From Deltaproteobacteria bacterium (GTDB lineage Bacteria; Desulfobacterota; Binatia; UBA9968), in contig SHYW01000037.1 of assembly GCA_009692615.1 (NCBI GenBank), positions 1 to 43,055 of the forward strand: 43,055 nucleotides of DNA, written 5' to 3'. This document shows, piece after piece, positions 1 to 43,055 of the stretch. A program made the translations under genes and the position numbers. Every line of letters starts with the position of its first letter. Position 1 is the stretch's first letter. A model generated the notes under the pieces. That model ran no database searches. It saw only the letters and a program-made list of their open reading frames with translations, and was not told where the DNA came from.

Positions 1-1026
1 TTGCTCTGCTTTTTCTTTCTCGCCCACGCCAAACTCGCAAACGTTGTCTGCTCCCCCACGCTCTTTCCTCCCGCCTCACCTTGTCGGTCTTTCTGCTCTT
101 CGTTATTAGACGACTTGCTAGATGACTTGTTCAGAGATTCCTTAAGTAGGAACAAATCCGATCAGGCCGCGGCGAATTGGCTTCGTGGACGTCAAGATCA
201 AACTCTCGCTAGAATATCGGCGCAACGTGGCAACCGCAACGTGATCTTCTATGCCTCAGCCTTTTTACAGAAGCCTCAATCAAACGCACTAAATCTTCAG
301 TTAACGCATGAAGAGATCAATGGGTTCATGTCTGTGATGTTTGGCATGGACTGGAGCAAGGGGCTTACCTTAATTCTGCACACCCCCGGCGGAATAACAA
401 ATGCGGCAGAGAGCGTCGTGGCGTATCTCGATAGTAAATTCGATCAAATAGAAGTCATAATACCTACTTTCGCTATGTCGGCTGGGACGATGATCAGTTT
501 GGCTGCAGAAAAAATTGTAATGGGACGCCAAAGTCAGCTAGGCCCCATAGATCCTCAGATTCCACTTGGCGGACGATTGGTTTCAGCGCGCGCTATAGTC
601 GATCAGTTTGAGCGAGCGAAAAAAGAAATTCTCGCCGATAGAAATGTTGCACATGTTTGGGCGCCAATTCTTCAAACGATTGGACCGGCAATGCTTGTAG
701 AGGCACAAAACGCGCTAGATTATGGCGAGAGGATGGTTGCTGAATGGCTTGCAAAGCGAATGTTCAAGGGTGAATCCGCTGCGAAGGCGGCCAGCGCGGC
801 TAAATATTTCAACGACGCATCTGAGCACAAGAGCCACGGCCGACGAATAGACCGACAAGAGGCGAGAACCCAAAGTATTAACGTTGAGGATCTCGAAGAT
901 GATCAGGATTTACAGGATGCAGTGTTGACACTGTATCATCTGACAACTATTGCATTTGAAAAAGGTCCCTCAACAAAATCGATCGCAGGTTCGAACGGGC
1001 GAATGTGGGTTAAGAATAGCGCCTGA
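1..1026 (+). CDS. SDH-type serine protease (ClpP/crotonase fold), 5' end uncertain
   Basis: The protein resembles the serine dehydrogenase proteinase family (SDH, ClpP/crotonase fold). Visible landmarks are HTPGG at about residue 127, the nucleophile motif AMSAGT with Ser160, and the following LGPIDPQI. The frame is open to the first base of the window. The first 35 or so residues look non-coding, so the real start may be a TTG at 115 or 127, or may lie outside the window. The gene is visibly more AT-rich than its neighbours, which suggests acquisition by transfer. It is convergent with the minus-strand genes to its right. Family membership is fairly secure; the substrate is unknown, and an SppA-like role cannot be excluded. 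Confidence 0.75.
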   Translation: MLCFFFLAHAKLANVVCSPTLFPPASPCRSFCSSLLDDLLDDLFRDSLSRNKSDQAAANWLRGRQDQTLARISAQRGNRNVIFYASAFLQKPQSNALNLQLTHEEINGFMSVMFGMDWSKGLTLILHTPGGITNAAESVVAYLDSKFDQIEVIIPTFAMSAGTMISLAAEKIVMGRQSQLGPIDPQIPLGGRLVSARAIVDQFERAKKEILADRNVAHVWAPILQTIGPAMLVEAQNALDYGERMVAEWLAKRMFKGESAAKAASAAKYFNDASEHKSHGRRIDRQEARTQSINVEDLEDDQDLQDAVLTLYHLTTIAFEKGPSTKSIAGSNGRMWVKNSA

Positions 1027-1074
1027 CGATTCCCCGCCAAACAAAATTGTCGGCTGATGTGTACGGTCCGCCTC

Positions 1075-1118
1075 TTACCCAACCTTCTTCGGCCGATAAA
1101 ATTCGATGGCATTTTGTG
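1075..1118 (-). pseudogene. Remnant of an amidohydrolase 3' end (copy 1)
   Basis: The minus strand reads NAIEFYRPKKVG followed by a TAA stop. This matches the last residues of the intact amidohydrolase at 3263-4024 (NAIEFYRTKKVG, stop) and the longer remnant at 2317-2463. No similarity is seen upstream of these 12-13 codons. It is a short scar, either of a lost paralogue or of a recombination event at the gene end. It lies between the protease gene and the 3' end of the MBL hydrolase gene. Confidence 0.7.
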
Positions 1119-1295
1119 TCAGTATCCAGTGTCACTATCCCGTGACAGGCCTTTCAATATTAACACTCTGAGTTATGTTCTCTCACCTATTCGAGTTACG
1201 AATAAGGTTCACGATTAAATCGGCAGATCCACCCACCAGACATCGATGACTCGCCTAAACGGTTGATTCTTTCATATCTCCCTCGATTCTAGATC

Positions 1296-2192
1296 TCAAA
1301 ACTCCATCAAGTCGTTGGCGATCACGACGGCGCCAGCAAAGTATTTCTTCACTTCATCGGCCCAGGGTGTGTAGTCGGTGGAGCCGAAGCGCTGGGTCAG
1401 GTGCGACAGCACGACGGTTTTGACTTGAGCTTGCGCCGCGGTTTTGCCGATCGCTTCCAATGACATATGGCCTTGGGTCGCTTGCTGCATGATGCCTGCT
1501 TGCTCCGCTGGAGTCATGGCTTGCCAGCGGCCGTCTTCGATCATGGCCTGCTTGCGATCCTCGCAGGAGGAAGTCTCGGTGACGAGTAAATCGGCGCCGG
1601 CGGCAAGCGCGGTGACGGCGGCGCTGGGGCCGGTGTCACCGGTGAAGACGATCACCCGGTCGGGAGTCTCGAAACGGTAAGAATAAGACTTGTGCTTACC
1701 GGCGGCGGCGCCTTTGTGAAAACTGAAATGGGTGTTTTCCACCGCCGTCACTTTGATGTTGTCGTCCTGATAGATCATGCCGGTGCCCCGGTCATGGCCG
1801 CAGAATACTTGAGCGATCGGCTTGGTGCGGCCGCCGTCGGCGATCCTGATCTCGGCGCTGATGGCGCAATAATTTACGGCGGCCTGGACCAATTCTTCCG
1901 TGCGCGGCGGGCCGTAGACGTCGATCGGTTTAACCCTCTGGCGGTCCCATGCCAGGGACAGGAGCGTGCTGAGGCCTGCGGTGTGATCGTCATGATGGTG
2001 GGTGATGAAGACGATGCCGATCTCGCTTAGCTTGATTCCCGCCCGCGCCAACCGGCGTGATACGCCATCGCCGGCATCGATGACATAATGGGTCCCGTTC
2101 ACTGTTAATAGATTGGACGATTGCGCCCGGGCCGGCTGGGCCGACGGCCCGCCCGCGGTGCCGAGCGTGATTAGCGACGATGGCTTTCCCAT
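1296..2192 (-). CDS. MBL-fold metallo-hydrolase (RNase Z/arylsulfatase-like)
   Basis: This 298-residue metallo-beta-lactamase-fold hydrolase carries the zinc motif HHHDDH at residues 65-70, giving the HxHxDH signature. Later ligands are ENTHFS, FTGDTG and the C-terminal VLSHL, the order seen in RNase Z and arylsulfatase-like members. The ATG at 2192 is chosen because GGAG sits 7 nt upstream. A TTG at 2234 would add 14 residues that have no obvious function. Relatives often have an export signal, but none is visible in frame here. The substrate is not predictable. Genes on both sides are separated from it by amidohydrolase remnants. Confidence 0.85.
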   Translation of the reverse strand: MGKPSSLITLGTAGGPSAQPARAQSSNLLTVNGTHYVIDAGDGVSRRLARAGIKLSEIGIVFITHHHDDHTAGLSTLLSLAWDRQRVKPIDVYGPPRTEELVQAAVNYCAISAEIRIADGGRTKPIAQVFCGHDRGTGMIYQDDNIKVTAVENTHFSFHKGAAAGKHKSYSYRFETPDRVIVFTGDTGPSAAVTALAAGADLLVTETSSCEDRKQAMIEDGRWQAMTPAEQAGIMQQATQGHMSLEAIGKTAAQAQVKTVVLSHLTQRFGSTDYTPWADEVKKYFAGAVVIANDLMEF

Positions 2193-2316
2193 GTGGATGC
2201 TCCGATCTGTGGCTTGGGGGAGTAGGCGTAACAATAATGAAAATCTTTGTCAGGGCATAACATTTTCTTATTCACACTGATCGCAACTGCATCGGCGCCG
2301 AAATATCTATCAGCTT

Positions 2317-2463
2317 CTATCCAACTTTCTTCGGCCGGTAAAACTCAATAGCGTTTTTATAAAAAACGTTCGCCGCCTTTTTTTCTCCCAAGGTTTCTAA
2401 GACTAATGTGTCATCGCTATCGAGGTACGGACTCGGCGCTTGGGTGGACGATAGGTCGGTTGG
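2317..2463 (-). pseudogene. Remnant of an amidohydrolase 3' end (copy 2)
   Basis: About 48 codons on the minus strand are in one frame with the C terminus of the amidohydrolase at 3263-4024. Landmarks are TDLSSTQAP (intact copy TDLPSTRAP), PYLDSD, KAANVFYKNAIEFY, then RPKKVG and a TAG stop. Hand alignment gives roughly 80% DNA identity over about 144 bp. No start or upstream two-thirds is present, so it cannot make the enzyme. Many differences are synonymous, which points to an old paralogue that was once under selection. The remaining bases from 2464 to 2563 show nothing recognisable. Confidence 0.85.
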
Positions 2464-2563
2464 AATATGTCGGGACGATGTTTCCTAGCTGGTCGAACTT
2501 ACGGAGTTGTCTCATTAAGCGCCGATTCGTTTAACCTGGCTCGATCGGTACGCCAAGGAAACT

Positions 2564-2794
2564 TCAAGGAATCTGGTAAACCGTACCCACGGAACGCGGC
2601 GCAATCTCTTTGCGGGCAAACTCGTCTCGTAATCGCTCAAGCTGCCGCAAAATCTCGGCGGAATAATAAGCCTCGCCGCACTCAACGCAGCTTTCAGCCT
2701 CGATAGTTGTCAACAGATGGTCGTAGCCAACTTTAACTTCGACTTGGACTGAGGATTTTGTCACCGCACCGGTTTTACAAATCACACACTTCAT
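2564..2794 (-). CDS. YgiT-type zinc-finger protein, putative antitoxin
   Basis: This 76-residue protein has CxxC pairs at KCVICK (residues 3-6) and ESCVECGE. That is the layout of the YgiT/MqsA-type zinc-finger domain, followed by a short helical tail with several Arg and Glu residues. The full DNA-binding HTH of MqsA is absent, so this is the short version of the family. Its ATG overlaps the stop of the DUF4258 gene by 4 bp, which implies translational coupling. By analogy with DUF4258/YgiT-type pairs it would be the antitoxin or a regulator. The role is inferred from pairing, not shown. Confidence 0.8.
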   Translation of the reverse strand: MKCVICKTGAVTKSSVQVEVKVGYDHLLTTIEAESCVECGEAYYSAEILRQLERLRDEFARKEIAPRSVGTVYQIP

Positions 2795-3111
2795 AACCGT
2801 TTCCTCCCTTTAAGGTCTGCTTCCCATCTCGCCGGATCTGGCTGATAAATTGTAATAACGATCAAACGCTGCTCGTCTACGACAGGAGCGCAGACAACAT
2901 GGAGCGGTCTATTCGCCCGCGTCCGGCCAAGAATCAGACAGCTCGGATAGGGCTGATCTTCGGGATAATCCTCGATGATCTCGCCGCTATCGAGGGCCTC
3001 AAGCACTTCATCAATGCGAATAAGTCCGAAGGATTCCGATTCCATCTCTCGACGCGCGTGTTCGGTGAATCGGCAATTCCCCAAACAGGATCGGATCTTA
3101 GGATAATTCAC
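2791..3111 (-). CDS. DUF4258 domain protein, putative toxin
   Basis: This 106-residue protein has the DUF4258 pattern: FTEHARREM near residue 16, an acidic central GEIIEDYPED, the strand LILGRTRANRPLHVV and the closing ITIYQPDPARWEADL. The fold is thought to be related to RelE/BrnT-like small toxins. It is first in a two-gene unit, with its stop overlapping the zinc-finger gene start by 4 bp. The pair is bracketed by amidohydrolase 3' sequences in direct orientation (2317-2463 and 3263 onward), as if inserted between two paralogues. Toxicity is an inference from family and arrangement. The 3112-3262 gap shows no gene. Confidence 0.8.
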   Translation of the reverse strand: MNYPKIRSCLGNCRFTEHARREMESESFGLIRIDEVLEALDSGEIIEDYPEDQPYPSCLILGRTRANRPLHVVCAPVVDEQRLIVITIYQPDPARWEADLKGRKRL

Positions 3112-3262
3112 AAAGGAACTTTAATCCATGTCGGTCAATTTTACCATCTTCTGATTAGTTCCGTTGGGGCTTTGCGGGCTGTGTATCAGGCATTGATTGT
3201 TTGTTATCAGCGCCGCGGTCATGGGTCCGCTTCGGTCCCTTTTTTGAGATTTCCATCTGCTT

Positions 3263-4024
3263 CTACCCAACCTTCTTTGTCCGGTAAAACTCAATCGCGT
3301 TCTTGTAGAAAACGTTCGCGGCCTTTTCTTCTCCTAGGACTTCTAACACCAACGTGTAATCGCTATCGAGATATGGCCTTGGCGCGCGGGTGGACGGCAG
3401 GTCGGTGCCGAACATCAACGCTTTCGGATTGGCGGCGTAGAGTTCTTTTAGCGCCGGGCCGACGTCGAAGTTGACGCGGCCGAAGCCGGTGGCTTTCACG
3501 CGCACGCCTTTCTCGACTAGTTTGAGCAGCGTCGGGAAGCCCGCTTTGGAGAGACCGATATGGTCGATGCTGACCGCCGGCAGTGACACGAGAGTGTCGA
3601 ACAGAGCGGTGGCGTCGGTGGAATCGATATACAACTCGGTGTGCCAGCCGACCAGTTTGTGCACGCGACGGGCGAAATTTTCCAGATGTTTGATATCTTC
3701 CGAGCCGCCGCGCTTGACGTTGAAGCGGACGGCGCGCACGCCGGTGTCGTTGAGTTGCTGCAACTCTTGATCCGAAATGGTCGCCGGCACTTGGGTGACG
3801 CCGACAAAGGTCGGACCCAACACTTTCAAGGCGTGATATAAATAAGACTGATCCAACTCCTGGAAAGAGCCGGAGACCACGGCGCCGCCGCACAGGTCGA
3901 TCTCTTTCAGGCGCGCTAAATAATCTTCGCTGACAAAGGCGTCGGGCATGAAGCCTTGATTGGCCACGACGGGATAGTTCTTGTCGATGATATGAAAATG
4001 GCAATCGAAATATTTTTGTTTCAA
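3263..4024 (-). CDS. Metal-dependent amidohydrolase family protein
   Basis: This 253-residue TIM-barrel amidohydrolase (Amidohydro_2 type) has the N-terminal metal motif DCHFHI with H9 and H11, a central His in SIDHIG (H155), and the terminal metal Asp in FGTDLPSTRAP (D208). Relatives act on dicarboxylic, lactone or decarboxylation substrates. The start is a TTG with GGAG about 8 nt upstream, and no better ATG lies in frame. The gene is the only intact copy of a sequence whose 3' end occurs three times in the window. Its substrate cannot be named. Confidence 0.85.
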   Translation of the reverse strand: MKQKYFDCHFHIIDKNYPVVANQGFMPDAFVSEDYLARLKEIDLCGGAVVSGSFQELDQSYLYHALKVLGPTFVGVTQVPATISDQELQQLNDTGVRAVRFNVKRGGSEDIKHLENFARRVHKLVGWHTELYIDSTDATALFDTLVSLPAVSIDHIGLSKAGFPTLLKLVEKGVRVKATGFGRVNFDVGPALKELYAANPKALMFGTDLPSTRAPRPYLDSDYTLVLEVLGEEKAANVFYKNAIEFYRTKKVG

Positions 4025-4082
4025 CGAAATTCTCCTCTCAAGTTACTGGCACCGCTTATCGTATTCGCACCGTACGATCAAG

Positions 4083-4841
4083 TTATCCCGCGCGCAGCTT
4101 GAGCAGCGCCGAAATATCAAATCCTTCCTCATATTGCCGCAATGTTTTTTCTTTACGCTGGGCACCGAGCATGGCCATGCGGTCGGCGAGCTCGTTGCCT
4201 TCAGTGCCGACATGGGCGGAGACATGGGTGAGGGTGAGTTGTTTTTTGATTCGTCCGAAGATCGCGTAAGAGGCCTGGATGATTTCCAGATTCTTGATCT
4301 CGCCGCCGGGTTTCTTCCAGCCTTTCTTTTCCCAGCCCGGCGCCCAACTGCGAATGCAGTTGATGGAGTACGCCGAGTCGCTGCAGATCTCGACGCTGTT
4401 ACCCTTTTCAATCTCCGCTTCGGCCATGCGTAAGGCGTGATAGAGCGCGTTCAGTTCGGCGGTGTTGTTGGTGCCCGTGGGGTTGTACAGGCCGTACCAC
4501 AGTTGCGCGAGTTCGCCGGCGCGATAGACGACGACACCGGAGCCGGCTTCGCCGGGGTTGGGATCGCAAGCGCCGTCGCAATAAATGCTGACATCGAAGC
4601 GATGCGCAGTATGCGCGGCGCGGCGTTGGCTGTCCGACGCGCTGGCTTTGGGGCTGTTCGCGCTTCGCGCTGAATGGCTCGCGCCGCCGCCGTGAGCGAA
4701 AGCTTGCTCAGCTTCCGCACGGGTGGGGAAGGACTTAAAGCGCGCCCCGGCAAACTTTTCGACGGATCGCTGCGTCGTCGCCCAATCGGTGAATACACCG
4801 GTCTGCCGTCCGGCCCATACTACGTAAAATTTTTGCGCCAT
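4083..4841 (-). CDS. rnhA: Ribonuclease HI with N-terminal hybrid-binding domain
   Basis: The enzyme cleaves RNA in RNA/DNA hybrids. Residues 1-48 form a viroplasmin/HBD-type hybrid-binding domain (KFYVVWAGRQTGVF...FKSFPTRAEAEQAF), as in eukaryotic-type RNase H1. A low-complexity Ser/Ala linker follows. The catalytic domain starts near residue 84 with D89 in YCDGACDPNPG, E129 in NTAELNAL, D155 in CSDSAYS, H210 in SAHVG and D220 in NELADRM, so all active-site carboxylates are present. At 252 residues it matches two-domain bacterial versions. It stands alone between the amidohydrolase and a membrane protein gene. Confidence 0.93.
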   Translation of the reverse strand: MAQKFYVVWAGRQTGVFTDWATTQRSVEKFAGARFKSFPTRAEAEQAFAHGGGASHSARSANSPKASASDSQRRAAHTAHRFDVSIYCDGACDPNPGEAGSGVVVYRAGELAQLWYGLYNPTGTNNTAELNALYHALRMAEAEIEKGNSVEICSDSAYSINCIRSWAPGWEKKGWKKPGGEIKNLEIIQASYAIFGRIKKQLTLTHVSAHVGTEGNELADRMAMLGAQRKEKTLRQYEEGFDISALLKLRAG

Positions 4842-4883
4842 GCTGACCTAATCTGCCTCATGAGATATTAATCGATTTCGCGG

Positions 4884-5291
4884 TTACTGGCTGGCATACA
4901 TCGACCGGCGATCCCGCAGTGCTAGCCAGCCGCGCACAATGCGGTAGATGACCCAGATACCCGCGGCGACGAAAATCATCACCGCCAGGGGAATGCCGAT
5001 GAATGTGATAAAGAAAAACCAGCCTACCAGATTACAGAGGAAGCAAAACCAAAATGTCCGAATCTGCCAGCGAAAGTGCGATTCGAGATACGTGCCGCGG
5101 GCTTCGCCGCGCTTCAGATAGTTGATGATCACAGCGATGATCGACGGCAGGCCGAAGACGAAGGCGCCAATGATGGTCGCGGCGGTGGTGATGCCGATCA
5201 CCAGGCTGAGTGCATGCAGGGCATAGACCAAGTGGGTGGCGTTGACCAGGGAGGGCGATGGGTTGGCGTCGATGATCGTTTCTTCGGACAT
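4884..5291 (-). CDS. Small membrane protein, DUF4870/Tic20-like
   Basis: This 135-residue protein has about three hydrophobic spans: residues near 20-50, 80-100 and 100-120. It carries the motif TYLESHFRWQIRTFWF before the second span, typical of DUF4870-like inner-membrane proteins. Function in this family is unknown. The ATG at 5291 has a weak purine-rich stretch upstream. It lies between rnhA and a palindromic element at 5404-5460. The assignment to the family is confident on pattern; no biochemical role is proposed. Confidence 0.8.
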   Translation of the reverse strand: MSEETIIDANPSPSLVNATHLVYALHALSLVIGITTAATIIGAFVFGLPSIIAVIINYLKRGEARGTYLESHFRWQIRTFWFCFLCNLVGWFFFITFIGIPLAVMIFVAAGIWVIYRIVRGWLALRDRRSMYASQ

Positions 5292-5403
5292 GAACGGTTT
5301 CTTTCAGCGAAGTACATGCCCATCCTGATTGACGGCGGCGGCCAATTCAAGTCCGTCGTGATTTAACGAGATTTCCTCATGACTGAACGATGCTATGTTG
5401 ATA

Positions 5404-5460
5404 GGAGTGCGGGTTTTCTAACCCGCGATTAGAAGACGCGGACAGGAATGTTCGCGCTCC
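5404..5460. repeat. Interspersed double-hairpin element, copy A
   Basis: Two adjacent hairpins are present. The first, 5409-5426, has stem GCGGGTT with its complement AACCCGC. The second, 5437-5456, is built on CGCGGACA...TGTTCGCG. The element ends in CTCC. The same architecture and nearly the same bases recur at 41207-41254, so this is a dispersed REP-like intergenic repeat and not a gene-specific terminator. It sits 7 nt from the stop of the dienelactone hydrolase gene and could also act as its terminator. Confidence 0.75.
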
Positions 5461-5466
5461 GTTATG

Positions 5467-6147
5467 CTAACTTCTTTTCTCAGCATGTTGGGCGATGAAT
5501 TCCAGCGTCCGTTGGCGCGCAAGCTGGCAGGCTTCTGCGTGGAACCGATCGGCGCGACTGGGATTGTCGAAGCCATGCTGGGCGGCGGGATAGATGTGGA
5601 TGGGAACGGTCGGTTGCACTTGGTGAAATAGATCTATTCGTTTTTTCGGCATGGTCGTATCGGCGCTGCCGATATGGGCGACGACGGGACAGCGCGAGGT
5701 TTCCGCGGCGAAGTCCGGCATCATCGAGCCGTAGTAGGCGACGGCGGCGGCGTAGCCGCGCCGGCAGGCGGCGAGCCAAGCCAGCGTGCCGCCCCAGCAG
5801 AAGCCGACGATGGCGACTTTCCCCGCTTCCATGACGGCGCTCTTGCCGGCGTCGAGATCGTCGAGGGCGTGCTCCCAGTTCCAGTTCTTATAAATGGTCT
5901 GGGCGAGATCGTGGTTTTGCTGGTTGTATTCCAGGACCAGATTTCGCCGCCGGCGGTCGAAGAGCGCCGGGGCGATGGCGAGATAGCCCTGGGCGGCGTA
6001 GAAATCGCAGGTGTCGCGCAAGTAGCTCGTGACGCCGTACATTTCTTGGGCGATGACGATGCCGCCGCGCGGATTACTTGCAGGCCGGGCCAGGTAGGCG
6101 TCGAGGGTGTGGCCATCGCGAGCGGTGATCTGTATTAGTGTGCCCAT
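5467..6147 (-). CDS. Dienelactone hydrolase family protein
   Basis: This 226-residue alpha/beta hydrolase retains the dienelactone hydrolase layout. Glu35 lies in AQEMYG, nucleophile Cys117 in GFCWGG, Asp163 in GSADTTMP and His191 in QHGFDN. In the classical enzyme these residues open dienelactone to maleylacetate in chlorocatechol degradation; family members also take other esters. The ATG at 6147 gives the canonical N terminus. A GTG at 6195 would add 16 hydrophilic residues and is less likely, although neither start has a strong ribosome site. It lies 18 nt downstream of MmgE/PrpD, so the two may be co-transcribed. Confidence 0.88.
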   Translation of the reverse strand: MGTLIQITARDGHTLDAYLARPASNPRGGIVIAQEMYGVTSYLRDTCDFYAAQGYLAIAPALFDRRRRNLVLEYNQQNHDLAQTIYKNWNWEHALDDLDAGKSAVMEAGKVAIVGFCWGGTLAWLAACRRGYAAAVAYYGSMMPDFAAETSRCPVVAHIGSADTTMPKKRIDLFHQVQPTVPIHIYPAAQHGFDNPSRADRFHAEACQLARQRTLEFIAQHAEKRS

Positions 6148-6213
6148 GAAATACTTGATGCGTGGTTTGCGATGATCGGTATCGCTTCGCTCCACCCATC
6201 CTAGGGATCCTGC

Positions 6214-7578
6214 TTACGCCGGTGTTAGCAAACTCGCCAGCTTCTGCATGTTATCGATGGTCTCTAGTTGCTGCACCGCAGTGATGAGATTCCGCTTGCG
6301 GTCTTCCGACAGCACGGCTTTGACGTTGCCGCGAAATTTCTCGGTCACTTCATCTTCGGTCATCGGATTGCGCGGGTCGCCTTTGGCGATTTTTGCCGTG
6401 AAGCTGTGGCGCGTGCCGTTTTTCAGTTCGACGCTGACCGGACAATAGGGGCCGGGTTCGGGGATGCTCTCGTCGCAGATGACTTGGACTTTGTTAAACG
6501 CGGCTTGCACTTCCGGCCGATTGACTTTCTCATCGGTAAACGTGGAGATTTCCAATTTACCGTCGAGAAAGCACATGGCGACGACGAAGTTGATGGCGAA
6601 CTTGCCGCGCAGGCCGGTTTTGACTTCCGCCGCGTAGTGGCGCGCGTAGCGTTTGGGCGGGATGCTGACCGCGATTTTGGCGACGTCGGCGATGTCGATT
6701 TTATGTTCGCGCTTCAAGTGCAGCGCGGTGTCGGCGGCGAGAAACTGCGGCGCGCTGCACGGGTGCCATTTCAAACCCAGCCCCGGCGTTTCTAAAAAGT
6801 ACGGCTTGCCGATGCTGTCGATCATTTTGTCATAGTCGCAGGTTTCAGGACCGAAGAAGGTATCGCAGAAGCCGCGCGGCGCTTCGAATATGGCGGCGTC
6901 GGCGGTGAAACCTTGGCTGGCGAGCAGCGCCGCTTCGGCGCCGTTGCGCGCCGAGTTGCCGGCATGAAACGGTTTGACCATTGAACCCTGTTGGCGATGA
7001 ATGCCGCCGGCGGCGGAGGCGGCGATGCCGAGGGCGGCTTTGACTTTGTCGATGTCCAATTTCAACAAACTAGCGCAGGCGACGGTGGCGCCGAGGCTGC
7101 CGAATACTGGCGTGCTGTGAAAGCCGCGGTCCTGCACGTTGGGTGCGTTGGCGGCGAGTTTGCAAATCACTTCGATGCCGAGGACGTAGGCTTTGAGCAA
7201 ATCTCTTCCCGACGCGCCAATACTTTCCGCCAGCGGCAACGCGGCGCCGACTAGCATGCTGCTCGGATGGCCGACGTGGATGAAGGCGTCCCAGTCGTCG
7301 TAGTCGAGCGCGTGAGATAACAGGCCATTGGCAAACGCGGCGGTGGAGACCGCTGCTTTTGCTTTCGTCCCCCAGATCGATGCTTCACTCGACGCGCCGA
7401 GACTTTTGCAGTAGCCAAGCGCTATGTCCGCCACCGGCGTGCTCACTCCGGCGAGGGCGACGCCGAAGGTGTCTAGAATATGCAGCTTGGCATTGCTCAG
7501 AGTCTTCTCCGACATGGAGCCGATCTCTGTGGTGGTGACGAAGTGGGCGAGGATATCTGTAACCGGTGCGGTTGCCAT
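6214..7578 (-). CDS. MmgE/PrpD family protein
   Basis: This 454-residue protein has full-family length and hallmarks of MmgE/PrpD: an N-terminal helical domain with ILDTFGVALAG and ALDYDDWD, and the downstream KWHPCSAPQFLAAD and KRYARHYA segments. Characterised members include 2-methylcitrate dehydratase and cis-aconitate decarboxylase, but many are uncharacterised. No other methylcitrate gene is nearby, so prpD itself is not implied. AGGAG lies 8 nt before the ATG. It is divergent from the CoA transferase pair, across about 107 bp that contain a short repeat, and precedes a dienelactone hydrolase gene. Confidence 0.88.
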   Translation of the reverse strand: MATAPVTDILAHFVTTTEIGSMSEKTLSNAKLHILDTFGVALAGVSTPVADIALGYCKSLGASSEASIWGTKAKAAVSTAAFANGLLSHALDYDDWDAFIHVGHPSSMLVGAALPLAESIGASGRDLLKAYVLGIEVICKLAANAPNVQDRGFHSTPVFGSLGATVACASLLKLDIDKVKAALGIAASAAGGIHRQQGSMVKPFHAGNSARNGAEAALLASQGFTADAAIFEAPRGFCDTFFGPETCDYDKMIDSIGKPYFLETPGLGLKWHPCSAPQFLAADTALHLKREHKIDIADVAKIAVSIPPKRYARHYAAEVKTGLRGKFAINFVVAMCFLDGKLEISTFTDEKVNRPEVQAAFNKVQVICDESIPEPGPYCPVSVELKNGTRHSFTAKIAKGDPRNPMTEDEVTEKFRGNVKAVLSEDRKRNLITAVQQLETIDNMQKLASLLTPA

Positions 7579-7627
7579 CTTGTTCTCCTGCGAAATGGGA
7601 GATATGAAAGTTCATTATCCGAAGCGG

Positions 7628-7658
7628 AAGGCATTAGGCAACAGGCAGTAGGCATTAG
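7628..7658. repeat. Short interspersed GGCAACAGGC-type repeat
   Basis: The stretch contains two GGCATTAG units around AGGCAACAGGCAGTAGG. A related sequence on the opposite strand lies at 17631-17660 (AGGCAACAGGCATCAGG when reversed). It occupies the divergent intergenic space between MmgE/PrpD and the first CoA transferase and is probably a low-complexity dispersed element. Confidence 0.5.
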
Positions 7659-7685
7659 TAAGAAAAAAATTAAGGAGACAGAAGT

Positions 7686-8861
7686 ATGAGCGGGTGTTTA
7701 AACGGTATCAAGGTTTTGGAGTTGGGCAATTTTATTTCCGGGCCCTACGGCGCGATGTTGCTAGCGGACATGGGCGCGGAAGTTATCAAAGTGGAAAATC
7801 CCAAGGGTGGCGATCCGTTTCGCGGTTGGGATTTCGGCGGCGATCAGCCCAACTTCTGGGCGTACAATCGCGGCAAGAAGAGCGTGACGCTGAATTTGCA
7901 GACGCCGGAAGGCAAAGAAGTTTTCTACGGCCTAGTGAAGCAGTCCGACGTGGTGATGGACAACTATCGTCCGGGCGTGACCAAGAAGCTCGGCATCGAC
8001 TTCGAGTCGCTGAGCAAGATCAATGGGAAAATCGTTTGCTGCTCGATCACCGGCACCGGCCCGTCCGGTCCGTACGTCAAACGGCCTGCCTACGATACCG
8101 TGGGCCAAGGCATGGGCGGCATGATGAGCGTGCTGATGGATCCGAAAAATCCCAAACCGGTGGGTCCCGCTTATGCGGACTGCTTGAGCGGCATGTTCTC
8201 GGCGCTGGGCGTGCTCGGCGCGCTGATGGCGCGCACGACGACGGGCAAAGGCCAGCAGGTTGACGCGACCATGGTGGGATCGATTCTCGCTTTCTTGAAT
8301 GCGCCGGCGACGGAAACGCTGGCGCATGGGCGCATTCCCGGTCCGTACACCCGGCCGCGCCAATCGCAGACCTACGCGTTCGCCTGCGCCGACGGCGCGA
8401 TGTTGGCGATTCATTTATCTTCACCGCAAAAGTTTTGGGAAGGTTTGTGCAAGTCGGTCGGCCGTCCCGAGATGATCGAAGATCCGCGCTTCAACACCCG
8501 GCCCAACCGGCGCGCCAACTATGACGATCTCAACAAAGTGTTCGCGGAATTTTTCAAAGAGCAGCCGCGCGCCCACTGGGTCGAACAGCTCGAAGCCAAC
8601 GATGTGCCGCACACGCCGGTCTATAATTTGAAAGAAGTTTTCGACGATCCCCAGGTCAAACACATGGGCATGCAGATCGCCATCGAGCGCCAAGGCAAAC
8701 CGACGATCAAAACGGTAAAATTTCCGCTCACCCACAGCGACACACCGTCGCCGTTTCCTTCTCCGCCGCCCGAGCTCGGCGAGAACAACGGCGAGTTTTT
8801 GAAAGCGCTCGGCTATGATGACGCGAAGATCGCCGAGTTTAAGGAGAAGGGGATAATCTGA
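7686..8861 (+). CDS. CaiB/BaiF family III CoA transferase, copy 1
   Basis: This 391-residue family III CoA transferase would move CoA between organic acids. N-terminal LELGNFISGPYGAMLLADMGAE and KVENPKGGDPFRGW are classic for the family. The catalytic Asp that forms the acyl intermediate is D165 in YADCLSGM. AAGGAG precedes the ATG by 8 nt. The next gene is a same-length paralogue, clearly a tandem duplication. With the GST-like, MmgE/PrpD and hydrolase genes around it, a role in activating a carboxylic acid for catabolism is likely, but the acid cannot be named. Confidence 0.92.
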   Translation: MSGCLNGIKVLELGNFISGPYGAMLLADMGAEVIKVENPKGGDPFRGWDFGGDQPNFWAYNRGKKSVTLNLQTPEGKEVFYGLVKQSDVVMDNYRPGVTKKLGIDFESLSKINGKIVCCSITGTGPSGPYVKRPAYDTVGQGMGGMMSVLMDPKNPKPVGPAYADCLSGMFSALGVLGALMARTTTGKGQQVDATMVGSILAFLNAPATETLAHGRIPGPYTRPRQSQTYAFACADGAMLAIHLSSPQKFWEGLCKSVGRPEMIEDPRFNTRPNRRANYDDLNKVFAEFFKEQPRAHWVEQLEANDVPHTPVYNLKEVFDDPQVKHMGMQIAIERQGKPTIKTVKFPLTHSDTPSPFPSPPPELGENNGEFLKALGYDDAKIAEFKEKGII

Positions 8862-8913
8862 TTTTTCCGCAAAGGCGCAAAGTGAAGATCAAAGATCATC
8901 CTAGGAGATCCTA

Positions 8914-10089
8914 ATGAACGGCTGCTTGGAAGGCATCAAAGTTTTAGAACTGGGCAATTTTATTTCTGGTCCCTACGGCGCGATGTTGCTCGCCGACATG
9001 GGCGCGGAAGTTATTAAGGTAGAAAATCCTAAGGGCGGCGATCCGTTTCGCGGTTGGGATTTGGGCGGCGATGAGCCGAATTTTTGGGCGTATAATCGCG
9101 GCAAGCGCAGCGTCACGTTGAATTTGCAGACGCCTGAAGGCAAAGAAATCTTTCTCGCGCTGGCGAGGAAAGCCGACGTGGTGCTCGACAACTATCGCCC
9201 AGGCGTCATGAAGCGGCTGGGCATCGATTATCAAAGCGTGAGCAAAACCAATCCCGGCGTGATTTATCTGTCGATCACCGGCACTGGACCGACGGGTCCG
9301 TACGTGAAACGGCCGGCCTACGACACCGTCGGCCAAGGGCTCGGCGGCATGATGAGTTTATTGATGGATGCCAAGAATCCGCGTCCCATCGGTCCCAATT
9401 ACGCCGACAGTTTGAGCGGCATGTTCGCGACCATCGGCGTGCTCGGCGCCATCGCCGCGCGGGCGAAAACCGGCAGAGGCCAGCAGGTCGATACGACCAT
9501 GGCCGGTTCGATCTTGGCTTTCTTGATTGCGCCGGCGACCGATGCACTGGCGACTGGAAAAATTCCCGGTCCGTACACCCGGCCGATGCAATCCCAGACC
9601 TACGCATTTACCGGTTCCGACGGCGCGATGTTCGCGATTCATCTATCTTCGCCGCAGAAGTTTTGGGAAGGGCTGTGCAAAGCCGCCGGCCATGCGGAAC
9701 TGATCGACGATCCGCGCTTTAGCACGCGGCCGAACCGGCGCAAGAATTATGACGAACTGGCTAAAACTTTCGGCGAGTTCTTCAAGGAAAAACCGCGCGC
9801 GCACTGGATGGAACGGCTTGAAGCCGAAGACGTGCCGCACACGCCGGTCTACAACATGCAGGAAGTTTTCCAAGACCCGCAGATCAAACATATGGGCCTG
9901 GAAATCACTCTCGAACGCCAAGACAAACCGAACATCCGCACCGTGGCGTTTCCAAACATCTACAGCGACGACAAAAATCCTCATCCACTGCCGCCGCCGG
10001 AGTTGGGCGAGCATAATACCGATTACTTAAAACCTCTCGGTTATTCAGATCAGCAGATCGCGGATTTTAAAGCGAAGGGGATTATCTGA
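8914..10089 (+). CDS. CaiB/BaiF family III CoA transferase, copy 2
   Basis: The second copy, also 391 residues, aligns without gaps to the first and is mostly identical by eye. Catalytic Asp is conserved at D165 (YADSLSGM). Differences cluster in surface segments such as LARKADVVLDNYRPGVM. AGGAG lies 6 nt before the ATG. The 52-bp gap from copy 1 contains a short CGCAAAGGCGCAAAG-like motif of a type common in intergenic repeats. Family III transferases can work as heteromers, so the two copies might form one enzyme, or have diverged in acid specificity. A GST-like gene follows 26 nt later. Confidence 0.92.
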   Translation: MNGCLEGIKVLELGNFISGPYGAMLLADMGAEVIKVENPKGGDPFRGWDLGGDEPNFWAYNRGKRSVTLNLQTPEGKEIFLALARKADVVLDNYRPGVMKRLGIDYQSVSKTNPGVIYLSITGTGPTGPYVKRPAYDTVGQGLGGMMSLLMDAKNPRPIGPNYADSLSGMFATIGVLGAIAARAKTGRGQQVDTTMAGSILAFLIAPATDALATGKIPGPYTRPMQSQTYAFTGSDGAMFAIHLSSPQKFWEGLCKAAGHAELIDDPRFSTRPNRRKNYDELAKTFGEFFKEKPRAHWMERLEAEDVPHTPVYNMQEVFQDPQIKHMGLEITLERQDKPNIRTVAFPNIYSDDKNPHPLPPPELGEHNTDYLKPLGYSDQQIADFKAKGII

Positions 10090-10115
10090 AATCGTAAGCT
10101 GAGGAGATTAGTTAC

Positions 10116-10754
10116 ATGAAACTCTACTACCACCCACTTTCTTCATATTCCCAGAAAACTCTCATGGCCTTTTACGAGAAGGGCTGCGCCTTTGAACCCG
10201 TGCTGATCAACTTGATGGATGAGAAGGCTAAGGACGAGTACAAGAAGATTTACCCGATGGGTAAAGTTCCGTTTCTGCGTATCGAAGAAAAGTCGTGGAG
10301 CGTGCCGGAGTCGAGCATTATCGTCGAGTACATCGACCGGCATTGCCCCGGCGGTATGAAATTAATTCCCGACGATCCGGATCTGGCGCGCCAGGTGCGC
10401 ATGCGCGATCGCTTCTTCGATCTCTACGTCAACGATCCGATGGTGAAGATTTTCTTCGATGGCTTTCGCCCTGAAGGTCAGAAAGATCCGTACGGCGTGC
10501 AGCAGGCGAAGGATCTCTTGGATATTTCGTTCGCGATGATCGATCAGGAGATGGCGAACAAGAGTTGGGCGATGGGCGATTTATTCTCCATGGCTGACTG
10601 CGCGGCGGCGCCGGCGCTGGGTTATTGTCGGATGGTTTATCCGTTCGCCAAGCACAAGAATGTCGTTGCGTACATGAACCGGCTCGCCGAGCGCGCTTCT
10701 TTTCAAAAGGTGCTTGAGGAAGCCGCGCCCTATCTCAAAGCGTTCAAGAAATAA
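10116..10754 (+). CDS. Glutathione S-transferase family protein
   Basis: This 212-residue protein has an N-terminal thioredoxin-like domain (MKLYYHPLSSYSQKTLMAF) and the cis-Pro/GSH-contact region MGKVPFLR and VPESSIIVEYID. An all-helical C-terminal domain contains SMADCAAAPALGY. This is the general bacterial GST plan. A Ser in the SSYSQ segment is the probable thiol-activating residue. GAGGAG precedes the ATG by about 9 nt. Placement directly after two CoA transferases suggests a shared transcript and a role in the same degradation or isomerisation pathway; maleylacetoacetate-type isomerisation is possible but not shown. Confidence 0.9.
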   Translation: MKLYYHPLSSYSQKTLMAFYEKGCAFEPVLINLMDEKAKDEYKKIYPMGKVPFLRIEEKSWSVPESSIIVEYIDRHCPGGMKLIPDDPDLARQVRMRDRFFDLYVNDPMVKIFFDGFRPEGQKDPYGVQQAKDLLDISFAMIDQEMANKSWAMGDLFSMADCAAAPALGYCRMVYPFAKHKNVVAYMNRLAERASFQKVLEEAAPYLKAFKK

Positions 10755-10796
10755 GGCTCGATAATTTGGTTAGTCGCGAAAGCTAGAGGACGCACG

Positions 10797-11207
10797 ATGT
10801 CATTTCCAAAAGTGTTGCTCGGGAAGTTTTTGCTGGCAGCGGCGATTTTTGCACTCGCGACAATCCACGATGATCAGCGTGAATTGTCGGCCGCCGAGGC
10901 AGGTCAACCGTACATCGACCGGATGAACATACTCGATCGGATGATCAAGGATATAATCGGCGAACCGCGAGCCGATAATTTAACGCAATGCCGATTGATG
11001 GCTTATGGCGCAAAGGCATGCGGCGGGCCGGCGGCCTACTTAGCGTTTTCGACGGCGCGAACCAACGAGGCGCAATTGACTGGGTTGGTCGACGAGTACA
11101 ATCAGAATGCCAGGAACTACAATCAGGTGAGCAACCGCATGTCCGATTGCATGTTCGTAATGGAACCCCAAATTGAATTAATCAGCGGAATCTGCAAACT
11201 CCGTTGA
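10797..11207 (+). CDS. Small exported four-cysteine protein, function unknown
   Basis: This 136-residue protein is not recognised. An N-terminal Lys-flanked hydrophobic stretch (KFLLAAAIFALATI, residues 10-23) looks like an export signal, although no clean cleavage motif or lipobox is seen. The mature part has four cysteines in two groups (near TQCRLM and KACGG, then SDCMFV and GICKL), consistent with two disulfides in the periplasm. AGAGGA lies upstream of the ATG. It follows the GST-like gene by 42 bp and may share its transcript. Confidence 0.7.
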   Translation: MSFPKVLLGKFLLAAAIFALATIHDDQRELSAAEAGQPYIDRMNILDRMIKDIIGEPRADNLTQCRLMAYGAKACGGPAAYLAFSTARTNEAQLTGLVDEYNQNARNYNQVSNRMSDCMFVMEPQIELISGICKLR

Positions 11208-11250
11208 AACTAGCCGGCTTTATTATCGGTTCGCCGCGTCCGACTAGACA

Positions 11251-12429
11251 ATGACCCAGTTCGATGTTGTCGTTATCGGCGCCGGCGCCGCGGGTTTGAT
11301 GTGCGCCATCGAGGCGGGCAAGCGCGGCCGGCGCGTGATGGTCATCGAGCACTGCGACCGGGTCGGCAAAAAAATTCTCATCTCCGGCGGCGGCCGCTGT
11401 AACTTCACCAATCTCTACGTCACGCCGGATAATTTTATCTCGGCCAATCCGCATTTCTGCAAGTCGGCGCTGGCGCGCTACAGCCAGTGGGATTTCATCG
11501 CCATGGTCGAGCGCCACGGCATCGCTTACCACGAGAAAGAGCTTGGCCAACTATTTTGCGATCAGTCGGCGCGCCAGATCGTCAAAATGCTCAGCGACGA
11601 ATGCGCCCAGGCTGGCGTGCGGATCAGCACCGATTGCCATGTCACCGGCGTGGAACGCGGCGCGGTTGGCTTCATCGTCAAAACCAACCGCGGCTCGATG
11701 GCTGCGGCTTCACTGGTGATCGCTTGCGGCGGTTTGTCCGTGCCCAAGATTGGCGCGACGGCGTTTGGTTACGAATTGGCGAAGAAATTAGGTCACAGCG
11801 TGGTGCCGACACGCGCGGGTTTGGTTCCGTTGATTTTTGGTGCTGACGATTTGGTGCGCTACAAAGATTTATCAGGCGTCGCTGTGCCGGTAGAAGTCGG
11901 CTGCGGCCGGCAGAAATTTTCCAACGCCATGTTGTTCACCCATCGCGGCATCAGCGGCCCGGCGATCTTGCAGATCTCGTCCTATTGGAAACCGGACGGA
12001 GAATTGTCGCTGGATTTTCTGCCCTTGACCGATGCCGATGCTTGGCTCAAGAAACGGCAATCGGCTCGCCCAGATGCCGAGTTGAAAACCGTGCTCGGCG
12101 AATTTTTACCAAAACGTTTGGCGCAGCGCTTGTGCGATATCGAACTGGGCAACCGGCCGCTGCGTCAATATACGCAGCGCGACCTGCGCGGCGTCTGCGA
12201 GCGCTTAAAGAGCTGGCGCATGCAGCCGAGCGAAAGCGAAGGCTATCGCAGCGCCGAAGTTACGCTTGGCGGTGTCGACACCGATGAACTCTCGTCGACG
12301 ACGATGGAATCGAAAATCGTCCCCGGCCTCTATTTCATCGGCGAAGTCGTCGATGTCACGGGCCATCTCGGCGGCTTCAATTTTCAGTGGGCTTGGTCGT
12401 CGGGTTGGGCAGCCGGGCAATCCGTTTAG
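11251..12429 (+). CDS. HI0933/BaiN-like FAD-dependent oxidoreductase
   Basis: This 392-residue flavoprotein has the Rossmann motif VVIGAGAAGLMCAIEAGKRG at the N terminus. It also has the family signature GKKILISGGGRCNFTN and a C-terminal FAD site TGHLGGFNFQWAWSSG. It belongs to the HI0933 (YhiN/BaiN) family, whose members reduce unsaturated substrates or remain uncharacterised. Length is normal. The Shine-Dalgarno site is poor. A hairpin at 12505-12527 follows the gene. The neighbours do not fix the substrate. Confidence 0.9.
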   Translation: MTQFDVVVIGAGAAGLMCAIEAGKRGRRVMVIEHCDRVGKKILISGGGRCNFTNLYVTPDNFISANPHFCKSALARYSQWDFIAMVERHGIAYHEKELGQLFCDQSARQIVKMLSDECAQAGVRISTDCHVTGVERGAVGFIVKTNRGSMAAASLVIACGGLSVPKIGATAFGYELAKKLGHSVVPTRAGLVPLIFGADDLVRYKDLSGVAVPVEVGCGRQKFSNAMLFTHRGISGPAILQISSYWKPDGELSLDFLPLTDADAWLKKRQSARPDAELKTVLGEFLPKRLAQRLCDIELGNRPLRQYTQRDLRGVCERLKSWRMQPSESEGYRSAEVTLGGVDTDELSSTTMESKIVPGLYFIGEVVDVTGHLGGFNFQWAWSSGWAAGQSV

Positions 12430-12504
12430 AACTTCAAGCAATGTTAAAATTTCACAATTGCAGTTCGTTGTTGCTCACCGCAGAGAAATTCATTGACCTC
12501 TAAA

Positions 12505-12527
12505 CACCGAGAGGTTATCTCTCGGTG
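12505..12527 (+). terminator. Hairpin after the HI0933-like gene
   Basis: A perfect 9-bp stem (CACCGAGAG / CTCTCGGTG) encloses the loop GTTAT. A run of five T follows about 8 nt later. The gap between stem and T-run is longer than in textbook terminators, so it could also be a leader structure for the downstream cyclic-nucleotide-binding gene, whose ATG is at 12577. Confidence 0.5.
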
Positions 12528-12576
12528 ATCGAAGTTTTTACCGGGACAAAGTCTCAAACGAACTACGGGGGACGCC

Positions 12577-13374
12577 ATGGTCAATGCTGATATCTTCAAC
12601 GATGTGCCTCTGTTCGCTTTGCTCGACGCCGACGAGCGGCAAGTCTTGGCGCAGCAAGTGTCGGTTCGAACATTCGCCAAAGGCGAGACGATATTTCGCA
12701 CTGGTGAGCCTGGCCATTACGCCTATCTCATCCAATTCGGTAAAGTGAACGTCAGTATTCGGGATTTAGCCGACGAAGAAATCTTGCTCGAGGAAGCGGA
12801 AGCCGGCGGACTATTGGGCATGTCGTCGTTGCTCGCTCAAGCGAACCATCTGACCACCGCCGTGGCGCTCGAAGACACCGGCGCTATCGAGATCGATCGC
12901 GGCGATATTAGCGCCCTGCTGACGCGCAAGCCGCTCGCCGGATTGGACATGATGACGATGATCGAGAAGCAGCTACGCGAGACTCAAGAGATCATGCGCA
13001 CGCGGGTGTCGCGTAATTTGAACATTGAAATGGAAGGCGCCGAATCCCTCGGCGAACGAATGGCCGACGGTGTGGCCAAGTTCGGCGGCTCGTGGCGATT
13101 TGTAATCAGCTTCGGCGTGGTCTTGGTGATTTACGCATTGATCAATATTTTTATCTCCAAGCCTTGGGATCCTTATCCATTTATCTTGCTCAATTTGTTT
13201 TTGTCGATGCTGGCGGCGATCCAAGCGCCGGTGATCATGATGAGCCAGAATCGCCAGGACACCAAGGATCGCATGCGCAGCGAGTTGGACTACAACGTCA
13301 ACTTGAAGGCCGAGCTGGAAGTCGGCGAACTGCTGCGCCGCGTCGGCCGCATTGAGCAACGGCTTGGCAGATAA
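12577..13374 (+). CDS. Cyclic-nucleotide-binding domain fused to DUF1003 membrane domain
   Basis: Residues 1-125 form a CRP/PKA-type cyclic-nucleotide-binding domain, with FAKGETIFRTGEPGHYAYLI and GLLGMSSLLA. After a helical linker comes a DUF1003 region: ERMADGVAKFGGSWRFV, two membrane spans near residues 178-215, and MSQNRQDTKDRMRSELDYNVNLKAELE. The fusion implies a membrane protein gated or regulated by a small ligand, inferred from the domains only. GGGGG lies 6 nt upstream of the ATG. It ends 5 bp from the convergent dienelactone hydrolase gene, leaving no room for a separate terminator. Confidence 0.88.
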   Translation: MVNADIFNDVPLFALLDADERQVLAQQVSVRTFAKGETIFRTGEPGHYAYLIQFGKVNVSIRDLADEEILLEEAEAGGLLGMSSLLAQANHLTTAVALEDTGAIEIDRGDISALLTRKPLAGLDMMTMIEKQLRETQEIMRTRVSRNLNIEMEGAESLGERMADGVAKFGGSWRFVISFGVVLVIYALINIFISKPWDPYPFILLNLFLSMLAAIQAPVIMMSQNRQDTKDRMRSELDYNVNLKAELEVGELLRRVGRIEQRLGR

Positions 13375-13379
13375 ATATT

Positions 13380-14090
13380 TTATTGGCTGCCTAATTCCCT
13401 GCCGAGAAAATTCGCCATCAGCGTCCACGCCTGATCCGCCAAGTCGGGATCGTAGCAGTCGCCATCCGCCATGGCGAAGCCGTGGCCGGCGCGGTGGAAG
13501 TAGTGCCAATCCAATGGCTGGCCGTTGGCTTGGAAACTCGCCATTAACTTTTGCTGCACCGGAATGGTCGCGATATGGTCGTTGCCGCCGAGGAAGATTT
13601 GCGACGGGCATTTGATGTCTTTGACGGCGTCGTTGGCATGGCGCGGCCGCAGCTTGCTCGGCTCTTCATCGCGCACCGATGGATAGTAGCCGACAAAAGC
13701 GCCCACGCTCGGCGTCGCGGCAACGAAGTGAATGCCAATGCGCCCGCCCATGCAGTAGCCGACCACGGCGCAGCGTTTGGCGTCGACTTCCGGTCTGCTG
13801 GTGAGATAGTTCCACGCGCGGGTGAGGATCTCGATGAATTGTCCGTCGGTGGTCGTCTTCTGCGCTTCGTGCACGCCGTCGGCGGCGCCGAGCATTTTAT
13901 ATAAATCGGGAACGATGGTGGTGTAGCCGAGCTTGGCGTAGTCGCACACTTTGACTTTCATGTTGCCTGTGCAGCCGTAGTGATGATGCACGATCATGAT
14001 GCCGGGCCCCGGTTCTTCGCGGTCGGGATGGGCGAGGTAGCCGGGCACGCCGTCTTTTTCGCTGGTCAAATCGCGATTGATGATGTTCAT
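13380..14090 (-). CDS. Dienelactone hydrolase family protein
   Basis: This 236-residue alpha/beta hydrolase has nucleophile Cys113 in GYCMGG, Asp171 in GGNDHIA and His203 in GHGFAM. The Glu that follows the second strand in classical dienelactone hydrolase is replaced by the VHHHYG segment, as in a distinct subgroup, so substrate choice probably differs from the copy at 5467-6147. The ATG at 14090 has GGAG 6 nt upstream. The frame stays open to 14255, but that extension translates a palindromic repeat and is rejected as coding. It follows an amidohydrolase gene on the same strand. Confidence 0.88.
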   Translation of the reverse strand: MNIINRDLTSEKDGVPGYLAHPDREEPGPGIMIVHHHYGCTGNMKVKVCDYAKLGYTTIVPDLYKMLGAADGVHEAQKTTTDGQFIEILTRAWNYLTSRPEVDAKRCAVVGYCMGGRIGIHFVAATPSVGAFVGYYPSVRDEEPSKLRPRHANDAVKDIKCPSQIFLGGNDHIATIPVQQKLMASFQANGQPLDWHYFHRAGHGFAMADGDCYDPDLADQAWTLMANFLGRELGSQ

Positions 14091-14148
14091 TGTCTTCTCC
14101 TCCAAATGATTTGCTGATTGTGGCTTTCCCGTGAAGAACAATTCATCG

Positions 14149-14207
14149 GTAGGGGTGGACCTATGTGTCCACCCGTCCGGAGGGCCGACACACAGGTCGA
14201 CCCCTAC
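14149..14207. repeat. Palindromic intergenic element (GTAGGGG type)
   Basis: Two 26-bp arms (14149-14174 and 14182-14207) form an imperfect inverted repeat around the 7-base loop GTCCGGA. The arms begin GTAGGGGTGGACC and end GGTCGACCCCTAC. About 22 of 26 positions pair. This resembles dispersed REP- or MITE-like elements of uncultured soil bacteria. It lies between the dienelactone hydrolase start and the amidohydrolase stop, inside what would be their shared transcript. Confidence 0.75.
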
Positions 14208-14255
14208 GCTCGGCGTCACAGCGGTGTAATCTCTGACCGTTGCATGCCATTCCAA

Positions 14256-15095
14256 TTATTTCGCCAGCGGCCAGCGCAGCCATTCGGCGATGGCGCGGCC
14301 CATGATCCATTCTAATTCATTGGCCGTGAGCGATTTCATTTCTTCGGTGAACAGCGTCACCACTTGTTTGTACGAACAAGGCAAGTGGGAAAGATCGGTG
14401 CCCCAAAAACAACGCTGCGGCCCGAAGGCGTCGACAACGCGGCGCACCAACGGATGCAAAGTCGGAAACGGATACGCTTCATCGACGTAGCACGGCAACG
14501 CGGAAACTTTCACGGCGATATTTTTGTGGCGCGCCAGTTTGATCACGTCGGCGACCGCCGGTTCGAGGGATTTGCCGCGCCACATGGTGTTGAGCCCCAT
14601 GTGATCGACGATCAAGCGCAAACCCGGATGGCGCTCGGCGATCTCGCCAAATTTCGGCACGTCGTTGGGGGCCATCGCCATCACCGGCACGTCGTAGCGT
14701 TCGGCGGCGGCCCAAAACCAATCGGCGCTGCCGTCGTTCAACCATTGCGCCGATTGGCCGCGATTGAAAACCATGCGGATGCCGAGCATATGCGGCTGCT
14801 GCGTCCAGGTCGCCATCAACGCGCGGCTTTCGGGTTTGGTTAACGCTAATCTGCCCATCACGCGAAAGCGATCGGGATGCAAACGCGCCGCCTCCAATGA
14901 CGTATCGTTGCGGTCGGCTTCCCAAGTCGGCGGCACGAGAATACAGCGCTCTACGCCGGCGCCGTCCATTTCGCGCAGCAGTTCATCGTGGCCGAGCGGC
15001 GTGGTGCGGTGCGGTTTGGAAGCGTTGTCGACGGCGTAAGGTTTTTCCGCTGTTTCCGGTGCCCAGATGTGGACTTGGGAATCGATGATCATCAT
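14256..15095 (-). CDS. Metal-dependent amidohydrolase family protein
   Basis: This 279-residue Amidohydro_2 protein has an N-terminal metal motif DSQVHIW, the central LIVDHMGLN and the C-terminal WGTDLSHLPC with the metal Asp. An ATG at 15095 (with a second at 15092) follows AAGGAG at about 10 nt and gives the expected N terminus. Upstream in-frame residues are not conserved-looking. It is distinct in sequence from the amidohydrolases at 3263 and 41967. Together with the adjacent dienelactone hydrolase it suggests ring-cleavage product or lactone metabolism, as an inference only. Confidence 0.88.
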   Translation of the reverse strand: MMIIDSQVHIWAPETAEKPYAVDNASKPHRTTPLGHDELLREMDGAGVERCILVPPTWEADRNDTSLEAARLHPDRFRVMGRLALTKPESRALMATWTQQPHMLGIRMVFNRGQSAQWLNDGSADWFWAAAERYDVPVMAMAPNDVPKFGEIAERHPGLRLIVDHMGLNTMWRGKSLEPAVADVIKLARHKNIAVKVSALPCYVDEAYPFPTLHPLVRRVVDAFGPQRCFWGTDLSHLPCSYKQVVTLFTEEMKSLTANELEWIMGRAIAEWLRWPLAK

Positions 15096-15195
15096 TGAAA
15101 AAATACTCCTTACGATCGCGACGATAGCGAATTCATAAACCGGGAGTTGTGCGGGCGTCAAGGAGAAAGTGAAACCCGATTCGCGATAAGGGCTT

Positions 15196-15219
15196 GTAGG
15201 GTGCGCTTGCGCACCCTAC
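15196..15219 (-). terminator. Perfect palindrome overlapping the hemY stop codon
   Basis: Arms of 11 bp (GTAGGGTGCGC and GCGCACCCTAC) with a 2-base centre form a perfect inverted repeat. The stop codon of hemY (15216-15218) lies inside the right arm. The sequence looks like a dispersed GTAGGGTGCGC-type repeat rather than a purpose-made terminator, and no T-run follows on the minus strand. It could still halt transcription or protect the hemY mRNA end. Confidence 0.55.
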
Positions 15220-16646
15220 GGGGAACCTTGGGCAAAAACTTTTTCCGCCGCTTCTTCGCCGGTGCGGACGCAATCCGAGATGCCGACGCCGTGATAGGCA
15301 CTGCCGGCGAGGGCGAGATCGGGAAATGATTGCAATGCCGCTTCGATTCGCTTGATGCGGGCGTCGTGGCCGACGTGATATTGCGGCATGGAGTTGGGGT
15401 GGCGCCAGATGCGGACGAATTGCGGCTTAGCGCGGATACCGAGCAACGCTGCTAATTCATCGCGGACGTTCTGCTCCATCCGTTGATTGTCGTCGCTGAA
15501 TAATTCCGGCTGCAGACTGCCGCCGACAAAGGCGCGCATTAGCACACAATCGTCAGGCGCGCGGCCGGGATATTTTAAACTGCTGAAGGTGCACGCCATG
15601 ATCTTGCGTTTCTCTATCGCCGGCACGACGAAGCCGAAGCTATTCGGTACTTGAGGAAAATCTGCGCGCCGATAAGCGAGGCTGACAGTGGCGGTGGAAG
15701 CATAGGAGATGTTTTTCAGATCGTTGGCGGCGTTGGAGTCGATAGATTCGAGCAATTGGCCGGAACGAAACGCCGGCGCGGCGAGGATGACCGCGTCGGC
15801 TTCGATGATTTCATTGCCGCCCACCGTGACGCGCCAAGTGTTATCGGTGTTGCGTTTCAATTCTGTCGCCGCAGAATTTAAACGCACGGTGCCTGGCGCC
15901 AGCCGCTGGGCGAGGTTGTCGACCAGTTCCTGCATGCCGCCCGCGAGGGTGACGAACAAACTCCAGCGCGCGCCGCTGCCGGTTTCGGCTGACGTCGCAC
16001 TTTTGGCGCGCTCACGCTGGGCCGACCACATGGCGTAAATGACGCTGCGCTTGTCGCGTTCCATTTCTTGGAAGCGCGGCATCGTGGCGTTGAGACTTAG
16101 TTGATCGGGATCGGAGGCGTAGATGCCGCCGACCAAAGGTTGGGCGACTCGTTCAAGAGCTTCGTTGCCGAAGCGGCGGCGCACGAAGGAGCCGAGGCTT
16201 TCGTCGTCATTCGATGCGCCGCGCGGCAAAAATATTTCGCTCGCCATGCGCAGCTTGCCGGCCCAGGAGAACAGCGGTGTTTGCAAGAACGGCCACAGGC
16301 GCGTCGGTGCGAGCAAGAAGAAACCTTCTGGGAGTTGCACGAGCTTACCGCCATGGACGATAAAAATTTTCTGATTGGCCGCTTGGGTCGAAACCAAGCG
16401 CGATCTAAGTCCGATGCGCTCGCAGAGCCGGAGCGCCCAGGGTTTTTCGGTGATAAACGAATCCGGTCCGGCTTCGATGAGAAAGTCGCCGATGCGCTCG
16501 GTGGCGATGGAGCCGCCGAGACGCGCTGAGGTTTCGAGCAATTTAATGTCGATGCTGAGTGACTTCGCGCTGGCAAGTTCCGTGAGGCGATGCGCGGCGG
16601 CGAGTCCGGCGATGCCGCCGCCGATGACAATGACGCGATGAATCAT
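15216..16646 (-). CDS. hemY: HemY-type protoporphyrinogen/coproporphyrinogen oxidase
   Basis: This 476-residue FAD enzyme would oxidise protoporphyrinogen IX (or coproporphyrinogen III) in haem synthesis. The N-terminal dinucleotide motif is VIGGGIAGLAAAHRL. The conserved GGSIATERIGDFLIEAGPDSF follows, and the C terminus has LALAGSAYHGVGISDCVRTG, the usual FAD-closing segment. Length is typical of HemY. Its ATG overlaps the hemH stop by 4 bp, so the two are translationally coupled. Whether the pathway runs through protoporphyrin or coproporphyrin cannot be told from this sequence alone. The stop codon lies inside a palindrome. Confidence 0.93.
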   Translation of the reverse strand: MIHRVIVIGGGIAGLAAAHRLTELASAKSLSIDIKLLETSARLGGSIATERIGDFLIEAGPDSFITEKPWALRLCERIGLRSRLVSTQAANQKIFIVHGGKLVQLPEGFFLLAPTRLWPFLQTPLFSWAGKLRMASEIFLPRGASNDDESLGSFVRRRFGNEALERVAQPLVGGIYASDPDQLSLNATMPRFQEMERDKRSVIYAMWSAQRERAKSATSAETGSGARWSLFVTLAGGMQELVDNLAQRLAPGTVRLNSAATELKRNTDNTWRVTVGGNEIIEADAVILAAPAFRSGQLLESIDSNAANDLKNISYASTATVSLAYRRADFPQVPNSFGFVVPAIEKRKIMACTFSSLKYPGRAPDDCVLMRAFVGGSLQPELFSDDNQRMEQNVRDELAALLGIRAKPQFVRIWRHPNSMPQYHVGHDARIKRIEAALQSFPDLALAGSAYHGVGISDCVRTGEEAAEKVFAQGSP

Positions 16647-17560
16647 GAAATAGCTTGTTCGATGACCTCGGCGATCATGCGAATAAAAGTCGGGTGATCG
16701 TTGGGACAGCTGGCGCGAATTAAATTCACGCCGAGATCGGTGGCAATCTTTTTGGCTTCGATGTCTAAGTCGTAGAGCACTTCGACATGGTCGCAGACAA
16801 AACCGATGGGCGCGACGACGATTAGTTTCTCGCCTTGTGCCGCCAAGTCACGAATCGCGCGGCCAATATCCGGTTCGAGCCAAGGATCCGTCGGTCTACC
16901 GCTGCGGCTTTGATAGGCGAGGGACCAGCGCGGATGATGGAGTTTTGCGGCGATCAATTTCGCGCTGGTTGTTAGTTGTTCGACATAAGGCGAGCGCGCC
17001 GCCATTGCGGTCGGCAAACTGTGGGCGGTAAAAATCACCGGCGTGCGCCCTCGCGTATCGACATCTAGGCTTGTCATCGCGGCTTGAATCAACTCCGCCC
17101 ACGCTTGAATGAACAGCGGTTGATCGTGCCAACCGTCGCAGTAGCCGACTTCCGGTGCCGCGCCACCGATCTCCGCGCGGGCGTCGGCAATATTTTTCTG
17201 ATAGCGCTCCCAACTCGCTTCGGTGCGATGGGAGGAAAGAATGAAGCCGAGCGCGCGCTTCACACCATCTCGTGCCATTTCTTTCAGGGTCTCACTGAAA
17301 AACGGGCTTGAGTTGCGCATACCGACGTAGAAGGGAAGTTGATCATTCAAGACTTTTTTTAGCGCGTTTGCTTGTCGGAATGTGATTGCGTTGAGCGGCG
17401 ATTTGCCGCCCACCGCTTCGTAGTGATGGGCGACTTCTTCGAGTCGCGCGGCCGGTATCGGAATGCCTTGGGTGACGCGGGCGAGGAATGGGCGGATCTC
17501 TTCGGGACAGGTCGGGCCGCCGAAGGCGATCAGCAACACAGCGTCGTATGATAAAGTCAT
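16643..17560 (-). CDS. hemH: Ferrochelatase
   Basis: The enzyme inserts Fe2+ into the porphyrin ring at the end of haem synthesis. Diagnostic segments are LLIAFGGPTCPEEIRPFL at the start, the active-site His in FTAHSLP, the QSRSGRPTDPWLEPD block, and the conserved acidic residue in GFVCDHVEVLYDLDIEA. At 305 residues it has the short bacterial form. It overlaps hemY by 4 bp. Upstream, the pseudogene at 17656-18647 separates it from hemE. The ATG at 17560 has no strong ribosome site. Confidence 0.95.
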   Translation of the reverse strand: MTLSYDAVLLIAFGGPTCPEEIRPFLARVTQGIPIPAARLEEVAHHYEAVGGKSPLNAITFRQANALKKVLNDQLPFYVGMRNSSPFFSETLKEMARDGVKRALGFILSSHRTEASWERYQKNIADARAEIGGAAPEVGYCDGWHDQPLFIQAWAELIQAAMTSLDVDTRGRTPVIFTAHSLPTAMAARSPYVEQLTTSAKLIAAKLHHPRWSLAYQSRSGRPTDPWLEPDIGRAIRDLAAQGEKLIVVAPIGFVCDHVEVLYDLDIEAKKIATDLGVNLIRASCPNDHPTFIRMIAEVIEQAIS

Positions 17561-17630
17561 TGCTGGACAGCTTTAACCTTGATCCTCCCCGCACAGCGGG
17601 CGAAGGAATGAATACAATCGAATATTCTTG

Positions 17631-17660
17631 TTACCTATTACCTGATGCCTGTTGCCTACT
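17631..17660. repeat. Short interspersed AGGCAACAGGC-type repeat
   Basis: The minus strand reads AGTAGGCAACAGGCATCAGG and continues with TAATAGG. It is related to the element at 7628-7658. The stop codon of the broken substrate-binding protein gene (17656-17658) lies within it. It marks the left border of the pseudogene segment inside the hem cluster. Confidence 0.5.
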
Positions 17661-18647
17661 TGATCAGCCTTGTCGCCCGCGCCATGACATTCGGATCAAT
17701 GTTCACGCCGATCTGCTTAGCGGTCTTCAAATTGATGACGAACTCGAACCTCATCGGCCGCTCCACCGGCAGTTCGGCGGGCTTGGTGCCTTTAAGAATC
17801 CTGTCCACGAAATATGCGACGCGCCGATAGCTTTCCGCTTGGTCCGCCCCGTAGGACATGAGACCGCCAGCCTCTGCCCAGTCTCTGCCAGTATAGATCG
17901 CAGGAAACCGGCTCTTTATCGCAAAGCTCACAATTCGTTTCTGGTTATTATTCATTAGCCCACCCCCGGACACGTAGAGTCCATCCGGGCGCTGCTTGCC
18001 CATCGCAGCAAAAATCTTGTCGATATCGTCCGCAGCTCGTATCTCCCAAGGCTGAAGAGTCAACCGCAGCGCACGTGCCGCGACTGGGAGAACCTCTTTC
18101 ATGTCGAGTACAGTGCCCGGAACGGCCGGATCGTAGACAACCGCGACACGGGCAACTTTGGTAACCGCTTCTTTGAGGATCTCCAGCCGCTTACCGCCGA
18201 GTTCTCTGGCAAGGTTTGTAATGCCGGTGACATTGCCGCCGGGATGGGCGAGGCTTTCAATTAGGCCTGCCTCGACAGGATCGACCCACCGCCCGTCATA
18301 ACAATGGGAATCGTCTTGGTCGCATTCTTGGCCGCCCGGACCGGTCCGGTCCCTCCAGCTACCAAGATGATATCAACCTTGAGACGCACCAGCTCGGTTG
18401 CAAGCTCAGGAGTCCGATCGCGCTTCCCCTCCGCATATCGGTACTCGATGGCGATGTTCTGTCCTTCTATGTAGCCACGCTCGCGCAGAGCCAGCCGAAT
18501 TCCTTCGGAACGGGCGGACTCGCGAGCTGGATCGGCCGACGATAGATACCCTATCCGAGGGACTTTCTTCGGCTGCTGCGCCCGAGCGGGAAAGGGCAGA
18601 GTCAAGAGCACCGAGCAAAAAGCTCGTCGAGTGATTTTTTTGTGCAT
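17656..18647 (-). pseudogene. ABC transporter substrate-binding protein (PF04392 type), frameshifted
   Basis: The first 121 codons encode a Tat-like signal (KKITRRAFCS) and KVPRIGYLSSADPARESAR, up to IVMTGGG. A one-base deficit near 18285-18287 then shifts the frame. The downstream frame continues VDPVEAGLIESLAHPGGNVTG and on through DMKEVLPVAARALRLTLQPWE to the C terminus. Restoring one G in the GGG run would give an intact 330-residue protein of the ABC_sub_bind family. No permease or ATPase gene is near. It is flanked by dispersed repeats and splits hemE from hemH. A sequencing error in the G run is possible. Confidence 0.85.
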
Positions 18648-18660
18648 AGGGGGATCCTCA

Positions 18661-18758
18661 ATGGAGTGATGGAGTACTGGAGTGTTGGAATGATGCTAAA
18701 GACAAAGCACTTCCCGTCTGTCCCAACACTCCATTACTCCAATACCCCATCACTCCAT
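18661..18758. repeat. Long imperfect inverted repeat (ATGGAGTGATGG type)
   Basis: The left arm starts ATGGAGTGATGGAGTACTGG at 18661. The right arm (about 18723-18758) is its approximate reverse complement, with ATGGAGTGATGGGGTATTGG on the minus strand. Each arm is itself built from repeated TGGAGT units. It lies between the start of the broken substrate-binding protein gene and the hemE stop, and could form a large hairpin in the hem transcript. Confidence 0.7.
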
Positions 18759-18763
18759 TTTTT

Positions 18764-19798
18764 TCACCTTGCGCTCAGTTCGTGCACGGCGTCGACCATG
18801 GCGATGACGTGATCGACCGGCGTTTCCGGCAGGACGCCGTGGCCGAGATTAAAAATATGGCCCGGTCTGCCGGCGGCGCGGCGGAGAATTTCCGCGACTC
18901 GACTTTTGATTTCTTTCGGCGACGCGAACAGCGCGACCGGATCGAGATTGCCTTGGACGGCGACATCGTGACCGACGGCGGCCCAGCCTTCGTCGAGATT
19001 GACGCGCCAGTCGAGACCGATGACATCGCCGCCGGCGGCGCGGACGTTTTTCAGCAGGCCGGTGGTGCCGGTGCTGAAGTTGATCACCGGCACGCCGGGC
19101 GTGACCGCGTCGATCACCGCTTTGGTGTAAGGCTGTACGAACTGTTGATAGTCGGCGGGCGTCAGACAACCGGCCCAGCTGTCGAAAATCTGTACCGCTT
19201 GGGCGCCGGCGGCGATTTGACAGTTTAAATATTCGCCGATGAGCTTGGCTAGCCGCTCCATCAAACGTTTCCACGCTTCCGGCGCATTATAAAAAAGTTT
19301 CTTGGTATGAATGTAATTGCGCGAGCCACCGCCTTCGATGAGATAGGAAGCCAAAGTGAACGGCGCGCCGGCGAAGCCGATCAAGGGAACTTTGTTCTTG
19401 AGCTCTTGGCGAATTTTTTTCACCGATTCGTAAACATAGGCGAGCTCGGTCGCGACGTTGAAATCTTTCAAGCCGTCGACATCCTTGCCGCTGCGCACCG
19501 GGCGGTGCAGCACCGGGCCGTCGCCTTTAGAGTATTCTAAACCGACGCCCATGGGTTCGAGGATTAGCAATATATCGGCGAACAAGATCGCCGCGTCGAC
19601 GTTGAGTTTCTCCACCGGCGTGACTGTGATCTCGGTGGCCAGATCGGGTCTTTTACACAGTTCGAGAAAGCCATGTTGGGCGCGCAGCTTGCGGTAGTCT
19701 TCCATGTAGCGGCCGGCTTGGCGCATGAGCCAGACGGGAGTGAAAGAAGTGGGTTCGCGCCGGCAGGCGGCAAGAAAAGCATGAGTCGGTGTAGCCAT
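18764..19798 (-). CDS. hemE: Uroporphyrinogen decarboxylase
   Basis: The enzyme decarboxylates uroporphyrinogen III to coproporphyrinogen III. The signature PVWLMRQAGRYMEDYR with its substrate-binding Arg residues lies at residues 21-36. AILFADILLILEPMG carries the catalytic Asp. GFAGAPFTLASYLIEGGGS, FDSWAGCLTPADY and the C-terminal FNLGHGVLPETP are all present. At 344 residues from the ATG at 19798 it has normal length. A TTG at 19846 overlapping the dinB stop would add 16 residues not typical of HemE. It follows dinB by 44 nt and probably shares its transcript. Confidence 0.95.
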   Translation of the reverse strand: MATPTHAFLAACRREPTSFTPVWLMRQAGRYMEDYRKLRAQHGFLELCKRPDLATEITVTPVEKLNVDAAILFADILLILEPMGVGLEYSKGDGPVLHRPVRSGKDVDGLKDFNVATELAYVYESVKKIRQELKNKVPLIGFAGAPFTLASYLIEGGGSRNYIHTKKLFYNAPEAWKRLMERLAKLIGEYLNCQIAAGAQAVQIFDSWAGCLTPADYQQFVQPYTKAVIDAVTPGVPVINFSTGTTGLLKNVRAAGGDVIGLDWRVNLDEGWAAVGHDVAVQGNLDPVALFASPKEIKSRVAEILRRAAGRPGHIFNLGHGVLPETPVDHVIAMVDAVHELSAR

Positions 19799-19842
19799 GA
19801 TGTTTGTCGAGATAAAAACAGTATGAAGCTTTATAGTTAAAA

Positions 19843-20964
19843 TCAACTCGTTCGTTTGCGCGGCGTGGCGGCGCCGATGGTTTGCTCGCCGTATTTCCGG
19901 CGCAGTTTGTCGATGCCTTCGTAGAGACGCTCAAACGATTTGCGTTGGTCGCGGTTCAACAACGGCTCCTGCCAGCCGGAGTCTTGCAGCGCGCTGGCGC
20001 TCACGCCCAATAGGCGCACCGGCCTGCCTCTGGCGAGATTGTCGCGCAGCAATGCGCTGGTTATCTGGAAAATTTCTTTGTCGTAACAAGTGGGCGACGA
20101 CAGCGTGCGCGAGCGAGTGATCGTCTGAAAATTGGCATAGCGAATCTTGACCGTCATGCAGCGGGCGAAAAGCTTTTCATGGCGCAGCCGGCCGCCGACT
20201 TCTTCGACCAGTTGCCAAAGCACTTGTTCCATTTCAGCGACGGTTTTAAGCGGTGCGGCCACCGTCGTTTCGTTGCCGATGGAATGATCGTGGTGGCGCT
20301 CGGGTCCGGTGGTTTCGCTCAGATCGAGATAGCGCGCCGCGAGTTCCGGCCTGGCGAGCAAATCGCCGATGGTCTTGATGCCGCGCTGAAGCAAGCTCTT
20401 GTGCGTTTTGGGGCCGACGCCGGGGATCATCTCCACCGCTAGGGGCGTGAGAAATTCCGCTTCCGCGCCCGCCGGCACATAGACCAGCCCGTGGGGTTTG
20501 GCCAGGGTCGCGGCGATTTTCGCGACTACGCGGCTCGTCGAAATGCCCGCGGAAGATGGCAAGCCAAGTTCTTTCTCGATGCGCCGAATGATTTCATCGC
20601 TGATCTTTAGCGGCGTGCCGAGTAGTCGTTCCGTGCCGGTGAGGTCGACCAGCCCTTCGTCGATGGAGAGCTTGCGCACTTCGGGTGAATAATGTTCGAG
20701 GATGGCGAAGACTTTGCGGGAAAATTCCACATAAGTTCCCCGCCGGTTCGGCAAGAAGATTCCTTGGGGACAAAGTTTTTTCGCTTGAAACCCCGGCATC
20801 GCCGAGCGCACGCCGAATTTTCTCGCCGCGTAGGATGCTGAAGTGACCACGCCGCGGCCGTTGCGACCGCCGACAATCACCGGTTTGCCTTTCAAACTCG
20901 GATCGAGCGCTTCTTCCACCGAGGCGTAGAAGGCGTCCATGTCGATGTGGAGGTACCAGGACAT
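19843..20964 (-). CDS. dinB: DNA polymerase IV (Y-family)
   Basis: This translesion polymerase carries WYLHIDMDAFYASVEEALDP with the first metal Asp residues. It then has KPVIVGGRNGRGVVTSASYAARKFGV, and SIDEGLVDLTG with the catalytic Asp-Glu. A helix-hairpin-helix MIPGVGPKTHKSLLQRGI follows, then a little-finger domain. At 373 residues it is a standard DinB. The ATG at 20964 is preferred over a TTG two codons upstream. No clear SOS box was identified by eye in the 136 bp before it. It is first in a minus-strand run with hemE, an unusual pairing with no obvious functional link. Confidence 0.93.
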   Translation of the reverse strand: MSWYLHIDMDAFYASVEEALDPSLKGKPVIVGGRNGRGVVTSASYAARKFGVRSAMPGFQAKKLCPQGIFLPNRRGTYVEFSRKVFAILEHYSPEVRKLSIDEGLVDLTGTERLLGTPLKISDEIIRRIEKELGLPSSAGISTSRVVAKIAATLAKPHGLVYVPAGAEAEFLTPLAVEMIPGVGPKTHKSLLQRGIKTIGDLLARPELAARYLDLSETTGPERHHDHSIGNETTVAAPLKTVAEMEQVLWQLVEEVGGRLRHEKLFARCMTVKIRYANFQTITRSRTLSSPTCYDKEIFQITSALLRDNLARGRPVRLLGVSASALQDSGWQEPLLNRDQRKSFERLYEGIDKLRRKYGEQTIGAATPRKRTS

Positions 20965-21100
20965 GTGCAAATGGGTAGCGGACTATTTTAATGAATGCCA
21001 GCCCGCTGCAATTTGCCATCAATCACAATGAGTCCTGTGAGCAATGTTTAAATTGCCATAGTGCACCTTTACCGGTACAATCGCTTCGCTGGGTGACGGT

Positions 21101-21448
21101 ATGGCGGAGAACCAGAAAGTACAGCTGATCTTCTACCGGAGCGCTTCCGGGGCTGAGCCTGTCCGAGAATGGTTGCAGAGCTTGCCGAGGGCAGACCGCA
21201 GAGCCGTTGGCCTTGACTTGATGCGTGCCCAGTGGCGCTGGCCGGTTGGCATGCCATTATGTCGTCCATTGGGCCAAGGCTTGTGGGAAGTGCGGACGGA
21301 ATTGCCGAGCCGCCGCATTGCCAGAGTATTGTTATGTTTCGTGGCCGGACATTTGATCGCGCTTCATGGGTTCATTAAGAAGACGCAAAAAACTGCGGAC
21401 GACGACTTGAAATTGGCGCGTCGACGCCAGAAGGAATTTGACCAATGA
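21101..21448 (+). CDS. RelE/HigB-like toxin (Gp49/DUF891 family)
   Basis: This 115-residue protein matches the phage-derived Gp49-like/HigB toxin pattern. Landmarks are LIFYRSASGAEPVREWLQSL at the N terminus, GQGLWEVRTELPSRRIARVLLCFVAG in the core, and the closing LHGFIKKTQKTADDDLKLARRR. Relatives are ribosome-dependent mRNA interferases. The toxin gene comes first, as in higBA. Its stop overlaps the antitoxin ATG by 4 bp. It is divergent from dinB. Confidence 0.9.
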   Translation: MAENQKVQLIFYRSASGAEPVREWLQSLPRADRRAVGLDLMRAQWRWPVGMPLCRPLGQGLWEVRTELPSRRIARVLLCFVAGHLIALHGFIKKTQKTADDDLKLARRRQKEFDQ

Positions 21449-21723
21449 AAAAGAAACATCTCGGTTCCAGCCTTGACGATTACCTCAAAGACGAGGGCAT
21501 CTTTGAAGTGACCCAAACCAAGGCGATCAAAGAGGTCGTGGCTTGGCAGCTCGGCCAGGCGATGAAAAAGAAGCGAATTTCGAAAGCGCGGATGGCGACG
21601 CTGCTAAAGACAAGTCGAACTCAGATTGACCGGCTGCTTAATCCAGAAACCGACATCACGCTGTCAAGCTTGCAGCGCGCCGCCGCGATGGTGGGACGGC
21701 GGGTCAGAGTTGACCTGGTTTAA
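21445..21723 (+). CDS. XRE-family HTH antitoxin, HigA-like
   Basis: This 92-residue protein contains a Cro/C1-type helix-turn-helix: KARMATLLKTSRTQIDRLLNP at about residues 49-69, followed by LSSLQRAAAMVGRRVRVDL. The N-terminal LGSSLDDYLKDEGIFE is typical of antitoxins paired with Gp49/HigB toxins. It should neutralise the preceding toxin and repress the shared promoter. The ATG overlaps the toxin stop and has AAGGA upstream. It is convergent with the substrate-binding protein genes to the right. Confidence 0.9.
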   Translation: MKKKHLGSSLDDYLKDEGIFEVTQTKAIKEVVAWQLGQAMKKKRISKARMATLLKTSRTQIDRLLNPETDITLSSLQRAAAMVGRRVRVDLV

Positions 21724-21766
21724 TCACCTATCTGAAACATCGAGATTTAGTTCCACCAATCTCAGT

Positions 21767-22765
21767 TCAGCGCGCGTAGAGCGAGTTGATAAACCCCGAC
21801 GCTTCGATTTTTTGCACGAAGGAGTTGTCGTAGAAGACTTCCGGTTTAGCGCGTACGCCTTTGGGGCTTTTGACGACGTCGAGCACGGCTTGGACTTCTT
21901 GTTTGGTTATCAGCGGCACGCGCTGATAGGCGCTGCCGTAGTCGTCGTAGATGCTTTCGAGAATTTGACGGTTGTCGGTTTTCAAAAATTTGCCCATCGC
22001 TTTGTAGGTGGTTTCCTTATCCGTGCGGATGATCGCCAGCGCTTCGACGTAGGCGCGCAGAAACCGGGTAACGGTATCGGGCCGCTGTTGAATCATTTTC
22101 CGCGTCGTGCAGACACCGACGAAGAGGAAGGGAATATTCATTTCCGTGACGTTGAGAATCGGCTTCAAGCCGAGCTCCAGCGCTTGAATCGTCGTCGGCG
22201 CCGACATCAGGCCGGCGGCGGCGTTACCGGATTTCACCGTCGTGACCAGCGCCGGCATATTGCCGGTAAAAAGAATCTTCACGTCCTTGTCGGGAACCAG
22301 CCCGTAGCGTCGCAATACGATACGGGTGGCGTAGTCCGTCGACGCCGCCGCTTGGGTGACGGCGACCGCTTTGCCTTTGAGGTCGTGCACCGACTTGATC
22401 GCCGGATCGCCGTATAGATGAAAAACGAAGCGCGAAATATCGCTGGCGACGTAAATCGTCTCGGCGCCTTCGAGGGCGAGATCGACACATTGATTGCCGA
22501 CCAAGCCGATGTCTTCGCTGCCGGCAACGATCGCTTGGACCGAAGTGGTCGCCGCTAGGTAACTTAGACTATGCTGCAAACCATGCTTGGCGAAGAGGCC
22601 GAGCTCTTGTCCCAACCACAGCGGCGCCATGGAACCGCCCAAGGCATTGTAGACGATGCGGATGGTCGGCGCTTCGGCGGCGTTCAGCGCCGGGTTCGCC
22701 GTTAGCGTCAGATGGACCAGTGCGACGAGGGCTATGCCCTGGCAGAGCGTTAATAATCGTTGCAT
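21767..22765 (-). CDS. NMT1/THI5-like ABC substrate-binding protein, tandem copy 3
   Basis: This 332-residue periplasmic binding protein has a signal peptide of about 30 residues ending ANPALNAAEA. The first strand contains YNALGGSMAPLWLGQELGLF, followed by SEDIGLVGNQCVDLALEG, DLKGKAVAVTQAAASTDYATR and NIPFLFVGVCTTRKM. This is the NMT1/SsuA-TauA-like fold that binds small organic or sulfonate ligands. It is one of three tandem homologues, and no permease or ATPase gene lies in the window. GGGAGGG lies 6 nt before the ATG. The ligand is unknown. Confidence 0.9.
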   Translation of the reverse strand: MQRLLTLCQGIALVALVHLTLTANPALNAAEAPTIRIVYNALGGSMAPLWLGQELGLFAKHGLQHSLSYLAATTSVQAIVAGSEDIGLVGNQCVDLALEGAETIYVASDISRFVFHLYGDPAIKSVHDLKGKAVAVTQAAASTDYATRIVLRRYGLVPDKDVKILFTGNMPALVTTVKSGNAAAGLMSAPTTIQALELGLKPILNVTEMNIPFLFVGVCTTRKMIQQRPDTVTRFLRAYVEALAIIRTDKETTYKAMGKFLKTDNRQILESIYDDYGSAYQRVPLITKQEVQAVLDVVKSPKGVRAKPEVFYDNSFVQKIEASGFINSLYAR

Positions 22766-22792
22766 CTTTTTCCCTCCCTGGAGACTGATGGT

Positions 22793-23794
22793 TCAGCGCT
22801 TGTATAGCGAGTTGATAAAGCCGCTGTATTCAAGTTTCTGCAAAAATGAGTTGTCGAAAAAATCTTCCGATTTGACCTGCGCGGCTTTGGGATTCTTGAC
22901 GATGTCCAACACCGCCTGGACTTCCGGTTTTCTCATGTAGGGCGTGCGCTGCAAGACCTTGGCGATGTCGTCGTATACCGCGTCGAGCCATTGGCGGTTG
23001 TCCATCTTCATATTCTTGCCCATGATCTTAATCGTGGTTTCCTTGTCACGCTGGATTATCGATATCGCTTCGGCGTAGGCGCGCAAATAACGAATGATAG
23101 CATCCGGTTTTTCCCGGATGACTTTTTTGGTGGTGCAGACGGCGACGAAGATGAACGGAATATTCATCGAGGTAAGGTTGGCGATCGGCTTCATGCCGAT
23201 CTCTTGGGCTTGGTAGATTGCCGGCGCGTTGATCACGCCGGCGGCGGCGTTGCCGGATTTTAACATCGACAACAGCGCCGGGCTGCTGCCGGCGTAAATA
23301 ATTTTCACGTCGCTATCCGCTACTAGGCCATTCTTTTTCAACAAAATGCGCGCGGCATAGTCTGTGGATGCGGCGGGCTGGGTTGCGGCGATCACTTTGC
23401 CTTTCAGATCGGCGACGGTTTTAATCGCTGGATCGCCGTAGAGTTGGAAGATGAAGCGCGACGCGGTGGCGGCGACGTAGATCGTATCGGCGCCTTCGAG
23501 GCCGACATCGACGCACTGATTGCCGACCAAACCGATCTCTTCGCTGCCGGCGGCGAGCGCTTGGACCGCGGTGGTGGCCGGCAGATAGTTGAGGCTATGC
23601 TGCAAGCCATGCTTGGCGAACAGGTCGAGATCCTGGGCGACGAACAGCGGCGTCATGGTGCCGCCGAGAGCGTTGTGCACGCCGCGCAGGGACGGCGCCT
23701 CGGCGGCGTTTAGCTGAATCGCCGGCAGCGTCATGGCGAGGAGCGCAGCGAGCTTTAGGCGCCGGCAGCAGGTTAAGAGCGAAAGCGAGTTCAT
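22793..23794 (-). CDS. NMT1/THI5-like ABC substrate-binding protein, tandem copy 2
   Basis: The protein has 333 residues, with a signal peptide of about 30 residues ending AIQLNAAEA. It shares the whole pattern of its neighbours: HNALGGTMTPLFVAQDLDLF, SEEIGLVGNQCVDVGLEG, DLKGKVIAATQPAASTDYAAR and NIPFIFVAVCTTKKV. The ATG at 23794 sits just after GGAGG. The frame is open further to 23950, but that part only re-reads the end of the next gene out of frame and is rejected. Gaps of 25-27 bp link the three copies as one unit. Confidence 0.9.
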   Translation of the reverse strand: MNSLSLLTCCRRLKLAALLAMTLPAIQLNAAEAPSLRGVHNALGGTMTPLFVAQDLDLFAKHGLQHSLNYLPATTAVQALAAGSEEIGLVGNQCVDVGLEGADTIYVAATASRFIFQLYGDPAIKTVADLKGKVIAATQPAASTDYAARILLKKNGLVADSDVKIIYAGSSPALLSMLKSGNAAAGVINAPAIYQAQEIGMKPIANLTSMNIPFIFVAVCTTKKVIREKPDAIIRYLRAYAEAISIIQRDKETTIKIMGKNMKMDNRQWLDAVYDDIAKVLQRTPYMRKPEVQAVLDIVKNPKAAQVKSEDFFDNSFLQKLEYSGFINSLYKR

Positions 23795-23819
23795 CCATGC
23801 CTCCCTGGCGTCGAGAGTC

Positions 23820-24815
23820 TCAGCGTGGATAGAGCGAATTGATAAAGCCGCTGGCTTCGAGTTTCTGTAGGTAGGAGTTATCGTAAAAAACTTCCGGTTT
23901 GGCCTGCACGCCCTTGGGGCTTTTGACCACTTCAAGCACCGCTTCGACAACTTTTTTGTTCATCAAGGGCACGCGCTGGAGCACTGGCGTAAATTCGTTG
24001 TAGACCGCTTCAAGATGTTGGCGGTTGTCCATTTTCATATACTTGCTGATGACTTTAAGGGCGGTTTCTTTGTCGCGTAAGATCACCGAGATCGCCTCGG
24101 TGTAGCCGCGCAGATAGCGCATAACCGCGTCCGGTTTCTGTTGCAGCACGCGGCGTGTGGTGGCGACGCCGACGAAGATAAACGGAATATTGAGATCGGT
24201 GACGTTGACGATTTCCTTCAAGCCCACTTCTTGAGCGGCGTAAATCGCCGGCGCGGTCATCAAGCCGGCCACCGCGTTGCCGCCTTTCAACATCGACAGC
24301 AGCGCCGGGCTGCTGCCGGCGTAAATGATTTTCACGTCCTTGTCCGGCGTCAAGCCGTATTTGCGCAACAATATGCGCAGGGCGTAGTCGCTGGAAGCAG
24401 CGGGCTGGGTGGCGGCGACTACCTTGCCCTTCAAATCGGCGACGCTTTTAATCGACGGGTCGCCGTAGAGCTGAAAGAGAAAGCGTGACGCGGTGTCGGC
24501 GACATAGACCGTGTCGGCGCCTTCGAGGGCGACATCAATGCCTTGGTTGCCGACCAGGCCGATGTCTTGACTGCCTGCGGCGATGGCTTGAATGGCAGTG
24601 GTGGCGGCGAGATAATCCAGGCTATGTTGCAAGCCATGCTTGGTGAACAGGCCGAGATCATGGGCGACCCAAACCACCTACATGTTCCCGCCGAGCGCGT
24701 TGTAGACGCCGCGTAGTGTTGGCGCTTCGGCGGCGAACAGTTTCGCGCCCAGGATCAGCTGAAACGCTAGAACAAACACCGCGGCCAGTTTAATTCTCGA
24801 TAATCCGTGATTCAT
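23820..24815 (-). pseudogene. NMT1/THI5-like substrate-binding protein with an in-frame stop, tandem copy 1
   Basis: A gene of normal length (331 codons) starts at the ATG at 24815, with GGAGG upstream. It encodes a signal peptide and AAEAPTLRGVYNALGGNM, and then meets TAG at 24678-24680. The same frame continues VVWVAHDLGLFTKHGLQHSL to the end without further damage. The homologous position is Thr or Ala in the sister genes. A GTG directly after the stop could restart translation, but the product would lack its export signal. It is either a recent nonsense mutation or a base-call error. It is the first gene of the tandem set. Confidence 0.85.
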
Positions 24816-24908
24816 CTATACCTCCGGTGCTGTCGTAATGGCCGGAGATTAGGCGAGCTATCTGCTTGCTGTCAAGGGAACTCGTGAATTCAAAGCGTTG
24901 CCAGGCGG

Positions 24909-26354
24909 TCAGCTATCTAGTTGCCGACCGCGAATCGCGGAAGTGAAAACCGCCAGCAGGGTGAAACAACTCAAGGCGTAAATCGTCGTTGAGAAACCGG
25001 ACATAAATAACTCAGGTGCGGCGCGCCAGCTGGCCGGCGAATTCACTTGGCTGGCCGGCAATCCAGCGCCGGCGAGGAGATAGCCGAATAGCGTTGCCGA
25101 TAGAGCCACGCCCATGGCACCGCCGGTGCGCGCCGTGGTGGCGATCATGCCGGCGGCGGCGCCGATTTTATCCGTTGCCACCGCGCCCAAGATGGAGCGC
25201 TGGTTGGGCGCGTTGAATAGCGACCAGCCGATGCCCCAGAGCATTAGCGGCAGTATGATTCGAAACAGCGACGCGTGCAGATCGATCGACGCCAACAGCA
25301 ATTGCGCGACGGCGACGGCCGCACAGCCGAGGGTGCAGAGCAGGCGCGAGCCGAGGCGATCGGACAACGCGCCGGCGATGGGCGCCATGACCATGATGAT
25401 CACCGAGTCGGCGACGATGATCCAGCCGGTCTGCGTAGCGGAAAAGCCCAATAGGCTTTGCAAATAAAATGGCAGGAGAAAATTAATCGCCGACAGCGTG
25501 GCGGCGAGGACGAACAGGCTGGCGATGCCGGCGCTGAACAGCCGGGCGCGAAACATGGTCAGTACGAGTATCGGCAATTTGGCGCGGGCTTCCACGCGTA
25601 TCAGAAACAGCAGCGCGACAGCCGCGAGTGCCATGGGCGCGAAGAAACCCGGCTGGCGCCAGCCGACGCGCGGCAATTGATCGATGGCGTAGATGAACAG
25701 GCCATTGGTCAAGAGCAATAGCACCGCTCCAGCAATATCCACCGAGGTCTTGCCTGGCATGCGCGTTTCGGGAACGATTTTCCACGCTAGGAAAGCGCCG
25801 GCCAGGCTAAACGGCATGTTGATGTAAAAAATCCAGCGCCAACCGAGGCTATCGATCAAAAATCCGCCGAGCGCGGGGCCGGTGAGAAAGCCGACATGAA
25901 ACGCCGTCGACGTGAGTCCCAAGGCGCGGCCGCGTTCTTCCGCCGGCAAGTTGACCGATACGATGGCGCGGCCGTTGGCGGCGATCATGGAACCGCCGAT
26001 GGCCTGAACCGCGCGGAAAAAAATTAATTGGCCGGTGGTTTGGGTGATGCCGCAGATTGCCGACGCGCAGACGAAGATTAAAAAGCCGAGGGTGTAGAAA
26101 CGGCGCCGGCCGAACATATCGCCGAGCCGGCCCATGGTGATGATCAAGCCGATCAAGACGAGATCGTAGACGAGGATCGTCCATTGAATGGTCGTGAACG
26201 CGGTGTTGAACGTCGTCGTCAGCGTCGGTAGGGCGACGGTGATCGCGCGTTGATCGAGGCCGACCAGGGCTTGGCCGAGGCAAACGCTCAGCAAAATTAG
26301 GTTCGAAGTGCGCTTCGAGTGGATGACTTCAGGGATCAAGCTTGGCTGACTCAT
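24909..26354 (-). CDS. MFS transporter, DHA2/EmrB-QacA type, copy 2
   Basis: This 481-residue protein has about 14 hydrophobic spans. It carries the MFS loop motif MGRLGDMFGRRRFYTLG between spans 2 and 3, and the export-type motif GFLTGPALGGFLIDSLGWRWIFYIN in span 5. It would be a proton-driven drug or metabolite exporter. The ATG at 26354 (MSQPS) is preferred over a start at 26432, which would overlap the upstream MFS gene by 67 bp. The paralogue at 26366 lies 11 bp upstream. No regulator or fusion-protein gene is adjacent. Confidence 0.9.
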   Translation of the reverse strand: MSQPSLIPEVIHSKRTSNLILLSVCLGQALVGLDQRAITVALPTLTTTFNTAFTTIQWTILVYDLVLIGLIITMGRLGDMFGRRRFYTLGFLIFVCASAICGITQTTGQLIFFRAVQAIGGSMIAANGRAIVSVNLPAEERGRALGLTSTAFHVGFLTGPALGGFLIDSLGWRWIFYINMPFSLAGAFLAWKIVPETRMPGKTSVDIAGAVLLLLTNGLFIYAIDQLPRVGWRQPGFFAPMALAAVALLFLIRVEARAKLPILVLTMFRARLFSAGIASLFVLAATLSAINFLLPFYLQSLLGFSATQTGWIIVADSVIIMVMAPIAGALSDRLGSRLLCTLGCAAVAVAQLLLASIDLHASLFRIILPLMLWGIGWSLFNAPNQRSILGAVATDKIGAAAGMIATTARTGGAMGVALSATLFGYLLAGAGLPASQVNSPASWRAAPELFMSGFSTTIYALSCFTLLAVFTSAIRGRQLDS

Positions 26355-26365
26355 GGAACGGTTGG

Positions 26366-27802
26366 CTAGTCTTCGCGCCGTCCGCGCATGGCGGCGAAAA
26401 TTACCGCGAAGATCGCCAAGGCGGTGATCCAATGGGCGGTGAAGCTGAAGGATTTTAAAAATATTTCCGGCGCCGCGGCCCAGCTGGCGGGGGATTCGAT
26501 CTGCTCAGGGGTGAGGCCGTTGGCGCCTAATGCGAAAGTCATCAGCGCGCCGGAAATGGCGATGCCCATGGCGCCGCCGATTCTTGCCGTGGTGAGCGTC
26601 ATGCCCGAAGCCGCACCGACTTTATCGCGTGGCACGGTGCTCATGATCGCGCTTTGGTTAGGCGAGTTGAATAGCGCCCAGCCCAGGCCGATCAAGATTT
26701 GCGGCATGACCATTTGGAATATCGTCGACTGCAAAGTCAGCGAGCCGATGAAATACTGGCCGACGATCATGATCGAAGCGCCGACCGAGCAGAGAATGCG
26801 CGAGCCAAAACGGTCGGACAAGCGGCCGGCGACTGGAGCTAAGACGATAATCACCACCGAGCCGCCGATCAAGATCCAGCCCATTTGGGTCGGCGTGAAG
26901 CCAATCAGGTTTTGCAAATAGAAGGGAATCAGGACGCTGACCGCGGATTGCGTCAAGGTCAGAAAGAACAGACTTAGATTGGCGGCAGTGAAAAGCCGGT
27001 TGCGAAACAGCGACAAACTCAGGATCGGCGTTGGCGCTTTTTGCTCGGTGCGAATGAACAGCAACAAGGTCACGGCTGCGACGCTAAAAAAGGCGACCAC
27101 TAGAGCATCGCGGGCGCCGCGATGGGGCAACCGGTTGAGCGCATAGATGAAACAGATGTTGGTTAGCAATAGAAAAGCGGCGCCGGCGAAATCGATTTGG
27201 ACTTTTTCTTCGCTGGCGGGGCGCTCTTTTAAAACCTTCCAGCCGAAATAGGCACAAGCCAAGCCGATCGGCACGGTGAGAAAAAACACCCAGCGCCAGC
27301 CCACCGCATCGATGATGAAGCCGCCGAGTGTCGGTCCGGTGATGTAGCCGACATGGAACGCCATGGAGGTGAATCCCAGCGCTTTGCCGCGCTCGGACGG
27401 TGGCGAGTTGACGGTGACTAGAGCGCGGCCGTTGGCCATGATCATGGCGCCGCCAATGCCTTGGAGCACGCGAAATAAAATCAGCTGGGTCGACGATTGC
27501 GCCAGACCGCAAAGCGCCGAGCCGGCGATGAATATTAAAAAACCGAAAATATAGATCCATTTGCGGCCGAATAGATCGCCGAGCCGTCCGAGGGTTAAAA
27601 CCAAACCGATGATGCACAGGTCGTAGACCAGCAAGACCCACTGGATGAACGACAGGTCGCTATGAAAAACATGGGTGAGGGTAGGCAACGCGACTTGAAT
27701 GGCGCGATGGTTGATCGCCACCACGACCAGCCCGAGCGAGACTTGATAAAGCACCAGCCGGGAATGGCGCCGTTGCTCGTCGCTGATGTTTGAATCTGCC
27801 AT
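26366..27802 (-). CDS. MFS transporter, DHA2/EmrB-QacA type, copy 1
   Basis: This 478-residue protein has 14 predicted spans, with LGRLGDLFGRKWIYIFG and GYITGPTLGGFIIDAVGWRWVFF in the usual places. It is clearly paralogous to the next gene, by tandem duplication. Both copies end in a similar ESPASWAAAPEIF loop followed by the last span. The start has no clear ribosome site. It is first of the pair. Upstream lie dispersed repeats and then the clpB terminator. The exported substrate is unknown. Confidence 0.9.
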   Translation of the reverse strand: MADSNISDEQRRHSRLVLYQVSLGLVVVAINHRAIQVALPTLTHVFHSDLSFIQWVLLVYDLCIIGLVLTLGRLGDLFGRKWIYIFGFLIFIAGSALCGLAQSSTQLILFRVLQGIGGAMIMANGRALVTVNSPPSERGKALGFTSMAFHVGYITGPTLGGFIIDAVGWRWVFFLTVPIGLACAYFGWKVLKERPASEEKVQIDFAGAAFLLLTNICFIYALNRLPHRGARDALVVAFFSVAAVTLLLFIRTEQKAPTPILSLSLFRNRLFTAANLSLFFLTLTQSAVSVLIPFYLQNLIGFTPTQMGWILIGGSVVIIVLAPVAGRLSDRFGSRILCSVGASIMIVGQYFIGSLTLQSTIFQMVMPQILIGLGWALFNSPNQSAIMSTVPRDKVGAASGMTLTTARIGGAMGIAISGALMTFALGANGLTPEQIESPASWAAAPEIFLKSFSFTAHWITALAIFAVIFAAMRGRRED

Positions 27803-27849
27803 GAATTAAAAAATCACTGAAGCGCCGTCCACGTCTGGTTCCTGTCATG

Positions 27850-27883
27850 TCTGTCATCCCGAACGGATGTGAGGGATCTTGTC
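27850..27883. repeat. GTCATCCCGAACGGA-type dispersed repeat fragment
   Basis: The stretch containing CTGTCATCCCGAACGGATG and GAGGGATCTTGTC resembles the widespread 'GTCATTCCGAGCG...GAGGAATCT' intergenic repeat of environmental bacteria. It borders the inverted repeat at 27902-27982. Recognition rests on similarity to that general pattern, as only one copy is seen here. Confidence 0.5.
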
Positions 27884-27901
27884 TTCAGGACAGCGAAGAA
27901 A

Positions 27902-27982
27902 TTTCACCACGGAGGACACAGAGCACACAGAGGTTTCGGGAAAAATCTTTTCTCTGTGATCTCTGTGTCCTCTGTGGTGAAA
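27902..27982. repeat. Inverted repeat of the CACCACGGAGGACACAGAG type
   Basis: A left arm at 27902-27932 and a right arm at 27952-27982 pair at about 28 of 31 positions around a 19-base loop. The arms are built on CACCACGGAGGACACAGAG and its complement. Read as protein, this element gives the HHGGHRAHRG string often seen in spurious gene calls. It lies between the MFS pair and the clpB terminator and, with 27850-27883, fills most of the 27803-28042 gap. Confidence 0.8.
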
Positions 27983-28042
27983 TCAGATTCCCTATCCCAT
28001 CGGCCAGCTTCATTCGCTAAGCTCGCGGCAACCAAGAGCAGC

Positions 28043-28084
28043 AAAAAATGACGAGGGGGCGGCCGGTGCCGGTCGCCCCCTCGT
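28043..28084 (-). terminator. Strong intrinsic terminator of the clpB unit
   Basis: On the minus strand a 14-bp stem (ACGAGGGGGCGACC paired with GGCCGCCCCCTCGT, one mismatch) encloses a short loop. CATTTTTT follows directly. The hairpin occupies 28051-28084 and the T-run 28043-28048. It lies 25 nt after the stop of the small gene at 28110-28274, which supports that gene as part of the clpB transcript. Confidence 0.9.
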
Positions 28085-28109
28085 TGGATCGACTCTTTGC
28101 CGTAGAGCT

Positions 28110-28274
28110 TTATGAATTGCCGTTGCTCAGATGCTCTTTGAGCGTGCGGCGCAGTTCGGCTTTGGCGCGTTTACGCAGGACGTCTTTCTTGCTCTTGATG
28201 ATTTTTCCCGGCGGCGGCAGCTCTTTGCGCACCTTTGCCAAGCCGATGGAAATTTTTTTCGCTACCGGGTTCAA
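28110..28274 (-). CDS. Small basic protein coupled to clpB, function unknown
   Basis: This 54-residue reading frame starts with TTG, the last two bases of which are shared with the clpB TGA stop (TTGA overlap), and ends before the strong terminator. The product is Lys/Arg-rich: [20 protein letters not shown], then [20 protein letters not shown] likely long amphipathic helix occupies the second half. No family is recognised. Coupled reinitiation and position between clpB and its terminator make it credible. The composition would suit binding to nucleic acid, ribosome or an acidic partner, but that is speculation. Confidence 0.6.
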
Positions 28275-30898
28275 TGAATCGTTCTTGCTTCGTAAGCTTC
28301 GTCCGCCAGCGGCGCTGTGCCATGGCTGAAGTCCAGCTCGTCGTTGAGCACGTCGACTTTCACCCGATCGCCTTCTTTGAATTCGCCAGCGAGAATCTTA
28401 ACCGCCAGCGGGTCCTGAATCAATCGCTGGATGGTGCGCTTGAGCGGCCGCGCGCCGTAGACCGGATCATAGCCGGCTTCGGCGAGCAGCGCTTTGGCGC
28501 TTTCGCTGATATCCAAAGCCATTTTCCGCGCCGCCAAGTTATGGCGCAAGCGCTTGAGTTGGATGTCGACGATGGATTTAATCTCATCGCGGCCAAGATT
28601 ATTAAAAATAATCGTTTCATCGACGCGATTCAAAAATTCCGGCTTGAACGCCTCGCGCAAAGCCGCGTTGACGCGCTGCTCCATTTGCTTACGGTCTTTA
28701 GCGCCGAGTTCGAGAATATACTGACTGCCGAGGTTCGAGGTCATGATGATGACGGTGTTTTTAAAATCGACGGTGCGGCCTTGGCTGTCGGTCATGCGGC
28801 CGTCTTCGAGCACTTGCAACAGCGCGTTGAAGACATCGGGATGAGCCTTTTCGATTTCGTCGAATAGGACGACCGAATAGGGGCGGCGGCGCACGGCTTC
28901 GGTCAACTGCCCGCCTTCGTCGTAACCGACATAGCCGGGAGGGGCGCCGATCAAGCGCGACACGGAATGCTTTTCCATATACTCCGACATGTCGAGGCGC
29001 ACCATCGCCTGCTCGTTGTCGAACAGGAATTCCGCCAGCGCCCGGCACAGTTCAGTCTTTCCCACACCGGTAGGGCCCAGGAAAATAAACGAACCGATGG
29101 GGCGGTTCTGATCCTGCAAACCGGCGCGGGCGCGGCGCACGGCGTTGGCCACGGCATGAATCGCGCTTTCCTGGCCGACCACCCGCAGTTGCAACCGATC
29201 TTCCATCTTGAGCAGCTTTTGCACTTCGCCTTCGAGCATCTTCGAAACCGGAATGCCGGTCCATTTGGCGACCACCTCGGCGATATCTTCGGCGTCGACT
29301 TCCTCTTTGAGCATCTTTTGATCTTTTTGCAGCTCGTTCAACTGCTGGTTCGCCGCGGTTAAATCCTTTTGCAGTTGGCTCAAGGTGCCGTAGCGTAGCT
29401 CGGCGGCGCGGTTCAAGTCGCCGGCGCGCTGAGCTTTTTGCTCGTCGACTTTGGTCGCTTCGATTTTTTCTTTTAAGGCGCGAATGCGTTGAATCGATTG
29501 CTTTTCATTCTGCCAGTGGGCTTTGAGACCGCTGGAAGTTTCTTTGAGGTTGCGGATCTCGCCTTCAAGCTGGCCGAGCCGTTCCTTGGAGGCTTGATCT
29601 TCTTCGCGTTTGAGCGCTTGGCGTTCGATTTCCAATTGCATGATCTTGCGCTCGACTTCGTCGATCTCGATGGGCATGCTGTCGATTTCCATTCTCAGGC
29701 GCGACGCCGCTTCGTCGATCAAGTCGATGGCTTTGTCGGGCAGAAAGCGGTCGCTGATGTAGCGTTCCGAGAGCGTCGCCGCGGCGATGATCGCCGGATC
29801 GGTAATGCGCACGCCATGGTGCACTTCGTAGCGTTCTTTCAAGCCGCGGAGAATCGCGATGGCATCTTCCACCGAGGGTTCGCCGACCAAGACCGGTTGA
29901 AAGCGGCGCTCCAAGGCCGGATCTTTTTCCACCCGCTTGCGGTATTCGTCCAGCGTCGTGGCGCCGACGCAGCGTAGCTCGCCGCGGGCGAGCGCCGGCT
30001 TCAACATGTTCGATGCGTCCATGGCGCCTTCTGCCGCGCCGGCACCGACCAATGTGTGCAGCTCGTCAATGAACAAAATAATCCGGCCGCTCGCTTCAGT
30101 GACTTCTTTCAACACCGCTTTCAAGCGGTCTTCGAACTCGCCGCGGAATTTCGCGCCAGCGACCATGGCGGCCAAATCGAGGGACAATAGGCGCTTTTCC
30201 TTCAAGCCTTCGGGCACGTCGCCGTTGACGATGCGCAGCGCCAGCCCTTCGACGATGGCGGTTTTGCCGACGCCCGGCTCGCCGATCAGCACCGGATTAT
30301 TCTTGGTCCGGCGCGATAGCACTTGAATCACCCGGCGAATTTCATCGTCGCGGCCGATTACCGGATCGAGCTTACCGGCGCGCGCTAGATCGGTGAGATT
30401 GCGCGCGTATTTTTCCAACGCCTGATATTTTTCTTCGGGATTGGGATCGGTAATCCGCTGCGAGCCGCGGATACCGACCAGAGCGGCGAGAATTTTATCT
30501 TTGCTGGCGCCCAGCTCTTTGAGCAGCTTGCCGGTCTCACCGGTCTCTTGCACCATGGCGAGGAGCAAATGCTCGGTGGAAACATATTCGTCTTTGAGCG
30601 TTTCGGCTTCGGTCTCGGCGCTCTCGATGACTTTCTTGAGTCTTGGAGTGATGTAGCTTTGACCGGTGGCGCCAGTTACCTGGGGCAGACGATCGAGGGC
30701 TTTTTGCAATTTTTCGGTTAACCCATTGAGCGGCACGCCGAGTTTTTGCAACAGCGCGAGAACCACGCCGTCTTTTTGTCCCAACAGTGCGAACAATAGA
30801 TGTTCGACGTCGATCGCTTGATGATTGCGCTTGTCAGCGAGCCCCTGGGCTTGCTGCATGGCTTCTTGTGATTTGGTTGTCAGTTTATCTAATCGCAT
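28271..30898 (-). CDS. clpB: ATP-dependent chaperone ClpB
   Basis: This 875-residue Hsp100 disaggregase works with DnaK to rescue aggregated proteins. It has an N-terminal Clp_N domain ([21 protein letters not shown] onward). The first AAA+ module has GEPGVGKT and the Walker [16 protein letters not shown]. The long coiled middle domain, about residues 410-540, distinguishes ClpB from ClpA/C. The second AAA+ module has [19 protein letters not shown] and [24 protein letters not shown] lies just before the ATG. A TTGACA-containing promoter candidate is directly upstream. Its stop overlaps a small basic gene. Confidence 0.97.
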
Positions 30899-30922
30899 CG
30901 GCTTCCCCCGTCCGTGCAGGGA

Positions 30923-30950
30923 AGTTAAGCATGGTATCGGGAGCTGTCAA
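30923..30950 (-). promoter_or_regulatory. Candidate promoter for clpB
   Basis: On the minus strand a perfect TTGACA (30945-30950) is followed 16 bp later by TTAACT (30923-30928), a weak -10 match. The gene starts at 30898. No CIRCE element and no good sigma-32 -10 box was found, so heat regulation is not evident from sequence. Confidence 0.35.
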
Positions 30951-31021
30951 GAAAAGCGCCGCAGGGGGCCTATCAGGGGTAAAAAATGTTTCTTTAAAAC
31001 CCGCGATTGCCAGCCGTTAGC

Positions 31022-31810
31022 TCATTGACTGGGCAGTTCGAAACATTCGAACATCGACGCTGTCGCCAAGGCACGGTTGACCGCGCCCTCGGCGGCCTGA
31101 GTGTGAAGCACGATGCCGCCGTTGGTACGAATGTCAAAACCATACTCCGCCGGCAACACCGGCGTGCCGCGCATCTTGCGGATCGTCAGGGTTCGTTCAA
31201 AGCTCGCGCCGGCGCGATTTATTTTGAGGGCGAACACGCCGGAAGCCAAAAACTCTTCGATGCCGAAAGTTTGGTCTTGGTTGGCGCGGCTGGAAAAATG
31301 CGCAGTCAATATATTCGTCGTCGTGAGCTGGGTCTGAATTAAATTAATCAGCGCCCGGGCTTGATCCTGCCCCGGGCTGTCGGCGTCGGGCGGTAATATG
31401 AACGGCGTCACCGGATCGATGATCAACAGCGTCGCCCCGAGCCGTTTTATATAGTTGCCGAGATCGGCGACGATTTTTTGCGGGTCGATGCCTTTTTCAC
31501 TGGAGTTGCCGGAGCGGCCGCTAAAATAGGGCGACGCGTCCAAGATCGCCAAATTCTTATCCTGGATATGTTGTTGGAGGATCCACGAAAATGACAATGC
31601 CGAATCGGTGATCTCGGAGGGGCGTTCGTCGACGGTGACGTACACCGCTTTCTCGCCTTGGTCGAGGGCGCTTTGCAGCAACTGCAAGCAGGCGATGGTT
31701 TTGCCCGTGCCAGTGTCGCCGGTAAAAAGATAGGAGCGCCCTTTGACCAAGCCGCCGTGCAGCAATGAGTCGAGGGTTGCGATGCCTGTGGAAATGCGTT
31801 GGTCGTTCAT
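31022..31810 (-). CDS. Single-domain KaiC-like RecA-fold ATPase, copy 2
   Basis: This 262-residue protein is one KaiC-type domain. Walker A is GDTGTGKT (residues 31-38), Walker B is LLIIDP (D132), and the acidic pair after strand 2 is VTVDERPSEI (D61-E62), where KaiC has Glu-Glu. N-terminal STGIATLDSLLHGGLVKG matches the KaiC entry segment. It has no second domain or phosphorylation-type tail, so it is not a clock KaiC. It is the last gene of a three-gene unit with a paralogue 19 nt upstream and a giant coiled-coil gene. An ATP-dependent signalling role is inferred. Confidence 0.85.
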   Translation of the reverse strand: MNDQRISTGIATLDSLLHGGLVKGRSYLFTGDTGTGKTIACLQLLQSALDQGEKAVYVTVDERPSEITDSALSFSWILQQHIQDKNLAILDASPYFSGRSGNSSEKGIDPQKIVADLGNYIKRLGATLLIIDPVTPFILPPDADSPGQDQARALINLIQTQLTTTNILTAHFSSRANQDQTFGIEEFLASGVFALKINRAGASFERTLTIRKMRGTPVLPAEYGFDIRTNGGIVLHTQAAEGAVNRALATASMFECFELPSQ

Positions 31811-31829
31811 TGAATGGTCGGTCCTGAAA

Positions 31830-32552
31830 TTATTCGGCGCCGGCGATGACGAGGCCGGTCCCTTTGACGATGTCGAATTCCAATTGCCGCGGTTTGACGT
31901 CGGTGTAGCGCATTTTTTCGACGATCAGGCTGCGTCCGAGGGCGCCGCCTTTCCAAATCATTTCCAGCACGATGGCGCCGGCTACTAAATATTCCTCGAC
32001 GCCGTGCATGGAGCGCTCACCGCTGCGCGGCACGGCGTAGGAAGTTAATAGGTTGGTGGTCGGCATGGTCGTGCGCAGCAGTTGGATCAATTGGCGCATT
32101 TGATCTTGAATGCGCGTGGCGTTGTCGCGCAACAAGATGAATGGCCCCACTGGATCGAAGACCAACCGTTGGGCGCCGATCTGTGTGACGAAAACAGCGA
32201 GATCGTTGACCGCTTTTTGAATGTCGATGCGTTGTTCGCTGCCGGCGCTGGGCAGCGTGTTCAGATAACTGCCGGCGTTTAAAATCGCCAATTGCCGGTT
32301 TTGAATCAACGGCTCAAAATCCCAGCCCAGCGACGCGGCTTGGGCGATGATATCCATCGGCGTCTCGTCGGCGGTGATCCAAACGCTATTTTCGCCGCGC
32401 TTGAGACCCTCGTAGAGAAACTGCAAGGCAAAAATAGACTTGCCCGTGCCCGGCTCGCCGGTGACGAGAATCGACCGACCCTTGGGAAATCCGCCCTCGA
32501 TCAGCGGATCGAGTCCGACGATTCCGGTCGGCACCCGTTCGATCTGAATCAT
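31830..32552 (-). CDS. Single-domain KaiC-like RecA-fold ATPase, copy 1
   Basis: This 240-residue KaiC-type domain has Walker A GEPGTGKS (residues 32-39), ITADETPMDI (D62-E63, replacing Glu-Glu) and Walker B LVFDPVGPFIL (D133). The entry segment VPTGIVGLDPLIEGGFPKG is very KaiC-like. It is paralogous to the next gene but clearly diverged, so the two may form hetero-oligomers. AAGG lies 7 nt upstream of the ATG, and the gap to the coiled-coil gene is 28 nt. Family members commonly act as hexameric ATPases; partner and output here are unknown. Confidence 0.85.
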   Translation of the reverse strand: MIQIERVPTGIVGLDPLIEGGFPKGRSILVTGEPGTGKSIFALQFLYEGLKRGENSVWITADETPMDIIAQAASLGWDFEPLIQNRQLAILNAGSYLNTLPSAGSEQRIDIQKAVNDLAVFVTQIGAQRLVFDPVGPFILLRDNATRIQDQMRQLIQLLRTTMPTTNLLTSYAVPRSGERSMHGVEEYLVAGAIVLEMIWKGGALGRSLIVEKMRYTDVKPRQLEFDIVKGTGLVIAGAE

Positions 32553-32580
32553 GTGGCTACCTTTCTACGCATCTTTCGTT

Positions 32581-35562
32581 TCAAACTTTCCAACGCCGCT
32601 TGGCCGCGAATCCGCTTTGCCAGCGCCGTTCATGGGCCTGCGCGGCAAAATTTACAGTATCGCTGGCGGCGGTGTTGGTGCCTTCAAGGCGATTCGGTTC
32701 GCGCGCCGCTGCTTGTTCGCTCAACTGCTGGCGCAGGGTTTCAACTTCTTGGCGATACTCTTGTTCCGCGCCCTCGACCAAGGCGCGGCGTTCGTCCAGC
32801 GCCCAATCCTTTTGACTGAGCTCAGCTTGGAGCAACGCCAGTTGGGCTTGAAACTCGCTGCGCATGCTTTCTATTTCACTATTCGCGGCGCTTTCCGCTA
32901 ACGCGTTGGCGGCGGCCGTTAGGTTGAGCTGTTCCTGGTGCGCACCGAGATCGGTTTGATGGGCGTCGAGATCGGCCTTGACCCGCACCAGCTCGTCGTT
33001 GCGGTCCTGCAAAATGCGGTTGCGTTCTTCGACTTCGCGCACCAAGCGATCGACTTCGCGGCGTAGCGACTGTTCTAAGTTCGCTCGAGCTTCGGCTTGC
33101 TCCTCGAACTGGTCGTTGGTTTGCTTGAGCGCTAGGTTGAGGGCGTCGATCTGGGCAAGGGATTCTTGGCGCATCTGCTCGGCCCGGCTGAGCGCGGTCA
33201 ACTCGGCATGTTGCAGCGCGACTTCCAACTCTTCGACGCGCTGCTGCAACGCCCGCGAGAGTTCTTGTTGTTTCCTTAAATTTTCATCGCCCAGTCCGGC
33301 GCCGCCGCGCAGCTCGTGCAATTTGCCTTCGAGCTCACTCTTTTGTGCCCGGTAGGCCGCCGCCAATTCCTCGGCACTGGCTTGTTGTTGCGCCATTGCC
33401 CAGCTTTTTTGTTGCAGTTCCAGACGCAAGGCGTCGAGTTCGCCGGTCAGAACGGCGCGCGCTGGTTCGTCGGCTTGCTGAAGCTCCCGCTGCGCGGCCA
33501 AATCGTGTAGGCGAGTCTCCAGCGCGCCGCGCTCGGCGTTGGCGTTGGCGATTTCTCCGCTGCGGCTTGCGAGCATGCTTTCCAGCTCGGCGGCGCGCTG
33601 GACGAATTCCCGGTACTGTTCGCGGGCGCGATTGGCCGCTTCCCGTTCTTGGCTCAGTTCATTTTCCAGCCGGCGTCGTTCGGTCTGATGCGCGTCGTCG
33701 AGGGCGGCGATTTCATTGTGATGCGCGAGACGGCTTTGCTCGGTTTCTTGCAGAAGATGAGTCGATTGGTTTTGCGCCGACTCCAAGTCGGTCAATTGCG
33801 TCGCCAAACGGTGGTGTTGCACTTTGAGATCGGCGATCTCGTTGCTGCGGCTCTCGGTCAATAACTGTTTCTCGGCGAGCTGTAATTGCAGCTCGTTGAG
33901 CTTGGCGCCGAGTTGATCGGTGGTTTCGTCGCTACCCTTGCGAATCGCCTCGAGCTCGGCGGTTTTCGCTTGTAAACGTATTTGCAGTTCACTCTGAATG
34001 GCGCCCGAGCGTTGCCAATTTTCCTCGGCTTCTTGGCGGGCTAGTTCGGCGCTGTTTTGGCGCTCGCTCAGGGCGGTGATTTCCGCGTGAGCGTTTGCCA
34101 GCTCCTGGTCGCGGCGGGCGAGATCTTGCTGGCCGTGGGCCAGTTCCTGTTGCAACGCTTGAATCCTGCCATGCAGCGCGAGCTCGACGCCGGTGACCGC
34201 TTCGTAACGTTGGGTGAGATCCCGTTCTTTGACCGCAATATGGTGGTGCAGTTGCTCCAGTTCGTTTTCGAGCGCGACGCGCAGGTTTTCCAACGCGGCT
34301 TTGTCATTGCCCGCTTGTTGCTGCCCTGCTGCCAGTTCGCTGACGCGCTCGCGCAGGCCGGCGTTCTCGTTCTGCGCTTCATGCATAGCGCCATCGCGGG
34401 ACTCGGTCTGTTGACGTTTCTGGTCAATCTCTTGATGTAACCGACTAATTTCGGATCGGAGGTCTTCCTCGCCGGACGCTCGCGCGGCTTGTTCTTGTTG
34501 GTGCTCCTGCTGTCGTAAATCGAGCGCGCTTTGCAGTCGCGCGATCTCGGCGTTCAATCGATCGCGGCCTTGTTCTAGTCGATGATTGTCGTGCGCGGCT
34601 TGCTGTTGCGCCGCTTCCAGCTCGCCGACGCGCTGGCGCAGGCCGGCAATCTCTCTCTCAGCTTCATGCCAGGCGCCATCGCGCGACTCGATCTGTTGAC
34701 GTTTGTGCTCGATCTCTTGGCGTAATTGGATGATCTCGGCTTGAAGATTTTCCTCGACGGCGGTGCGCGCCGCGCGCTCTTGTTCGTATTCTTGCCGCCG
34801 CGCTGCTAGGGCGCTTTGGAGTTGGGCGATTTCGCCATTGAGTTCAGATCGGTTGCGCTCTAATTCGCTGGCGGCGTCGGCCTCGGCTTGTCGTCGGCTC
34901 GCTTGCAGCGCGGCAATGTCATTTCGCAGCGCGGCGATTTCTTCGCGGTATTTGTCGATCTCGCCGTCGGCGTTTTGTTGCCAAGCTTGTTTGTCCGCTA
35001 GTTGTGCTTGCAACTGTGCCAGCTGGGCGCGCAATTCGCGCTCAAGTTGTTGGGCGTCGAGCTGTTGTTGGCGGGAGTTCTGTTGGTCCTGCTCGGACTG
35101 CCAGCGCAACGCGGACAAATCGCTTTGCAGATTGTTGGCGAACAGCGTCGCCGCATGGGTTGCGGCTTGGGCCTGCTGGTACGCCGTTTCCAATTCGCCA
35201 ACTCGCTGCTCGAGTGTGATGACCCCGGCGCGGGTGGCTGCTAGATCGCCTTCGCGGATATTGAGCAGTGTTTCTTTGTCGTCGAGGAGAATTTCTAATT
35301 GATGGATGCGCTCGGCAAACGCTTGCTGTTGCGCCAGGTTTTCCGCTTGAGTGCGGCCGGCTTGCTCTTGCTCCGCCAAGGCCGCGCGCAGCTGGCTCAC
35401 CTCAATGCGATGCTGCTGTTGCACGCGCGCCGCTTCGTTGGCGCTAGTGGCTTGGGCTTGCTTGAGATAGAGTTCCATCAGGCGCGTCTGTGCCAACAGG
35501 ATATCGATCTCGTTGAGCAGGAGAATCGCCGGATCGTTCGGTGTTATGCTACTTCCATTCAT
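32581..35562 (-). CDS. Giant coiled-coil protein, 993 residues, function unknown
   Basis: Almost the whole protein is heptad-rich and dominated by Ala, Glu, Gln, Leu and Arg. It has no signal peptide or membrane span. A short non-coiled head (residues 1-40, with DPAILLLNEIDILLAQTRLM) may be a docking segment. A basic, Trp-containing tail (RRWQSGFAAKRRWKV) closes it. Residues 242-336 and 337-431 are a clear 95-residue tandem repeat. The extended shape suggests a scaffold or filament. It is first in an operon with two KaiC-like ATPases, behind a sigma-54-type promoter. SMC- or myosin-like resemblance is only compositional, as it has no head ATPase of its own. Confidence 0.85.
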   Translation of the reverse strand: MNGSSITPNDPAILLLNEIDILLAQTRLMELYLKQAQATSANEAARVQQQHRIEVSQLRAALAEQEQAGRTQAENLAQQQAFAERIHQLEILLDDKETLLNIREGDLAATRAGVITLEQRVGELETAYQQAQAATHAATLFANNLQSDLSALRWQSEQDQQNSRQQQLDAQQLERELRAQLAQLQAQLADKQAWQQNADGEIDKYREEIAALRNDIAALQASRRQAEADAASELERNRSELNGEIAQLQSALAARRQEYEQERAARTAVEENLQAEIIQLRQEIEHKRQQIESRDGAWHEAEREIAGLRQRVGELEAAQQQAAHDNHRLEQGRDRLNAEIARLQSALDLRQQEHQQEQAARASGEEDLRSEISRLHQEIDQKRQQTESRDGAMHEAQNENAGLRERVSELAAGQQQAGNDKAALENLRVALENELEQLHHHIAVKERDLTQRYEAVTGVELALHGRIQALQQELAHGQQDLARRDQELANAHAEITALSERQNSAELARQEAEENWQRSGAIQSELQIRLQAKTAELEAIRKGSDETTDQLGAKLNELQLQLAEKQLLTESRSNEIADLKVQHHRLATQLTDLESAQNQSTHLLQETEQSRLAHHNEIAALDDAHQTERRRLENELSQEREAANRAREQYREFVQRAAELESMLASRSGEIANANAERGALETRLHDLAAQRELQQADEPARAVLTGELDALRLELQQKSWAMAQQQASAEELAAAYRAQKSELEGKLHELRGGAGLGDENLRKQQELSRALQQRVEELEVALQHAELTALSRAEQMRQESLAQIDALNLALKQTNDQFEEQAEARANLEQSLRREVDRLVREVEERNRILQDRNDELVRVKADLDAHQTDLGAHQEQLNLTAAANALAESAANSEIESMRSEFQAQLALLQAELSQKDWALDERRALVEGAEQEYRQEVETLRQQLSEQAAAREPNRLEGTNTAASDTVNFAAQAHERRWQSGFAAKRRWKV
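34270..34839 (-). repeat. Internal tandem repeat of 285 bp in the coiled-coil gene
   Basis: Two consecutive 285-bp units (34555-34839 and 34270-34554) encode matching segments. Unit 1 has EIAQLQSALAARRQEYEQE and unit 2 has EIARLQSALDLRQQEHQQE. Later landmarks also match: EIEHKRQQIESRDGAWHEA against EIDQKRQQTESRDGAMHEA. DNA similarity is retained as well, so the duplication is fairly recent. The 95-residue period is not an exact number of heptads. Confidence 0.85.
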
Positions 35563-35881
35563 AAGTCAGAACTTGTGATCTTGGGGTCTCGGCGGCCCAC
35601 CCGATGAGCAGCAGACGAAACCCGCCAAGCCCCTGGCTATAGCGATTTGCGTGCCATTACTAAAAAACAGAGTGAAGCAAAATCAGCTAATTACCAACCG
35701 GCGAATACGAGTTTACGCGGCAGAATTCGCCAAAGCGGGGATTTTTGGACAATACCGAATAATCTTGGACAAAAATGTCTCTATGTTGACTAAAGTCATC
35801 TCGTTTCCTGTGAGCGGATATCCACCCGGAGAACCATCGGCTAATTGAAAAGCTCCTTGGCTGCCGCTAGAATCCGGCGCG
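35563..35881. other. Divergent intergenic region before the coiled-coil operon and hisC
   Basis: These 319 bp hold no gene. They contain the sigma-54-type promoter at 35641-35656 firing to the left. A small palindrome TGACTAAAGTCA at 35787-35798 might be an operator for either side. No convincing enhancer-binding-protein site and no clear sigma-70 promoter for hisC was identified by eye. The bases are noticeably more AT-rich than the flanking genes. Confidence 0.6.
35641..35656 (-). promoter_or_regulatory. Near-consensus sigma-54 (-24/-12) promoter
   Basis: The minus strand reads TGGCACGCAAATCGCT. It matches the sigma-54 consensus TGGCACG-N4-TTGCW at every defined position but one (TC for TT), with the GG and GC elements correctly spaced. 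Transcription would start near 35630, giving a leader of about 68 nt before the coiled-coil gene ATG at 35562. A sigma-54 promoter implies control by an enhancer-binding activator, which is not encoded in this window. Confidence 0.65.
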
Positions 35882-36937
35882 ATGTCAAAATACTTTCGCT
35901 CGAATATTGACGCCATGACCGGCTACTTGCCCGGCGAACAGCCGCGCGATCCAGCCGTCATCAAGCTCAACACCAACGAGAATCCTTATCCACCGTCGCC
36001 GAAAGTTCATGCGGCATTGCGCCAAGCGATCGCACCGTCGCTACGACTTTATCCCGAGCCTTGGAGCGACAGCTTGCGCTCGCGGGCGGCGGATGTCTAT
36101 GGGGTCAAGCCGGAGAATATCATCGCCGGCAACGGCTCGGATGAGATTTTGTCGTTGCTGTTGCGCTGTTTTGTCGCGCCCGGCGGCCGGGTCGCGTTTC
36201 CTGTGCCGACCTATTCACTTTACGATACGCTAGTGGAGATCGCCGACGGCGTCGCCGCGCGAATTAATTTTCCCGACGATTTCACCGTGCCGCAAGAGTT
36301 GGCCGGGCAAAACGCCGCGCTGACTTTTCTCTGCAATCCCAACGCGCCGTCGGGAACGCTGGTATCGTTGGCGGAAATCGCCAAGCTCGCCGGCACGGTG
36401 GCGGGCATTCTCGTCGTCGATGAAGCCTACGTCGATTTCGCGGCAACTGAAGGCGCGTCGGCGATTCCGCTGGTCCGGCAAATTCCTAATTTAGTAGTGC
36501 TGCGAACTTTCTCCAAGTCTTTTTCGCTGGCCGGCATGCGCATCGGTCTGGGCTTCGCCAGCGAAGAGATCATCGCCGGTATGATGAAAGTGAAGGATTC
36601 GTACAATTTGAATCGTTTGAGTTTGATCGCGGCGACGGCGGCGCTCGACGACATGGCGTGGATGCAACGCAACGCCGGGCGCATTCAGCGCAGCCGCAAG
36701 CAACTCAGTGTTGGGTTGACGCGTTTGGGCTACCAAGTCTATCCGTCCCACGCCAATTTCGTTTTAGCGCGCAAGCCGGGGCAAAATCTCAAACCGGTTT
36801 ACGAAGAACTCAAGCAGCGAAAAATTCTTGTGCGTTACTTCGACACGGCCGGCTTGCAAGATTGCCTGCGCATCACGGTGGGCACGCCGAAGGAAGTAAA
36901 AGCGTTGTTAGATGAGCTGGCGTCCCTCGGCTCTTAG
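35882..36937 (+). CDS. hisC: Histidinol-phosphate aminotransferase
   Basis: This 351-residue PLP enzyme belongs to aminotransferase family I/II, HisC type. It has LNTNENPYPPSP at residues 29-40, GNGSDEIL, CNPNAPSG with the PLP-contacting Asn, VVDEAYVDF with D180 and Y183, and the Schiff-base lysine K212 in TFSKSFSLAGMRIG. It would convert imidazole-acetol phosphate to histidinol phosphate. No other his gene is near, so a related aromatic or phosphonate aminotransferase role cannot be excluded. The ATG has no strong ribosome site. A VOC gene follows. Confidence 0.88.
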   Translation: MSKYFRSNIDAMTGYLPGEQPRDPAVIKLNTNENPYPPSPKVHAALRQAIAPSLRLYPEPWSDSLRSRAADVYGVKPENIIAGNGSDEILSLLLRCFVAPGGRVAFPVPTYSLYDTLVEIADGVAARINFPDDFTVPQELAGQNAALTFLCNPNAPSGTLVSLAEIAKLAGTVAGILVVDEAYVDFAATEGASAIPLVRQIPNLVVLRTFSKSFSLAGMRIGLGFASEEIIAGMMKVKDSYNLNRLSLIAATAALDDMAWMQRNAGRIQRSRKQLSVGLTRLGYQVYPSHANFVLARKPGQNLKPVYEELKQRKILVRYFDTAGLQDCLRITVGTPKEVKALLDELASLGS

Positions 36938-36969
36938 AGTGCGGCGCCCGATTGCCAAGGAGTTCAGCC

Positions 36970-37383
36970 ATGGGCAAGATTAAAATCGTCGGACTGGATC
37001 ATATCGTGCTCAACGTCGGCGATATTGATCGCTCGTTAAAATTCTACACCGAGGTGTTGGGGTTGAAGGGTGAGCGTGTCGATGAATTTCGCGCCGGCAA
37101 GGTTGGGTTTCCTTCGGTGCGGATTAACCAGACGACGATTATCGATTTGTTTCCGCGCAAACCGGGTACGGACAAAATAGCCACGGATAAAGTCGACGGT
37201 AATCTCAATCACTTCTGTTTAGTCGTGGATAAAGAGAACTTCGTCGCTGTGCTCGATGACTTGCGACGGGGTGAAATTTCCGTGGGTGAAGGGCCGGTGT
37301 CGCGCTGGGGCGCGCAGGGGCAAGCGACGTCGGTTTATTTTCTCGATCCCGATGGCAACGAGATCGAGATTCGTTGTTATTGA
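36970..37383 (+). CDS. VOC-family (glyoxalase/dioxygenase fold) protein
   Basis: This 137-residue protein forms one vicinal-oxygen-chelate domain: GLDHIVLNVGDIDRSLKFYTEVLGL at the start with a metal His, LNHFCLVVD in the middle with the second His, and SVYFLDPDGNEIEIRCY at the end with the metal Glu. This is the usual metal-dependent layout of small virulence-protein-type or glyoxalase-like enzymes. The ATG at 36970 has AGGAG 7 nt upstream and is preferred over an earlier start. It follows hisC by 32 bp. The substrate is unknown. Confidence 0.9.
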   Translation: MGKIKIVGLDHIVLNVGDIDRSLKFYTEVLGLKGERVDEFRAGKVGFPSVRINQTTIIDLFPRKPGTDKIATDKVDGNLNHFCLVVDKENFVAVLDDLRRGEISVGEGPVSRWGAQGQATSVYFLDPDGNEIEIRCY

Positions 37384-37397
37384 GTTGAGTTGCGAAT

Positions 37398-38711
37398 TTA
37401 CGCCACAGCGGCTTTTTCGACCTTGATCTTGACGATGCGCCGGCCTTCCATGTCGACAATGGTGAGTTTGTAGCCGAATTCTTCCACCCACTCGCCGCCG
37501 CGCGGGATCCGCTTCAGCCGTTCGAGCATGAAGCCGGCCAACGTGTGATAGTCCGGCGATTCTTCGAAGGGCAAGTCGAAATCGGCGCGCAGATCTTTGA
37601 GCATGGCCGAGCCTTGAATGACCATGGAGCCGTCCGGCAGCCGTTCGACAGGGCCGCGTTCTTCGCGGTCGTACTCATCGCGGATTTCGCCGACGATTTC
37701 CTCGACCAAGTCTTCCAAGGTGACCACGCCTTCGACTTCGCCAAATTCGTTGACCACCAAAGCCATCGCTAAGTGGCGGCGCTGGAGCTGCTTTAACAAT
37801 TCGCTAGTCGGTAAGGTGCTGGGCACGAAGAACGCTTGATGCAAGTGATCGCGGATGTGGAAGTCGCTGCGCTCTTGGAGCGCTTTGAAAACGTCCTTGT
37901 TGTAGAGAATACCAATGATCTTGTCCAATTCGCCTTCGTAAACCGGAATGCGCGAGAAGCCGCAGTCGACGATATTTTTCGCTACCTCGGCCAACGAGGC
38001 GTGCACTTCGATGGCATGGATTTCCGTGCGGGGTTTCATAACCGCTTTGACCGGCGTGTCGCTGAATTCAAAGACGCTATGAATCAACTGCCTTTCGGTC
38101 TCGTTGAAAATCCCCTGGGCGGCGCCCTCGCGGATCAACGATTTAACTTCATCCACTGAGATGAAGCTGGCGTGGCCGCTGTCGCTGCCGCCGAAGATGC
38201 GCAGCACGAAGTTACTCGACGCCATGAGGATTTTGACGAAAAATGAGCTTAAGCGCGCTAGCAATTCGATGGGCCGGGCGACGCCGCAGGCGATCTGCTC
38301 GGAAAATCTCAGCGCCAGCGATTTGGGTACTAGTTCGCCGAGGACCAAAGATAAATAGGAAATCGGCAGGACGACGATCAACAAAGCGATCGCTTCAGCC
38401 CAGCGAGCGACCAGCGGAATCGGCAGCTCGGCGATTTGCGGTTTCAAAAAGCCGATGGCCGTGGCGCCGCCCAGGGCGGAGGCGAAGGAGCTGACGATCG
38501 TCACGCCGATCTGTACGGTGGCGAGAAAGCGATCGGGATCGTTTTTCAACCGCGCCACGGCGGCGGCCGAGCGCACGCCTTTTTCCACCAGGGCATCGAT
38601 ACGGCTCTTGCGCATGGCGATCATGGCGATCTCCGAGGCGGCGAAAAAGCCGTTGGCAAGAATTAAAACGAGAATCAGAAGCGACTCGAACCAAAAACTA
38701 TCCAAGGTCAT
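37398..38711 (-). CDS. CNNM/CorC (HlyC) family ion-transport protein
   Basis: This 437-residue membrane protein has an N-terminal DUF21/CNNM domain with about four spans (from FESLLILVLILANGFFAASEIAMIA). A CBS pair follows, with VKAVMKPRTEIHAIEV and the loop FSRIPVYEGELDKIIGIL, then VVNEFGEVEGVVTLEDLVEEIVGEI. It ends with the CorC_HlyC domain (SPDYHTLAGFMLERL). Relatives mediate Mg2+/Co2+ or Na+-coupled efflux; the older 'hemolysin' label is misleading. The ATG at 38711 follows AGGAG by 9 nt. It is divergent from recD2. Confidence 0.92.
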   Translation of the reverse strand: MTLDSFWFESLLILVLILANGFFAASEIAMIAMRKSRIDALVEKGVRSAAAVARLKNDPDRFLATVQIGVTIVSSFASALGGATAIGFLKPQIAELPIPLVARWAEAIALLIVVLPISYLSLVLGELVPKSLALRFSEQIACGVARPIELLARLSSFFVKILMASSNFVLRIFGGSDSGHASFISVDEVKSLIREGAAQGIFNETERQLIHSVFEFSDTPVKAVMKPRTEIHAIEVHASLAEVAKNIVDCGFSRIPVYEGELDKIIGILYNKDVFKALQERSDFHIRDHLHQAFFVPSTLPTSELLKQLQRRHLAMALVVNEFGEVEGVVTLEDLVEEIVGEIRDEYDREERGPVERLPDGSMVIQGSAMLKDLRADFDLPFEESPDYHTLAGFMLERLKRIPRGGEWVEEFGYKLTIVDMEGRRIVKIKVEKAAVA

Positions 38712-38839
38712 GGACGGAATCTCCTGTGTCGCATTGTGCGACCAACCGAATTGGGGCGACGATGCTTGTCTTGATTCACCGATGTGCTGACGCGGGGCCA
38801 AGGCTGCGTTAGCGTGATTGGATATGTATGAATAGAAAA

Positions 38840-38867
38840 ATTCTAACCTCCCGCCGGCAAAAGGCAA
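38840..38867 (-). promoter_or_regulatory. Candidate sigma-70 promoter for the CNNM/CorC gene
   Basis: The minus strand has TTGCCT (38862-38867), 16 bp, then TAGAAT (38840-38845), matching 4/6 and 5/6 of the consensus. It would give a leader of about 120 nt before the ATG at 38711. The call rests on consensus similarity only. Confidence 0.35.
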
Positions 38868-38903
38868 GGGGCGGCGTTTACCCGCTTGGGGCTTTCAAGT
38901 AGG

Positions 38904-41192
38904 ATGCGCCCGAGGGAATTGTCATTGGCCGAGAAACCCGCAGAAATATCGTCGCTTCAAGGAACGATCAGCCGGATCACCTACCAGCATCCCGAAACCC
39001 ACTACACTGTTGCCAGACTCGATGAAGACGGCGGGCCGAGCACCACTTTGGTCGGCACGATCTTTCCCGTCGCCGAAGGTGAAGAGATCAAAGTCAGCGG
39101 TGCCTGGAAGCGCCATCCGCGCTACGGTTTGCAGTTCCAAGTCGATCATTGGGAAAAAATCGATCCCAGCACCATCGAAGGCATCGAAAAATACTTAGGC
39201 TCCGGTCTGATCAAAGGTATCGGCCCGACCTACGCCAAGCGTTTGGTCGCGGCCTTCGGCGTCGATACTTTGAAAGTATTGTCCGACTCGCCGCTCAGGA
39301 TTCTCGATGTCGACGGCATCGGCGAAGTGCGCGCGCGCCGCATCATGCAAGCCTGGCAGGAACAGCGCGGCATGCAGGACGTGATGGTGTTTCTCCAGGG
39401 CCACGGCGTCGGCGCGTCGTTGGCGTTACGCATTTACCGCGTGTACGGCGCCGACACGGTACATCAGGTGCGGGAAAATCCCTACGCGCTGGCGCAACAA
39501 GTGCACGGCATCGGTTTTATCATCGCCGATCGGCTCGCCAATCACATCGGTATCCACGGCGACTTGCCGATGCGGGTGCAGGCCGGCGTGCTCCATGTGC
39601 TGCGCGAGATGGCCGACCGCGGCCATTGCTACGCCCACTTCGTGTCTCTTAAACGCGACGCCGCGGCGCTGTTAACCATTGATGAAGATCCGGTGGATGC
39701 GGCGGTGGCTAAGTTGGCGGCCAAGGGTGACTTGGTTTTGGAAGAAGGCGCCGACGGCGCCCACACGCAAGTTTATCTGACCGAGCTCTATCACGCCGAG
39801 CGGCGCGTCGCCGCGGCATTTTACAATTTACTGACGACCTCGTCATACTTGCAGGGCGAACTCGGTAACGGACTTTTTGAACGTTCGGAGCGCGCCGCCC
39901 GCGGTGCGCGAGGTGCGATTGACTTAATCAGTCCGGAGCTGTTCGGTCCGGCGTCCTTGACCTTGGACGAAGACCAAACTCGCGCCACCGAGCAAGCGCT
40001 ACGCGATAAAGTTTTGGTCATCACCGGTGGGCCGGGTACCGGCAAGACGACATTACTCACCGCGCTGCTGACAATCTTGCGGCGGGCCAAGGTTACGTTC
40101 GTTTTAGCGGCGCCCACCGGACGCGCCGCCAAGCGCATGAGCGAAAGCGCCGGCGACGAGGCGATGACGATTCATCGCCTGCTCGAATACAACCCGCGCG
40201 AAGGCGGATTCAAGCGCGGCGAAGACAATCCCTTGTCGGCCGACTTCGTCATCGTCGACGAGACCTCGATGGTCGATTTGGCGTTGATGGATCATTTGCT
40301 GCGCGCCGTCGATCCGCACAGCCATTTGATATTAGTCGGCGACGTCGATCAGTTGCCGTCGGTGGGGCCGGGCAGCGTGCTGCGCGATTTGATCGATTCC
40401 GGCGTGGTGCCGAAAGTCGTCCTGCGGCGGATCTTCCGCCAAGGGCGCGAGAGTTTGATCGTCGTCAATGCGCACCGGATTCTTGAGGGCCAACAGTTGG
40501 AATTGGCCGAAGACGGCGATGCCAGCGATTTCGTTTTCATCGCCCAGGAGTCCGAAGAGGAGATTCTCGCCACGGTCAAGGAATTGGTCCGGCAAAATAT
40601 TCCCCAGGCTTTTCGACTCGATGCCAATGAAGTGGCGCAATCGATTCAAGTGCTGACGCCGATGCATCGCGGCATGCTCGGCACGATCAATCTCAACCGC
40701 GAGCTGCAAGCGCTGCTCAATCCCGGCGGCACGGCCTTGGAACGGGGCGGCTGGGCGCTGCGCAGCGGCGACAAGGTGATGCAGCTGCGCAACAACTACG
40801 ACAAAGGCGTGTTCAATGGCGATCTCGGCCGGATACTCTCGATCGATCGCGATGTCGCCAGCGTCAAGGTCGAGTTTCTCGAAAAGATCGTCGAATACGA
40901 ATCGGATCAACTCGACGAGATCGCGCTGGCCTACGCGACTTCAGTGCACAAGAGCCAGGGCAGCGAATATCCGGTGGTGGTGATGCCGCTGCACACCACG
41001 CACTACATGATGCTGCATCGCAGCATTCTCTACACCGCGGTGACGCGCGGCAAAAAGTTGGTGGTGTTGGTCGGCAGCCGCAAGGCGCTGTCGATGGCGA
41101 TCCGCAATTTGCGCGTGGAAAATCGCAATACTGGGTTGAAAGAGAAATTGCTTGCGGCGATGAAATCTAACGGCGGTGCGCGGATTATCTAA
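38904..41192 (+). CDS. recD2: RecD2-type superfamily 1 DNA helicase
   Basis: This 762-residue 5'-3' helicase has an N-terminal OB-like domain (GTISRITYQHPETHYTVARL). Helix-hairpin-helix repeats follow near residues 90-200 (GIGPTYAKRLVAAFG, DVDGIGEVRARRIM, HGIGFIIADRLA). The motor has Walker A GGPGTGKTT (from about 375), DETSMVDLALMDHLL, GDVDQLPSVGPGSVLRDL, and the C-terminal ATSVHKSQGSEYPVVVMPL and LYTAVTRGKK. This is RecD2, not the RecBCD subunit. The start could be the ATG at 38904, a TTG at 38886, or a TTG near 38919 after GAGGGAA. The C terminus is intact. Confidence 0.93.
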   Translation: MRPRELSLAEKPAEISSLQGTISRITYQHPETHYTVARLDEDGGPSTTLVGTIFPVAEGEEIKVSGAWKRHPRYGLQFQVDHWEKIDPSTIEGIEKYLGSGLIKGIGPTYAKRLVAAFGVDTLKVLSDSPLRILDVDGIGEVRARRIMQAWQEQRGMQDVMVFLQGHGVGASLALRIYRVYGADTVHQVRENPYALAQQVHGIGFIIADRLANHIGIHGDLPMRVQAGVLHVLREMADRGHCYAHFVSLKRDAAALLTIDEDPVDAAVAKLAAKGDLVLEEGADGAHTQVYLTELYHAERRVAAAFYNLLTTSSYLQGELGNGLFERSERAARGARGAIDLISPELFGPASLTLDEDQTRATEQALRDKVLVITGGPGTGKTTLLTALLTILRRAKVTFVLAAPTGRAAKRMSESAGDEAMTIHRLLEYNPREGGFKRGEDNPLSADFVIVDETSMVDLALMDHLLRAVDPHSHLILVGDVDQLPSVGPGSVLRDLIDSGVVPKVVLRRIFRQGRESLIVVNAHRILEGQQLELAEDGDASDFVFIAQESEEEILATVKELVRQNIPQAFRLDANEVAQSIQVLTPMHRGMLGTINLNRELQALLNPGGTALERGGWALRSGDKVMQLRNNYDKGVFNGDLGRILSIDRDVASVKVEFLEKIVEYESDQLDEIALAYATSVHKSQGSEYPVVVMPLHTTHYMMLHRSILYTAVTRGKKLVVLVGSRKALSMAIRNLRVENRNTGLKEKLLAAMKSNGGARII

Positions 41193-41206
41193 TTCCGACA
41201 TCAACG

Positions 41207-41254
41207 GCGGGCGGGTTTTCCAACCCGCCTGGCGGACAGGAATGTCCGCCCTCC
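41207..41254. repeat. Interspersed double-hairpin element, copy B
   Basis: Two hairpins are present: 41211-41228 (GCGGGTT / AACCCGC) and 41231-41250 (GGCGGACA / TGTCCGCC). They are followed by CTCC, as in copy A at 5404-5460. Stems are more perfect here than in copy A. The element sits between the convergent ends of recD2 and the maleate-isomerase-like gene, where it could terminate from both sides. Confidence 0.8.
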
Positions 41255-41268
41255 TTTAGGGGAATGCG

Positions 41269-41970
41269 CTAATTGAATAGCCGGCCGAGGCGCGGGTCGC
41301 TGTGTTTGATGCCGAGTTTTTTCAAGCACGCCCAGATGGTTGCTTGATTGCTGTTCACCACTGGCTTGCCGAGGTCGTTCTCTAAATCCGCAACTGCTTC
41401 AATCATGCGCGTGTTGGTGCAGCTTAAGAAATAGCCGTCGGCATCGGCGCGCAGGTTTTCTTTGACGATTTTTTTCCATTCCTCCGGCGTGATCGTCGAA
41501 TAGGCTTGGGAGTCGAGCGCCAGGCCTTTCTCGTGCAGCACGGTATAGCCGGTTTCGCTCAGATAATTTACTTCAAGCTGGTTGGTCGCCTGGACGTAAG
41601 GGCTGATCAGCACCATCTTTTTGATACCGACGCGGTCGAAGGCTTGGGTCAGCGCTTGCGCGGTGGTGATGGTCGGGCAGCCGCTCGCTTGCTCGATGAT
41701 GTCGACGATCGCTTTCTCGTGCGCCAGACCGCTCTCCATCGAGTTCGCCGTGCAGTGAAACACGATGACGTTGGGCTTAATGTCGGACAACGCTTCGGCC
41801 GCCTGGATTAGTTCCGGCTTCAACTCTGCCAGCGGCTTGCGAAATTTTCCCGCCATGCGCAGTCGCGTGACAAACGCGCCAACGCCGGCGGGAAGATAGG
41901 TATTGAACTGCGGCTCGGTCAAACGGTTGGCCGACGGAATGATCAGGCCTATGCCGGTCGGCGTGGTCAT
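41269..41970 (-). CDS. Maleate isomerase / Asp-Glu racemase-like protein
   Basis: This 233-residue protein has the maleate cis-trans isomerase/arylmalonate decarboxylase layout. GLIIPSANRLTEPQFNTYLP is at the N terminus, and two active-site Cys segments follow: VFHCTANSMESG and FLSCTNTRMIEA. With both cysteines present, isomerase- or racemase-type chemistry is more likely than the single-Cys decarboxylase type. Its ATG overlaps the stop of the upstream amidohydrolase by 4 bp, so the two are translationally coupled and probably act in one short pathway. The substrate may be a dicarboxylate such as maleate, inferred from the family. Confidence 0.88.
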   Translation of the reverse strand: MTTPTGIGLIIPSANRLTEPQFNTYLPAGVGAFVTRLRMAGKFRKPLAELKPELIQAAEALSDIKPNVIVFHCTANSMESGLAHEKAIVDIIEQASGCPTITTAQALTQAFDRVGIKKMVLISPYVQATNQLEVNYLSETGYTVLHEKGLALDSQAYSTITPEEWKKIVKENLRADADGYFLSCTNTRMIEAVADLENDLGKPVVNSNQATIWACLKKLGIKHSDPRLGRLFN

Positions 41971-43055
41971 AAACCTGGCGCCCCTAAATTATAAAACCGG
42001 CGCGCGTTGCCGTGCAGCACGGCGGCTTTGTCGGCGTCGGTGATCTCTTTGTTCTCAAGCATTTCTAAAATTTCATGCTTGCAGAATTCGTTATTGACTT
42101 CGTGCGGGTAGTCGCTGGAGTAAACCCAGGGCTTGTTGCCGATTCTTTTAATCGCGTGGGCGATATCCGGCTCTTCGCCTTCGCAGCCGACGAAGATGCG
42201 GCCGGCGTCGACCTGACGCTGGATGTATGCGCTGATTTTTTCCTTGGGTTTCAATTCCAAGAACCGTTTGCGCGGATCATGTTGAATGTGGGTTTCCCAG
42301 GATCGATCGAAGCGTTCCAAACACATCAACAGCCAAGCCACGCCGCCTTCCATGAAACCGAATTTCACATTGGGAAAGCGATCGAAGACGCCGTTGAAGA
42401 CGATGCCAGCGAAGGAAATCATTTGGCCGAAGGGATGGCCGAGCGCGTGCACCGGCGCGTAGGGAGTTAAATCGTCGAGGCCGAGATTTTCATGAGCGCC
42501 GCCGTGGACGCCGATGGCGCAGCCCAGTTTGTTCGCTTCCTCGTAAATCGGCCAGTAGCGTTGATCGCCGAGATGAGCTTGGATTCCCGTCGACGGCAGC
42601 ATGGCGCCGCACATGCCGAGCTCTTTGACGATCCGGCGCAGTTCGTCCACCGCCGCGGACGGTTCTTGCAGCGGCAACAACCCCATCGCTTGGAAGCGCG
42701 GGTTGAACTTCATGTAGGTATGGTAAATCCAATCGTTGTAACCGCGTGCCACGTCGATGGCCCAGTCGCGGCTGACGATTTTACCGAGGGCCAAGCCGAG
42801 AGTCGTGTAGAGCACGGTTTTCTCGATGCCGACGTCTTCAAGAAAAGCCACCCAGCCTTCGGGGCCGACTTTATTGAAAGCGCCCGGCGGGAAATCATGC
42901 ATGTTGGCCGAATGTAAATGGTCCAGCGGCGGAAACGGATTGAAAAAAGGATGGGTATCGAATTTGTCGCGATAAGACTGCGGCATGTAATTGATAATCG
43001 CTTTGGTATCCTCGATCACATGACCGTCGCCGTCGATAATCGTATGGCCTTGAAA
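41967..43055 (-). CDS. Amidohydrolase family protein, start beyond right edge
   Basis: This large (at least 362 residues) Amidohydro_2-type enzyme shows the catalytic barrel. The N-terminal IIDGDGHVIEDT carries the first metal ligands. GVHGGAHEN and the helix FNGVFDRFPNVKFGFMEGG lie mid-way, and YSSDYPHE has the last metal Asp. The frame is open to the window edge (FQGHTIIDGDGHV), so a GTG at 43019 would cut through the metal motif and is not the true start. Relatives include decarboxylases and hydrolases of aromatic or lactone substrates. Its stop overlaps the isomerase-like gene start. Confidence 0.9.
   Translation of the reverse strand, partial: FQGHTIIDGDGHVIEDTKAIINYMPQSYRDKFDTHPFFNPFPPLDHLHSANMHDFPPGAFNKVGPEGWVAFLEDVGIEKTVLYTTLGLALGKIVSRDWAIDVARGYNDWIYHTYMKFNPRFQAMGLLPLQEPSAAVDELRRIVKELGMCGAMLPSTGIQAHLGDQRYWPIYEEANKLGCAIGVHGGAHENLGLDDLTPYAPVHALGHPFGQMISFAGIVFNGVFDRFPNVKFGFMEGGVAWLLMCLERFDRSWETHIQHDPRKRFLELKPKEKISAYIQRQVDAGRIFVGCEGEEPDIAHAIKRIGNKPWVYSSDYPHEVNNEFCKHEILEMLENKEITDADKAAVLHGNARRFYNLGAPGL

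Follow-up and report, generated by a model that had tools for sequence, protein, structure and literature searches.

The closest described relatives of the system reported here are built on ATPases of the KaiC family. They include the KaiABC and KaiBC timers of cyanobacteria and Rhodobacter, and the KaiC of Rhodobacter is outlined as a ring that is regulated by a coiled-coil bundle (PMC10076222). Archaea have single-domain KaiC-like ATPases, such as PH0186, SSO2452 and PH0284. Archaeal KaiC-family ATPases are summarised as predicted pilus regulators which associate with pilus operons, one of them having a helical partner (PMC4858521), and as signalling hubs in which KaiC-receiver fusions, Methanosarcinaceae included, and inactivated KaiC domains occur (PMC5847659). 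The archaellum regulator ArlH (FlaH) also belongs to the KaiC family and is reported in outline to act on a pilus-like motor, where it binds other motor components and modulates ArlI (PMC8978795). Among the titles and abstract openings of the openly licensed literature, no description was found of a system that combines KaiC with a coiled coil and sigma-54.

Such a combination was observed in the window, by which is meant the whole stretch of 43,055 nucleotides of contig SHYW01000037.1 that was analysed. ORF calling gave a minus-strand operon of three tightly spaced genes, exactly as a sequence-only reading of this DNA had described it. The first gene encodes a 993-residue coiled-coil protein with 4 prolines, here called CC (32581..35562). 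It is followed after 28 nt by the gene for a single-domain KaiC-family ATPase of 240 aa, KaiC-B (31830..32552), and after a further 19 nt by that for a second single-domain ATPase of 262 aa, KaiC-A (31022..31810). The operon is flanked by hisC, which is divergent (plus strand, 35882), and by clpB, which is co-directional (minus strand, 28271-30898). clpB was considered as a further operon member and set aside, because a conserved promoter-like element (CTTTTCTTGACA..TTAACTTC, 30921..30956, minus strand) separates it from KaiC-A, or from whichever gene precedes it, in all 12 loci aligned. The CTTGAC of this element is invariant in 12/12 loci, both locus types being represented, and clpB likely has a promoter of its own; it was treated as a neighbour outside the operon. 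Neither che nor pil genes were recognised among the window proteins scanned.

KaiC-A and KaiC-B scored 171.4 and 202.2 bits, respectively, with the Pfam KaiC model PF06745, for which the cut-off is 26.6. In ATPases of this kind catalytic roles belong to Walker A, an acidic pair, Walker B and a trans-acting K-x-R finger. All of these are kept in the alignment columns of both window proteins, with the acidic pair as DE, and they are likewise kept, the finger reading K-M-R, in 9/9 KaiC-A rows and 12/12 KaiC-B rows. The two proteins had been called diverged single-domain ATPases; the single domain stands, but degenerate they are not. In a tree of 48 proteins, KaiC-B formed one clade (12 rows, support 100/100) and KaiC-A another (9 rows, 99/97). 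At E 1e-40 relatives of KaiC-A were found in 23 of the 148 genomes of the class, 22 of them in the family of the window and one in family f2. An AlphaFold2 model of KaiC-B as a single chain (pLDDT 83.4, alignment of 20) had the CI domain of KaiC as its best structural match (Z 29.8, rmsd 2.0 Å, 221 residues aligned), and on this model KaiC-B is predicted to adopt a KaiC CI-like fold. The three archaeal single-domain proteins named above matched the model with Z values of 27.7-28.5. The window ATPases are thus like timer KaiC in family, fold and motifs and like the archaeal proteins in having one domain. They are unlike the latter in belonging to a bacterial system that includes a giant coiled coil and has a sigma-54 promoter, and both fell far below the cut-off of the NCBIfam archaeal KaiC models. 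Nor do they resemble ArlH closely: the NCBIfam ArlH equivalog gave 48.9 and 62.5 bits against a cut-off of 215, and a motor gene was not recognised at the locus.

A sigma-54-type -24/-12 element, TGGCACGCAAATCGCT, was located by a consensus scan at 35641..35656 on the minus strand, with its start 94 nt before the start codon of CC. It has one mismatch to the consensus used and is the sole window match with fewer than two; at up to two mismatches the scan returned 13 matches in the window versus about 21 in shuffles. When the intergenic region upstream of CC was shuffled, 1 of 300 shuffles equalled the score of TGGCACGCAAATCGCT. Taken on the window alone, the element would be weak evidence for a promoter. 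It becomes convincing because it is conserved in relatives: the pattern TGGCAYG-N4-T-N-GC was present, in the same place and direction, in all 11 loci with an upstream region (the window and 10 relatives), which bears out the near-consensus promoter claimed earlier. Over 25 loci the pattern occurred 11 times, always at the promoter position, versus about 1.3 expected, a count that is descriptive as the pattern was fitted to these same sites. The 14 loci without it comprise 11 of a sister type described below, a stretch of G004 starting downstream of the promoter, a G020 contig starting inside CC and a damaged second copy in G017. The 11 loci with the element include two, in G003 and G004, besides the nine clade I regions scored below.

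Scoring of the nine clade I intergenic regions against the sigma-54 consensus gave a best site with GG-N10-GC in 9/9, beating the opposite strand each time. In eight of the nine, at most 13 of 300 shuffles were as good, and in the long region of L045 the figure was 96 of 300. When the nine regions were aligned, the -24/-12 element held 9 of the 17 invariant columns. No sigma-54 site was found in the 11 sister-type loci, where the intergenic regions are just 61-200 nt long. RpoN is encoded once in the window genome, which also has five strong matches to the activator domain PF00158, one of them with an in-frame stop. A correctly directed GG-N10-GC upstream of the operon and a genome with RpoN and enhancer-binding activators were therefore both found, and a predicted sigma-54 promoter ahead of the CC operon is well supported. 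A sigma-54 regulon was also sought by pattern in the window genome and none was inferred: a near-identical pattern gave 5 matches versus 13 in a reversed control, without enrichment, and the 4 matches other than the window site fall inside predicted ORFs, one of which has just 68 aa. A TTGTCC direct repeat with a 20-bp period (35747..35772, minus strand) lies some 90 bp further upstream than the -24/-12 element. At up to one mismatch it gave 12 matches in the genome versus 4 in a reversed control, and the window site was the single exact match. Both copies of the TGTCC core are present in 7/9 aligned regions (the exceptions being L048 and L044, the latter with one altered copy), and GTCC-N16-GTCC is present in G003 and G004. 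The repeat is a candidate activator site.

The slot between hisC and clpB was surveyed by tblastn with eight named proteins on 24 loci in addition to the window. KaiC-B was found at this slot in 11 genomes (G000, G001, G004, G005, G008, G010, G014, G015, G017, G020 and G023). The contigs of G020 and G023 do not reach hisC and clpB, respectively, and in G008 clpB was seen only in pieces. In this search the window-type locus lay between hisC and clpB wherever clade I loci have both flanks. KaiC-A follows KaiC-B in 9 of the 11 genomes, and in G014 and G017 the next searched protein is clpB. CC is more variable still. KaiC-B was intact where CC is a relic (G005), where only its C-terminal part remains (G015) and where it was not seen (G008), and also in G014, whose CC ends early with the tail motif in another frame, and in G023, whose CC has no strong N-terminal match. 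Gene order, which the sequence-only reading had proposed to check, is conserved among the KaiC-B loci, but KaiC-A is missing in two, and in several CC is a relic, has been shortened or split, or is missing. Since KaiC-B stays intact where CC is reduced, split or absent, CC cannot be an absolute requirement. That several genomes have lost CC or KaiC-A, CC being reduced or absent where KaiC-B and the promoter are kept, argues against an obligate machine made of the envisaged scaffold and paired ATPases.

Sister genera hold a different set of genes at the same slot. In G011, G021, G009 and G016 a KaiC, a receiver-KaiC fusion and a receiver/coiled-coil/HATPase_c protein lie between hisC and clpB, and the same three-gene set runs up to the contig end in G022 and G024. 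The set is found without the histidine-kinase-like (HK-like) gene in G013, and without both this gene and clpB in G025. KaiC stands alone at the slot in G006 and G019, and likewise in G012 without hisC beside it; G019 carries the sister-type three-gene set elsewhere in its genome. G016 and G024 have an interrupted reading frame for the sister-type KaiC, and in G013 this frame is partly masked. In the receiver-KaiC fusions, the acidic-pair column is occupied by D-D, D-S or D-E, in contrast to the uniform D-E of the KaiC-A and KaiC-B rows, and K-x-R is lost; the fusions are presumably inactive. The position of the H-box histidine in the HK-like proteins, which we assume to be correctly placed from the general motif, is occupied by E or D in 6 of 7 proteins examined. 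In the seventh (G019) no H-box was found by expression, and a weak HisKA Pfam match was obtained. The sister slot thus apparently encodes a histidine-kinase-like protein without its histidine. It had been stated that no histidine kinase is present; this is correct for the 14 window proteins scanned, but the sister-genus slot holds the HK-like protein together with the receiver-KaiC fusion. At L053:4777-7309, L054:2152-4640, L055:12104-14686 and L069:3411-5976 the fusion and the HK-like protein occupy the slot of the window CC and KaiC-A.

Conserved order, conserved promoter, catalytic motifs and repeated adjacency of a coiled coil lead us to read the locus as a sigma-54-activated KaiC-family signalling switch with an upstream coiled-coil partner, to which we give a probability a little under one half (about 0.45). 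The coiled-coil bundle of Rhodobacter KaiC and the archaeal KaiC-family ATPases predicted to regulate pili serve as precedents. A signalling or an assembly device had been suggested, and signalling is favoured over assembly because of the receiver-KaiC fusion and HK-like protein in the sister slot. We regard the system as a probable signalling switch, specific to its lineage, rather than a clock of any known kind. KaiC-B, and usually also KaiC-A, would be RecA-fold ATPases that are expected to form hexameric rings, and the nucleotide state of the KaiC ring would change the shape of the ring. CC could then bind the ring, probably via its conserved N-terminal segment (LLNEIDILLAQTRLMELYLKQAQA, from an alignment of five N-termini) and/or its basic and aromatic C-terminal tail (RRWQSGFAAKRRWKV), and would relay the state of the ring to another structure or position the ring there. 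We infer both the signalling role and the contact between coiled coil and KaiC. The CC-type locus would have arisen in one bacterial family, and in this branch the hisC-clpB slot may have gained the coiled coil, the second KaiC and the sigma-54 promoter in place of the sister set. One family thus offers, at one locus, a KaiC either with two-component-like proteins or with a giant coiled coil, a conserved sigma-54 promoter and, in most cases, a second KaiC, which amounts to a natural experiment. It also names testable partners for single-domain bacterial KaiC proteins, and it suggests that coiled coils may be recurrent readers of the KaiC state. Our leading guess is that the switch acts on a type IV pilus or a chemosensory system, because the sister KaiC clade is linked to pil and che genes.

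The same links bear on a rather doubtful alternative, a regulator of pili or motility in which KaiC-B and KaiC-A would do to a type IV pilus motor what ArlH does to ArlI, and CC would serve as a scaffold at the pole or at the motor. The KaiC proteins of a second coiled-coil/KaiC pair (G000 contig C16, G002 C38, G014 C160) join a group of KaiC-B and one G012 protein in the tree with support 97/91. A coiled coil of another family precedes KaiC in all three of these genomes, which form a biased sample as the search for these pairs started from KaiC and went upstream. The N-termini of this family and of CC showed no detectable homology (probability 4.8). A profile of the second family had matches in 5 of 35 genomes, four being its own rows, and the members that it found in G003 and G017 are both cut off by a contig end. 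In G014 (L059:211-5588) the second coiled coil and KaiC are followed by PilM and, further on, PilP, all on one strand, and in the window genome (C16, L040:117-5185) the pair diverges from receiver, cheD and cheA-like genes; the pil and the che link are one case each. The window-genome KaiC on C16 has the Walker A sequence GQPGTGKL, in which the last residue is unusual. On another contig of G017 (L050:3466-8418) a second, damaged copy of CC-KaiC-B is accompanied by a clpB fragment and has on its upstream side two T2SSE genes, which we take to be PilT-like. PilM is present in the window genome, and the pilus association of archaeal KaiC families and the modulation of ArlI by ArlH, both referred to above, fit a pilus regulator. 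Against it stand the hisC and clpB flanks of the window locus, the scanned neighbours, which are neither pil nor che, the small number of cases and the low ArlH scores.

It is unlikely, too, that the signalling switch is one instance of a general bacterial arrangement of KaiC and a cognate coiled coil, in which two related KaiC clades would each have acquired their upstream partner from a different one of two unrelated coiled-coil families. Such an arrangement would be a trans version of the coiled-coil allostery of Rhodobacter KaiC, controlling type IV pili or chemosensory output.

A quite improbable reading is that the three genes are loose neighbours, in which duplicated KaiC genes and a fast-evolving coiled coil share a promoter without a joint function. 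KaiC-A and CC are missing independently in some genomes, as this would predict, and much of the adjacency of coiled coils and KaiC was ascertained from the KaiC side. The distribution of CC argues otherwise. An N-terminal CC profile built from five genomes was run on 35 genomes of the order and found 7 strong matches (E at most 4e-23), each of them next to hisC at this locus and none elsewhere. Five of the seven immediately precede KaiC-B, so that the outcome named beforehand as refuting, homologues of CC that never neighbour KaiC-like genes, did not arise; five of the seven are also the profile's own rows, the independent finds being only G003, where the contig ends inside the gene, and G004, where CC is interrupted. 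In the latter (L134:5636-18109) the gene is split by an island of about 12 kb with integrase-like genes. Another 20 profile matches were weaker (E 3e-6 to 0.01) and resemble generic coiled coil. The unrelated coiled coil upstream of the sister KaiC in three cases likewise counts against loose neighbours. In nine loci (the window, L041, L044, L045, L046, L047, L048, L049 and L050) the tail motif RRW-x-KRRWK is encoded directly upstream of kaiC-B; the expression had four other matches, all in unrelated frames, and the motif was not found upstream of kaiC-B in G010.

CC might instead form the filament or scaffold of a cytoskeletal or positioning device whose assembly is controlled by the ATPases, which appears decidedly improbable. 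Its length and few prolines agree with this, as does a single-sequence structure model that is mostly helix at low confidence (pLDDT 58.6) and serves as a helix hint only. Long forms of 1015 aa (G017) and 1685 aa (G001) exist besides the window protein; elsewhere CC is shorter, damaged or missing. The window CC also contains, as structural coiled coils do, an internal tandem duplication of 95 residues (residues about 241-430; 34273..34842, minus strand), which was found by self-comparison at offset 95, where 39/60 residues are identical versus 20/60 in the best of 20 shuffles. Tandem Repeats Finder gave zero rows on the CC DNA, and blastp of CC against itself gave no output. In the comparison with intermediate-filament-like proteins, relatives of CC gave only weak matches, below the Pfam cut-offs. 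Opposed to a structural device are the widely varying length of CC, the reduction or loss of its gene while KaiC-B stays, and the lack of any Pfam match to the window CC at E 0.01. Furthermore, no KaiC ATPase is known to us to assemble filaments. A heptad Fourier test was non-discriminating, with z 3.8 for CC, 4.0 for the ClpB control and 0.2 for HisC. An SMC-like reading of CC was set aside, SMC_prok_B giving 45.6 bits versus a cut-off of 567 and NCBIfam returning only generic coiled-coil scores. Coiled-coil domains are also part of the layout of the AglZ/FrzS-type regulators of Myxococcus. These regulators are cytoplasmic and act together with motility systems, according to the outline in PMC12288465, and the likeness to CC is by description only; unlike them, CC has no receiver domain that could be found by Pfam.

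A residual hourglass timer running on KaiC without KaiA and KaiB is extremely improbable, since the KaiC fold and motifs and the coiled coil used by the Rhodobacter hourglass timer, as outlined in PMC10076222, are set against a single CI-type domain, the failure to find KaiB in the window genome and the company that KaiB keeps elsewhere in the family. The window ATPases have one domain each in place of the CI and CII of double-domain KaiC, and they scored 100 and 103 bits with the circ_KaiC model, for which the cut-off is 546. KaiB had 0 matches in the window genome, which is 98.7% complete, in a search whose control gave matches in 6 of 14 named genomes, S. elongatus included, and exceeded the cut-off in 1. 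The earlier statements that neither the double-domain clock architecture nor kaiB is present were thereby confirmed, and a clock reading was rejected for want of a second domain and of KaiB. The coiled coil, in addition, is here a separate, much longer protein encoded upstream, unlike in the KaiABC and KaiBC timers. KaiB was found in 5 of 25 family genomes. On three contigs examined, from G007, G012 and G019 (L071, L073 and L074), it lies away from the hisC locus beside longer KaiC-like proteins of 621, 420 and 603 aa, respectively.
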